Source of the DNA: Tubulanus polymorphus
Taxonomy: Eukaryota > Nemertea > Palaeonemertea > Tubulaniformes > Tubulanidae
Assembly (NCBI RefSeq): GCF_964204645.1
Contig: NC_134030.1
Span: 2,829,855-2,893,854 of the forward strand
Direction of reading: 5' to 3'
DNA: 64,000 nucleotides
Shown here: positions 1-64,000 of the stretch, in pieces
How positions within the stretch are numbered: the first letter of the stretch is position 1
How the letters are laid out: each line of letters starts with the position of its first letter
Made by a program: the position numbers and the translations under genes
Notes under the pieces: model-generated
Told to the model about the DNA's origin: nothing
The model's input: the letters and a program-made list of their open reading frames with translations, nothing else
The model's database searches: none

Positions 1-3000
1 TCAACATCTTCTTGATGAATCGTAGTAAATGTTTTTGATTCATCGCTGATGACGCGTGAATGTGAGTATCCACCTGAAAGAACATCGCTATAGATACTAT
101 TGGTCCTCTAGTTTTATAGCTACTCTATACAGAAATCTTCTATTTGAGTAACACAGAACTAACACTGGCAACACTGAACTCTAATTGAGCTATCGACAAA
201 GATGATACTAAAACTACCGGTATATATCTCACAGATTTGGGGATAGTTTTCTAGATGCAGTAGACTCTGCTTTAGTCAGTCGTAGCTCGAGTGCTGTAGA
301 TATTTCACTAAGTTTGGAATCAGAGAACTGGGCGGTGTTGGGACTACTGTAAATATTTGACCAGATACTGAGTTCAGAAATAGGGAAATAGAGGACATTT
401 TTAAACTGAAGAAGGGTGGTAGAAACCACCTTCGAAATATTTCCAGTATTTCTAAATAAACCTTTTAAATTCATTAAATAATTGTGGGATTTTATACTCA
501 TTGTTTCATCACGGATAATTGTGATCTTACTGATACTGAGGTTTTTCGTGATAGATTTCGATAAAATACATCATCTTTAGCGGTGTGCCAAGTTAACCGG
601 CACCGATTAAGGCGGAGTCTACTGTACTTAAATCTAATCAATTACTATTCACCTTTCTGATATTGTAGAAGTCTCTGTGTGGAACCTCTTTCTGTGCTGC
701 TGATTCACGGAGCTCATTCAGTAATTGATGTAACTGAAACTTCGCTGACAGGTAACTTAATCTCCGATAGCAGAATGATTTCCTGTTGAGAAGAATAGAT
801 ACTAATTCTGAGTTTTCCTGATACAATTCATATAAAGGCACATTGAAAATCATGTATGTGGGGTCCATTGCCTATGAGTCTATGAGTACGTTGCTTTATA
901 GAGGCAAGGAATATGATGTAGTGAAGTTTTGCTACGTAGGATTTTCCCGATATTCAAGGACAATTCAGTCAGGAATTTCTCAAATTTAGCAGAGATATGA
1001 GGTCTTCAACAGGCCGGCCACTTTTATTTGCCTCGCTCTTTCCCTCGACTATTCCTTGACTTTTCTAAAGAAAAGAAAATTCCGTGACTCTTTCCTTGAT
1101 TTCCAGGTTAGTGCCCCCACCCTGATGGATATAGAGAAGTTTTCAAGGAACCCCGAGTCATCAGTCTAGAAAGAGAAATATTTCTGATTCGACTCACAGA
1201 GGACCGTCCGTTGTGAAAGCCAGCAGCAAATTCTGATCGATAATAAATGCGTTTCGATCGATGTACGGAAAATCGATCGGATCGTCTGCTGAGAGGGCAG
1301 CACCGTTCTCGTAAATACGATATATTCCATCTTTAATCTTCAGTTTGTAGCCGGCTGATTCCGGTAGATCGCAGTAGAACGGATCGTTCGTCGATGGAGC
1401 ATGTACTGGATGATCTGTAATCAAATATATTCAATCGTAATTACCACAAAAATCTTTTAATCGAATATTTTATCGCGCAAGTTTTTGCTTAATCAGCGAA
1501 AGCGTTAGTTTAGACAGCCGCATGCTTTCATCAGAGCGTAAAAAAAACAGTTTCAGAACATTATGAAAAATAACGTTTTTTTTGTTAGTTCATTAAAAAC
1601 AAAACGCTAATCGCTAGAAATAAAATGTGAGTTGCTGATGCTAGGTAGATGATTAAACAAGTTAACAAAGATATCCCGGGGCAGTTGCTCAAAAGTTTGT
1701 TAAAGCGACAATAATTACCAGAGTGACAATTTGAAAAGCGTTGTCACTATGGTGTTTTTTCACTTTCAAGCACTGGAACCCTAAAGTCACAGACAATATG
1801 TGTGTCACATCTAATATTTGTGATACATTACAAGTCACCATTATACAGGCTACGCAGCTGTCAATCCGCTGCCTGTAACCATCACTCTCAGACAACACTA
1901 TAACCGTATTTGATGGATGATTTTCTAATCCCAGCGAGGGCGAATCTAGGGTCTGATTTAGGGAATGGTGCACCCCCAAAATAGGGCATATTAAAAGGGC
2001 ACCCGAAAGGTTAGCTCAGAAAACATGAACAATATGAACATTTTTTGGAAATACTAAGAAGCTTATGAATTCAAGCTTTTTTAGGTATAATCTTAATTTT
2101 TCATTTTCCCATAAAATTTCAGGGTAACCTTTTTTACCTTTTTACAAGGAGATTGTGTGTACCCCTTGCACCCTGCCCTTGGATCCGCCCCTGACAGCCT
2201 ATATAGCTGGCCCAAGATGATCTGATTTTCCACGCTTGGTGATGAAATTTCAGTGGGATGGAAACAAGAGAAGCGGCTGTTAGTCGACAGTCATAGTGTA
2301 GGAGGGTACAGGCAGCAGATTGACTACTGCATTAGTGATGGTAATACATTGCAAATATCACGCCTTTCGCTTAATAGTTAAATACTGAATAACTGATATT
2401 CAAGTTGTTGAAACAGTTCACACCGTGGTGGAAGGAATACAACTAGTAATGAAGCAGTCCAGTCACCTAGTAATAGCAGCAATAGATTCCAACCCGATTC
2501 AACATCAGATCTAAATCCCGGCGAGGCATCTCGCGGTCGGGTATACACAATGTGTTACGGGGGAGAATAACTCTGTAATGTTTTGTGTGTTTTAAAATCA
2601 GCCTATCATCAATCAAATCTACCTCTGATGGATTGTTTTTCCAAGTCCGGAATTTTATCTTCAAAAAAACAACAACAACAAAAAGAAAATAACACAAAAA
2701 AGATAATATACGATGCAAGCAATAAAGGAAGCTGTTTGCTGTTTATTCACAGACAGCGCTCATATTGAATGTAGCTGCACATTAAGGTTTCAGCTTCATT
2801 TTCTAATGAAACGAAGATATCGTTTTCTGTTGAAACCAAAGTTAACCTTTAATGAGTAAAATCTTAGTAGACGCAGCATCCTCCCTTGGCAGAGATTCGA
2901 ACCTGATGTCATCGTGAGACTTTGCCACGGCACAAAACCCCGCCTGATCAGCCACAGCACACGTTCATGCGCAGCTTAGTTGTACAAAGACGTGGAGCGC

Positions 3001-6000
3001 CAATCCAGATTGCCTGGTTGGGTTTTGCACCGCGACAGAATCTTGTGATGCCATCAGGTTTGAATCCCTGCCGAGGGAGGATGTACACTACTATAGATGC
3101 TGTACGCATATAACTTTCTATATACCATTTTCTTAATGAACTAATTTGCTTAATAGACAATGAAATAAATCTATGTTCTAAGATCATGATTTTGTTCAAC
3201 ATCGATATGTGTCACTATTTGACCAGATTTGACCTCAATTTACATCAGGGACCAAAACGCCGCCCTTTCATTCTTGGACCACTCACCCTCGACACTTTTC
3301 TTCGCCGTGACGTCGTTATTCTCACCGGCTCCGCCGAGGTAACCTTCGTTTTCGAGACTTTGCAGAAATCTCGACGTCGTTTTCGGGAAAGACTGTAACG
3401 CTAACGTCATATACTTCTCACGGATTACGAGAGCTTTGATTAAATCTTCCGACGCTTCTTTAAGATCTTCGAGCGGTACCTTTAATTTCAATTAAATAAC
3501 ATCATTTAATTTCATACATTAAATGTAGGGTACACAAATTCCCTGACTTTCCCTGATTTCCAGGTAAGATGCTGCACCTGGTTTTCTTTTTGAAATATAT
3601 CATTAATGAATACAGATAGGGAAGGTCCACTGTGAACCTTGAGGTTCTCATAGAAAACCGGTAACATCTTGCAATTTGACATCTTAATGTTATATTTGAA
3701 TTATATTCAATGATTGAAACAGCTGCCGATACCTTCGCTCAGTGGTATCGACAACAAGTCGAAACGTTCAAATAAAGTCCCTCAATTGACAAAAAATCAT
3801 CCCTTATTTTCTAAAAGTTTCGCGATTTATTGACTTGTGCACAGGACAGTTGTGCATCATCTTGTATCGAAAAACTGTTTAAAATTTTCTCCAGACCCCG
3901 GCTTTGATTTGCACACCCCCGACCCCGAGGTCATATAGATCAGTCGCTGGTACACGTAGATACACGTACCCCACTGGCGTGTTCTCCACTGATACTGATA
4001 CGTTGAAAATTAGGTATCAATTCATCGTCTTCATCATCAAATTCCATCGAGGACGACACCCGCACTTCATCATTGTGTAACGACCTACAATCACATTAAC
4101 AATCGTCAATCAGCAGGAAAATATCTCTATAGAAAACATGCAACAACAAAACAACCTGGAGATACAAACATCAACTCAAATGATACAAAATACTGAAATC
4201 ACAGGGGCCTGACAACTTTATTTACTCCCAGTGGTATCCTAGGTACGACATATAATAACAGTACGGTACCAGTATCTAGGATACTGGGGCCGGTTGCATT
4301 GACTTAACAGTCTAAGACCAACTTAGTTCTATAACAACTTAAGACCAGTCTTAAGATTTAAGACCACTTTATTGGACTTAAGTCACGACTGTGCAACTGG
4401 CCTCTGGTCCTCCAAAATTGGTGTTAAATCTTAAGACTAGACTTCAGTTGTTAGATAAGCTATATAACTACGATCAATGCCATCAATGTGCACCTGATCT
4501 GCAGGGGGTTTATAGCTGTGTCAGACCCATGTGGCTGAAATAGCAAAATAAAGATACAGAGTTTCCTAACAATCCAGGGCCCAGTTGCACAGTTGTGACT
4601 TAAGTACAAAAGTAGTCTTAAATCTTAAGACTGGTCTTCAGTTGTTAGATTGGCTACAGAACTAAGTTGGTCTTAGACTGGTCTTAAGTTTAAGCCATGA
4701 CTATGCAACTGGCCCCCGGACCCAGTTCCACAGTTCAGAGTTCATTCATTGAAAGTGAACTAATTTCAACTCTGACTGTGAGACTGGATCCAATTCTAAG
4801 GTGGTGGCCCTGGGAAAGGGAGAGGGAACATCTTACAGTCAAACTCGCTTAAGTTGTCATAGCAAGGACGATCATTATGTCAATGACTTATCCAAATTGG
4901 GACTGAAAATAATGAAGACTTTACTGATGACGACTAAACCCGAGATTGACTGTAGTTGATGCAGAGTGAGTACTCACTTGTTACCGGTAAACGACGGACT
5001 GATACAAGAATAAAAAGGCAATAGAAGTAAACTGGAGGAGGAATCTCTGTGGAAATATCGCGGCATAATTCAACCACAGCCGTCAATGATAGTAGAATGT
5101 GTGAACGGAATGTGGAGTAATACATGTAATATACCGGTATCATCATATCTGATTACTAAACACAGGAAATATATACACGTAATATGAGCTTATTAATCAA
5201 CATACCAATAATCATAATCAACTAATCACCAAATAAGCAACTTTCAAATCAAAAGCAGTTAAATTTAACATGCGATATAGTCTGCGTATTCAATAGCCAT
5301 AAACTGGGGGAGGGGGGCAATCTGGCCCTAGTCAAACTAGCGCTGGATCAGGACCGAGACAAATTTGGTCCGCGTTTAATCAGAGAGCGCATTCACATGT
5401 AAATCACTCGCTCATTACAAAAATGCTATCAAAATGATGCTGCGGCAAGTGAGGTGAATCACTTCCACAACCAATAAGCGTCCTCACGGAATAATGTGAT
5501 GCATGCTAAAATTTGGCACAGGCATGGTGCCAAATTTTTGTTAGCTTAATAGTATTTCTATGAATTTGGCATGTTAGAAAAGCGACATAAACAAAAAACA
5601 CGCTACTTCTACTAGAAATAATGAAAAACAACTCGTTTAGACGAAGAAACTTGTAACATATTGCAGTGCATACCCTACGAGTGGTGACCCCTGGTGGGGA
5701 GGTAACATCTCACCAGACAGTGTACGCTTCCTAAAAACAAATCATAATTCTAAATCCCACGCGTTGTTACTCTACACATTTACGTGAAACTGACATTGAT
5801 AATATTTCTGAAAAGAATGCGACATTTGATTATACAATCTGAAAACGAATACAGGAACCTTCAACTTGAAAGCGTAAAATACCGACCGCCATATTGTTAT
5901 TCGCCATAGATTCATGACTGTCAAATTGAAGAAAAACCAACAATCCAAAGTAAAACTAAAAAAGCACTTTCGTGTTTATAGTTATAATTGATATCTTAGA

Positions 6001-9000
6001 AAATAAAAATTGTTTTTGAAAATGGCACATAACAATTGAAGCGATTTTTCAAAAATCTTCTTTAAAGTTTTACTTCATATAGAAGTTTTTTTCTTCTAAA
6101 AACTTGAGGTAGCCGCATTGATGTGACTGAGTTATAGACAAGACTAACACGGATTGTATTCGTTATACATTGAATAAAATATTCAATTTAAAAGCAGCTG
6201 ATTTAAATATCGAAGCGAGATAAGATAACGCAATCAGTCAATTATCTCCAAGTTTAAGCTCCAGCTAATTCTATAACATATATAGTATCTATAAGAGCTC
6301 GATAGGAAGGAGTCAGTTCCAGTGTGTCATATCAGAGATATCATTACACTGTCCGGCAGGTTTTGAACGTGTTCGTTTCAACCAGAAAACACTCTACCTA
6401 TTTCTACCTATTCTGGAATAGTAAGAAGCTAGTGAATTTGTAATCTGGAATCGGAATGCATTCAATCGAAACCTGCCTCATATCATGTCTTTCAACCGAA
6501 ATTGATAAATTTTCAATCTATTCGACCTCAAGACTTTGTGGAACCGACTCCGCTTGAGAACATTGAACATGCTAAATCCACATCAATCATGCATACTTTT
6601 TATAAATGATACTCTGGGGTATTAAACTATAAGGGAAGGGATGGGGAAAGTGAGGGTCGTGAATTTCAAATACAAATCATCGATTCAGTAATTGACCCAG
6701 CAGTTTTCTGATAAAGCAGACGCCTTTAACAAATAAAAACAAATATAAAAGTATAAAATAGTTCGGTAGCCGATTGATAAAACATAAACAGTCTATTTCA
6801 GTGGACAGTTCCTGAATCTTAGATAGACGAATGAATCTTAATCAGTTTCATCTCAAGAGTCTGGAAAACTGTCGAACTGAACACTCGGATATTAACAAAA
6901 AAATAGACAAAAATTACTGATATACGATAAATAGATATGGATAGACGATGACAACCAGCAGATATATAGAGTACATACTCATTAAAATTGAGCGTGCAGC
7001 TCATACGTGTCGGAGATGAGGATAATTCATTCGATAGCAATTCACTAAAATAAATTCATTCATAACACAATTATAGATTAAAACATCTCTTCTACTTAAG
7101 ACAGTAACAGGGACTAGAGGGACGGGGTGGACGGTTTCATTTAAAGGGCAGTTATTAGAAAAAATGGTAAATTCCGTAAAGCCAAAAAAGGCCCTTCACG
7201 AGACGGAATCCGCGCCATTATCCAAAGTCCGTTTGGACATTAGAGGCCCTCTTCTAAAGATATGGGAGGTCCATGCGCGTACATGGAAAGGTTGAGGTCT
7301 TTGGTAAATCAGACACCTGATCACTTAGCTTCATGTACCAAAAACAATTTTCGATCAATATCTATGAATTCAATTTACATAGGTACATGAAACTAGGATT
7401 ACAGGTTTATATTAATTAGAATGATTAGATTAGATTGTGATATGATATATTCCAACACCATGCATTAATAAACACGCCCCCACACCATATAGACCTATCA
7501 GCAAACCTTTGATTATAAACCCATTGATTGTACAGTATAACTTGCATTTAGGCAGAAATTCGGACTGGTCAAACGTAATTTCTAGGTCTGGAACAGTTCA
7601 TTTTCCTATAAAAAATCTCTCTCTAAGCTTGATTTTATAAATTGGATACTTGTTGGATAACTACTTCATCTCTAAAAGTATGAAAAAATGGAAACTACAT
7701 TAAAAACTCTATTGTTTCAAACGAAAAATACCTCAGACCTATGACAAGTATGACATAGGTAGACCTATGATCCGATGGCTAAAACTTTCTTGGTGCAGAG
7801 TTTGTTCAATTTGTATTTCTATTTCCTGTAAGTCGTTTTTTTTTAGTAAATATCCCTTAATCCGAATTATGCCGAATTAAGTCGGAATTTTTCTAAGACA
7901 GATGTATTTTGCCAGTAGGCCTACCAAATTTTCCAACTCGTGCAAGTTTTACCGTCTATTTTGAAGGTTTCTACCCGAAACACCACAGCCACGGGTTTAT
8001 TTCTATTAGAAATGATGTTTATGATTATATAATTAATAGGAGATGCCGCATTCGATAATTTCAGAAGAAAGTTAAAATTTCACCAAACCTTCGCGAAACA
8101 TCGGATGAATAAAAGTTAGTTTGTATAGGGCTAAAACAACAAAGAAAATCACAGAAGTCATCAGTGCCGTATTATCATTACTATTATATTAATATCATGA
8201 TTAATATCATTATCGAAAAAACAAAGCAGTTAATTTTCATCAAAACACATGTGAAATGATGAGTTTGTTGAGAGAACTAGCATATCTTAGACAAGGAGAA
8301 TTCATTAGCATTGTCTATTTAAACAGCATCCTCCCACGGCAGGGATTCGAACCTGATGGCATCGCTACACTCAGCCACGGCACGAACCCCTGCCACAGTA
8401 GACCGGGTGCGCAGGTACATGCGCAGCTTTGCCGCGCGAAAACTTGCGGCACCAATCAGATTGCTCGTTGTATAATCGTTGAGATCAATTTCACGGAAGA
8501 ACTTTAAATGGTAAAACCCGTGCTCAAATAAAATGGGATATCTGATTGGCTGATAATGACATCATCTAAGCTGCGCGTGTAGCTGCGCACTCTAGTGTGG
8601 CAGGGTTTCGTACCGTGGCAATCTCGATGCCATCAGGTTCGAATCCCTGCCGGGGGTGGATGTTTAAACAGAGGTACAATAGGAGACTAGATTATTTTCA
8701 TCGCTTTATTTATCACAGTGAGAAAAATCTAAAGTCGAGTAAAAAGCAATTTTGGTCGTTGAAAATTGAATCCAACACGATTAGAATATAAAAAAGCTTC
8801 GATGTATAGTGGTCTCAGAAAACTTTAGAATTTCCTGCGTTCAATTGTGAAAATTTGTTTTCATTGTTGTATAAATTTTTCATCAGGATTCTTACAGATC
8901 AGGGTTCCTGAACAAAAGTTCCCCAATAATCATCTCACTGATATTCACCTGACCATTGACCAAAACATTATCTGATTAAATCATAAGATCTCTGCAGCGG

Positions 9001-9390
9001 GGGCCGTTGAGAGTTTTTTTGCGACTCGTAAAAAGTCCAGAATTCCCTGATCTGTAAGATTCACGGATTAAATGCTTTTCTAAAACTCGTTATAAATGTA
9101 GCGTTCTTACTTTTTGCTGATTTGTCGTTGAATCTGATGTCGACAATGTTCGATCTCTTCGATCGGATATTGAGGCATGTAATACGGTTCGCTGATCTCG
9201 TTCTGTTGTTGAGTCGACGAACGCTTGCGGAAAATCTCCGTCATTTCTTCGCTCTCTTTCTCGTCCATCATCATTCGCTTCGGGAATTTTATTCTGGTCG
9301 TCGGTGATTTTAAACACGTCGGACTCGTCGTCGTCGTCATCAACGAGTAATGATTCGTTTGATCCTCGCCCGAATCGTCACGATGAATTC
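1..9390 (-). CDS. AMPD: AMP deaminase (AMPD2/3-like), 3' part off the window
   Basis: Deaminates AMP to IMP in cytosolic purine nucleotide interconversion. Minus-strand exons, 5' to 3' of the gene: 9390-9111, 7044-6979, 4084-3970, 3479-3287, 1414-1198, 782-653, 73-1. All junctions keep phase, giving about 357 residues. Recognisable AMPD blocks: [18 protein letters not shown] (first exon shown), [28 protein letters not shown], a K-D-G-x-x-x-x-Y core segment, [25 protein letters not shown], then [19 protein letters not shown] at the window edge. The DTHIHA pair of histidines belongs to the zinc site, so the catalytic barrel begins here and continues beyond base 1. Vertebrate enzymes have Cys where this one has Ala in SSAMNQ. 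The small 6979-7044 exon is supported only by phase on both sides and consensus splice sites. The true start codon was not found; 9390 is a possible acceptor boundary, and an ATG inside that exon is an alternative. Confidence 0.9.
2877..3083. repeat. Foldback element with T-arm-like inverted ends (short copy)
   Basis: The left end starts CATCCTCCC and includes GATTCGAACCTGATG; the right end is its reverse complement (CATCAGGTTTGAATC ... GGGAGGATG). Each arm is about 38 bp and contains a tRNA T-loop/B-box-like core. It lies in an AMPD intron. A longer relative is at 8321-8669. Confidence 0.75.
4286..4402. repeat. Palindromic MITE, family GGCCAGTTGCACAG (copy 1)
   Basis: The arms read inward as GGGGCCGGTTGCA and, at the other end, GTGCAACTGGCC. 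The interior consists of mirrored runs of TTAAGAC/GTCTTAA. Related copies lie at 4577-4716, 27323-27473, 46611-46738 and, degenerate, near 60280-60384. Located in an AMPD intron. Confidence 0.75.
4577..4716. repeat. Palindromic MITE, family GGCCAGTTGCACAG (copy 2)
   Basis: Begins GGGCCCAGTTGCACAGTTGTG, ends CTATGCAACTGGCCC, with TTAAGAC-type inverted repeats inside. It directly abuts a member of a second MITE family at 4718-4791. Confidence 0.75.
4718..4791. repeat. Palindromic MITE, family GGACCCAGTTCCACAG (short copy)
   Basis: Starts GGACCCAGTTCCACAG and ends CTGTGAGACTGGATC, with GAGTT/AACTC mirrored inside. A full-length relative is at 13551-13660 in a methionyl-tRNA synthetase intron. 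Confidence 0.6.
8321..8669. repeat. Foldback element with T-arm-like inverted ends (long copy)
   Basis: Left arm CATCCTCCCACGGCAGGGAT followed by TCGAACCTGATGGCATCG; the right arm (about 8625-8662) is its near-perfect reverse complement. TTTAAACA lies just outside both arms. Each arm contains the B-box core GGTTCGAATCC or its complement. It lies in the AMPD intron between the exons at 6979-7044 and 9111-9390. Confidence 0.8.
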
Positions 9391-10668
9391 CTACCGATAA
9401 TCGCAACAATGAAATTAGTTGTCAGTGGCGGATTCAAGGGGTCAAATCCACCATCGATTTACGAATTCCCTAAGTTTTCCCTGATTTTTCCATGTTATCA
9501 CAGAAAATTCCCTGGTTAAATCCCAAAGAATTTTCTAGATAAGAATGTTAGGCCTACAGTGTTGATAAAGAAACGCGCCGTCAATAACGCGTGCAAATTG
9601 CAGGTGTTTCGCAAAATTTATCAAATTCCTTCAATTTTTCCCTGATTTTTTTTCTAGATTTGTCTGATTATGCTGATTCTGTCAGACATGTCTTCAAAAA
9701 GACCGGAGTGACCATCACTACCTCCTGTATACTGCACATCCCACATAAGTCATAAGTCTAGATCGGTAAAAAGGCCTTATGCTACTGTAATTTTTTTCTT
9801 ATTTTTAATACCCTCAACCCACTAAGCGCGACGCAGGGCCTTATAAGTGGGTTCGATGTTTCTTTTTCCCAATGGGGGAGAGACCAGAGAAGAACCTCCG
9901 ACCAAGAAACTCTGTCGCCACCCGGGTTTGAACCCATAAACCCTGGATTGTCGGGAGACCAGTGACCGGCGGCTTAAACCACTCTGCCACTGCGCCTCTC
10001 ATAACACACACTGGTCCTCCTACAGCTCTACACTGAGTTAAAGTAGTGAAGAGAGGTGCGGATCTGCACTTTTACCGTACATCATATTTCCTACATGTTA
10101 TATAGGCAGTAATGCAGTACCGTATATGGTGCAATGATTGATTACAAAACAGTGTAATTTTTCTGATTAGTGATTAATTTAATAATAATAATGGAATGAC
10201 TTTATTCACACCTGCTGGAAGATGAACATTCTCAAAAGACGACGCATTTGTCTCTCTTGTTGACATGTTGTTGAAAGCTTACAAAAATGTCAGACAAAAA
10301 CTGTAACTATATTATACGGCGCACAAAACGAATACTTATTTTGACAGTTCGATAAATTAAACCCAACCCGGAAGTAAAATAGTGAAATCCGTATTCGTTG
10401 CAATCCGTTAGAACCAGGGATCTCATTGAATTGAATTGGTTAAATACCGGTGCAGACATCGTCAATCGAATCGATTGATGAAAAGCGATTGACGATTGAC
10501 GATTAGCGAATGACGATTGACGACATCGGCGCAGGTATTCGGTAGGTTAAACGCAGTCGGCTGCAGTCTGACACATACTCGATGCAATCCGCTCGAGTCT
10601 GAAATAAGCCGCAACGCGGAAGTCTTCCGTCAAGTTGTCGTCGATTTATCGCGGATTTTGCCGTCAAA
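9391..10668. other. Head-to-head interval between AMPD and methionyl-tRNA synthetase
   Basis: No coding exon is supported here. It holds a minus-strand SINE (9791-10034) and, at about 10455-10530, a cluster of GATTGACGA-type short repeats with an inverted partner just before the synthetase start. The remaining AMPD 5' exon(s) and both promoters probably lie here or nearby. Confidence 0.5.
9791..10034 (-). repeat. tRNA-derived SINE (minus copy)
   Basis: Reverse complement of the element at 16701-16928. On its own strand it has an A-box-like GTGG..GTGGTTTAAG segment, a B-box-like GGGTTCAAACCC, and a body ending near the A-rich tail. Both copies share the flanking GTGTAGAGCTGTAGGAGGAC head. Confidence 0.8.
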
Positions 10669-13600
10669 ATGATCATTTACAGCGATCAAAACAATATCTA
10701 CTCATTACCTGTATATATAGGAGTCAGTATCAGTGAGATAGCCGTCGATATTCGTGAAACAAAGCGAAACAGTGAGTAACATGTGGAACCATTCTCTTAG
10801 TCTGTGTGTATTCTGTTTAAATTATCTTCGTTTATCGTGTTTCATTTTCAGCGAACATTGTCCCGTATCTGCGTAAAGGCCAGTTACCAGTATTAGAGAT
10901 TAGTCAAAATGAATATGTGTTTTCAGTGAATGCTGCCATCAGGTAAGCTTAACTAGGCTAATGCTTAAATAGAGGCTGTAGACTGACTCAGAATAAGAGA
11001 GAGTGAGGGTGTGAACTCTATTTAATCCCATATTTATATTTCAGATACTTGTTAAAACAAGCAAATAAAGATTTCGATGATTTGCAAATTGATTCCTGGT
11101 TAGAATGGCAAGCCACAAAATTACAGGTAAAATAGTTACAACTATTTTAAAGCTGGTTTTGATTGGTGGTTTCTACTGATTCGGGATTTTTTCTGTCGCG
11201 TTTGTTTCGACCGCAATTTGCTCTACTTATTCCACATTAGCATAATCTGTTAACTGATAGAAGCGGCCGGTTGAGATTTTGTAATCTGGAAATGATAATG
11301 CGCATATTGAAATATGATAAAAGTGTCCAATTGTCAAGTTTGTTTTTATTCATTTGTTATTTTCAGCCTTGTGTCATTGCTTACCTGATTCAAGCGATCG
11401 GTCACGGAAAGAACGACTCGTCTTTAGAAACGAAAGTGAAATCGTGTTTGAAATACTTGGAAAAGTCATTAAAAGGCACTTGCTTGGTGAAGGTGTGTGT
11501 GATAATACTTTGATAAATTGAACGTGTTGTACTGTATATTCTAACTGATTTTATAGGAAATTATACAAGATTTATGTGTTTGTTGTTCCAGGACACATTA
11601 AGTGCTGCTGATATAGTTGTGTGGAGTTCTGTTTATCCATTATTCTGTGAGAAATCACCTTTTAAAGGTAAACACAAAATGTTTATATCCTAGAATACTT
11701 CTATTTGTAGATATAAATTAGAATCTCACAATTGATGAAAGTTTTTTCCATACACATTTTTCTAAATCTGAGATTGTTAGGGAAAATCCTGAAACTCTGT
11801 CAGAAAATAATAAGCAATATTGTGGTGTTTACACTTAGCCTTACACATATACTGTTCTCTTTATAAATGACAGGTGCTGCCAGTGAGTTTCCTAAAGTCG
11901 CTGCCTGGTTTTCGAGTCTTCATGGCCAGAAATCATTTCAGGACGCTGCATTACGTGTGACCGGTGAAGAGGGTCTTAAATCCTGCAAGGTAATTACGCG
12001 AGGCCTTACATTGCCTCAATTGTAAGATTTCATGAAGGTTATATAAGTAAAACAGGTCGGAAATATTTCCTTTAGCTGATATTTGATTTGACTAAATCTT
12101 TATAGTCATCTTCAGAATACTAAAGTTGCAAAAAAATTATGAGATATAAATCCTGAATAAAAAGATACTCGAAGGCCTTTTTCGATTAGAAGTTTTTCTC
12201 AAATGGAAATCGCCTAATTTCAGGAATTTTTGCTGGCCCAGCCCGTGCCTGTATTAAATGATGGTATAATACCGATAGCATCAAGTAAACCTTCCAACAA
12301 ATCAAACAAATCAGATTCGAAGACGAGCTCGTCAGCGACGCAACAACAGGATGTTCCGGCGTTACCTACAGTTACAGCTGAAGAGATAGAGAATGCTGAG
12401 AAAGCTTGGCTCGATGAGAAACTGCTGAAATCTCCTATCCAAGTCAAACATCCTAAGTATGAGTTATTGTAATGAGGTACCATCAATGCTGCTGTGGCAA
12501 GTGAGGATCCGTCAGGTTCGCTAGTGCGCTACGACATCCTCAGTAGAAAAATGGAACTTATGACTATTCGATGAGTTGTTTGCTGATATTTCATTTTGAA
12601 AGCCTGAAAATCAAAATTTCAGTGAAAATTAATCTTCACTGCAAATATTAATTTACCCAGTGTAGTGATGTGCACTGCTGGTACCTGAAAAATGGGTCGA
12701 GTCAGAGTCTCGATGCGATCTAGTTTGAATCTATGCGTATTTAACAGGTTCATATAGTAAACCTATGAATATTGATGTGATGTTTTTTTCTTATTCAGGA
12801 AACCAATGAAAGGTCAGAGGAATATATTGATAACTAGTGCCCTGCCGTATGTAAATAATGTTCCGCATTTAGGTAATATAATCGGTTGTGTTCTAAGCGG
12901 AGATGTTTTTTCGAGGTAATATATTTTCAAATTTCTTTTATTCTTGAATATAAAGAAACATTTAAAATTTGAAATCGAGTTATTATCATTTTCCGTGATT
13001 TGCTATTTTCAGATATTGTCGAATGCGTAATTATAACACGCTGTATATCAGCGGTACGGATGAATATGGAACTGCGACTGAAACGAAGGCCGTCGAGGAA
13101 GGTTTAACTCCGCAACAAATTTGCGATAAATACAACAAAATACACACGGAAATCTACGACTGGTTTAATTGTGATTTCGATCATTTCGGACGCACAACGA
13201 CCGAATGGCAAACCAAGTATGTGTTCATTCGGTATTGTCTTGATGTAAATTACCACTGTAAAGATTGAAAATAGAGTCTGAAATGTGTCATTGAGCTGAT
13301 GTTTTATTCAACATTTTGACTTTATCCTAATAGTCATCTTTGGGAATACTGAGTTAACACAAAATTATGGGATAAAGTTGCTAATTAAGCAAATAGAACC
13401 TAGGGGTGATATACAAACCAGTATGTTTCAAATTGTCTTCTTGTTACAGTTAACTCCATTTAACCTTAAGTTGATCATCTTGAATTAACTCTAACCGCCT
13501 TTGAATTTGCTTTGCACGTTTGAGAGAATTGATTGGTTCCATAGTCTCCTGGACCCAGTTCCACAGTTGTGAGTTAGAGTTAACTCTGAGGTTAAGTTAG

Positions 13601-16600
13601 TTCATTTTCAATGTTTTAACCCAGGGTAAAATCTTAACTCAGAACTGTGGAACTGGACCCAGTATATTTATTAATGCTGGTTGTTGAAAGCCGTATTTCA
13701 TTGATGAGCTGCTGCTCTCTCGTTACAGAATTGCGCAAGACATCTTCTGGAAATTGCACGGTAAAGGTTACATATTGAAAGATGAAATCCAGCAGTTGAA
13801 ATGTGAAAAGTGTGATAGGTAATTCATTCATTCAGAATCATTAATCTTTGATCTGAATTATGTATACTACTAGTATACAATTTTAGGAATACAATACTAG
13901 TACACTACTTATGTATATTACTAGTAGTTACCGACTGTTTTGTAGATATCTTGCCGATCGATTTGTGGAAGGAATCTGCCCGTTTTGCTCGTATGAAGAC
14001 GCTCGCGGAGATCAATGCGATAAATGTGGGAAACTGATAAACGCTGTTGAACTACGTGAACCGAGGTGTAAAGTGTGCAATGAAAAACCAATCACTAAAT
14101 CCACTGAGCATCTATTCCTAGATCTTCCCAAGGTACATTTTCAATTCCTCCTGTTACCGATTTCAAAGTTATCTCAGGATGGCCACTTACCTGGAATCAG
14201 ATTGTTCTCTATCTGTTATTTGTCCTATTTCAGCTCGAACCCGAACTTTCTGATTATCTGGAGAAGTCGTGGAGCGAAGGTTTGTGGACGGCGAACGCTA
14301 AACTGATAACGAAGTCGTGGATACGAGACGGGTTAAAGCCACGATGTATTACTAGAGATCTGAAATGGGGAACACAGTGTCCACTGCAAGGATTTACTGA
14401 TAAGGTTTGTCCGTTCACTTAAACATGGTTTCTCACAGTACAGAGAAATTGAGAAAAACTGTGAATTTTGAACTAATATTCCCAGTTTGGAAACGTTTTA
14501 GAATTTGAGAGATTTTCCTCCAATCAGGGAAACATTTGGATAATGCATTTAAATTTCATGTATTACATTTGCTAAGGGCAACTTTCTTCAGCGATTTTTC
14601 TTGATAATCACATTCATCCAGTCACTGCTAAAATGTTGAGTATAGTAGTATGGTGGTATCTGTTCACGTTTATGAAGGCCCCACCCCATTTTCCATTTGG
14701 GAAAATTGAAAAATCACTGATGAAATACTTGGGAAAAACTGGGGGGAAAAGAATTTGTATAACTGTGGGAACTATACCTTAAAAGTAATGTAATGTAATT
14801 TATTTCATCATCAATTATAATTACAAATAAGATTTATAACAAATAAGTAGATTGATGATGAGGGACCTGAACAGAGCCTTAAAGGCTGTACAATCACTAG
14901 GACGTTCAGGCCCCCTAGAGAAAAAAAAAAGAAGATTAATGGTAATGATAATAATAGTAATGCTAATGATAATATTAATAATATTTGAAATGATATTTAT
15001 ATTTGTAATTTGATGATTGTAGGTGTTCTACGTGTGGTTCGATGCTCCAATCGGATATCTATCAATCACTGCAAACTATATGGGAGAAGAGTGGATCGAA
15101 TGGTGGAAGAATCCGGAAAATGTGGAACTATTTCAATTCATGGCTAAAGACAACGTACCGTTTCATAGCGTAATATTTCCATCGTCGCAGATTGGAACTC
15201 GCGATGGTTACACTGTCGTCAATCATTTATGCGCTACAGGTATATTGAACGTTGTATTGTTGAATCAGTAAGGGTCCTTGATTCCGTGAAAACTCCTCTA
15301 AATTAAAGAAATATTCATACGTACCTCAAATCTCATCTAAATTTGAGAAATTATCCCTTGAAACTCTTGAAAGTCAACGGATGTAATCAGTCTGAGTTGA
15401 TAGTACTTTATTTCATGAAAGCTGATCTAAATTGAAAAAATTTATTTACAAATTACCTAAATTCTCTTTTGAATTTGTCCATGTATTTTAGTTAGTGACT
15501 ACAATAAGTCAAATATCTATTTTTCATGGCCCCTTAATCAACAAGGCACTGATAGTGAACTCATAGTGAACCTCGTTGACATCTTTTCTTGTGAATACTC
15601 TTCAAATGCTGGAATAACAAAATCTGATGAACCCTGTCAATTAGTTGTGAATCTGTAGAATTTCGTTTTATTAATTGCAGAATATTTAAATTACGAAGAT
15701 GGTAAATTTTCTAAAAGTCGTGGAGTTGGTGTATTCGGTAGTCACGCTAAAGACACCGGAATACCGGCGGATATTTGGAGGTTCTATTTGTTGTATGTGC
15801 GACCGGAGTCTCAGGACAGCGCGTTCTCCTGGGATGATTTCCTACTGAAAAACAACAGCGAATTGTTGAATAATCTCGGCAATTTTATCAACAGGTCAGT
15901 AATAGATCTAGAGAGCACACGCAAAAATTCAAGGAATGTTAGATGGTCATAGCTTATACATGCCTACCTGTCTTCTCTGTCTATCATCGGTAGCCCTTCT
16001 TCTACTCCTGCCATCCTGAATGTCAGTGTGTTTCACATCACCAAATCCTTGGTTCTGGTACTTGTTCCTGAGAGGTTGATGCCAATAACTTTTGATGTTT
16101 ATCATGTTTTGATGGTGAAAGTACCAGTAAATGATATCTGAGGATATTTTATCCCGTAGTATAAGTGAAACAAGGAATTTGTGAGTTAATTCAAGAAATA
16201 TTAGATCTGATTATTCTGGTTGCATTCAGGTCTTTGATGTTCGTCGATAACAATTTCAAAGGAGTGATTCCGGAGATTGTACTGACGCAGGAAGATAAGG
16301 AACTGTTGGCCGCTATCAACAGAGAACTGAACTCTTTCATTACTAACATGGAACAAGTACGGTAAGAGATGGAAGTGAGCTGAAGATTTGAGTAAACATA
16401 ACTTTCCTAAATTTTTTTGTAACGAATGTTTGTACGAACGAATATTTCAGATTGAGAGACGGCATCAGAAATATGCTCACTATTTCACGCTACGGGAATC
16501 AGTATATACAGGCTAATAAACCGTGGGTGCTGATGAAAGGATCTGATACTGACAAGTAAGTTTTTAACGGGTATTTGTTCGATTTTACTCGAGAAAGCTT

Positions 16601-19195
16601 CAAGAAACGAGACCCAATTTTACGGTTGTGAGTTCAGATTTGACCACTTGAAATTACTGAAACTACTTAACATATATCTTACTATAACTCTATTACTATA
16701 GTGTAGAGCTGTAGGAGGACCAGTGTGTGTTATGAGAGGCGCAGTGGCCGTGTGGTTTAAGCCGCCGGTCACCGGTCTCTCGACAATCCAGGGTTTATGG
16801 GTTCAAACCCTGGTGGCGACAGAGTTTCTTGGTCGAAGGTTCTTCTCTGGTCTCTCCCCCATTGGCAAAAAGAAACATCAAACCTGCTTATGCCCTGTGT
16901 GGCGCTTAGCGGGTTAAATAAAAAAAACTAGTGTGTATTATAAATCACATGTAGCTGATTGAGATTTCTTATAATAATAAGTACATAGTTCAAGTCCAAG
17001 AATGTCGTCTAATTAGTATAATGATTGGAGTAACCACCTCAAATTTTGACATTTTCAATTCTTGAATACTCCTCAAAACTTTTCAATTCCGTAATGGCCG
17101 AGTAGTATGAACCATATCTAATATAGTCATATTCATTTTAACTTATAACTGCAGTTTTAACATCGATGTGTAATGATTGTTTATTATATTTTCACACTCA
17201 CAGATGTAGAGCTGGTACAGTAATTGGTGTTGGTGCTAATATAACGTGTCTACTGATGACGTTAGTTCAGCCGTATATGCCCGCCATCAGTAAAACCATC
17301 CAGACTCAACTGAACGCTCCGAACTCACTGATTCCCGATCAGTTCACTTGTCTCTTAAAGAAAGGTCATAAAATTGGAAAAGTAAGATTTTATTCTTTGT
17401 TCGCCTTCAGAATATTGTTACAGCAGGGCTCAGTAGTTGTGCTACTGGAAAACAGGGAATTTTCTTTTCTTTGAAAAACTCAGGGAATTTTGTTAAAAGA
17501 AACTTTAAAGTTAAGGTAGCGAGATTGCACATAAAATCAAACAGTTTCGATCTATGTATTTGACTGTGTTAATTCAATGTATTCTTAGCAGAGTCAGGGA
17601 AAACAACGTTGTCGGACAATAGTCAGTTAAAAAGCAAGTCACATGGTTCCCACAGAACAGGGAAATTGGGAAAAACTTGGGAATTTTGAAATAATAATTC
17701 CCGGTTTGGAAATATTTGGGAATTTGAAAAATTTTCCTCAAATCAGGGAAATATTTGGGAAATTCTTTACATTTCACATATTGCAATTGCCAAGGGTAAC
17801 TTTCTTCAGCAGTTTCCCTTGAAAATCACCTTTTTTTAACCAGTCACTGCTAAAGTGTTGACTGTTGATCCACGATATCTGTTCATTTGCATTTGGGAAC
17901 ATTGAAAAATCACCCATGAAATACTTGGGAATTTTGAATTCATATAACTGTGGGAACCATGAAGTCAAATAAAAGTAGTCGCCCTTAAAATTCTTAACGC
18001 GCGAGATAAGCTATTGCCCCTAGATGAACTTAGATGGTCTAACATCTAAGTCTTGACTCTTCAATATGGTCTAGTTTCGCGACATTTTGATTTACTGAAT
18101 ATTTTCTAATCTACAACAGTTAAAAGTTAACCACTTTCATATAAAACTGAGTATAGCATCTAAAGTGAATATTGTTTATTATATTTTCAGCCGAGCCCGT
18201 TGTTCCAGAAGATCTCACCCGAGTTTATTGCTGAATTGAAATTGAAATACGCGGGCAGTGCTCCGGCGACCTCAACGGCTTCTAGTACTGTTATAGATCA
18301 GAGTTTAGTTACTAAACTAACTGAACAGGTGGCAGCACAGGTGTGTAGTAGATTTTGATTATGCTTGGTCCATTGTGAAGGGCATCAAAAGCACTGAATC
18401 GAAAGTGAATTACTATTATAAAGCCTGGTGTACATTTTTGTTGACTGGCCCAGTGAAATGGCATATGGGGAATGCGTGCTGAAAACCCAGCCAAACTGTG
18501 GGGTCTGAAACAAGATTTTGCTAAATCATTTAGAAAAGATTATAATTCATTTCTAGGGCGACGTCGTTCGAAAATTGAAAGCTGATAAAGTTGACAAGGG
18601 TCAAATAACTGCAGCGGTCGCCATTCTGTTAGATCTGAAATCAAAACTAACAGCAGCTCAGGGTTCAGGTGCCGCTAGTGCAGGTACAGACGGCAAGAAA
18701 AAGAAAGGAAATCAGAGCAAAAAATCAGCACCAGAAACACAAAGCGGCAAAACGAAACCGGCGAATGAGAATTCTCCTCCGAACTCGACCCCAGCGTCGG
18801 CTAACGGTCTCCCTGTAGACCAGGCTGTAGTTGATGATCTCACTAAACAGGTGGCAGCACAGGTACTATTTGAAGAACTGTTTCAAACCACTTCATTTGC
18901 TATATTTTGCAATCGAGACATAACTAACTTGGGACGAACTACCGGTATCTATTTTAATGGACTGATTATCGGGATCTTTCCTATTTCAATTTTATGTCAA
19001 AACAGAAAATGTATTTGTATTTTCTAGGGTGATTTAGTGCGTCAACTGAAGACTGAGAAAGCCGAGAAAAGTTCCGTCGATTCAGCTGTGATGACATTAT
19101 TAGATTTGAAAAAGAAATTAGCCCAAGCCCAAGGGATTGACGCCCAGGAATTGATAGGAGGTGGTGGAAAGAAGAAAAAGGGAAAGAAAAAATAA
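10669..19195 (+). CDS. MARS1: Methionyl-tRNA synthetase, cytosolic, with two WHEP domains
   Basis: Charges tRNA-Met with methionine in the cytosol. Exons: 10669-10771, 10852-10942, 11045-11126, 11367-11492, 11592-11667, 11874-11989, 12224-12456, 12799-12915, 13013-13216, 13729-13818, 13946-14132, 14234-14404, 15023-15239, 15681-15894, 16230-16361, 16451-16555, 17204-17381, 18191-18340, 18557-18862, 19028-19195. All junctions are in phase; 3066 nt, 1021 residues. Order: GST-like N-domain (1-198), low-complexity linker, class I catalytic core with HLGN (299-302), Cys-rich zinc insertion (CEKC, CPFC, CDKC, CKVC), KFSKS (613-617), helical anticodon-binding domain, then two WHEP domains at about 849-900 and 951-1002, and a lysine-rich tail. 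Human MARS1 has one WHEP. In both copies an intron falls after VAAQ and before GD-V/L-VR, pointing to exon duplication. The GST-like and WHEP parts suggest multisynthetase-complex and tRNA contacts. Confidence 0.97.
13551..13660. repeat. Palindromic MITE, family GGACCCAGTTCCACAG (full copy)
   Basis: Nearly perfect inverted ends: GGACCCAGTTCCACAGTTGT on the left and the matching CAGAACTGTGGAACTGGACC on the right, about 110 bp in all. It lies in the intron between synthetase exons 9 and 10. Confidence 0.8.
14424..14775. repeat. MITE, family CATGGTTCCCACAG (diverged copy)
   Basis: Aligns along its length with 17642-17961. Left end CATGGTTTCTCACAG, right end CTGTGGGAACTAT. Located in synthetase intron 12. 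Confidence 0.75.
14776..14940. repeat. Low-complexity AT-rich retroelement-like tail in intron 12
   Basis: TAATGTAATGTAATTTATTTCATC followed by an A-run (AAAAAAAAAA) and GATAATAATAGTAATG-type repeats. This resembles degenerate non-LTR retroelement ends; no coding sequence was seen. Confidence 0.3.
16701..16928 (+). repeat. tRNA-derived SINE (plus copy)
   Basis: The head GTGTAGAGCTGTAGGAGGAC is followed by a tRNA-like region: A-box-like GTGGCCGTGTGGTTTAAG and B-box-like GGGTTCAAACCC. The body ends GGGTTAAATAAAAAAAA. It lies in synthetase intron 16; the opposite-strand relative is at 9791-10034. Confidence 0.85.
17642..17961. repeat. MITE, family CATGGTTCCCACAG (intact copy)
   Basis: 320 bp with a perfect 14-bp terminal inverted repeat: CATGGTTCCCACAG at 17642-17655 and CTGTGGGAACCATG at 17948-17961. 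Rich in GGGAATTTT/AAAATTCCC motifs. Located in synthetase intron 17. Confidence 0.85.
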
Positions 19196-19276
19196 CAACT
19201 CATTCGTGGGGTGGTTTTATTGAATGTATTAGTGTCAGTAGTTTTCGTGTGAATCCGTGAATTATTTATTCGGGAA

Positions 19277-19282
19277 AATAAA
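19277..19282 (+). terminator. Polyadenylation signal of the methionyl-tRNA synthetase gene
   Basis: AATAAA 82 bases after the TAA stop, followed by a T-rich stretch. Confidence 0.7.
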
Positions 19283-19573
19283 AGGATAAAATGTTGTAAA
19301 ATTTTTCTCTGGTTCTTTTTGGTTATCATAATCAATTCCATTACTACAAATGGACACAGATCCACACGAATCAAGAGGATTTCATTTGTATTTAAAATAA
19401 CCACCCAGGTTCGCAGTGTCCACTGCAATCAACTGGCAATGTAGGTTACGATAATAACGGCCACTATGACGCGTGCGCACAGGAATGACGTCATCACTGA
19501 CGGCGGCAAGGTCGCGAGCCATCAAGTTCGAATCCCGGCCGAAGGAAACGTCGCGCAAAACTCCGACCCATGC

Positions 19574-19628
19574 CAACCTCGCTTGCCAGAGTTTGAATTC
19601 CCCCCGCCGCGGCGGGCAAGCGAGGTTG
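19574..19628. repeat. Perfect 14-bp-stem hairpin next to a T-arm-like motif
   Basis: CAACCTCGCTTGCC (19574-19587) pairs with GGCAAGCGAGGTTG (19615-19628). Just upstream, at about 19525, is the B-box-like AGTTCGAATCCCGG. Probably a foldback or tRNA-derived element remnant. Confidence 0.65.
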
Positions 19629-22600
19629 ACTCGAGCCGTGAGAATTCAATGCATTGTAACGATGTCGATGTTGCGGTTATAAACGAATTATAGACCTAAT
19701 CGGATCCCGGAGTCCATGTAACCCATTGTAAAGAATCGACGTCCAATGTGTGTACTAATACGACACAACACCGTTGGCGAATATAACCCCGACCCCGGAA
19801 TCCCCACTGGAGGGTATTCAAAGAATTCAGGTCACACATAAAGAAAGGCTATTGTATTGTTTGACTGTACGAATAGATCTATTTACTACCGACCCGGAAC
19901 AAAAACTTGCCGTCGGAATATTCGACCTCCCCGGGCGGGTTCTTACGAGCGAGGCAGCACCCCGCCTTCTCGACGTGGATATTAACCAAATATACCAATG
20001 CAACAACACTTGTTGCATTTGATCAGTCGTCCAAAACGAAGAGTCCATGATTTGATGATTTGAGTTGTTAGGCCTGTATATAAGACTGCATTCGAAGGAA
20101 ATTGATGCAGTATTACATATACGACTGTATCGAAGGAAACCGGTAAAATCTCCCAAATATCCCTTTCTGGGGGAAACCCTTTCCAAATCCAGTTCTTTTT
20201 TGTTGACGGCTATTTAGAGCTAAGAAATCTTTTTAAACTTGAATTTTTATTCATAGATTTTCATTAGGCCGATTTTTGACTTCAGCTTAATCATCCTCTA
20301 AGTCATAGAAAAGGAATTCAACTTGGAGGGATTTTGACTTCAGCTCGATGAGAGCCTCGATCTATTTCATACTAGGAAGGAAAGTCAACTTGAAGGGATT
20401 TTTTTGGCCGGGGCATTTTTGCCTGGAGGGATATTTACCTGGGGATTAATTACTACCGCGTATGAGACTGTTAAGAAATAGTAGGTACGCGTATATATAA
20501 TGTAATTATGTGGAATTTCCACCTGTGAGATGTACACCTCAATAGTAAAACAAAATCCCGGATATTTTTGATGATTATCCTCGGGTAAAGGACAACATTG
20601 TTTTCAACCCGGATATAAAAACACAGGTTTGTTTATGACGTGTGTGACAGTATACCGAACAAACGTGTACAGGAAAAAATCCGCGTCTAGTTGTATATGT
20701 GCGCGTCCCCTCCATACAACATTGTAACATAATGCGACTAATTCTAGATAATGTTCACAATTAAGATACCCTGATGTTTGTGGTTGTAGGGGTGGGCGCT
20801 GTTCACCAGACAGACTAATATAATCAGCAATATTACACGAGTATTACATAGAGCAACAGCCGCGTAAGGGTTTTTACAATCCCCACCGACGCATTATATT
20901 TGGCAAGAACGTACGTATGCTTTTTTACCTTTCTAGAAGAAATAAAGGAAAAATAGTCATCAGGCCTAGGATTTTATGTACCGGTACTTCTTTCAGCTAT
21001 ATTATTTATTCACTCATTTACTTAATGTGCCCCGGCGTTTTATGAACCTCCGGGCTGTTTCCAGTAGAAGGACACCCGCAGCAGGATCGCATAAGCTTGC
21101 AATTTCGCATGACGTAATGTGTGTCATGAAATTAACTTGAAGATTTTCAATTATGTATACATTATATATGTACTTGTGTCACTGAGATTTAGTTTGAGAT
21201 TGGTTGTTTATTTATCGCAAAAGTCGATCATCTAATGATCGAATATCAGAATCGATATCAATCTTCGACCCTTTTTCTAATAACAAGGATTGAAGAACGC
21301 GTCTTGGCAGCCGATCGATCAGTGACCCGGGCATATGACCAGACGATTCTTCCGGAACGCTCGGCTTCAGACTCACCACAACTCCGTCGCGCTGATAGGT
21401 AATCGTGTCGTCACTCTCTACAGGTGCTGCTGAGACCACATGTATTCAAGAGCAAGAGAGAGAGAGAAACCGAAATGCCACAGTTAGGAATAGTTTCTGT
21501 GACCCCTCTACAATACTTGACATGTTTCCGGCTTCTACACAATATAGTGGAGTGTGGGGTTCAAAATGAGAGGATTAATAAATGGCACTCTAAACCCTAT
21601 CCCCCGATATTGGCCTGCCCCGATACTTGGCCGGTTAATCTGTGTTTTTTTTTTCACGTATCGTACTTATTTTCATGAATCAATGATATAGGTTTCACCA
21701 GAAACTCGTTCGACTAACCGGCACATAGAAATGGACTGAGGATGTTTTTCGTTCCGTTCCATTCGACGCGTCTTGAGTTGGGAGAGAGAGAGAGCAACAT
21801 TTAATTTACGACACTATAAGCGTGTGAATGGCGTATATTTATTGATATCTGGGAGCTGAGACGAGACCTTTCACATTCTTGAGATGCCATCCCCAAGGGA
21901 TAGGTTGAGGTTGGATCTCCGGTTTTTCATGATGTTATATATACATATTAGAGTCTGAAATATGAAGTTGGAAAAAGAACTGAACAGAGGGACGAGAAAT
22001 TCACGAGTTAGATATGAACTTTAGAAAAAAGACGTGCGTGTATAGAATATTTCGAGGATCGCATTGACAGGGTCACGTGACGAAATGAAAGCTATACCGA
22101 AAGATAACGCGTCAGAGCTGACTGAATGTTCGAACGGAATATGTCTTTATAAAAAGCTAAAATCTTTAGATTAGAAATACGGATACGTATTTCAGAGAAT
22201 AGAATATGAAGCCATTTGAAATATATCAAATATAAAATGTTTAAAAAGATATGTATTTAGAAACTAAAATGGCGTCGTATTGTACGTATGTGATCTCTTT
22301 TGAAATAAAATGAAGACGGTGTAATCGGAGATGTTTCAATTTCGACATTAAAATTTAAAAATGGCTGGTGATGTTTATATGTATTTCATCACCACCATCA
22401 TCCCCAAGGCAATATGTGGGATGAAATAAATTTCAATCGTTTCACATCGTCACCACATGTATATATGTTCATACACCAGTATATACGTGGCTGATCCCCC
22501 TGTCTACTGACTCTCTGTACTGTCACATTATATGCAACAGCTTCAAACCGCACATGACAAACCTGACATTAAAGCTTCATCGATCTGAAGCCTCGCCCCC

Positions 22601-23069
22601 ATAGGCAAGGGTGGGGAGCTTTTTGTCTATTTCAATCCAATCTGCGCGCACGCAGTGGCTGTGACCCAAATGGCTCGGAAATTGCTGACACTTGAAAATG
22701 TGACTAACAAAAAATACGATACCATAAAAATATATGCTGGTTTAACCACCACCACGAATCTATGTGGCGCGGGTGTGGAATGTTTGTGTGACTGAGAAAA
22801 AAACTAGCATATATATAAATAAATATAGATATATAATCATTTAAAGAAATGTATCTTCATCACACTGAGACATTGCGCGTCTTTAATATCAGTGTTGTCA
22901 TAAAATTCGATTTTATAATTGATCTATCGGCCCCGGGTCGGTGCGGGACCGTCGTAACCATTTGACTGTGGGAAAACGTAGGTTAGGAATATCTGGATTA
23001 GAAATTGCACGTCACAGCGCGTCAACAGGCTTAAATGGCTAATTGAAATTGGCTAATTGACGGCCAATA

Positions 23070-23077
23070 TGACGTCA
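23070..23077. promoter_or_regulatory. Perfect CRE (TGACGTCA) upstream of NAB
   Basis: Palindromic TGACGTCA about 2.5 kb before the NAB start codon. The motif is the consensus CREB/ATF site; function here is inference. Confidence 0.35.
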
Positions 23078-24319
23078 ATGTGACACCCGTGGATCATTGG
23101 TGGAGTAGCCTCGTACGTCGAGTGTGGCGTCTAACCGGGCTGTCACAATCCGGAAAACTGCACCGACAGACTCACAGCCCCCGCGTGCCTCAGTTTATAC
23201 GTAATTCGAGTTACCTTTGGACCGGGGTTCATAATATATGCAAATACATACAACAACCATTAGCTTCGTATATATAGACTGAATGTGTCACGACCCCAGC
23301 AAACTGCGACACTCAGGGTGAACTAAAAGTCACCATCGAGCCGCACAATATATGCTAAAAATGCTGTGGTGTATCTACTATATATCAGTGATTGATATCA
23401 GGTGATATATTTCGGTTATGTTCGTTATCAAACTTTTACCCCATAAATTCATTGCACAAGAATAATAGGATCACGACCCCGACCGGGTACAAAGTCGACA
23501 ACAAAATGCACCCGCATTAATGTAGGCTTAGACGTGCCAGAAATAACAGCTCCCCGAAATATCAGCTTATTCAAATAAAAACTATATGAAATAACTATAG
23601 GTTTTATCGCGTGTATGATCGACGCGCGTCTGAATTTTCTTTTGAAACATTTTCAATTTTTTTTCGGCGTACTCCTCTCACGTCGAGAGAACGTAACGCG
23701 GCCAACGCCCATTTACTGCCGACAAAAGAAGAGCGCGCATACTAACGTATGTATTAAATTCAGTCTCGTTTAACTATACGGATTTCCTCCCGGAGCTAGC
23801 GACTTGAGGACACACCCCTACATGCTGCTCCCGCCGTCACCACCAGTCATCAATACATGCGCGTAAAAACATATATAAACGCAGCAGGTTTTTTTTCCAA
23901 ATGTCAGAAGGATAATATCCTTATTCGGCTTATTCCTGCCTACGTCGCATTTGCCGCCAAATGTCATATAACATACACAGCCAGGTTTTATTCGTGTTTG
24001 ATAAACTTTTTGAGTTAAATCTAAAATTAATTATCGTGTAATTAGCAATTTAATTACGTTACAGATATTGGAAAAGGTGCATCTCATTTATACGGTATAT
24101 TCGTCGCACTTGTTCCTTGTCACTTTGTGAAAACGGCGCGTGGTGTTAGGAAACCTATTAATAGAATTTTCCCCACTCGAACAGGAAAAGCCGATCCTAT
24201 CTCGTTCTGTATACCCTACAGGGGAAGTTTAGTCTAAACGTCAGCTGCCACGGCGCGTATATACCCACCGAGTTGAATTCACGTGTGTTACCCCACCGTC
24301 CAATCATCGCCAATAAAGC

Positions 24320-24327
24320 TGACGTCA
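24320..24327. promoter_or_regulatory. Second perfect CRE (TGACGTCA) upstream of NAB
   Basis: TGACGTCA 1.25 kb before the NAB start codon, next to a TG dinucleotide run. Confidence 0.35.
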
Positions 24328-25450
24328 CGCTGTGTGTGTGTGTGTCGGTTTGGAACGTTTCCAACACGACATGACCCCCACCCACTTAGCCGAGTTGTCA
24401 ATAGTTGTAGGGGACGGGCATATTGTATACGCAGAGAGAGAGCTTGTAGGTTTCGTACACCACACAAAGCCTTTTAATACGGCACAGGAGTGGAGGACGT
24501 TCTGTATGAAACTACAGTTGATACGTACACATCCTAGCGAAGTTTTTACAAATTAATTATCTAAATAAAAAGGTAAGGTTTGTTGATATTTACTCGTTTA
24601 TCCAGCACCGATATTTTGAACATGCTTTTTGATAGTAAGCACTACAGGTATACAAGGAATAATTCAAACACGACGCATGTTGGAAATTTACAGATGGACC
24701 CGGCTTTTTTATCATAATATCACGAATTATTACGGTTATTTCATATGCACGTATCGTCAGCACGTGATTGTGAAAGTGAATTGAAACTATGAACGGATAT
24801 TATCTGTCTGTGCGGCGCCACAGCGATATTTTAGATGTAATGTGACACACATGTCGGTGCGCTGGTGGCTGTTGGTCTATCTCCGACCCAGTCAACGAAA
24901 GGTCACCGCACAGTTTAATATTAACGGCGCTAAACCCGCGAGAACCCGTTTTAATCGCGAGGACAGACGTAGTCAACATGTGTCAACCCCGTGCAAAGAA
25001 GGCCAAGTGCTGATGGGTAACCCAGGGGTCAGTACTTGAAATATACCACTTGATTATTATTATTAAGCGTCGAACTACAACTCGGACAAAGTGTAACGCG
25101 AGTGGATCTATAGCGAGGGTGACTCTAAACACTGGAACTCTGAACGCGGTTCCGTTCCTGCTTGTTTTTTATGTATATATATTCGTTTTGTATGGAGCTC
25201 ATGAAAAGTTTGTGCTCGGTGGTACGTATTCAAATCATGGTATATATATATCTTGTGAGTTTGGTATAGGAAACCGAATGCTGGGCATACAACAAGGAAT
25301 CGATAGCTGGATCGGCGTCTTTAAAGGCGAATCGAGCAAGAATGTGATTTAGGAAGCAACTATTTTGGATTTTGATCAGCAATCAGCATTCGGCAAGCGA
25401 TATCCTATTGTGCGATAGTCGTTTCTTTCAGGCTGTCACCGAGAAATATA

Positions 25451-25474
25451 CATCATCATCATCATCATCATCAT
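25451..25474 (+). repeat. CAT trinucleotide microsatellite
   Basis: Eight CAT units about 100 bp upstream of the first NAB coding exon. Confidence 0.9.
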
Positions 25475-25575
25475 GAACGCATTGTATAAACTAATCTTGG
25501 ATAACGATGTATTTCATACGATAACCGATGATTAGTAATTAGTTTGAATATTGTTGTTCTCTGCAGGTGAATGCG

Positions 25576-28500
25576 ATGGCGAATAACGCTAGCAGTCCGT
25601 CATCGGGTTCAACGCCGACGAATCCTTCTGAATTACAACTCTACCGCGTGTTACAGAAAGCCAACCTTATTCAGTATTACGACACCTTTATTAGTCAAGG
25701 TATTCATTTTGCACAAACCTCGCAATGTCGGTTATATCTACTTTTTCAGAACTGACAACAAACTCGATAAAACTCTGAAAATTCTATTTTCTAAGTCCGA
25801 TATGTCACTCTTATTCAGTTATCTATTTACGACTCCATGAAGGTTCATGGAGCTCCACGGCCTGATGTAAATAAACGAATAAGTAAAAAGAAGGGAATCA
25901 ATGGAAAAAGATTAGGTTAAAAGCGTATCGTTGGTCTTAGAAATAATGAATTGACAGAAATGATTTGATAAACATTTTATTCGCAGATTGAATACTACAT
26001 GACGTATACTCCACCTGATAATGGCTGTTTAGTAAACAGCCGAAATGCTGTGGTTTCATATTATTAAATTCTATCGTACAAAATCTAAATTGTGGGATCT
26101 CTTCATTAACACACACACTCTCTCTCTCACTCTCTAGGAGGTGATGACGTCAAACAATTAGTCGAAGCAGGGGAGGAAGAATTCTTAGAAATAATGGCTC
26201 TGGTCGGAATGGCGAGTAAACCTCTTCACGTGAGAAGACTGCAGAAATCTCTTCAGGAATGGGTGGCGAATCCTGGTATGATTTATCAGTTAATTCTTAT
26301 CTACAGTCCATAGTTCTCACTGCGATATAACTGTATGTTTGAATTCCCGTTAGAAAAGGGGAATTTATATGCAGATAGTAATGTATAATTTTGGTTAATT
26401 TTCAGCCTCGTTCCAGCAACCGGTTCAATCGTCGCCCGGGGGTCCTACAGTCAGTAGCATCCTAGCTGCCAGCCTTCAACAGCCGATCAGTGTACCGACA
26501 TACCAGCCTAATTCGAGCAGTAAACCGCGAACGACCAGCCCTCAATCCTCGCAACAACATGGCACCATATCGGCGCACACATGGACCCCTGGTCTGAATG
26601 CCGGGAGCCCATCTGCCGCGTCGACCGCGTCGGATCATAGCGCCACGTCACCAGTTCAAGGGAACAACCCGTACCTTCTACAAACGCTTACAAGCCAATC
26701 GGTAATATCTCCGTGGTTTAGTGTGAATGAATGCATTTCCATTAATAGAACGAAAAAAATACTCGTCACGAAACGCTGCGAGTGATTTTAGAAAGAAAAC
26801 CAGTTCTTTATACTTTGATTGACCAATAGGACGATTCTATTATATAAATCCCACTATCAAACATTCCCAGTCCAGTCTCATAAATGCAAAAATTTCCTCT
26901 CTACATCGGCTACCTTTTTATTAAGATTTTCTTCTAAATGTTCGTGCGTTTTGTTTTTTGAAGGTTTCCAGCGATGCGCACGATCGTGATATGAATAGTG
27001 GCTCACCGGTACCTAACGCTCAACTCTCCTCCTATCAGATCGATTCTATAGCTCAGGTGGCCGAGGTTTTCTGTAAAACGTTGCCTCCGGTCGAACAGAA
27101 ACCGATGAACATGAAAAAGGACATCAGTCGTGAAATACAGGTAAGATATATTCAAAAATAACGGTTCGTGCAAGTTAATCGATATCGGTCTGATGACTGA
27201 CCAATCAGTGGACGCCGGCGCGGTTAGAGGCCGTATTCCATGTATTCCTGAATACACTGCTGATTGAGAAAAAGACCTATTTTGTGGTTTTCAATACCAG
27301 AATAAAGTAGAAAATAGTTCCTGGGGCCGGTTGCATAGTCATGACTTAGACTTAAGATCAGTCTAAGACCATCCTAGTTCAATAGCCAATCTAACAACTT
27401 AAGACCAGTCTTAAGATTTAAGACCACTTTTTGACTTAAGTCACGACTTGTGCAACTGGCCCCTGGTGCGACTATTGTGATAATAGCTGGATTGATACGG
27501 GGTATTGTATTGTAATATATAATAATTCTGTATTGTATAGAATGTCATTGACATGTCGTTTGACGCGCCGTCAAGAATGGACGCCATATACAAATACTCG
27601 GCTATTTACGGACGTTTCGATTCCAGTAGAAAGAAAGACAAACCGATGTCTTTACACGAGGTTAGTCCTGAAGTGAAATGAGTTAAAGAATTGAAAACTC
27701 CCCACTAGACCCAGGTGGGTGATTAGCACCAAAATGATGAACATGAGCTGAACAAATGGGATCAATCAATACAGGGACACAATCCCAATAAAAGAAAGAT
27801 TAAGAATCTTCGTGATTTTCTTCTTTTTCAAAGTATTTTACCTAATGCCTCGTTACCGACTCACTCACTCAATTAAGTTGCTTTCCCCTATATATATTTC
27901 TTCCACCCTTAATGATGGTCTCTTGACTAGAGAGAGGACAAAACTTAGTGTCGTTAATCTTTTGATTTTAATTCTCGATGAATTTCGTTTTAATCTCTTT
28001 GATTTGTATATAGTGGGTTTTATCTTTTATCACGTAATTGTGGAAGTGTAACATGAATTAAATATTTACAGGTATCGGTGAATGAAGCTGCTGCTCAGAT
28101 TTGTAAATGGCACCCAGCTCTACTGACCCGACGAGATGAACTGTTTCCGCTAGCCAGGCAGGTCGTTAAACTGAGCGGTTACCAGTATTCGAAAGGTCAT
28201 TCCAGGTAAGTGTTTTCAATCGAGCTGAAAAATCGCCTCATTCTTCAAACTGTTGAAACGCCAACACAGTTCTGAATTTAACTCTATAGAGTTTAAACAT
28301 TGAAAATGACTCACAGTTTTACTCTAACTCTTAACCATAGAACTGCGGGTCATGATTTTCGATTGTACATCGAATAAACTTAGAATTAATTTGAATAAAT
28401 CGAACTACTGTTTGGGCCGAGGTTCCAAACAAATACTTCATTTTCTTCTTCCTGTTTTTTTTTATGGATCTGTCGTAAACTTCTGGCCAGGGTTAGATTC

Positions 28501-30243
28501 TCTGGATAGGTAAATTGTTTTTTTAACGATTTGTACGATGCAAATCGCTAATCGATGTTCGATAATCGATGTTCGATGTCACCAGATGTAAAAAACTACT
28601 TTATTTCATTGAATGATATAACTAACGATATTCGTCGCTTTTTATGTTTAACACAATTTTTCACATGTCAGTAAAAGTATCCCACAATGAACAAATAACA
28701 CGTATACGCACATACATGGTGCCTGGTGTGATCGCTTTTGATAGATGACACACGAAAATATCTATAAGTATATCCTATAAAGCTGTGTCTTACCCCGTGC
28801 CAAGCTTTGAAATAATGAACTTTTTTTTATCTGAAAAAACCCACAATTACGAAGTAACGTATTGAGGATTTTGACGTTCCGACTCAAATGAGCTTTAAGG
28901 CATTCTGTGAACAGCTGTTTTGAAAATACCTCGTAGCATTTTAGTTGAAACTTCAAAATCCTCTAGTAGTGCGTCCGGTCGTATTTTAAGTCTGTCTATG
29001 AAAATCAACTCTTTCTCTTCAATTTAACAGGATGTCGGACCACGTGGATAAGAAACATTTAACCGATGTTGAAATGTTGTCAAACAGCAAAATAATTCAG
29101 AAAACAGAGGTAATCATTTCAGATTCAAAAATCAAATGAAAGCTTCGGAAATTTTGTTATCTAAATACATTTCGTATCGGGTTCAAGCGTTCTTCGTTTA
29201 AACTACAATAAAGATGTGAATTTGAATTTTAAAGGAACAACTGATCGAAGTTAATCACGAACTGAACGAAATCATTCCAAAAATTGAAGAGTTAAAAACG
29301 AAAATGAACGATAGCGAAGACGACGCTGATTTCACCGAATCGATACAAACGGAATTGAACGATTTGTCGGCTCGATATAAACAACTGACGTCAGAACAGA
29401 CGACCTTGATTAATCGACAAAAGAGGGCGCAACTGCATTTACAAAATAGGAGCGTAGAGAGTAGCGAAAACGGTACAGGTAAGCATATATATAGAATATT
29501 GAAATTACTTATGATTTCAACTTAATTTCAATCAGATGTAGAATTAACAACCACTATATACAAATTGAAAAGATAAAAAATGTTTCGGACTCTAGAGACG
29601 GGACACCTGACAATGGTCTCTAGAGAGAGAAAGTGTGAAACTTTACGTCTTGTAGATTCTGAATTTAACATCGAACAATATAATTCATAGTCGTTTACGC
29701 AATTCTTTTATCTTTTCCCCACGTTTGAGTGCATGGACTGTTCATTCTATTATCAATTTGATGAGAATTCGGAACTATAATCTTTAACTGACTTAATGAC
29801 TTCTTCATATATAACAGTAACTTAGAACTATATTTTTCGTTGCAGCATCGCCATCGCAGAGCGGTTCGTCATCACCACGCAGTACGCACGGGGACGACAT
29901 GTACCCAACTCCTGCCAAGAGGAATCCCGCTAAAACAAAAGACTATATTCAAAAATCTTTATTCGACGAAGGTTTGCGAATCGCTCAGCAATACGGAATG
30001 GGCGATTTCGCGGCCGAACTGAACGATTTGAAACCCGAAGACGGCGGCGTGAACCCCGACGAAATTTGTTCCTCTGAGTCGAAAGATAGAATGACAACGA
30101 ACAATAACGTTTCTAACATCGGCTGCTCAGGAGCAGGAGCAGGAGCAGGTGGAGAAGAAGGAGTGATATTGAGACGGGAACTAGAAAATCGTAACGGTAA
30201 AATGATAACTGACGACATCAGATTACCGGATGAATCAGTCTGA
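25576..30243 (+). CDS. nab: NAB (NGFI-A/EGR-binding) transcriptional co-repressor
   Basis: Nuclear co-regulator that binds EGR/Krox-type zinc-finger factors and represses their targets. Coding exons: 25576-25699, 26138-26275, 26406-26701, 26964-27140, 27541-27660, 28072-28205, 29031-29109, 29235-29478, 29846-30243; phases agree, 569 residues. NCD1 (about 19-87) is unmistakable: [57 protein letters not shown] Ser/Pro/Gln-rich linker follows. NCD2 spans exons 4-6 ([43 protein letters not shown]). Exon 8 is a predicted coiled coil, and the last exon keeps the family C-terminal block [16 protein letters not shown] plus an Ala-Gly run. The exon begins in frame with GTG AAT GCG before the ATG; ATG at 25576 is the first methionine after a canonical acceptor, so a non-coding 5' exon is likely. 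Vertebrates have two paralogues; one is seen here. Confidence 0.95.
26011..26050 (+). repeat. Hammerhead-core-like dispersed hairpin (NAB intron copy)
   Basis: CCACCTGATAATGG, then a perfect hairpin CTGTTTAGTAAACAG, then CCGAAATGC. Same layout as the copies at 43941-43980 (minus), 44412-44450 and 49993-50030 (minus): CTGANGA, stem-loop, GAAA(C). The core here is mutated (CTGATAA). Confidence 0.5.
27323..27473. repeat. Palindromic MITE, family GGCCAGTTGCACAG (copy 3)
   Basis: GGGGCCGGTTGCATAGTCATG at the left end and GTGCAACTGGCCCCT at the right, with mirrored TTAAGACC/GGTCTTAA inside. Located in NAB intron 4. Confidence 0.75.
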
Positions 30244-30349
30244 TGGATTAGTTACAAATTGTCTCTTTACGTTCGTTTATCGTTCAGTTATATAAATTCT
30301 AGATGTTATTATTCTGTTTTGATCGTATTATAATATATTCGTTATTTCA

Positions 30350-30445
30350 CGGCTGGCTGCAGGAGACTATAGTTCGCACCACCCGGAAATAACGCCCACT
30401 CGTTTGTGGTGACATCCTACTGCGGGTTCGAGTCCCTATTTTACG
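30350..30445 (+). repeat. tRNA-like relic in the NAB 3' UTR
   Basis: Perfect B box GGTTCGAGTCC at about 30425, preceded by a weak A-box-like TGGCTGCAGGAG. No cloverleaf can be drawn, so this is a possible SINE head rather than a tRNA gene. Confidence 0.35.
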
Positions 30446-30922
30446 AAGCTGGCGTATCGTACATTTTCTCTTGCCACCAAAAACAATTACTTTAACTGAA
30501 GAGTTGGATTCAGTATTATATATTTTTATAACTAATCAAAAGAATTTATGATGTATTAATTCTTTCTTTAATGATAAAATCAAAAAGTGCAACATTTTTC
30601 ACGAATGGTTCTATTCTATTCAGCGCTATGCAAAACGTGTATTATATACATGTTACTAAACTATTCCCTATTCTTAATTATATGGAATCGTAGAAAATTT
30701 GTTACATAATATTCGGTAAGGTCTATACTTTTTAATAATAGAGATTTGAAAAATCGATATGATTTCTTGAAGCTGTCCTGAGCCTATTATTTCTGGCGTT
30801 AATTGAGAATCCTGCGATACAATTGTAAAAAACGAAGTGTTTCTAAAAATGGATATAAATACATTAACTTTATATTTACTTGTACAGATTTGCTATTTTT
30901 ACGAGAAAAGATATATATTGTA

Positions 30923-30928
30923 AATAAA
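30923..30928 (+). terminator. Polyadenylation signal, probably NAB
   Basis: AATAAA 680 bases after the NAB stop codon, in AT-rich sequence before the next gene. Confidence 0.5.
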
Positions 30929-31038
30929 ACTGTCTCAGAAAAACAAATAGCGCCTAGATTCTTTTTATGATTGTTGAAGTCCGGTTTTCATGCGCACAGT
31001 TTAACCGAGGAATGGACCGTGGCTGGTCTGGCAATCAC

Positions 31039-31113
31039 CATGTCAACAGTCCAATTATTGAGAGTCGTTGAATTCGAAAGAGATTCTGAACCAGACGAAA
31101 ATGATGACCGGTG
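31039..31113 (+). CDS. Upstream ORF overlapping the start of the next gene
   Basis: ATG in ACCATGTC context opens a 24-codon acidic frame (..ERDSEPDENDDR) that ends at TGA 31111-31113, twelve bases past the main ATG and in another frame. It could repress translation of the downstream frame. Alternatively GACCG|GTGATA near its end is a splice donor and this is a true first exon. Confidence 0.35.
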
Positions 31114-33820
31114 ATAATATTTCTCCGAGTGTTCTCGAAAAACATCTCGGAAAAGGAAACGGTAATCGATTAGAAACGACCGAATACGTTCATTCAAACG
31201 TAGACGACAATCAAAAGGGAGATTTCAATAATTTGACGGACGCTGACGATTCTAGAAAAATCATCGATGAATTGCAAGAAAATAGACGCATTTCGGATTT
31301 CGTCGATGATATCATTTACAAGAGCGCTTTAGAAAACTGCGGTAGTTCCGATGCAGATTCTGAAGTCGAAAAGGCCGATGCCGCGGCGTCCACGACACCA
31401 ACTTTACCAGCAGTTGAAGTGAGCATGTTTGATACCCTCGATTCCTCCCCACCACCAGTACCACCACCACCACCACCACCATACCAACTCAACGATGACA
31501 ACCAACACGAGCAGGTATCGACTAAGAGCGAAGACTCGGATGAAGAAAGCTCCGTGACCTGCGGCGCACATCCGGACGGAAAGAAACAGGCGGACTGCCG
31601 AAAAAAATCAAAACCAAAGTGCGATGAAGGTCCGTCGTCATCATTTCCTGACTCTCCGTGCACAGATTCTTTAGATCCTTTGATGTATTTGTTCAAGGGT
31701 AGGTTATTCACCATACTTGCATTAAAACTAAACAAAAACCACAAACTAGAAAACCATAATAGGCGTGCCTTTAAAACAGCAGATTACCTCATTGTTTGGC
31801 GACTCTCAAAACACAAGTTGGTGACTCTTTTAGGCCTACAATGATCCTTTCGATTTCTCTGATACTTTTACTCGGTGTCAGGTCAAATCAGTTGAGGGAA
31901 TATTTACAGTACAAATATGGTCGAATAAAGAGAGTCTCAGTATGAACGTACTGAGTAGGAAAATTGATATGTTCATAGTATAATCTCGGAGCAGACTCAC
32001 AACAACATTTTTGAAGTTCACAAATATCTTATTCAATTTACTTTGAATCTTCTACAACAACTGAATAATGTTTCACAGGAAGTGAATCGAGAATGACGGC
32101 CAAATCAGTCGACAAATACCGACCTGTTCCCGAAAGTAAAAAGTGCAAGAAACGTCGGAAGCGGGCCTGTAAAGCAATGACCCCAGACTTGATGTTAGCT
32201 AAAGAGGCAGTAGATATAGAAAACCGTTATAAAGTTCGAACAGAAATCCGTGAAATGGGAGATAGCGGAGAACAGACTGTTTACGTGGTGATTCCAGCGT
32301 CTAGATTCAGGTCAGCTTTTTTTTTCTCTTTTCTCTTTTATCAAAATTCTCCATTCTCTCATGGACCCCTTTCGGTGAGGACTTTTTGGATAGTCCTCGG
32401 TGCAGTTTCGGATGGATTGGGTGATGTTTGGGGTCGGCTGCTTGTCCTTTCTGGTCCCATTGGGACCTTTATCGGGTGTGTGCTGCCGGGGGTGGGCGGG
32501 CTGGGCCGCCCGGAATGCTCTCGGGTCGGGTTGAAATAGACATTAGATTATATGCATTGTAGATTGTATTTTCAAGTTTAAAAAGTGACCGGCGGGGAGT
32601 GGTGTTCTTTGTAAATAGCTCAAATGTTTCTCTCTCCTTTTATGTTATGTTATCATTTGTCAGTGTCTCTTTGTATTAATATTTTATTGCCGTGTCTGTC
32701 CTATGTAATTTTGTCGTTATACGGATGCAATAAATTTTGAATTGAATTAAATCGAATGTAATTGGTCAGCATATCATGAATTAATGTTCTATTAGAAAAT
32801 TGGTTGATATTTTTGAAATCTAAAACCGTTGATAATCGTTCTATCTTCTGATAGATGTTGCGTGAATATGCACGTCGAAAAGGCTATAGGTGACGTCACA
32901 GAGCAATACGTACTGGAACAAGACCGATTGAATAGAAAATACAACTCGATGTATGCGGAATACGTCAATGAATGCTGTAAGTTTTAATTGAATAAGTTGA
33001 ATTGAATCAGTAAGATTTGTCCACATCTGAATGAATGAATGAATGAATGAATGAATGGATTTATTTTTGCACTTCAAAATCAAAAGAATCTAAGCTGGGT
33101 ACAGTTCCGCTGTTGTGAGGCCCCTGGTGGCTAACTATTTGAACTTGTTTCATGGCAGCGCCGCGCAAATTGACGGTTTGCATACACGCCATGTTTAGTT
33201 AGACCCACTACATACACATCATTCCAAATATTCGAAACGATATTCATTTCACACCTGACGATGGTTTCTAGTTAGAACGGTCATGACTTCTCTTATTTCA
33301 ATAATATAATCTCTTATTTCAACCTTCCATATTTGTATATAGTCTAATGGCTTTCAATCGTTATTATATATTGTCCGTGTTTGGGAGTGGCTATTCTTCT
33401 AGTTTGATGTTCATGTTTGTCAAGTCAGCGCCGCGATGGTCAAACGAATGATAGCTTCACATACACGGTGATTTCAAACAGGGGAAATCACTTGGCCATG
33501 CGCTGCGCTCTACTAATAGTGATGTATGAATTATTCGTATACAATGATTTTATTCAATCTGTAGACGTTCGGACAACTATAGAAAAAGAAAGAGATTTAT
33601 TGCAACGACGAGTTTATCAACTTGAAACGCAGGTATAACTAAACAAGTCATATTTAGCTCCTCATCTTTGGTTTATCGTAGATCGTGTTTTGAAGTCAGC
33701 TCATGCCATCCATTGCAGTTAACCAACTCGAAAGTAGCGAAGAAGCGACGACAGCAAGCGAAAAAAGAGAGGCGCAGAATGCAGGAAAACATTGAAAACA
33801 ACCCGGCCGATCACATCTAG
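31101..33820 (+). CDS. Unrecognised protein with polyproline, basic and coiled-coil segments
   Basis: Exons 31101-31698, 32079-32310, 32855-32976, 33565-33632, 33719-33820; all junctions in phase, 373 residues. I do not recognise the family. Residues 1-115 are acidic and polar; a polyproline run (PPPVPPPPPPPY, about 116-128) could bind SH3, WW or EVH1 domains. An acidic Ser/Glu stretch and a Lys/Cys patch follow; residues 220-231 are strongly basic (KKCKKRRKRACK), a candidate nuclear localisation signal. Exons 2-4 carry a compact predicted helical region ending in a coiled coil (IEKERDLLQRRVYQLETQ), and the last exon is a basic helix (AKKRRQQAKKERRRMQE). No signal peptide or membrane segment. 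Two start choices exist: ATG 31101, or an alternative through the ATG at 31039. Confidence 0.75.
32320..32760 (+). repeat. Probable non-LTR retroelement 3' end in an intron
   Basis: A locally GC-rich block (about 32360-32540) gives way to an AT-rich tail ending GCAATAAATTTTGAATTGAA, the kind of AATAAA plus short-repeat end common in truncated LINEs. No coding frame of use. Confidence 0.45.
33028..33055 (+). repeat. TGAA tetranucleotide microsatellite
   Basis: Seven TGAA units, followed by GGATTTATTTTTGCACTTC, which resembles a retroelement end. Located in intron 3 of the unrecognised gene. Confidence 0.85.
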
Positions 33821-34484
33821 AATCTAGACGCTGTTTCGAGGTAATGTTGGCATCAAAATGGTCAAAATGAGTTCAATCGCCAAATGAATGAGCAAAGATT
33901 AGTGAAAATATTGTGATCGTTCATAGAGACGGAGAACGTTAAGACTATCTCTTTAATTCTGCAGCCCCTAGTACTGTCCACAAACAAAACTCCTTAGCCA
34001 TTAAAACCTCAAAGATAAAACGTGTAAAGCCCGTAATAAACTTCGTAATTATACATAGAAAAATTGTTTTAACAATTGTGGTTGTTAAATTCATCATCTT
34101 ATAAAATGACACACACGAATATAGAAAGTTTTACATTCGATCACAGAGTTCTTTGTGAAGGTAAAATGCCATCATTACATCGATCAATACTGACCACGAA
34201 ATAATATTACCAGTTTATATCAAATGTCTTGGCCGCATTCACTAAAACAAACACTTATTATCGCGGGAAAACAACAACACGCGGACGGTCGTTCAACTCG
34301 GGAATTACTCCTTCTCATCTTCACAATAAATATATTCTTCATACAAAATTCCATTAGACGAACCGTTTAAAGGAATTGTTAAACAACTGACAAAAAAAAT
34401 AAAACAAATCAAACCAGGACCCGGTAGAGTTTGAAGTTATAACTGATATGGGTTCTGGTCCAGAATGATATTACGTCTATCATC
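33821..34484. other. Convergent 3' interval
   Basis: Between the plus-strand gene ending at 33820 and the minus-strand GT31 gene ending at 34485. Contains the plus-strand signal AATAAA at 34035-34040; nothing else was recognised. Confidence 0.5.
34035..34040 (+). terminator. Polyadenylation signal of the unrecognised gene
   Basis: AATAAA 215 bases after the TAG stop at 33818-33820. Confidence 0.55.
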
Positions 34485-35445
34485 TCACAGATTCGAGAAC
34501 AAGAATGGAAAACATGATTGTAGAATACGCATAAACCAACTGGGGCAAGTTTTCCCGGAGAGTTTATCTTTCCATATATCCATCAGATTTTCAGGGCTTA
34601 GTCTGTGCGTCGTGATGTAATCTTTCGATTCGCACCAATTTCTCGATGAAGACAACAAATTAATGCGACGATCGTCAATATGTTTTACACCTTTCATTTT
34701 ACTAACTACAACACCCGTTAACCAGACATCTTCGTTGTTCATTAGTTTTGTTTCTAGAGCCGTTCTCCACAATTCGGGAATTATGTTCGCCGTAAAACCA
34801 TACCCGGTACCGGAACAATAATCCGGGTAACGCGATAACGGCCACATTTTCCGACTAACATAAAATTTACTTTTAGGATTTCTGTCAACGCCCGGTCGCC
34901 TCACCAAGTAACACAAGAAATATGCAGTTTGATCTGCGTGCGCATCTAACGCTGACGTATATTGCTCGGCGTCCAAATACATGTCATCGTCGACTTTGAT
35001 GACGTACTTCACATTTCGGCAAAATTCATAAACCCATTTCACCATAGCTCCCGATTTCATTGTCAATTTATAATACATTTCAATCATATTCATCTGTACG
35101 ATATCACCGTATGTATCCATTTCTATGGACACAAACTTTTCCCAAAGTTGATCGGGAGATAATCCCAGCAAGAAAACATACCGAATATCACTAGTCGATT
35201 TGGCCCATGTTGCACGAATCGCCCGCCGTTGTTTATAGTTTTCCGAATGCGATATGATGACGACAACAGTTTTGGGGTTTCCCCGACACAATGTGGCATT
35301 GTTTTTAACGAATTTGATATCTCGCAAAGACCCGATATGAAATGACGGCGACCCCGTCATTTCCACTTCAGTCTGTATTACACCGAGCATTCCATAAATA
35401 AGATATAGTAAAACCAGACAAGCGGCTAGAACGATCCATCTAAAC
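34485..35445 (-). CDS. GT31-family (beta-1,3-glycosyltransferase) gene A, main exon
   Basis: Type II Golgi-type glycosyltransferase, by family transferring Gal or GlcNAc in beta-1,3 linkage; donor and acceptor cannot be read. The exon begins after TTTTTTTCAG with the membrane anchor (WIVLAACLVLLYLIYGML), then a short stem and the PF01762-like domain: RRAIRATW, YVFLLGLS, YGDIV, KVDDDMYLD (DDD motif, bases 34983-34991), KFYVSRKMW, YPDYCSGTGYGF and NNEDVWLTG. Stop at 34485-34487. The 5' exon with the start codon is unresolved: the phase (xx|G TTT) matches genes B and C, although reading through gives an ATG at 35474. The last 16 residues after GKTCP (SWFMRILQSC..) differ completely from the PKK end of B and C. 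Nearly identical to B and C elsewhere, but inverted and about 10 kb away. Confidence 0.9.
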
Positions 35446-37958
35446 CTGAAAAAAAAAACAACAACAGAATTCAAAATAATTTTTTTACTGTTAATGTACG
35501 TGCATCACAATGGCATGTGTAAAAATATATCAATTCAATCGTACATAATCAGAATATAATCAGAAGGTTAAATTCGATTCAACCATTTTCTGCTAACTAG
35601 ATACAACATTTTGGTCATACGTCACACTGCTGATTTTGAAAGGACTAAATTCGCTATTCAGTCGACCACTCAATTCGGTCAAATCTAAGACGTTTCTGAA
35701 AGATTCGATTTATATCCAAATTCGTATTCAACAAAGCGTTGGACATAGACGAAATGAAACGACTCAATGGCCGTGGTTTAGCCCCCCCCGGCGTTAGAAA
35801 GAAACGGGTGGTCACGAAAACCTAAAGGAAATCTTTAATCGCCACAGTTATTCAGTGTATATGGTACCGTAGTACATTGAGATATACATGTTATTGGAGT
35901 AATTTTTTTATCAAGATAAACATAATACCAACTACTCATTGAATTCATTCCATTACTTATTTCATTTCAACATGACAGACGTTCTAAGAATGTTCAATGC
36001 ACCCTAAGCAGACAGGCATTGCCCTATAGCCAAAAGGTGCCTCGAAGATGTCGCTAGTTTGATTGCCACTTTCCCGACATATTCTATGCATATTACTCGC
36101 TAGAACAGATTCTCTTTTAAAGCTTTTCATTTCGAAAATAAAATCTTATACTTATATGTATTCAAATTCACCAGCTGCGAAGGCCTGTCTATTTGCTTAA
36201 CATACATTACATACGGCAAATCCAATTCATACAAATAACAATTATTTGATTAAGGTACAAGGTTTTCAAATCGCGAAGCCATTTCAACGATTTTATAAAA
36301 CTGATTTTAAAACAAATGGCGAAGCTTGTGTTTCGGGAACAACTTAATTAAGCCTGTCAAAGTAAATTCCTATTCGATACTAGTTTCATGATTTACCATT
36401 GATAATAATTGTCTGATTTATCAAATTCAAATAATACTATCTATTGATTATATTGGCGCTATTTGACGTCATCGCTGACGGCATATAGCTGAGCTGAACC
36501 ATGCTGTATGTAGACTAAGCATACGAATGTTTACTACAATCATTACTTATCAGCGCTGTTACAACAAACCTATTCAGCAGAATTGCACCGTAGTTGATCT
36601 GATAATCCAATATATTTTACCTTTTAAACACGATGTAACCCCATATCTTTTTCATCCTCAGTCTCGTATCGAAGCCGTTTTATGCGTGACAATTAGCGCC
36701 GTCAGGAAACTCGTCTAGTCGGTATTGAGGCTATATGCCTGTATGCTTGCTGTGGAACGAGTGTCGACAATGCATGTATGATGAGACGTGCCGTAGCGCG
36801 CGTCATGTCTGACCAAATAAATGCACGCAATGTTCGAAATTAATCGACGAAAGACGTAGTATATAGACTAATGAATGGAGGTACAATCAAATAGGTTTTC
36901 ACAGTATGTATTTTCAATAAAACCCTTGAAAATGGTCGATACGGATTAAACGAACCGGTATTCTTCACTTCCCGAACTGACACTGCATTAATAAAAGTAG
37001 AAGATGTTCAACTCCTACGAGTCGCCGAACGGTCGTAGCTCATAGACTCAGATCGACTAGAATCAGCGACGGTCGGCAGTAGTCGCCGGAAACCAGTCGC
37101 CGACCAGTTGAGTCGCGTCGTAAGGTCGATCTGAGGGTAAAGAGTGAGAAACTATCGCTGATAAATGAAAACAAACCAACTTTTAGGAAAGATTTTTGTT
37201 TATTTCTGAATACAAGTTACTTATCCTAGAATGAAATAAATTATAATTGAAATGAGTCACTGAAGTCGGAAGTCATTTGACTTGATAGTTAGGCTATTCA
37301 TTTCTACTAATTTTGCGTTCGCCGTAGCGAGAGTTAAGCCTCATAGGGCGTAGTACTCTTTTATCACCTCCGAAGTCTCCGCCCGAAATCTCCGGTTGGC
37401 TCCACACAAAATCCGAATCACACCACCTCGACAGAAAGGAGGTTTCGGAGACTCCAAAAAGTCACGTGACCAAAAAAGGAGTACGATTGGAGGCAAACGG
37501 ATTCTCCGATTTGATAAAAGAGTTCGCCCATAGATGGCGTCTCCGCACGATAGCCACCAAACCATAACGGTAGTCCAATTTCAATTTCATTAATTTCAGT
37601 CCACGTTCTGAAATAGCGGAGCGGAGTCCGTGAGCATCTCCGGCAACTGTCATTACCTATTTTTTTCTGAGGATTACTTTTTTCGTGTAGTGGTGCCAGT
37701 CATCAAATCAGGTTACAATCCAAACAATGCAATGTTTTTAATTTTCAATAACTCCCTTCCTATCGCATGTTGTCGTGGTTCAAGTACATGAGCTTGCTAC
37801 TGCACTAATAAATGAATGTATATCGCTTTTTGCGCATTTATCTCAAATTTCTATTTTAAATTTGTCAAAATATCCTCACCATCTGACTGTGAAAGACCCC
37901 CGTAACGACGATAAACGCCTGGGGAATTACCCTGGGACCACTGGTCAAATTTGGACCT
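35446..37958. other. Intergenic stretch upstream of GT31 gene A
   Basis: No exon supported. AT-rich, with short inverted motifs but no recognised element. The first exon of gene A should lie here. Confidence 0.4.
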
Positions 37959-38032
37959 AGTACCTAGCCGTCGTTCCACAAACAACCCGTTGTATGGAAC
38001 CGGTAACATCAACGACTGGTATTCAGACTAAT
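37959..38032. repeat. Short palindromic repeat CTAGCCGTCGTTC (copy 1)
   Basis: About 74 bp, starting AGTACCTAGCCGTCGTTCC, with the central GGAACCGGTAACA and the end CGACTGGTATTCAGACTA. A close copy is at 42775-42848. Imperfect inverted ends (AGTCTAGTACC versus GGTATTCAGACT). Confidence 0.6.
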
Positions 38033-38050
38033 TTGGACCGGGAGTGAATC

Positions 38051-38366
38051 ATCTTCACCCGTCAAGGGATTCGAACCCACTCTGCTAAAGCCGTTCTCCG
38101 AACCCCTTGACCTCACGAGTCGTTGGAGTCGTCACTAGCCGACCAGAATCAGGTCGGGCCAATCACAGCGCTTGTTACAAACGACATTAGGCATCTATGG
38201 AATTTCCCGGTAAATGGACCAATCAGCGAACACGTAGTGAACGCGGAAGTATTGTCGCGTGTCGATGTATGACGCAAAAGCGCCAGTAATGAAATCGCGT
38301 CTCGTGAGGCCAGGGGGCTGGTGAAAGCGAGTTCGGGAGCGATACCGGACCCCTGGCAAGCGAGGA
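38051..38366. repeat. 316-bp repeat with CCAAT motifs, left of the membrane protein gene
   Basis: Direct-orientation partner of 40518-40839. It opens with a hairpin (GTCAAGGGATTCG / CGAACCCCTTGAC) that contains an antisense T-arm-like motif, has two CCAATCA motifs in the middle, and ends with a second hairpin (CCAGGGG / CCCCTGG). The ends are better conserved between copies than the middle. Confidence 0.8.
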
Positions 38367-38409
38367 CGGGAGTGAATGAAAGGCCGTTACAACCACTATG
38401 TGACCGGAG

Positions 38410-39735
38410 TTATAACCAAACCTCTTCTCTTTCAGTCGTTTCATACCGTCGCGGTATATCAGTTGTAGACGCGCTACGAGTTCGATTTCGTTCGATACTC
38501 GTGATATTGTTCGGTAGCTCATTTTCCGCTATCGAAACCGATCTTGGTCTGGAATTTTGTTCAGTAGCCGCCATTTCGCCCGTTGAACCGAGTGGCGGTA
38601 GATCTTTAGCTAGTCTCGTGGCCGCGCTCTTGCGTCTGACCGGTGCTGTCGGTATTCGAGAATTGAACACGCCAGCCGGCGAATTGCGATTAAACGTTGA
38701 ACTGCGCCTGCGCGTAGCTTCCGATGGAGTTAAAGGTCTTCCTGTCGGTGATATAGGTGGCGACTCCCGCAGAGGGGATGTATCCCTCGACTTAGCGGTC
38801 GGTGGTGGTATAGAGGGCGCTACAGGTGGTGGTAACGTGGTTCTCGCTGCCGATGACCTGCGTCTAGCCGGCGCTATAGGTGGTGGACCCTCGTCATCCG
38901 ATAAATCAATTTTCGTCGACACTGGCGGCGGTTGTGGTGTCGGAGGCGGTTGGTTGATTCTCGTCGAAACGACGCTTATAATCGGAGATAATCGACTTCC
39001 TGTTGCCGCGGATTCGGAGTTTGTGTTGAAATGTGAACTTTCAGTTTGATATTTCGGTTCCGTATAACCGTTATAATTCTGATAGCTGACTAACGGAGTT
39101 GTTTCGTCCTCGCTGGTCGAGGTGGTCAGTCCCCGATTGTCCCGATGTGAGCGATATTTTTTCGAAACGAATTCGGGCGACGGTTTTTCCCGACGGGTAC
39201 CGCCGCCGCCGCTGCTTGTCACCGGTAAAAGGGATGCCCGCTGAATACGGCGTATTTTACATACTAAAAATACGAGAATGCAGAATAAAGCCACCACTAA
39301 AACTAACGCGATTATCGAAACGATGGCGACGATTTCAGAATTGTTGCTCACCCACGTGACAACATTTTGCCACCAAGCGGGCCCACCTGAAATTGTAAAA
39401 ATATCAAAGAACATTATTTTGGAAATTGATCTTAGCTCCAACATCACAATACAAGTGCCCGTTCACACAATTTTGTGAATTTTCTACCCATAACAGTTCT
39501 AAAAATCTTCTATGGTATTTCATTGAACCCACTTTATCTACTGACCATCACAATACCCGAACTAATTTCGTTTTAGACAAGCAATGAAAAAATATTTCAT
39601 ATGAATGAGACTGATTTCATAGTATATGAACTATTGAACAATGTTTCTTTGACGATGTTGAATGATAACTGCCATTATCAGTTTGATTTTAAACTTACTT
39701 ATGCCGGAGTCACCCATGAGAGATGGTAGTTCCAT
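38410..39735 (-). CDS. Single-pass membrane protein with long proline-rich cytoplasmic tail
   Basis: Two exons: 39735-39699 (ATG, 12 codons plus one base) and 39386-38410; phases match, 337 residues. No signal peptide: a short N-terminus (MELPSLMGDSGISGPAWW) precedes one strong transmembrane segment (31-55, IVAIVSIIALVLVVALFCILVFLVC) followed by basic KIRR, so the N-terminus is probably outside. The tail is disordered, rich in Ser, Pro and Arg: PPPTPQPPP, PPPIAP, LPPPVAPSIPPP and repeated R-R-x-S motifs (RRRSS twice, RRKS) that look like basophilic-kinase sites; the prolines could recruit SH3 or WW proteins. I do not recognise the family. An opposite-strand open frame at 38321-39049 is a shadow of its biased codons. 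The gene lies between two copies of a 320-bp repeat. Confidence 0.75.
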
Positions 39736-40517
39736 TGATATCTAAACACAAACATATGAATCAACACTTATTAGTCCATGGTTTCCTCATGTGGAACACT
39801 GACGACAAATATTGAATTGATTTCTAAAAAGAAAAAGAAAATATGTTATTGGAAAATAGATTTTGTTGCCTAAAACGATTATGTCAAGAATTAAATCTTG
39901 TCTCAGACTATACGAATTAAGTCCAAAGTCCATATTCTGAACATATTTCCATGTTTAGGGAAGTAGAGATTTGGAGACCTTCACTTCACTTCACTTCAGA
40001 GCTATCTATTCCCTACCCGTGTTTGGTCAATCATCAACTCAGAGACCGTGACCGCCGCGACCAGCACCAATCACTCGATTCATTTCAATTAGTGAAGAAT
40101 ACAGAGAAAAATAATATTCTTACCTTTGTATTTCCGTGTCTCGCTATGTTAGTCTTACACATATCTGTATACGTTTCTTATCATTCAGGTTATTGCGTTT
40201 GGAAAAGTTTTACATTCGCTACTATCAGGTCAACTTTCGATCTTGTTTACTCCTGTGACGCGCAAATTAATTTTTGACTCAGTGGCTTGAGACGGAATAA
40301 TCAGTAATTATAATGTATCTAAACTAACTTCTTTTTTCGATCCCCCTCTCCCTCTTAAAAGGAAAACTGCAATAACACAGTTTACCTAATTTTTTCTAAC
40401 AACGAATAAGAAAATAAGTAGAATCATAGTCTAGCAATTCGAGTTTTCCTACGGATAATCATTTCAGAAACCGATATATTGAAAACAAAGAACTCATCAA
40501 AACATGGGGTTCGTAGC
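39736..40517. other. Upstream flank of the membrane protein gene
   Basis: AT-rich sequence, a CTTCA-type short run near 39980, no recognised element. The promoter of the minus-strand membrane protein gene is expected here. Confidence 0.4.
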
Positions 40518-40839
40518 ATCTTCACCCGTCAAGGGATTCGAACCCACTACGCTAAAGCTGTTCCCCGAACCCCTTGACCTCACGAGTCGTTGGAGTCGTT
40601 ACTAGCCGACCAGAATCCGGTCGTACCAATCACAGCGCTTATAACAAACCGTCAGTAGACTTCTGTTGGTTTTCCCGTTATTGACCAATCAGCGAACGTT
40701 TTACCGAACAAGGAAATATTTCGCAAATCGATATATGACGTCACGCGCGACAGCGCCAGTAATGAAATCACGCTTCGTGAGGCCAGGGGGCTGGTGGAAG
40801 CGAGTTCGGGAGTGATACCGGACCCCTGGCAAGCGAGGA
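40518..40839. repeat. 322-bp repeat with CCAAT motifs, right of the membrane protein gene
   Basis: Same layout as 38051-38366: opening hairpin with T-arm-like core, two CCAATCA motifs, closing CCAGGGG/CCCCTGG hairpin. Confidence 0.8.
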
Positions 40840-42774
40840 TTGGTTCGTAGTGCTGTAATAGAAGTCCGATCGGTGTCTTTATCAGACACGATGGCAGTTT
40901 GTTTGTTTGTGTGTTCGTTTTTGCTTTACATGCGGATCCGTTGGTAGTATTTCTAACCTCTCATGTTGCCCGCACACTAGTGTAAGCAGGGCGGGATTCG
41001 TACCCTCATCCGCTTATTGCCAGCACTGGTTGTAGACTGGTTACCGGTGTCTAATTTCCAGGCGCACTAGACTGGTTGCCGGTCTTTACATTCTTCACTA
41101 TTCCTGACTGGCGAATACAGGTGACAGGCGACCAGTCTTAGAAGCGCATTTGTTTGAAATCGGTTCGTAGAAACCGGTTTATATCGTGTCCCAAACCGGT
41201 TAGTGAGAAGAAATGCGGTGATCTGAGTTAGCTTACCTACCGGCGGTAAGTTCCCGCCTTAGTCGAAAGTCGGTTTGACTCAGTGATGTTGTTTATCAGT
41301 ACCGCCGGGTTATAAACCGGTAAGAATACAAGACGATTTTCCTACAAACCGGACGTGTGCAAACCCGATATTAAACGAATGCGCGACTGCGAATGCAGCG
41401 CACTGTGATAACTGAATGCAACAGCATCACCGCCTTTATCTCAGTCAGTGCGCGCAACTGGATGCTGCCACATGCAGTATGTAACAGCGCAGCGCATTAA
41501 CCGGATTCGATAGCGAGTGTGAAACGTTCATAACGACATGTTGTGCACGATTAGCGCCCGGTATACAATCGCCTGAACAAGAACCATTATGCACGAAAAG
41601 GAGGACTGGTTTTTTTGTGAACATCTACACATTGTATACCTGTATGGAATGTGTCATGATTAGTTGCTGTATTGAACGACGCTACGATAATAAAATCCGA
41701 CGATGAATTTTTTTTGTGCGAGCAATGCGTTCCTACACACATAGACATACACGTACGAACACTTCTTACACGTGGAAACTAATGAGATACCAGCTGTTTA
41801 CGAGACACAAGCTGTGACAAGAAAATATTGGATAGTGGAACAACGTCTTGAACATGAACATCAACGTACGCTTAATCTTTCGCCGTTACATTGCCTTCTT
41901 GAACTGGGGCAACATGCATTATCCAAGGTTCGTAGTTTCTACGATTGAGATGATTACTTGCAGGTAGTTTTAATCACAGGGACTTGTCACAATTGATAGT
42001 GAATGAATAAAACCAATATCAATGACCAGGTCCACTATCCCTGTATAATAAAAAAACTGTTATTTTTTATACAGTTGCAGGGATACTGGTACCCCCATCA
42101 TTGGTCTCATCCATTATCAATCGTGACTCCCTGTGGTTTTTTGATCTTAAAATAGGGATTGTCCCTGTTGTTTATTTGGTTTGTAAATTTCGTTAGATTT
42201 TTTGATTGAGTGTCCCTTACAGACCCACCACACCTGCCGGGAGCGAAACAGGGGGTTTGATTTGGAAATCGGAAATCGAAGTACAGATATAGTTGTTTGC
42301 TCGGCGGTCTAATTTACAGAATTTTCTTTTTTAAATCGAAGTACATAATTGGAAATTCGGTTCCGGTTCATTCAAACAATCTTCCAAGCAGTCTGAAACG
42401 GCAAGCGACTGATTTGGATGAATTTTCCTGGCTGCCTAATTTAATACATCAAGATTTTGGGAATAGCTAATTACAAGGGTGAAGATCATTTTGTCCATTT
42501 TTATATTTTTTTGGTCGTTTTCTACTCCCTGTGGTTTTAACGAACATGTATATACATATATATCTGATTTTAGTTTCATCGTAGACTAAATAAAAGTAGT
42601 AGTAGTAGTTGAATCTTAATCATTTGAAAAAGTAGTCGACAGTTCTTTCTGATACAAATTTGGCCGTAAAAGGTGGCGATTAGATATATTTCGTCTATGC
42701 AATCGCAGAGGAAAGTATTGTAGCTGTCGATGCAGGTTACGTACAATCCATATTCCTGTTGTTGGTATTGACAT
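40840..42774. other. Intergenic stretch with ACCGGT-rich block
   Basis: No exon supported. Includes an antisense T-arm-like motif (GGGATTCGTACCCTC, about 41003), the AACCGGTT cluster annotated separately, and a TAG microsatellite (about 42595-42609). Confidence 0.4.
41172..41354. promoter_or_regulatory. Cluster of AACCGGTT (Grainyhead-type) motifs
   Basis: AACCGGTT at 41172-41179 and 41194-41201, near matches AACCGGTA at 41315-41322 and AACCGGAC at 41347-41354. AACCGGTT is the consensus of Grainyhead/CP2 factors. Whether it is an enhancer is inference; the nearest downstream start is the membrane protein gene. Confidence 0.3.
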
Positions 42775-42848
42775 TAGTCTAGTACCTAGCCGTCGTTCTA
42801 CAAACAACAGTTGTAGGGAACCGGTAACAACGACTGGTATTCAGACTA
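42775..42848. repeat. Short palindromic repeat CTAGCCGTCGTTC (copy 2)
   Basis: TAGTCTAGTACCTAGCCGTC at the left, GGGAACCGGTAAC in the centre, CGACTGGTATTCAGACTAGT at the right; matches 37959-38032. Confidence 0.6.
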
Positions 42849-43735
42849 GTATTTACATGTTTTATTCTGACGACAAATGTTACATATTGCCGCGTGGCAT
42901 GTATACGATATTAATATATTGCGTGAGGCGGATGTAATCGCTTATTGTTTGTTGGCTGCCTTTTTTTTTACATCGAAATAGAGATCGACTCGTTTGATTG
43001 GTCGATTTGGTCTTATATTTTTGATTTGTTATCCCTAACAAACCCACCACACCTGCCGGGAATAGATGAGGGGTTTGATTTTGAATTCGGAAATCGAAAG
43101 TACAGATATAGTCGTGTGATCGGCGGGCGAAATTACGGAATGTTTTGCTAAATCGAAGTTGGGAAATTCAATTCCGGTTCGTTCAAACAATCTTCGAGGC
43201 GATTGGACGTCATGACTCATAACTGTGGAAATGCATGTCCTGAAATTGAGTGCAGTTTGTTTCTGTGTCTATTCATGTATAAACCTATATTTACATACGA
43301 TCAAGCCGGTTTTGACTATTATTATATTTTGTATGTTTGCACCTCAGTTATGGGGGGTGAATAAATAGTTTGCAGTTTGTTCAGTTTTCACTTTTGTTTT
43401 TACATCCCGCCTACGTATACGCGTTTTTGGCAATAGTAAGGCTAGAAAACTGATACCTGTTTCTCATTTCTGATGAGTTTTAAAGTTGACCCGGCCGGCC
43501 GCCTATCTACATTTTCAAGCTAACAATTACCGACCCGATAGTTATAGAAATGAACTAATTACAAATTTTACTGCAGTTTCCAAAATGTCCCGGCTGATTA
43601 GGAGAAACAATTAATCATTGTATGTTAGCCTAAACGGGTGTCAAATATGAAATTATCTTTGAATGGAAGTATTTTTATTTTTCATAAACTGGTTTAATGA
43701 CTTTTTAAAAAGTTGCTGCATACGTTGCATTTTCT
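42849..43735. other. Intergenic stretch
   Basis: A segment at 43020-43200 (CCCACCACACCTGCCGGGA ... CGTTCAAACAATCTTC) is a diverged copy of 42220-42400, so an older interspersed repeat is present. No exon supported. Confidence 0.4.
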
Positions 43736-43840
43736 CGGTCTGGGCAGAATCTCTTTTGGTAGGATTGTGAACTCTGTGATACGTCGAGAGGTCTGATTGT
43801 GGTCGGGTATTCTGAACAAGAACACCCACACACATTATAG
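43736..43840. repeat. Duplicated flank segment (copy 1)
   Basis: CTCGGTCTGGGCAGAATCTC through AACACCCACACACA. The same block occurs at 44163-44604, where it is split by a foldback insertion. Its minus strand is open for about 40 codons, but no protein family was recognised. Confidence 0.7.
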
Positions 43841-43940
43841 TTGTCGAATAAACACTATAATCCAAGTAAACTGTAGATAAATGAAGAAATCCCACACTTC
43901 TAATTTGAAATTATACTATCAAATTTATTATTACGAAACT

Positions 43941-43980
43941 ACAACGTTTCGGCTGTTGACTAACAGCCATCATCAGGTGG
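43941..43980 (-). repeat. Hammerhead-core-like dispersed hairpin (best copy)
   Basis: On the minus strand: CCACCTGATGATGG, stem-loop CTGTTAGTCAACAG, then CCGAAACGTTG. CTGATGA and GAAAC are the conserved core strings of hammerhead ribozymes flanking stem II. A convincing stem I and GUH cleavage site were not found, so activity is not claimed. Confidence 0.45.
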
Positions 43981-44185
43981 AATGACCAGAAAAACAAGTT
44001 ACAAAGCATATTAACTCACAGGATCTAAAATAGAAGCAGTGTGTCAAAACTAAAGATAAACAGACCAAGCAATAAAACATCAAGGGGTACCGTGGAAACC
44101 ACAGCAATTCTAAACAGTTCAGAGTAAAAACAAATCATGTAACTAAGTGAAGTGGACTGAAGAGTCTGGGCAGAATTTCTTTTGG

Positions 44186-44519
44186 TAGTAGAACGATAAC
44201 CACACTCAAACGTGGTGAACGGATAATAAGATAAAATCCCACTATTTACAGATTAAAAGAATTTAAAAACCAGAATTTATTTATTCGATCAAAAATATAT
44301 AAAAGACACGACGTTTCGATCTCACCCTAGAGATCATCGTCAGGTGTCAACCGTATCGAATATTCCGTAAATGATAATTGTTAAAACCAGACACGTGGCA
44401 AGAACAATCCACACCTGACGATGATCTCTAGGGTGAGAGCGAAACGTCGTGTCTTTTATATATTTTTGATTGAATAAATAAATTCTTTTAATCTGTAAAT
44501 AGTGGGATTTTATCTTATT
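44186..44519. mobile_element. Foldback element with captured glycosyltransferase fragment
   Basis: Long inverted arms, about 44225-44349 and 44412-44519: AATAAGATAAAATCCCAC ... GAGATCATCGTCAGGTG on the left and the reverse complement on the right. It sits inside a copy of the 43736-43840 block and is flanked by a 9-bp direct repeat TTCTTTTGG (44177-44185 and 44520-44528), a likely target duplication. The arms end in the hammerhead-like hairpin motif (CACCTGACGATG ... GCGAAACG). The centre is a piece of the GT31 membrane-anchor exon. Confidence 0.75.
44354..44410 (-). pseudogene. GT31 membrane-anchor exon fragment inside a foldback element
   Basis: Reverse complement matches the start of the gene B/C main exon almost base for base (GGATTGTTCTTGCC.. 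to ..TTTACGGAATATTCGAT; compare 44808-44866). Only the transmembrane-coding part is present, so it cannot make an enzyme. Confidence 0.85.
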
Positions 44520-44797
44520 TTCTTTTGGAAGGATTGTGAACTCTGTGATACGTCGAGAGGTCTGATTGTGGTCGGGTATTCTGAACAAGAACACCCACAC
44601 ACATATGTATACAATTTTTTGAAGTGTATCTTAGGTAGAATTGACAAATAAATTTGAAGTTCATTTTTGACGGGTAAGAAATGAATGTTTGACGAGTAAA
44701 AGATTTAACTGCCAGGTCAATCAAATATTCACTTTTACGTCACTCCGTCGACTAGGAAAACTCATCTCACTAAAAACTGTTACTGTTGTATTTTTAG

Positions 44798-45770
44798 ATT
44801 CAAATGGATTTTTCTTGCCACGTGTCTGGTTTTAACAATTATCATTTACGGAATATTCGATATAAAGAAAAGAGAAAAGAAAGATATGAGATTGCAGAAT
44901 ATAACCAAAATGATGATAAGGAATAATGTATCCAAAATGATGGAACCACCTTCGACCAATCATATCGGGTCTTTACGAGGTATCGAATTCGTTAGAAACA
45001 ATATCACATTATGTCGGGGAAACCCAAAAACTGTTGTCGTCATCATATCACATTCAGAAAACTATAAACAACGGCGGGCGATTCGTGCAACATGGGGCAA
45101 ATCGACTAGTGATATTCGGTATGTTTTCTTGCTGGGATTATCTCCCGATCAACTTTGGGAAAAGTTTGTGTCCATCGAAATGGATACATACGGTGATATC
45201 GTAGAGATGAATATGATTGAAATGTATTATAAATTGACAATGAAATCGGGAGCTATGGTGAAATGGGTTAATGAATTTTGCCGAAATGTGAAGTACGTCA
45301 TCAAAGTCGACGATGACATGTATTTGGACGCCGAGCAATATACGTCAGCGTTAGATGCGCACGCAGATCAAAGTACATATTTCTTGTGTTACTTAGTGAG
45401 GAATCCAGGCGTTGACAGAAATCCTAAAAGTAAATTTTATGTAAGTCGGAAAATGTGGCCGTTATCGCGTTACCCGGATTATTGTTCCGGTACCGGGTAT
45501 GGTTTTACGGCGAACATAATTCCCGAATTGTGGAGAACGGCTCTAGAAACTAAACTAATAAACAACGAAGATGTCTGGTTAACGGGTGTTGTAGTTAGTA
45601 AAATGAAAGGTGTAAAACATATTGACGATCGTCGCATTAATTTGTTGTCTTCATCGAGAAATTGGTGCGAATCGAAAGATTACATTACGACGCACAGACT
45701 AAGCCCTGAAAATCTGATGGATATATGGAAAGATAAACTCGCCGGGAAAATTTGCCCCCCGAAAAAATAA
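44798..45770 (+). CDS. GT31-family glycosyltransferase gene B, main exon
   Basis: Begins after TGTTGTATTTTTAG with the anchor F-K-W-IFLATCLVLTIIIYGI, then a Lys/Met-rich stem (KKREKKDMRLQ), then the catalytic domain with RRAIRATW, KVDDDMYLD (DDD at 45309-45317), YPDYCSGTGYGF and NNEDVWLTG; ends GKICPPKK, stop TAA at 45768-45770. 324 codons plus a split first codon (xx|A TTC). The reading frame has no ATG before 44886, which would lose the anchor, so an upstream start exon must exist. The sequence before the acceptor (TACGTCACTCCGTCGACT) is shared with gene C. By family it is a Golgi type II enzyme extending O-, N- or lipid-linked glycans; substrate unknown. Confidence 0.9.
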
Positions 45771-47111
45771 CGATGGATATCTCTCACCTCTGTGAAAGCA
45801 TGTTTTTATTTTCAGCAATGTAAGAATGAGAGAATTGAACATATTATCAAAATATGATAATAATTTGATGTAATTGTTGATACATGTAGTTTAGACTGGT
45901 GATTAATTAACTATCGTGAAGGCTGAGAAAGCTCAATCTCCATTTTCTCAAAAAATAATCTTTTCGATGTTTCATGATGCATACAATTCCCGGCTATCTG
46001 CCGAGTAAAAGCATAACCCCGAATCGATCAATGCTTTTTTTATTTATTTATTCTTTATTTACGAATTAAATTACATTACAAAATTACAGATAATAATATG
46101 GTTATGTAATATAAGTCGATGGATACCAGGAAAAGTTAAAAACTTGTAATCATAAAACATGGCCCTGGCACCCATGGAAATCACACACGCACACAATCTT
46201 CCACCAAACTATCACACTTGGACAGGCACAAGCATGAAAATCATGACAAGGCAGTGAACAAGTGACACAAAAAATTCAGATCAGTATACATTTAACAGAG
46301 ATTACATAACTATTGACCCATTAACAGATGATGTTTGAAATTCTTTTTAAAAACGTAGATACTCTTCGACCCTTTCAGCTTCCAATTTCCATGTCCATCT
46401 GCCACACAATTTTCTGAATAAATCTGATAATAATAGTTCATTTTCGTTCGATAATCCGTCAACGATAATGTAACACGTGTAGAAATCAAGTACGAACAAA
46501 TTGAATTCACTCACCGGCAACAGTTGGTCAACACTGATGAAACCGTTGTTTGTAAATCACCATATGTTGTCAAAACTCAACCCCGATGCGAACATCTATG
46601 TAAGACTTCTGGGGTCAGTTGCACAGTCGTGACTTAAGTCAAAAAGTGGTCTTAAATCTTAAGACTGGTCTTAAGTTGTTAGATTGGTGATAGAACTAAG
46701 TTGGTCTTAGTCTAAGCCATGACTATGCAACCGGTCCCTGGTATTAAACTCTAATCAGAGTACAATATTGATGAATGTTTTAAATGGTGGGGCAAACGTC
46801 TCAATTATTACGAAAAGAGGAGTTCAATAAAATAGTTCACGTGTTTATAGAAAACGTTTTGAGTTAATTTCGAATGTCTTGAAGAAAATAGAAATGAAAA
46901 TCTCTTAAATTCCATTATCTGCCACCCTCAATTATCCACCAAAATCGCTTGATAGTGGTGGATAACCGGGAGTCGACTGTATTGAGATTTTCATCATCAT
47001 CATCACTGCCAGATGAAATATATCAAATATGAGTATATTCAGTTATACGTCACTCCGTCGACTCGAAAACTTGTATTATTTCACTAAAAACTCTTACTGT
47101 TGTATTTTTAG
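45771..47111. other. Spacer between GT31 genes B and C
   Basis: Contains an AT-rich retroelement-like tail (46028-46090, TTTATTTATTCTTTATTTAC), the MITE at 46611-46738, and the unspliced leader of gene C. No other exon supported. Confidence 0.45.
46611..46738. repeat. Palindromic MITE, family GGCCAGTTGCACAG (copy 4)
   Basis: GGGGTCAGTTGCACAGTCGT at the left, GACTATGCAACCGGTCCC at the right, mirrored CTTAAGAC runs inside. Lies between GT31 genes B and C. Confidence 0.75.
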
Positions 47112-48039
47112 ATTCAAATGGATTGTTCTTGCCACGTGTCTGGTTTTCACATTTATCATTTACGGAATGATCGATATAAAGAAAAGAGAAAAGGGAAAAA
47201 TAGAAAAGCAGCTGTCACCACCGTCACTTTACATCGGGTCTTTGCAAGATATCAAATTCGTTAGAAACAATGCCACATTGTGTCGGGGAAACCCCAAAAC
47301 TGTTGTCGTCATCATATCGCATTCGGAAAACTATAAACAACGGTTGGCGATTCGTGCAACATGGGCCAAATCGACTAGTGATATTCGGTATGTTTTCTTA
47401 CTGGGATTATCTCCCGATCAACTTTGGGAAAAGTTTGTGTCCATCGAAATGGATACATACGGTGATATCGTAGAGATAGATATGATTGAAATGTATTATA
47501 AATTGACAATGAAATCGGGAGCTATGGTGAAATGGGTTAATGAATTTTGCCGAAATGTGAAGTACGTCATCAAAGTCGACGATGACATGTATTTGGACGC
47601 CGAGCAATATACGTCAGCGTTAGATGCGCACGCAAATCAAACTGCATATTTCTTGTGTTACTTGGTGAGGCGACCGGGCGTTGACAGAAATCCTAAAAGT
47701 AAATTTTATGTTAGTCGGAAAATGTGGTCGTTATCGCGTTACCCGGATTATTGTTCCGGTACCGGGTATGGTTTTACGGCGAACATAATTCCCGAATTGT
47801 GGAGAACGTCTCTAGAAACAAAACTAATGAACAACGAAGATGTCTGGTTAACGGGTGTTGTAGTTAGTAAAATGAAAGGTGTAAAACATATTGACGATCG
47901 TCGCATTAATTTGTTGTCTTCATCGAGAAATTGGTGCGAATCGAAAGATTACATCACGACGCACAGACTAAGCCCTGAAAATCTGATGGATATATGGAAA
48001 GATAAACTCGCCGGGAAAACTTGCCCACCGAAAAAGTAG
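47112..48039 (+). CDS. GT31-family glycosyltransferase gene C, main exon
   Basis: Same architecture as gene B: acceptor TGTTGTATTTTTAG, anchor F-K-W-IVLATCLVFTFIIYGM, short basic stem, catalytic domain with RLAIRATW, KVDDDMYLD (DDD at 47578-47586), YPDYCSGTGYGF and NNEDVWLTG; ends GKTCPPKK, TAG at 48037-48039. 309 codons plus a split first codon. Reading through the putative intron gives an ATG at 47029, so an unspliced start is an alternative. Differs from gene B by only a handful of residues in the catalytic domain, but the stem is shorter (no MRLQNITKMM segment). AATAAA follows at 48120-48125. Confidence 0.9.
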
Positions 48040-50156
48040 CATGGACATTTCTATCAATCACCCTTGGCATGGCATGGGGCTATTTATTAGTACGAGTGAC
48101 GAGTTGAGGGGGGGGGGGTAATAAACGATTTACCTACTTTTCTCATGGGGGTTACTATCTATGCAATGGAATGATCTCCACTTGTTTCTTCTCACCTGTT
48201 TTCCGTCGTTCTGAACAATGTTAAGGTAAACATTTGCGGAGCAGCGAAAGTCGTATAATCGCTTATATCGGTTGAAAATTTATGGTCTCGATTTTTCGAA
48301 GAAATCTATATTCCTAAGGTGGATTTTATAAGTCGAAACTCGCCTATCTCGTAAAAACTTTTTTGGTCCCAAAATAAAAAAGATCACTCACTTTAAGTCG
48401 GAGGGCTTTCTGTCCATTGCAGTTAGATTTTTTTCCTGTTCGCTCCGAACCCTGTTTTTAGGTTGAAATCGACGATAAATATCAACAGACGTTATTTCAT
48501 ATGTGGTTGGTGTATCAGAATAGAAAACCCGAAATATGTTAGTATTTTGAAATCAATTCTTGTAGATGTTGATTAAATTTTTCCGTTTACTGAAATTATT
48601 CTCAAGTAGTTTTCGGTGGTGTCTCCAGTAAGTACCGGTAATTCAATTACATAGTACATATTGTCTGGCTTCATATAACATATTGGACGTCATTACGGCC
48701 ATTTTGAAGTTGGGAGGAGGGAGGATTGTCAAGATTTATGCACAGATTGAGGGTTCAATAGTAGAAATATCGTACAAGGGGAATAGTACAAAGGGAGGGG
48801 CTTTGCTCGTTTCGTTAAAATGTATTATTTTTGATATAGATTTATATAAATGTTGCTGTTTTTAGCGGCGTATTTTCATGCATAATACAAATGTTACGCA
48901 ACCAGGTTCTAACTTTGCTTGTTTTCCTGCTATGTGGAAAACGGTGAAAGGAAGAAGATAAAGTAATAGGTCCAATAGTATACTATAGTAGTAAATTTGT
49001 TTTCTAAATCTTTTTCCAAATTTTACTTTGTGATATTTCTAGATGAATTAATTATGATGTAAAATAGCTTTTTTGTCGTAAATGCTGCAATAAATATTAT
49101 TTCCTTTTGATTATATGTCGTGTGTTCTCTTACAAACACAGTTGTAGCATCGACTCCATGGTTGTAGGCACTGAACGGTGCGATATGCCATTTCTTCAAT
49201 AGGCGGAGATGTGGGGTGTAACTCAGGTTTAGTGACATTCTGGAGATGAGGTTAGGGTAAAACCGTCAACCAGAAATGTGACATTCCAGGCCTAAAGCCC
49301 ATGAGACTATCAAGGCCATGGGCGTGCCAAGCTTTCGTCGGCTGCAGGAGCTACAAAAAGGACGACCTAGTATTTTTTTCATCTTCAAACTATACCACCT
49401 GACGCTCAATATAGGCGGTAAAAAGCTTGGCATATTTCTTACATCATTACAGCCATTTTTATGACATTCGTGTTAAGCTTCCCCCTCTAAGCCGTACAAC
49501 TATACATGTACATTACACGTACACGTACATTTAGATATCTAAATGATACGTAGTATAATCCAAGTACAGTCCAGAAAGGGGTTCAACATTGAGCATTGCG
49601 ATCATACATATCTAGTCCACGTTTCATTAATCTGTTAATTGAATTGATCAATTGTATCTATCGAACACGTTGCGTTACGACACGTTATGCAGAAGATTGA
49701 TATCAATAATTGATAATAATTAATAATGATAATTAATACCCGAGTTGAGTTATAGACGAAGAACCGATGTTTAAATAAGATGAGAAATGAAAATCCACCA
49801 CACGAAACCTTTTAAGCAAATAAATTAGAGGAGAATTTCGTTATTACAAGATAAATACAAACACGTGACCATAAATAGAGATATTTGAACACGATTGATA
49901 AAACACTATATCCGTGTTGAAGCGATGAAGAGAGAATCCCACAATGATAACGAAAAACTGTCCGAAAATGTTACTTTGAGCTTAGTAGTTCATTCAACGT
50001 TTCGACTATATCCTAATAGTCATCTTCAGGAATAATGCAGAGATATTTGTAGTTAGTCAGAAACGGCATGGTCCTGCTTCACAAAAATGCCTTTTACTCA
50101 GGCTCGGTCTATTCGGTAACCCTTACATACCATTGGTACCGCAATTACACATATAT
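48040..50156. other. Interval between GT31 gene C and the LTR element
   Basis: Holds an 11-G run (48108-48118), AATAAA at 48120-48125, and a minus-strand hammerhead-like hairpin at 49993-50030. It ends in an AT dinucleotide run where the LTR element inserted. No exon supported. Confidence 0.45.
49993..50030 (-). repeat. Hammerhead-core-like dispersed hairpin (copy near the LTR element)
   Basis: Minus strand: CCTGAAGATGACTAT, loop TAGG, ATATAGTCGAAACGTTGAATG. GACTAT pairs with ATAGTC. Same layout as 43941-43980. Confidence 0.5.
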
Positions 50157-51070
50157 ATATTGATCCGCAGCAAGATTCCGTAGTAACTAAAAAATGTTTG
50201 TAATGATGGTTTTTGTTTACGTTGGTGGTTTCTTTATGGGTATCAGACAGCAAACGATGTGTGCAAGTTGTTGTTTGATGCTTTGATCTACCAGCGCTGA
50301 CAATAAATCAGCCAGGGGTAAAAATAATTCTTCCTCGGTTCTTGTGCTGCGATATCTGGCAAACATTCAGAATTATTTTTAAAACTTAAGGATAGACGGA
50401 ACTGTAATTGGTTGGGTCGGAACGATGAGGTGCTTTGATAGTGTGGTTTGTGCAGGGATCTCACTGTTACTTCTTGATACTCCCGACTACTTTCTATAAA
50501 AGGAAGAACCGGAAGTATAGGGAGACATGGTTGTTTTGCTTTATCCTGTAGTATTATAGAGTTAGTTAAATTATAAATGAAAATTGGTATAATAAGTATA
50601 GGATGATTTTAGATTTGATAATTAATTACATTGTATTTCTGAATCAAAAGTTTACTATTGTTGATTGGAAAAAGAAACGATGAGTTTGTTCCATAATCTA
50701 GGTGAAAACTAAGTTTTGAAAATATATCTAAATTAAGTATCCTGGATGTTAATTAAGGACAAGACCTTTATAATCGCTTAAGTTTTATGGAAGTTTAATT
50801 GTGGCAAATATCAATACTAGCTCTCTAAGGTTTCTGTTGGTGTACATGTCTGTTGGTAACTCGTAGAGAATAGCTGCTCTCTCAACGAAGATAAGCAAGG
50901 AGTGAGTAAATCAAAGCGCGTTATGACAGGAGGGTTGGAAAGAAAAGTTACTTTGGCAAATCAGTTTCTCAAATAATTTTAGATTAGCGAATCATTAAGG
51001 CTAATTCTACATGTCCAAAACCGTCATGACAGCTAGGTTGCTGCTCCTTGCCAAAAGTCGAACGGGAGAG

Positions 51071-51106
51071 TCGGCATTCTAGGAATGCCGATCTTTTCTA
51101 TAAAAA
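51071..51106 (+). promoter_or_regulatory. LTR core promoter: palindrome plus TATA box
   Basis: Arms TCGGCATTC and GAATGCCGA (51071-51079, 51083-51091) surround TAG, creating TTCTAGGAA, a STAT-type TTCN3GAA site at 51077-51085. TATAAAAA follows at 51099-51106. The same arrangement recurs in the 3' LTR. Promoter role is inferred from position. Confidence 0.55.
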
Positions 51107-51277
51107 GAGGCCCGCAGTCTTGAGAAAGCAGACTTACCAGGGACGCTCGTTAGAGATACTTGAGGTTTGGGTGGAAATACCAGAGTTAAGGCGGGTTACC
51201 AACAGTAGTGTACGATAGGAATTTGGAGTTAGGAATTGGACTGTGTACTATCTGGAGTTATTACTTTCATCAAGGTA

Positions 51278-51283
51278 AATAAA
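51278..51283 (+). terminator. LTR polyadenylation signal
   Basis: AATAAA about 180 bases after the TATA box; the copy used for 3' ends is the one in the 3' LTR at about 57650. Confidence 0.6.
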
Positions 51284-51431
51284 ATCTATATTATTATTAT
51301 TATATTCAATCAGAATTTCGGCATTTTAGTTTGATTATTTGGGTTTGTGCACGGACACGTTCTCTCGCCAGGGACCGATCTTTACGTTTTATATTCAACG
51401 ATTAAGGAGAGGATTGTGACCGGTGTATCAT

Positions 51432-51449
51432 TGGTGCCGAAACCCGGGA
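51432..51449 (+). promoter_or_regulatory. Primer binding site complementary to tRNA-Phe
   Basis: TGGTGCCGAAACCCGGGA starts one base after the 5' LTR. It is complementary to an 18-nt tRNA end TCCCGGGTTTCGGCACCA, the 3' end of animal tRNA-Phe (whose 5' end is GCCGAAA). Confidence 0.9.
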
Positions 51450-51507
51450 TATCAATAATCTTCGGTTTACGATAAACTTTTTACATTAATTGTTTAGTTT
51501 TGTTCAA

Positions 51508-51813
51508 ATGGTACATATCTTCGTATGCTCCCACTGTGGTGCGAGGAACGCATTCTCTAAGAAGCGCCGCACTACAACCAACTCAGCATACAAAAAGAAA
51601 TTGTGGGGGTCGAACCCACCTAATACCAAACCGTTTGAAATTCCGGTCGAGTTTCGGGAACCATTGTGGGATTCGAACCCACTGCCAACTCCGGTCGTCC
51701 CTGTTGAGACATTGCGGGATCCGAACCCGCGAAGTGCACGACCATTTGAGATTCCGGAGGAACTTCGAGAGCCGTCGTGGGATTCGAACCCACCACTGCA
51801 CGCTCATGTGTAA
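51508..51813 (+). CDS. Leader ORF with repeated FEIP..WDSNP peptide
   Basis: ATG at 51508 opens a 101-codon frame ending TAA 51811-51813, upstream of gag. It starts with a small CSHCG Cys pair and a basic stretch, then PFEIPVEFREPLWDSNP and PFEIPEELREPSWDSNP, 111 bases apart. Most base differences between the two copies are third-position and silent, as for a translated sequence. However, the WDSNP codons coincide with T-arm-like hairpins 2 and 4, so structural constraint could explain part of this. Confidence 0.4.
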   Translation: MVHIFVCSHCGARNAFSKKRRTTTNSAYKKKLWGSNPPNTKPFEIPVEFREPLWDSNPLPTPVVPVETLRDPNPRSARPFEIPEELREPSWDSNPPLHAHV

Positions 51814-51966
51814 TACCGGAGGAGTGTCGGGGACCTCTGTGGGATTCTAACCCACTCGCCATGCAGGTCGACACCGATGGGGCTGCACTACAGCCATTGA
51901 GGGGTTCGAACCCTCCACCTTGTGAATTGCCAAAACCGTCCAGCCAGGATGGGGAATCGAACCTAC
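51603..51966 (+). repeat. Array of seven T-arm-like hairpins (antisense B boxes)
   Basis: Hairpins at 51603-51619, 51666-51682, 51714-51730, 51777-51793, 51839-51855, 51899-51915 and 51949-51966. The type form is GTGGGATTCGAACCCAC: a 5-bp stem with a 7-nt loop that on the minus strand is a tRNA T-arm (TTCGAAT loop). Read on the minus strand, copies 2, 4 and 7 match the Pol III B box GGTTCGANTCC exactly and the rest differ at one position. Starts are 48-63 bp apart. No acceptor, D or anticodon arms can be drawn, so these are not tRNA genes. Confidence 0.85.
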
Positions 51967-52038
51967 ATCTGTCTTTTGGGTTGTCAATTTAAAAAAAAAA
52001 AATGTTATTTTAGATTAGTATTCGTTTAAAGATATACA

Positions 52039-53097
52039 ATGTCGACTGGAGGGGAGACGACGTACGGTGCGGGTGGCTCACGGGAACGATCCGCTGTAAG
52101 CAACGACACTGTTCTGCAGGCCCTCTCTGGCCTTCGCGAACAGGTGGACACAGCCACGGCGTTCATGAATTTCTCTTTGCTCCCTAAATTTACGGGACGA
52201 GACGACCAGTGCGTCACTGATTGGTTCAAAGGATTTGACCGTTTGGCCGACCTAAGGGGTTGGAACGATGACGCTAAAAAGAAACAGTTGTATTGGTTTT
52301 TGGCTGGCCCGGCCCTAATCTTATTTAATGATCTTCGAATTGATCAGGGAACCGATGCGACCGGTGGCAAAGTTGTCACTCCCTGGGAAAATATTGTCCG
52401 TGCGTTTTGCGCGCAATTTAGCCCCACCTCGTGGGCTTTGGTCAAGGAGTCGGCTTTGACGACGATGCGACAGGGGGAGACACAACCGGTCGATAGGTTT
52501 GCGGAAGAGATTGATCGTGTGGCCTCGAGTTTGAAATTTTCGGACCACCAGAAAAAGATGTTACTAATTAATAACTCCCGCCCTGATATTTCTGTCTATT
52601 TGTTGTCACAGCGTCCTACGACGTTTAGGGATGCATGGGAGGCAGCCAGAATGGCGGAGCATATCGAACAACGTAAAGCTCTGTCGTCTCCCAAGGTATC
52701 GCAAATTGGGACCGAACCAAATAAAGCGATGGGTGACGTTATGGCTGAATTACGGGACATGTTCCGCCAAATTATGGACATCCAGAAGTCTACCCGTACT
52801 CAGCAGAATGATAGAGCCACATTTTATAGCGAAAGCCGCCCGTTACAAAGGTCACAGGATGGCCAGGTGGTGTGCTTTCAATGTCACGCCCCTGGTCATT
52901 ACGCCAGGAATTGCCCGACGTGGCGTTACGACCAACAAAGGTCACCAAACCGGGACGCATTTCAGCGTGATAATCGCCGTCCCCAAAATGCTAGTAGGGG
53001 TCACTTTCGGTCACAGAATCTTGGGCATGATTCCCAACGGGTTAATCGAACATTTGGTCAGGGAAACGACCGGAGACCTCATCCTATGGACCGATAA
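52039..53097 (+). CDS. gag: Retrotransposon Gag
   Basis: 352 residues from ATG 52039, the first ATG after a poly-A stretch. Forms the particle that packages element RNA in the cytoplasm. Residues about 40-200 resemble the Ty3/Gypsy capsid region (LLPKFTGRDDQCVTDWFKGF, LYWFLAGPA, FCAQFSP, MRQGETQPVDRFAEEIDR). A CCHC zinc knuckle CFQCHAPGHYARNC occupies 279-292, followed by an Arg/Gln/Asn-rich RNA-binding tail. The TAA stop at 53095-53097 lies in the loop of the frameshift hairpin. The gene is intact and its LTRs are almost identical, so it is probably functional. Confidence 0.93.
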   Translation: MSTGGETTYGAGGSRERSAVSNDTVLQALSGLREQVDTATAFMNFSLLPKFTGRDDQCVTDWFKGFDRLADLRGWNDDAKKKQLYWFLAGPALILFNDLRIDQGTDATGGKVVTPWENIVRAFCAQFSPTSWALVKESALTTMRQGETQPVDRFAEEIDRVASSLKFSDHQKKMLLINNSRPDISVYLLSQRPTTFRDAWEAARMAEHIEQRKALSSPKVSQIGTEPNKAMGDVMAELRDMFRQIMDIQKSTRTQQNDRATFYSESRPLQRSQDGQVVCFQCHAPGHYARNCPTWRYDQQRSPNRDAFQRDNRRPQNASRGHFRSQNLGHDSQRVNRTFGQGNDRRPHPMDR

Positions 53098-53453
53098 GGG
53101 TGGGGTCGCGCAATGAATGGTCAACTGAGCCCTCGCCGGACTCGTTAATAAGGAGTGATTATTGGTGGGATGACACATATTCGGGTTATCATAGTTATGA
53201 TGATGACAGTCCGGTAATTGATGATTATATTTTTGATGATGATGATGATGATGATTATTATTATTTAGAGGACGATAGGGATGATATATTTGACATGTCA
53301 TTTGATCAGGGCGACATGCTAGCTGATTCAGTTGACGATTATTTTGAACCTGAGGGGAACTGTAATGCAGATTACTTAGATGACACTGAACCTTTACATT
53401 TAGATAAGTTTATTGATTATCACACTCCTTCATGGGGTGCCGATGACGTATGA
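53046..53453 (+). CDS. Acidic frame between Gag and protease, reached by -1 frameshift
   Basis: Open from 53046 to TGA 53451-53453, with no ATG near its start, overlapping the end of gag. Translated after the slippery site it gives about 130 residues, extremely rich in Asp and Tyr (DDDDDDDYYYLEDDRDD). Function unknown; an acidic linker or chaperone-like segment is possible. It must shift +1 (or reinitiate) to continue into protease. Confidence 0.65.
   Translation, partial: SNIWSGKRPETSSYGPIRVGSRNEWSTEPSPDSLIRSDYWWDDTYSGYHSYDDDSPVIDDYIFDDDDDDDYYYLEDDRDDIFDMSFDQGDMLADSVDDYFEPEGNCNADYLDDTEPLHLDKFIDYHTPSWGADDV
53061..53107 (+). promoter_or_regulatory. Programmed -1 ribosomal frameshift signal at the gag end
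   Basis: Heptamer GGGAAAC (53061-53067) in the gag frame as G GGA AAC, a 7-nt spacer, then a 10-bp stem: GACCTCATCC (53075-53084) with GGGTGGGGTC (53098-53107), two of the pairs G-U wobbles, loop 53085-53097 containing the gag TAA. A -1 slip enters the acidic frame that is open from 53046. Confidence 0.8.
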
Positions 53454-55056
53454 CATTCAAGATCGTAACTTTGGGGATAGCTGGAGGGACAATTCTCAGT
53501 TGTCGTTAGATGGAAATTTTTATATGGATCAGGGATCCAATTTTGAGGACATCTGGAGGGACAATTCCCAGTTGTCGGCTACTTACGAGCATATAAAAAG
53601 ACACAGGAGGGTTACGTTTAGCGATCCGGTTAAATTGCAGGAGGTACGTGCTGATATGGCGTGCTCGGGTGACAATATTAGTATTGATAGGTCACACCCT
53701 AGAGGGGTTAATGGTCCGACGGATTCGGCAGAAGATGACCTTTTTAGAGATAGGAAGTCTCATTTAGATTGTCACGAAGGCGCTTTTGATCAGTATAGGT
53801 ACCCAGCAACCTCCGAATCAGCAATACAATGTGATCTTGTGTCATCAGATTCAAGTAGTAGTAATAATTCACGATCGGAATGTCTTAATGATCAGAGTAA
53901 TATGGAAACTATTTTGTCAAAGATATCTAGTCAGGAGTCAATGTCGGAGAATTTGTGTCACTCGTTTGAAAGAGGACAGCACTTTCCTGTCACCTCAAAT
54001 GCCAGCAGTTTTCACCATCCAGTTGGGGATGGAATGTCCCATGAACAGGACAGAGGTCAAGTTGTCCTCACGTCTAAACCGAATATGCCAATCAACGAAA
54101 AGGTTGGGATAGGAGATTCGAACTCCGATTGTCAACCAACTGTTCACTGTCAGGAACAATTTCCACCTGTTACGATGACTTTAGGTAACACGTCAACCAA
54201 CGACATAGGGTCCTTTTCCAGTCAGAACAACACTATTGGACAGGAGGCTTATTCCCCGTCAATCATGGCAACTGCCGCCAACCGAGTGACTGGTAGTCAT
54301 TCAGGGACACCGTTAAACATTTTGATTGATACGGGTGCCGATATTTCTGTAGTGTCAAACAATTACTTCATCAATCATCCTCAGATATCGAATGGCCCTT
54401 TGCAGGAGGGACAATTTCAGTCCGCCCGTGGGGTAGATGGTACTAAGTTTTATTTAAAAGGTGTTATTTCCGTAGATTTTGTATTAGGAAATTTGGACGT
54501 GTCACATTCTATGTACGTGGTGGATGGAGTCACCTCGGACTTCATTCTCGGAGTTGATTTCCTGGAACGAAACCAGGCAGTTATCGATTATGCTAAAAAG
54601 GCTCTCTTGTTGCCAGGCGCCGACATAATTTACTTTAGTAATGATGTCATCTTGGGGAAATCTTCGTCGGTTAAAGTCACGCGTATGACTGTTATTCCCC
54701 CTTCATGCGATGTCACCGTAGACCGTAAGTGGTTAATTGACAAGTCTCAGTCATCGATTGCAGCCTTTGAGCCTGTACATGATTTGAGAATGCGTGATCT
54801 CATGAGCGCAAGGTCAGTTGTTAGCGTCATGCCATCAAGGCATAGGCTTCGAGTCACGAACCCTACGTCACGACACGTCACCCTCTTTGAAGATACGTGT
54901 CGTAGTGATTCGTGGACAGATGGGTGGTCACTTGACCGATCACTCAAAACAGAGGCGAAGTCAGGACAGCTTCCTCGGCCACCGGAGGTGTCTATCACAC
55001 ATGTGGAAGACCCTCAGACGTCAGACGAAATTTGTAAGTATAATCGAATTATTTAG
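53443..55056 (+). CDS. pro: Retroviral-type aspartic protease with long N-terminal extension
   Basis: Frame open from 53404; ATG at 53443 overlaps the end of the acidic frame (ATGACGTATGA). Stop 55054-55056. The first 290 or so residues are hydrophilic with a repeated GDSWRDNSQLS / EDIWRDNSQLS motif. The protease core is clear: ILIDTGADISVVS (DTG at 54328-54336), a flap-like segment, then DFILGVDFLERNQAVIDY. The tail (VTVDRKW, RLRVTNPTSRHVTLFED) resembles the spacer that precedes reverse transcriptase in Gypsy elements, but the frame stops there. The enzyme would cleave Gag products inside particles. It is in the same frame as gag. Confidence 0.85.
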   Translation: MTYDIQDRNFGDSWRDNSQLSLDGNFYMDQGSNFEDIWRDNSQLSATYEHIKRHRRVTFSDPVKLQEVRADMACSGDNISIDRSHPRGVNGPTDSAEDDLFRDRKSHLDCHEGAFDQYRYPATSESAIQCDLVSSDSSSSNNSRSECLNDQSNMETILSKISSQESMSENLCHSFERGQHFPVTSNASSFHHPVGDGMSHEQDRGQVVLTSKPNMPINEKVGIGDSNSDCQPTVHCQEQFPPVTMTLGNTSTNDIGSFSSQNNTIGQEAYSPSIMATAANRVTGSHSGTPLNILIDTGADISVVSNNYFINHPQISNGPLQEGQFQSARGVDGTKFYLKGVISVDFVLGNLDVSHSMYVVDGVTSDFILGVDFLERNQAVIDYAKKALLLPGADIIYFSNDVILGKSSSVKVTRMTVIPPSCDVTVDRKWLIDKSQSSIAAFEPVHDLRMRDLMSARSVVSVMPSRHRLRVTNPTSRHVTLFEDTCRSDSWTDGWSLDRSLKTEAKSGQLPRPPEVSITHVEDPQTSDEICKYNRII

Positions 55057-56495
55057 AGTTTGGATCAAGATGCATACGTCCTATTGAAAATTATGAATTG
55101 TATACGGTAAGCGTCTCTTCAGTAGGTTATCGAAATATAATTACATAAGTATTGTGAAACTGAAGTATATATAACGCATTGTTGCCAATGAGTTAACTCC
55201 TGATCTGGGTTTAATCTAATACAGGAGATAAAGACAACTATAAATAAAAGTGAATAATAGCTTGATTGTCGTGATATTGGTTTTTTTTTTTTGCTGAAAT
55301 ATCACTAGTCTCTAGGGTTTATTATCTGTAGTCTGAATGGATGTCATTAATTGTCAGTTAGAAAAGAAAGAGTTATGATATGTTTGAATAATCTCTGTAT
55401 TATTATGATATTAATTGTAGGATACCCGTATCGGATGTGTTGGAATGAGACCGCCGAAGATACGATAGCACTAAGATGGAAGAATGCCTTCTGTCAACCG
55501 CAATAGATGTTGATGGGTACCCCCCTGATAGTGACCATATGGAGATGGGGACTTGTTGGGAGGTATCCTGAGACTCTATTCGACGCAACTGATAGTTTGA
55601 AAAACCAGCAACTGGTATGCTCTGGCCGAGATGGGTGATATTAATTCACCGATTCGTCAAATAACGAAGAAACGGAGCGAATATACGACATACAACAGCG
55701 AACTTTGGGCGTTGGTTTTAACGGGATAGATTCATGCTCGATGTTAGTCATGCGATTCTGGCCATGGTTAGTGGTGTTTGTCACTCGCGAAGACCAGTTA
55801 TATACTCACAAACTTAAGTGATGAAGGGTGGACAAAGACACCTGGCCAATGCGATACGAAAAATGAAGAAGAGTGATAATTTCCGTAGACATTTTAGCGG
55901 AGTAAAGCCGAGTGTGTTCAAGATGGCTCCCGTGTAGTTACATTAACATTCGATGGAATGTTGTTCGCTCAAGCCGTAAGATGCGAATACATTACTGTTC
56001 CGTTTCTATATTAACTGTGGAGAAAAGACTCCGATATAGTAACCGTAGTACTATAGCGTCTATGAATAGCGAGCAAGTATTCAGCTGAACATAAATGTGT
56101 TTTGCCGTACTATCAACGTAGCAGTACGCGCTTCGAGGAACTGCGGTGGATGACGTCATTCGTCCGTCCATGACGCACCTTGTTGTGTCTGGTAGCTGTT
56201 GCGTCACTTCGCGGTAAATTCTAAACTCAAACTGTGAACTGTTTTGTGCTTAACTTTCGAGTGTTTAGTGTGCGGGGACAGCGGTCTCGAATGAACTTTT
56301 TTCCGATTGGGTATCCAGAACTTTAAATGCGGTTTTATGATAAACTATATCCTGAACTTTAATACGCGTTTGTTGTGTTGAACTTTTAAACAGTTACTCG
56401 TTGCATGAATTGTTTTTTTTTTTGTGATTGATGTTCTTTTTCAGGATCTGTCTAGGGAAGTTTCAGCGCGATTTTCATGAGTCAGTCTAAATTCA
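55057..56495 (+). other. Internal region without pol
   Basis: About 1.4 kb where reverse transcriptase, RNase H and integrase would normally sit. No long frame; a short stretch around 55675-55730 (..YNSELWALV..) is faintly RNase-H-like but interrupted, and I do not call it. Only LTR-proximal structure follows. Confidence 0.6.
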
Positions 56496-56514
56496 AAATT
56501 TCGGGACGAAATTT
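56496..56514 (+). repeat. Pre-PPT hairpin AAATTTC-GGGAC-GAAATTT
   Basis: A perfect 7-bp stem with 5-nt loop, 18 bases before the purine tract. A similar TTTCGGGACGAAATTT motif before the polypurine tract occurs in many Ty3/Gypsy elements. Confidence 0.6.
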
Positions 56515-56519
56515 AAACT

Positions 56520-56532
56520 GGATAGGGAGTGA
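56520..56532 (+). promoter_or_regulatory. Polypurine tract
   Basis: GGATAGGGAGTGA immediately before the 3' LTR; likely primer for plus-strand DNA synthesis. Confidence 0.75.
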
Positions 56533-57803
56533 TGATCCGCAGCAAGATTCCGTAGTAACTAAAAAATGTTTGTAATGATGGTTTTTGTTTACGTTGGTGG
56601 TTTCTTTATGGGTATCAGACAGCAAACGATGTGTGCAAGTTGTTGTTTGATGCTTTGATCTACCAGCGCTGACAATAAATCAGCCAGGGGTAAAAATAAT
56701 TCTTCCTCGGTTCTTGTGCTGCGATATCTGGCAAACATTCAGAATTATTTTTAAAACTTAAGGATAGACGGAACTGTAATTGGTTGGGTCGGAACGATGA
56801 GGTGCTTTGATAGTGTGGTTTGTGCAGGGATCTCACTGTTACTTCTTGATACTCCCGACTACTTTCTATAAAAGGAAGAACCGGAAGTATAGGGAGACAT
56901 GGTTGTTTTGCTTTATCCTGTAGTATTATAGAGTTAGTTAAATTATAAATGAAAATTGGTATAATAAGTATAGGATGATTTTAGATTTGATAATTAATTA
57001 CATTGTATTTCTGAATCAAAAGTTTACTATTGTTGATTGGAAAAAGAAACGATGAGTTTGTTCCATAATCTAGGTGAAAACTAAGTTTTGAAAATATATC
57101 TAAATTAAGTATCCTGGATGTTAATTAAGGACAAGACCTTTATAATCGCTTAAGTTTTATGGAAGTTTAATTGTGGCAAATATCAATACTAGCTCTCTAA
57201 GGTTTCTGTTGGTGTACATGTCTGTTGGTAACTCGTAGAGAATAGCTGCTCTCTCAACGAAGATAAGCAAGGAGTGAGTAAATCAAAGCGCGTTATGACA
57301 GGAGGGTTGGAAAGAAAAGTTACTTTGGCAAATCAGTTTCTCAAATAATTTTAGATTAGCGAATCATTAAGGCTAATTCTACATGTCCAAAACCGTCATG
57401 ACAGCTAGGTTGCTGCTCCTTGCCAAAAGTCGAACGGGAGAGTCGGCATTCTAGGAATGCCGATCTTTTCTATAAAAAGAGGCCCGCAGTCTTGAGAAAG
57501 CAGACTTACCAGGGACGCTCGTTAGAGATACTTGAGGTTTGGGTGGAAATACCAGAGTTAAGGCGGGTTACCAACAGTAGTGTACGATAGGAATTTGGAG
57601 TTAGGAATTGGACTGTGTACTATCTGGAGTTATTACTTTCATCAAGGTAAATAAAATCTATATTATTATTATTATATTCAATCAGAATTTCGGCATTTTA
57701 GTTTGATTATTTGGGTTTGTGCACGGACACGTTCTCTCGCCAGGGACCGATCTTTACGTTTTTATATTCAACGATTAAGGAGAGGATTGTGACCGGTGTA
57801 TCA
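56533..57803 (+). repeat. 3' LTR
   Basis: Repeats the 5' LTR; the only difference found by eye is one extra T (CGTTTTTATA versus CGTTTTATA). Followed by ATAT. Confidence 0.95.
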
Positions 57804-60097
57804 ATATTTTGTTTATTTTGAACGTTGCTTCTGTTCAGGAAAAACTCATTTTGTTGTAACATTACACGCAATTGTTCTGTAGTTTCTGTAGTCGAGGGAT
57901 TCAGCATTTACCACGTTTTTTCTTTCTCATTCGACAAATTGTTTCCTCTTGTTCGCGAGTTTTTTTTTACTAAGCGCTTCACGCATTGTTTATATTTGTA
58001 AAGACTCATTCTTATCGGTTATTCGGCGTCGATGTTTAACATCTAAAGGTGAATAGTCATACTGAGTAGTTGGGCGTCGTTTCTTTTCACGCAAAATGGT
58101 AAATTCTTTGAGAAATCTCGGCATCCGAATTTCACAGCCGGTCAAACATTGTTTGATATAATAATGATAACGGGTCGAGCAATGTCCTGCATCTCGAATA
58201 TAGGTCCGAGTTTGCCCCGCGGCAGACTGACCCGACTGCGTCCACATACAGTTGTACAAGAGATTGCGCCAAATGAGGATTTATGAAAACGAATTTGGAA
58301 AATAATTTATTTATGACAGGATATGTAGCATTCGCGGTATATCATATACATTATTAACAACTTCATCGAAGGTAAATTGATTGTTTATTGCAAACATGCA
58401 AACTTTGTCCATAATCGAATATAAAAGCTGTTTCGCTGCTGTGGACGTCATCGATATTATACTATTGAACGCGTAAACTAGATTACACGTTCATGATATT
58501 ACGTAGTTTATAGCGAGATTAATTCATCAGTAATTTAGATGGTTATTAAAAAGACAGCGCTGATCGAATTGCTGCGTCAGTACCAGCAGGCGAGACGTTT
58601 TATTGTTTACAAATGCGAATAACAACTACGTGTTTGGATACATTGTATCTAAATACGTTATTAGTCAAGTCGATCATTTTCCTTTTCACGGATATGTACA
58701 CAAAAACATTTCTATTTTTACACAAAAACATTTCTATTTTTCTTTTTTGAAAATGCTTACTATTTCTTTCCAATAGTAGCTTTGTGATATTTGCATTTTG
58801 TTGGACTTTAAAAAAATGTAAACCATCCTTTACTCAATATAACTCTCAGTAGTTCATTTATTAGATAAGCGTTCCGCGAAATATGAGAGTTGCACTCGAA
58901 TTTAAACTCGAGCTTGAGTATATGTTTTTGTTCATGCATATATGCGTGAAAGCTTAAAGACCACAGCTATCGGCCATGCCAAACGATGATCACTTGCCGT
59001 ATATTACTTACAAAATATTGACGACGTGATTAATTAGCGAATGAACACGTAGACAATTAGTAAGTTCTTATTGCAATCAAGTCAATAAGCGAGCGCGTGT
59101 GAGATGAGATTATTGGGATATATGTTTATTTATGAATATAGTGACAAGTTCAAAATGGAATTGGACTAAAGAGAGCATCTTGTAACATTTTCTGTTACCG
59201 CTGAGTGTTTGAAACAATATCATCAGCTCTCCCGATAACCGGTCTTTCTTCTGATTGGCTGAAAAAGTAGTCGATGATATCACGTGATTGCTGGAACGGC
59301 TATAGTTATTTAGCGATCAAAAACATTCGTCAGGTGGGTTCAGGTCATCAGTGGCATATAGCTAACGATGGAAGTAGACACCATGATAATCGCGTGGACA
59401 CTCTGATGATGAGAAACTAGGTTTAGCGTGATACCAGTTAAGGATATAAACATAAAACGAAGCTTTGATCGTTCAACTCTGTTTTTTAAACATTGTTTTT
59501 AGAAATGATAGAGACCAGTAGAGTATTCTTACCGCAGCAGAGATTGGTTGACTGCAAATCGATTCACGGATATGAATTTGTTATAGATTTTGACGCTGGT
59601 AAAACGCATCAGTAAAAGGTTAATCTACAGGTGGTTGGCGAGAGATAAGAGAAACTGTTGTTAGTCTTCACCAGTAGAACTGCGTATATACGATTAATTA
59701 TTCTTAATCACGGATTCAATGCGCTTACAGTATTCAGAACTCAGACGACACTGAGTGTTTCATTTCGTGAGCTGTTAGAACGCGTGTATGTGAAGGATTG
59801 CTTTCTTTTGAAATATCATGGGCTCGGTGCACAGAACGAAATTAAAGTTTCATCAGTATTCAGTTGTAATGACTAATGAAAATTTAATTCGTTCTGTAAT
59901 GCAGGCCCTACAGTTGTAGATTAGGAATTTAGAAATTGTTCATTTCCAAATGGTTCACACAGAACTGTGGAAAAAAAACGTAGGCGTACTTTCGAAAATT
60001 CTAATCACTACGGATCTATAAAGCGTCGTATTGTGATAATCTGATATCTATATTTTAAGGAATAATCTGAGTCTCCAGCGGAAGAGAAATATCAAGT
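57804..60097. other. Interval between the LTR element and the receptor gene
   Basis: AT-rich. Apart from a possible small minus-strand exon (57990-58259) no gene or known repeat was recognised; a direct duplication of TTTTTACACAAAAACATTTC lies near 58700-58740. The receptor promoter should be at the right end. Confidence 0.4.
57990..58259 (-). CDS. Possible small exon or peptide, unrecognised
   Basis: Open for 89 codons on the minus strand, ending TAA at 57990-57992. Cysteines at CMW, GHC, QCLTGC and a basic C-terminus (REKKRRPTTQ). No signal peptide, no clear acceptor, no family recognised. Codon use looks gene-like, but chance is possible. Confidence 0.25.
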   Translation of the reverse strand: MYNCMWTQSGQSAAGQTRTYIRDAGHCSTRYHYYIKQCLTGCEIRMPRFLKEFTILREKKRRPTTQYDYSPLDVKHRRRITDKNESLQI

Positions 60098-63000
60098 ATG
60101 GAAAATGTGGACGTAAATCGCGTGACGTCATCGTCGTTTATACCTATAGCTATAGCTTCAGTAGTTGGAATACTCATTTGCATAATGTTTTTCATATTCA
60201 ACTGTCGCTATAGACAAATGAGGTAAGTCGTTTTTCGGATTCAGCGGTCAAGTTGCTCTGCCATGTCTTACGTATATCTCAGGCCAGTCTAAAGACCACG
60301 TTAGTTCTATGCACGGCTAATCATACTTAAGACCAGTCCTAGACCATTTTCAGACTTGTAAGGCACGACTGCGCAACTAGGCCCAGAACTCAAACATTTA
60401 CGCGATACGGCCGTGAACGAAAGTATTATAGATCTCCTTCTACAAAAGTCATAATCGTATTCATAATCTATTTTTTTTGCAGGTTGGTGAAAATGTCCAG
60501 TCCGAATATGAACAATATTTGCATATTCGGTGCCGTTATGTTCTACGTTAGTTCGGTCTTTTACGGCCTTGACCTTTTTATGCCCGTGCATGAACTTCAG
60601 AAAACTGGCGTCCTCTGCCAGGTGAGATATACTGAATTCTGAGTGGAATTTTAGTGATAGCTGATAAAAGCTAATCAAAAATCAAAAATCAAAAACGGTT
60701 TGATTTTTCTAGAATTTCACGTCAACATTTATCAATTCTTTAAACGTTTGATACTATTTCTTGACAAATGAATTTAGTTTTTGATTTTTTGAATATTTGT
60801 TTGTACATGGTTGGGCTCTATCTAAAGGTATTATCTATTCTACTCGTCCGAGGGTATACCGGCCATTCTACTAGTCTATGAATGAATACGTTATTTTGTA
60901 TTTTAGTCGTGGGTGTGGATTGCGTCTTTAGCTTTCACTCTATTGTACGGAGCGATGTTCGCTAAATCGTGGAGATTGAATCGAATATTTCGCGAATCGT
61001 CCGTGAAACGAGTCGTCATCCGGGACCAGACGCTCATCGCGGTCGTAGCCTCGTTGTTAGTTGTCGATATTACGTTACTAGGAGTCTGGCAGGCCGTCGA
61101 TCCACTCACCGGAACTTTCCTTCATATCAAAAATCAGGTAATTCTTCAATCTTCAGTTTTCTAATCCTAGCGTTTGGTTAATAATTTTGCGCCAAACCTG
61201 AATAGATCTGGATACCTTTTTTTCTGGATGTTTTGCTGATCGGATTCCAGCCGAATATTCGTTGAACATTCACTAAGCAAATGATTAATAATGTGCCCCA
61301 TACGATAGGTCGTAATTGGCGTAAAACAGATTTGGGTACCTTTTATCAAAGATTTTTTGGTGCGCGGATTCAAGTCTCGGAGTCTCTCAAAATCTAACTG
61401 AAAAGGAAATGCAGCAAAATAGTTCACTATATTTTATCTAAAACAAAATTGTCTATTTTCAGATGAAAGGTCAGTCGTCGCTTTTGGGGAAAACCGCCGA
61501 GGATCCGCCTGTCATTCACGCTGCTAGGGTGTGCTCATGTCGCTATTTTCCGGCCTGGGCCACCGTGATGCTTATCTATAAGACGGCTATGCTCGTTTAC
61601 GGCGCCTACCTATCGTGGTCAATACGTCACGTGACGTTACCCTCGATGAACGATTCGCCGTGTATCGTCCTAAGCTGTCACGTGACTATGATAACCGCGT
61701 GTTTGGGAATCGCGATGGCGACGCTATTTCGGGAAACACCGGATCTGCTTTACGCGAGTATCGCTTCCGCCGTTTGGATTTGGACGACCGTCACTTTGAT
61801 GTTGATCTTCATACCAAAAGTAAGTCGGATCCTATATATACCGAAACTTCGTTAGATTGTATTGATGAAATACTCAGAACCTGTGTTGTATTAACAATCA
61901 AGCACTCAGAAAATAAAGCGAGCCCGAAAAGTTTCCATTAGTAATTGATTCATTTTCGATGTTTCGATTTTTTCCTGATAGTTATCGACAGGGATACTGA
62001 ATTCTTACAGTACTATAGTAAAGGATCCCTATTGGGATAAAGTCGAAGCGTCAAAAATAAATCATTAGCCAAAGCAAGCGTTTTGGGACTCGTCTTTCTT
62101 TCTGAATGAATATAGCGTTAGATTTTGAAATTTCAAGATTAAAATGAGTGTATATCAATGACCACACGAAATGGATTATATTAATTGTTTTGTTCCGGTG
62201 AACAGGTGAATTTGTGGCGTAAAAAGTCCGACGAAGAATCGCTTAAATTCGCCATCGCTTCGCAAGTTTACAACTCGTCCGAACAAACTTACGAGAAAAT
62301 AGAAGAGGAAATGTATCATCTCGTGGCAGAAAACAGAGCTTTAAAAAAATCTCTATCGACGGTAAGTTTCAACAATTCAAATGTAAAGATTTTTTAAGGC
62401 GAGAAGATACAAAATATCCGTGTATAAATGATGATGGCCAATAGTAGTCGAAACGTTGCTCGAAATATAATCATTTTAATATAAAACTTGTTCATTTTTG
62501 GCTGAATCTATTATGGGATTTCTCTCGCTAAATATTTTTACCTACAACAGGGAGTGTATACAATCGGGTTTTTTGTGTGTTTTTTTACAGAAGGATATGA
62601 CGATCCAATCGTTACAGTTACACGTTGTAACTGCTCAGGATAAATTACTGAAATTAGTCGAGTTGGATGAACGAGAAACTAATGAAAAACGCGATAGCGG
62701 TTTCGAGGTGGATACTTCCGGTTCGTCGACACACGAAAACGATTCCGGTCACGCCGGATCTCTGACGGTAACGTCGTTCGACGTCACTAAAATAAACGGC
62801 ACGTTAGCCGAGCTCAACGACAGTTTCATCAGCGAAGTCGACACGGACATTGCCGAACCGTTTCGAGCACGAATAATGACGAGACAGATGAGTAGAAATA
62901 GCGTCTATAGTTGCGGTTCGGAACGATACAGCGAGATAGCGCGCGAACTAGAGACAGTCGGTTCCATAACTCATAAACTACGCACGACAATACATTCCGA

Positions 63001-63481
63001 GTTGAGCTGTTGTCAGCAGAGAAAATCACACATTTACGATATGATCAGCTCCAGACAGGATATCGTCGGTTCTATAGCGGATAATTTTCAACTCGGGGAT
63101 GATTATGACACGCATTCGTTCATAAGTTCGTACCTAAGACGCGCCGCTACGCTGTCGTTATTTAGCTACAGTACGCAAGGTCGTTCGGATGATAACGTCT
63201 CGCAGTATTCCACCGCTCACAGCTCCATCAGCCGCATTTCACGACATTCCGGATACTGTACCTCGTGCGACAGCCTGAACGCGATAGGCAACGATAAGTT
63301 CTACCCGTCTTCGCCGAAATTCAAACGACATAGACGGCGCCACGGTCGCAGGCGTTCGAGGCGTAGCCGTTGGAAGCAGGAACCACGTGATAAAGTTTAC
63401 ACGATTCAAGAGCCGAGAGAACCGATGAAAAACGTTACTAATCTGGCCGTTAGGCGGGAAATCATCAGTACATTCGTCTAA
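60098..63481 (+). CDS. GPR156: GPR156-like orphan class C (GABA-B-related) receptor
   Basis: Exons 60098-60222, 60483-60621, 60907-61137, 61463-61819, 62206-62361, 62591-63481; phases agree, 632 residues. Very short N-terminus (about 13 residues) and no Venus-flytrap domain, as in GPR156 and unlike GABA-B receptors. TM1 14-35; then the family signature LVKMSSPN (43-50), WVWIASLAFTLLYGAMFAKSW, KRVVIRDQTLIAVVASLL and WQAVDPL (149-155), which is closer to GABA-B receptors than to vertebrate GPR156. Exon 4 holds TM5-TM7 (MLVYGAYLSW, CIVLSCHVTMI, TTVTLMLIFIPK). A cytoplasmic coiled coil follows (YHLVAENRALKKSL, IQSLQLHVVTAQDKLLKLVE), then a disordered Ser/Arg-rich tail with an Arg cluster (KRHRRRHGRRRSRRSR). 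Vertebrate GPR156 signals through Gi and orients hair cells; the role here is unknown. Confidence 0.92.
60280..60384. repeat. Degenerate palindromic MITE, family GGCCAGTTGCACAG
   Basis: AGGCCAGTCTAAAGACCACGTTAG.. through CACGACTGCGCAACTAGGCCC, related to the copies at 4286 and 27323. Located in receptor intron 1. Confidence 0.5.
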
Positions 63482-64000
63482 AACCGACATCTACCGTGTA
63501 ATAAATCGTCGATTCTACGATATGTTTCTTTGTAACACTGAATATGTGCTCGTTTCTTTTCCGTAATAAAAACTATACGTAAATTTGATTTATTGATTTT
63601 ACGAGATTTATTTTCTATGAATATAAATATTGGCATTGGATTCTTTCGGGTACAAAAAACTTCATTTCACAAAAGACGGAAATGATCTCATCTCATCACA
63701 TGGCGTGTAAACGCGTGTCATGGCTAACGTGGGTCGGACTAAAGCCTCGGACACACTGGGCACTGGACGAAATCACCCAGTGTGTCCGGGCCTTTATTGA
63801 TAGTCATCAATTATGGCATATTTCATCGAGATCTGTTACGACATTCATTACTTATTATCTAATGACTTAACTGTGATCGTCGGGGATTCCACCTGTGGCA
63901 AGCGATATTCCGCCAGGTGTCCTAGTCAACAGTAAGACTTCTCTACTACGTTTCTTAATTTAATAGACTAATTTCAGGCTAAACGTAATAAAAATAGAAC
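63482..64000. other. Receptor 3' UTR and flank
   Basis: AATAAA at 63500-63505 and 63565-63570 are candidate polyadenylation signals. After that comes a hairpin element at 63741-63794; nothing else recognised to the window end. Confidence 0.55.
63741..63794. repeat. Short hairpin element
   Basis: GGACACACTGGG pairs perfectly with CCCAGTGTGTCC, flanked by AAAGCCTC and GGGCCTTT. About 54 bp, MITE-like. Confidence 0.65.

Follow-up and report, generated by a model that had tools for sequence, protein, structure and literature searches.

Plant Tat/Ogre elements carry an extra open reading frame (ORF) upstream of gag, and we know of no hairpin or T-arm-like repeat in that ORF. In the MDG1 group of Drosophila, which includes 412 and mdg1, two small ORFs, sORF1 and sORF2, are located upstream of gag and are reported to show low non-synonymous change (PMC11952523). 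The Ty1 and Ty3 elements use contacts with the T-arm of tRNAiMet (PMC5371799, PMC4974528). Here we describe a family of long terminal repeat (LTR) retrotransposons from the nemertean Tubulanus polymorphus, in which tandem hairpins resembling antisense tRNA T-arms occupy the leader. We consider it likely that these hairpins make up the repetitive part of ORF-a, a gene for an accessory protein lying between the primer-binding site (PBS) and gag, that their DNA is also kept nearly palindromic, and that their likeness to T-arms is unselected.

The element was found in a window of 64,000 nucleotides, which is the whole stretch of DNA analysed. It extends over 50161-57803 and is bounded by two LTRs on the plus strand, the 5′ LTR at 50161..51430 and the 3′ LTR at 56533..57803, for which a pairwise comparison gives 99.92% identity in an alignment of 1271 columns. 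Judged from its sequence and this identity, it is a young element of the Ty3/gypsy type. The PBS TGGTGCCGAAACCCGGGAT (51432..51450, plus strand) fits the host tRNA-Phe(GAA), with 15 of its bases complementary to the 3′ end ATCCCGGGTTTCGGC of this tRNA, the discriminator A and CCA being assumed as usual for tRNA 3′ ends. An exact pattern search of the genome finds two tRNA-Phe(GAA) genes, at C4:22943113 and C7:914026. The PBS is single in the window copy; in some relatives (L009, L015, L016, L018, L024, L025, and L026), the PBS and nine bases of the LTR end are tandemly repeated with a 32-nt period, in 2-4 copies between the LTR end and ORF-a. Farther downstream, gag (52039..53097, plus strand) matches Retrotrans_gag (PF03732) above the cut-off, its zinc knuckle scores slightly under its own cut-off, and a plus-strand ORF at 53404..55056 encodes a retroviral-type aspartic protease (PR). 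Gag and PR are the sole domains recognised in the window copy, and no plus-strand ORF of at least 94 aa is present from 55087 to the 3′ LTR. This copy looks like a candidate non-autonomous element because only short ORFs are found between the protease ORF and the 3′ LTR. The order taken as the mark of Ty3/gypsy elements, which is gag followed by PR, reverse transcriptase (RT), RNase H, and integrase, is found in a relative (L047/L112) having RVT_1, RT_RNaseH, and then rve with a chromodomain. Elsewhere in the window, at 44709-48039, there are two tandem near-duplicate ORFs of 353 and 340 aa, which we take to be galactosyltransferases from their appearance.

Seven hairpin units are present at 51603-51966, between the PBS and the gag ATG at 52039, as a first reading made from the sequence only had reported. 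They start at 51603, 51666, 51714, 51777, 51839, 51899, and 51950, and the resulting spacings of 63, 48, 63, 62, 60, and 51 bp agree with the range of 48-63 bp given by that reading. All are read on the plus strand. Unit 1, GTGGGGGTCGAACCCAC (51603..51619), encodes L-W-G-S-N-P-P; units 2 and 4, both GTGGGATTCGAACCCAC (51666..51682 and 51777..51793), encode W-D-S-N-P; and unit 3, GCGGGATCCGAACCCGC (51714..51730), encodes R-D-P-N-P. Unit 4 is the final in-frame unit of the window copy, in which unit 5 (GTGGGATTCTAACCCAC, 51839..51855), unit 6 (GAGGGGTTCGAACCCTC, 51899..51915), and unit 7 (TGGGGAATCGAACCTAC, 51950..51966) are outside the ORF-a frame. The hairpin stem ascribed to all seven units has its five pairs complete in six of them, but unit 7 forms just three of the five in the 17-mer register. 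Compared with GGANTCGAACC, the antisense form of the B-box consensus, three units match exactly and the other four deviate at a single base, the same numbers as first noted. Unit 5 has a T opposite C56 of the T-loop, and this T recurs in every correctly placed W-type row (16 of 18). At up to two mismatches, GGGATTCGAACCC matches 18 times in the window compared with 0.81 expected, and eight of these 18 rows are inside the array, where each of the seven units accounts for one and the eighth is a minus-strand match that overlaps unit 6. The array is not a chance occurrence. An origin of the whole units from tRNA was also considered and rejected, as ARAGORN found no tRNA over the window and Rfam gave no match to the leaders at the gathering score; weak tmRNA and plastid-UTR matches covered the 17-nt units alone.

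The sequence-only reading handled the leader as non-coding, whereas the array is actually inside ORF-a, an accessory ORF upstream of gag (51508..51813, plus strand). In the window copy, ORF-a ends early at 101 aa because the spacing between units 4 and 5 is 62 nt instead of 63. A leader search gave 48 matches, and the set that was read consists of the window and 38 loci, L009-L046 (39 sequences). ORF-a is open from its ATG with a complete C-terminus in 12 of the 39 (L028-L033, L036, L040-L043, and L046), where it encodes 175-212 aa, with a CxxC stretch at the start and a conserved F-rich stretch at the end. In these intact relatives, every one of the 67 unit spacings is a multiple of three, and the units are read in one frame as W/R-D-S-N-P or a near variant, with the codons TGG GAT TCG AAC CCA. 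The form of exactly 101 aa is found in 13 copies of the window's subfamily, via one 62-nt spacing, and L024 is a natural copy of the same kind in which ORF-a reads on to 155 aa. Among 49 matches to ORF-a in the genome, 47 are in loci of the family; of the other two, one adjoins a gag relative and the second, C2:14527410, has no assignment.

Codon alignments of six chosen subfamily pairs gave pS values of 0.42-0.63 and pN values of 0.08-0.24 for ORF-a outside the motif, both being uncorrected proportions. By this measure pS is well above pN, which argues that ORF-a is selected as a protein, and the codon comparisons show purifying selection in its evolution. Within the motif, pS is approximately half to three quarters of its value outside. 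The motif codons GAT and AAC are fixed, and D and N codons outside the motif are likewise unchanged, at few sites (0/2 to 0/7 per pair), so that their fixation does not decide for nucleotide constraint. A point against selection as protein is that the window subfamily has spread even though its ORF-a is truncated at 101 aa, its N/S ratio being a weak 0.55. The ORF-a protein would be made from the leader and may be a small multivalent accessory factor acting via repeated E-P-L-W-D-S-N-P peptides, a role in which our confidence is lower than in the assignment of the array to ORF-a. None of 124 candidates in a protein search passed E 0.01, in a database possibly poor in animals, no Pfam entry matched above the cut-off, and the structure model was unusable (mean pLDDT 39); for these reasons the function of the protein is a guess.

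ORF-a is followed in fuller copies by ORF-b, which is 105-146 aa where complete, carries the same motif, and adds two to four units; its pS of 0.31-0.55 compares with a pN of 0.12-0.22 (5 pairs). The third, ORF-c, is Cys-rich, has 265-268 aa and one T-D-S-N motif, and is succeeded in the fuller relatives by gag, protease, and RT. One of these, L112 (C9:3954600-3957250, minus strand), further has RNase H, integrase, and a chromodomain. Past the integrase-chromodomain of L112, an ORF whose weak match to Baculo_F stays under the cut-off suggests a putative env-like gene. An N-myristoylation motif (MGxxxS/T), sought by reading, is absent from the three leader ORFs, which start with MVxI in ORF-a, MSxG or MLVG in ORF-b, and MSG in ORF-c. 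The two gag copies without a leader match that were checked, L113 and L114, are both without a PBS and truncated or deleted. With three extra ORFs before gag, the family joins the elements known for such genes.

The DNA of the units is constrained as a palindrome beside the peptide, and pair 2 of the stem covaries via a synonymous codon position. This pair joins the W/R/G codon, by its first base, to the Pro codon, by its third. In 114 motif instances from ORF-a and ORF-b, from which units with a peptide off the search pattern were left out, pair 2 is T-A in 70, A-T in 18, C-G in 8, G-C in 5, T-G in 2, and unpaired in 11, nine of the latter being one unit type of L028-L033; all four Watson-Crick types are found. 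The shuffle figures are only guides because shuffles ignore descent, and they are as follows: among 34 unit lineages chosen from L031, L036, L038 (ORF-b), L040 or L041, and L024, pair 2 is paired in 31, for which the shuffle mean is 18.2 (0 of 200,000 shuffles reach 31) and the codon-usage expectation is 18.4; after collapse to 20 distinct unit states, 17 are paired, a value reached in 5 of 200,000 shuffles; and with 14 further units, eight of them paired, from two degraded copies (L038, L039) and window unit 7, 39 of 48 are paired (shuffle mean 24.1; 0 of 200,000). Replacement is seen at pair 2 between orthologous units, one of which has C-G in L031, C-A in L036, and T-A in L040, and a second A-T, A-C, and G-C. 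Covariation is absent from the outer stem pair, at which 28 of 34 lineages are paired compared with a shuffle mean of 27.5.

Fixed and changing positions were distinguished in 42 comparisons of orthologous units from four loci, which are not independent of one another. Stem positions 3-5, the partners 4′ and 5′, and loop position L6 show no difference (0/42), 3′ and L7 differ in three comparisons each, and L1 to L5 differ in 6, 8, 6, 6, and 9, respectively; the covarying positions 2 and 2′ are the most variable (12/42 and 20/42). A coding palindrome combines an inverted repeat in frame, selection at the amino acid level, and pairing that is kept, and all three are found here, the last at pair 2. 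According to the sequence-only reading, the array would be an incidental tandem repeat if other family members lacked it or if its stems were not conserved by compensatory change. The leaders of family members conserve the array, with a unit number varying from 2 to 12 counted per locus, and the covariance check reveals compensatory change at one stem pair, pair 2. By that reading's own test, therefore, the array is not an incidental repeat.

The upkeep of the stems could be explained by mutation only, in that quasi-palindrome template switching or unit exchange matches the two arms while the peptide alone is selected. Template switching is described as able to generate stems, to repair them, and to imitate compensatory change (PMC8794818). 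The varying unit number is in line with this explanation, as are the breaks at pair 2, which occur in 3 of the 34 lineages (two of them ORF-a units of L036, where two wobble pairs are also found) and in 6 of the 14 added units. On the other side, the fixed stem positions 3-5 amid changing loops would have to be explained solely through the peptide, and matched pairs of all four types exist. We give this explanation in its exclusive form somewhat less than an even chance.

Alternatively, the hairpins with their near-palindromic UUCGAA loops might serve the genomic RNA in packaging or, by kissing loops, in dimerisation, with coding being secondary. Ty1 has been modelled to dimerise through kissing hairpins near its 5′ end (PMC5454406). 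The position of the array beside the PBS, the stem covariation, and the six-base loop palindrome, which is found in three of the seven window units and in 2-6 units of five other copies examined, are all compatible with such an RNA signal. However, the loop palindrome is not conserved, the loop centre differing in 21 of 126 position comparisons, and unusual folding was rejected for the 381-nt array, which folds no better than shuffles (z -0.65; 27 of 100 shuffles fold as well). In the wider context, only two of the seven window hairpins have a mean pair probability above 0.5, compared with 3/12 in L031, 2/8 in L036, and 6/9 in L040, and in the minimum-energy fold of the window the units pair with one another. 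Recent W copies also argue against an RNA signal: 14 of 68 hairpin sites are variable compared with 63 of 235, and 3 of 51 compared with 7 of 102, with the data for units 4 to 7 based on 16 of 18 rows (all but L019 and L021), and no hairpin-specific constraint was seen within this young subfamily. A role of the array in dimerisation, or in packaging as the sequence-only reading had proposed, is possible, and an RNA signal as the main purpose of the hairpins is unlikely. A dual-coded leader gene can also be proposed, in which the tandem W/R-D-S-N-P repeats of two neighbouring ORFs ahead of gag are multivalent protein motifs and, at the same time, form as many as 12 RNA hairpins whose loops are self-complementary; the element's own proteins would read the hairpins in packaging or dimerisation, and the synonymous codon position would evolve to keep the stem. 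We put this proposal forward as tentative and rather unlikely. For the palindromes, we rank template switching or unit exchange above RNA function; the stems of the ORF-a repeats would then be maintained as templates switch or as nearly identical units exchange sequence, possibly with a weaker role at the RNA level.

The motif is not confined to the element. In the 267.8 Mb of genome searched, close pairs of the motif number 96 compared with 0 for the reversed control, and 90 of the 96 fall, by position, in copies of the window element's family; the remaining six (L062-L066) are repeats that share little with the family beyond the motif. The 13-mer GGGATTCGAACCC occurs at 1806 sites compared with 2 for the reversed control. 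A sample of 20 stretches (L088-L107), being the first listed sites of contig C1 and holding 22 of the 1806 sites, contained no tRNA gene according to ARAGORN, and 10 of the stretches are in one dispersed repeat and three in another. The number of GGGATTCGAACCC sites and the dispersed repeats indicate that the abundance of the motif has causes outside the element. The repeat of the 10 stretches, flanked by CATCTTCACCCGTCAA...ACTACGCTAAAGC or by a near variant of it, resembles a SINE of tRNA origin. L062, L063, and L064 are other tandem repeats around CAGGGATTCGAACCCGA, of ~51-54 bp in three to eight copies, and Rfam gave nothing for the L064 array up to an E of 1. L066 (4572-4651, reverse complement) has two units 63 nt apart in the W-D-S-N-P frame, with a stop codon directly before each, and is without any corresponding ORF-a match.

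The likeness to tRNA had led the sequence-only reading to propose that the leader RNA anneals tRNA T-arms for primer capture. The units are complementary to consensus T-arms, and among 12 distinct T-arms (from 20 fetched tRNA genes) and that of tRNA-Phe, tested against 40 distinct unit 17-mers, tRNA-Phe has a middling duplex energy (-17.0 kcal, seventh of 13, range -10.3 to -23.6), so that it could still anneal. Its T-arm identity, however, is the third lowest of the 13, with a mean of 9.1 of 17 compared with 12.8 for the best, Lys. The comparison of the loops with host tRNA genes, which that reading had recommended, is also unfavourable, as the unit positions L3 and L5 drift although the bases they face, A58 and C56 of the T-loop, are kept in all 20 fetched genes. 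A change between C and T at L4 is no argument, because L4 faces position 57, where 13 of the 20 genes have G and seven have A. Selection for T-loop pairing or for a B box should leave L3 and L5 unchanged, and the observed loop agrees with a Ser/Leu/Thr/Pro codon that varies while its neighbours stay fixed. Moreover, two related families share the first 11 PBS bases yet have no array in the three leaders concerned: the sister family (L108 and L109), with gag 58-65% identical, and L110, with gag 31% identical, are without any unit. The priming of this type in the clade therefore needs no array. A further relative, L111 (gag 28% identical), is without the 11 PBS bases and has no units save one weak single match. 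Between PBS and gag, the leaders of L108 and L109 contain an unrelated 89-aa ORF (MDE/DxIIEAQETYDFLL...). Taken with the drift of the loop, the poor identity of the primer T-arm and the array-free relatives leave primer capture very improbable.

A second proposal was that the array binds TFIIIC and acts as a boundary in the DNA. C56 is especially important in the B-box core, and its equivalent in the units, L5, is narrowly the most variable loop position, differing in 9 of 42 comparisons. Four of the seven window units miss the B-box consensus, the covarying pair falls outside the B box, and single sites of this kind are unremarkable because of the 1806 like 13-mers in the genome. In favour of the proposal, the minus strand reads as a B box without mismatch in three units, and TFIIIC sites act as boundaries in fission yeast (PMC4502379). 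We regard a TFIIIC array as highly unlikely here. We trace the T-arm likeness to the palindrome and to the codons within it; selection does not seem to act on the likeness itself, which is probably a by-product or a relic.

Assigned to ORF-a, the array illustrates how a protein repeat can present itself as a conspicuous series of tRNA-like hairpins. The family also offers a clean system for the persistence of palindromes in coding DNA, with many natural copies, a changing unit number, and a covarying synonymous position, in which selection on RNA could be set against template switching, for example during reverse transcription. A literature search by title and start of abstract, with its reach in non-subscription journals, found no such array described.

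Compared with known systems, the family is like Tat/Ogre in having an extra ORF ahead of gag. As in Ty1 and Ty3 with their extended primer contacts, the element RNA is complementary to tRNA T-arms; in contrast to them, the complementarity is not preferentially to the primer tRNA and is repeated many times. The family resembles the MDG1 group in having an ORF under purifying selection between PBS and gag. The MDG1 sORF2 is transmembrane, fusogen-like, and mostly provided with an N-myristoylation motif (PMC11952523), whereas ORF-a, ORF-b, and ORF-c start with MV, MS, and MS, and the sORFs are not known to have repeats or palindromes. Coding palindromes are also found in the mitochondrial genes of Nematomorpha, but there they reach up to 284 bp, whereas the family described here has units of 15-17 nt, arranged in tandem and carried by a mobile element.
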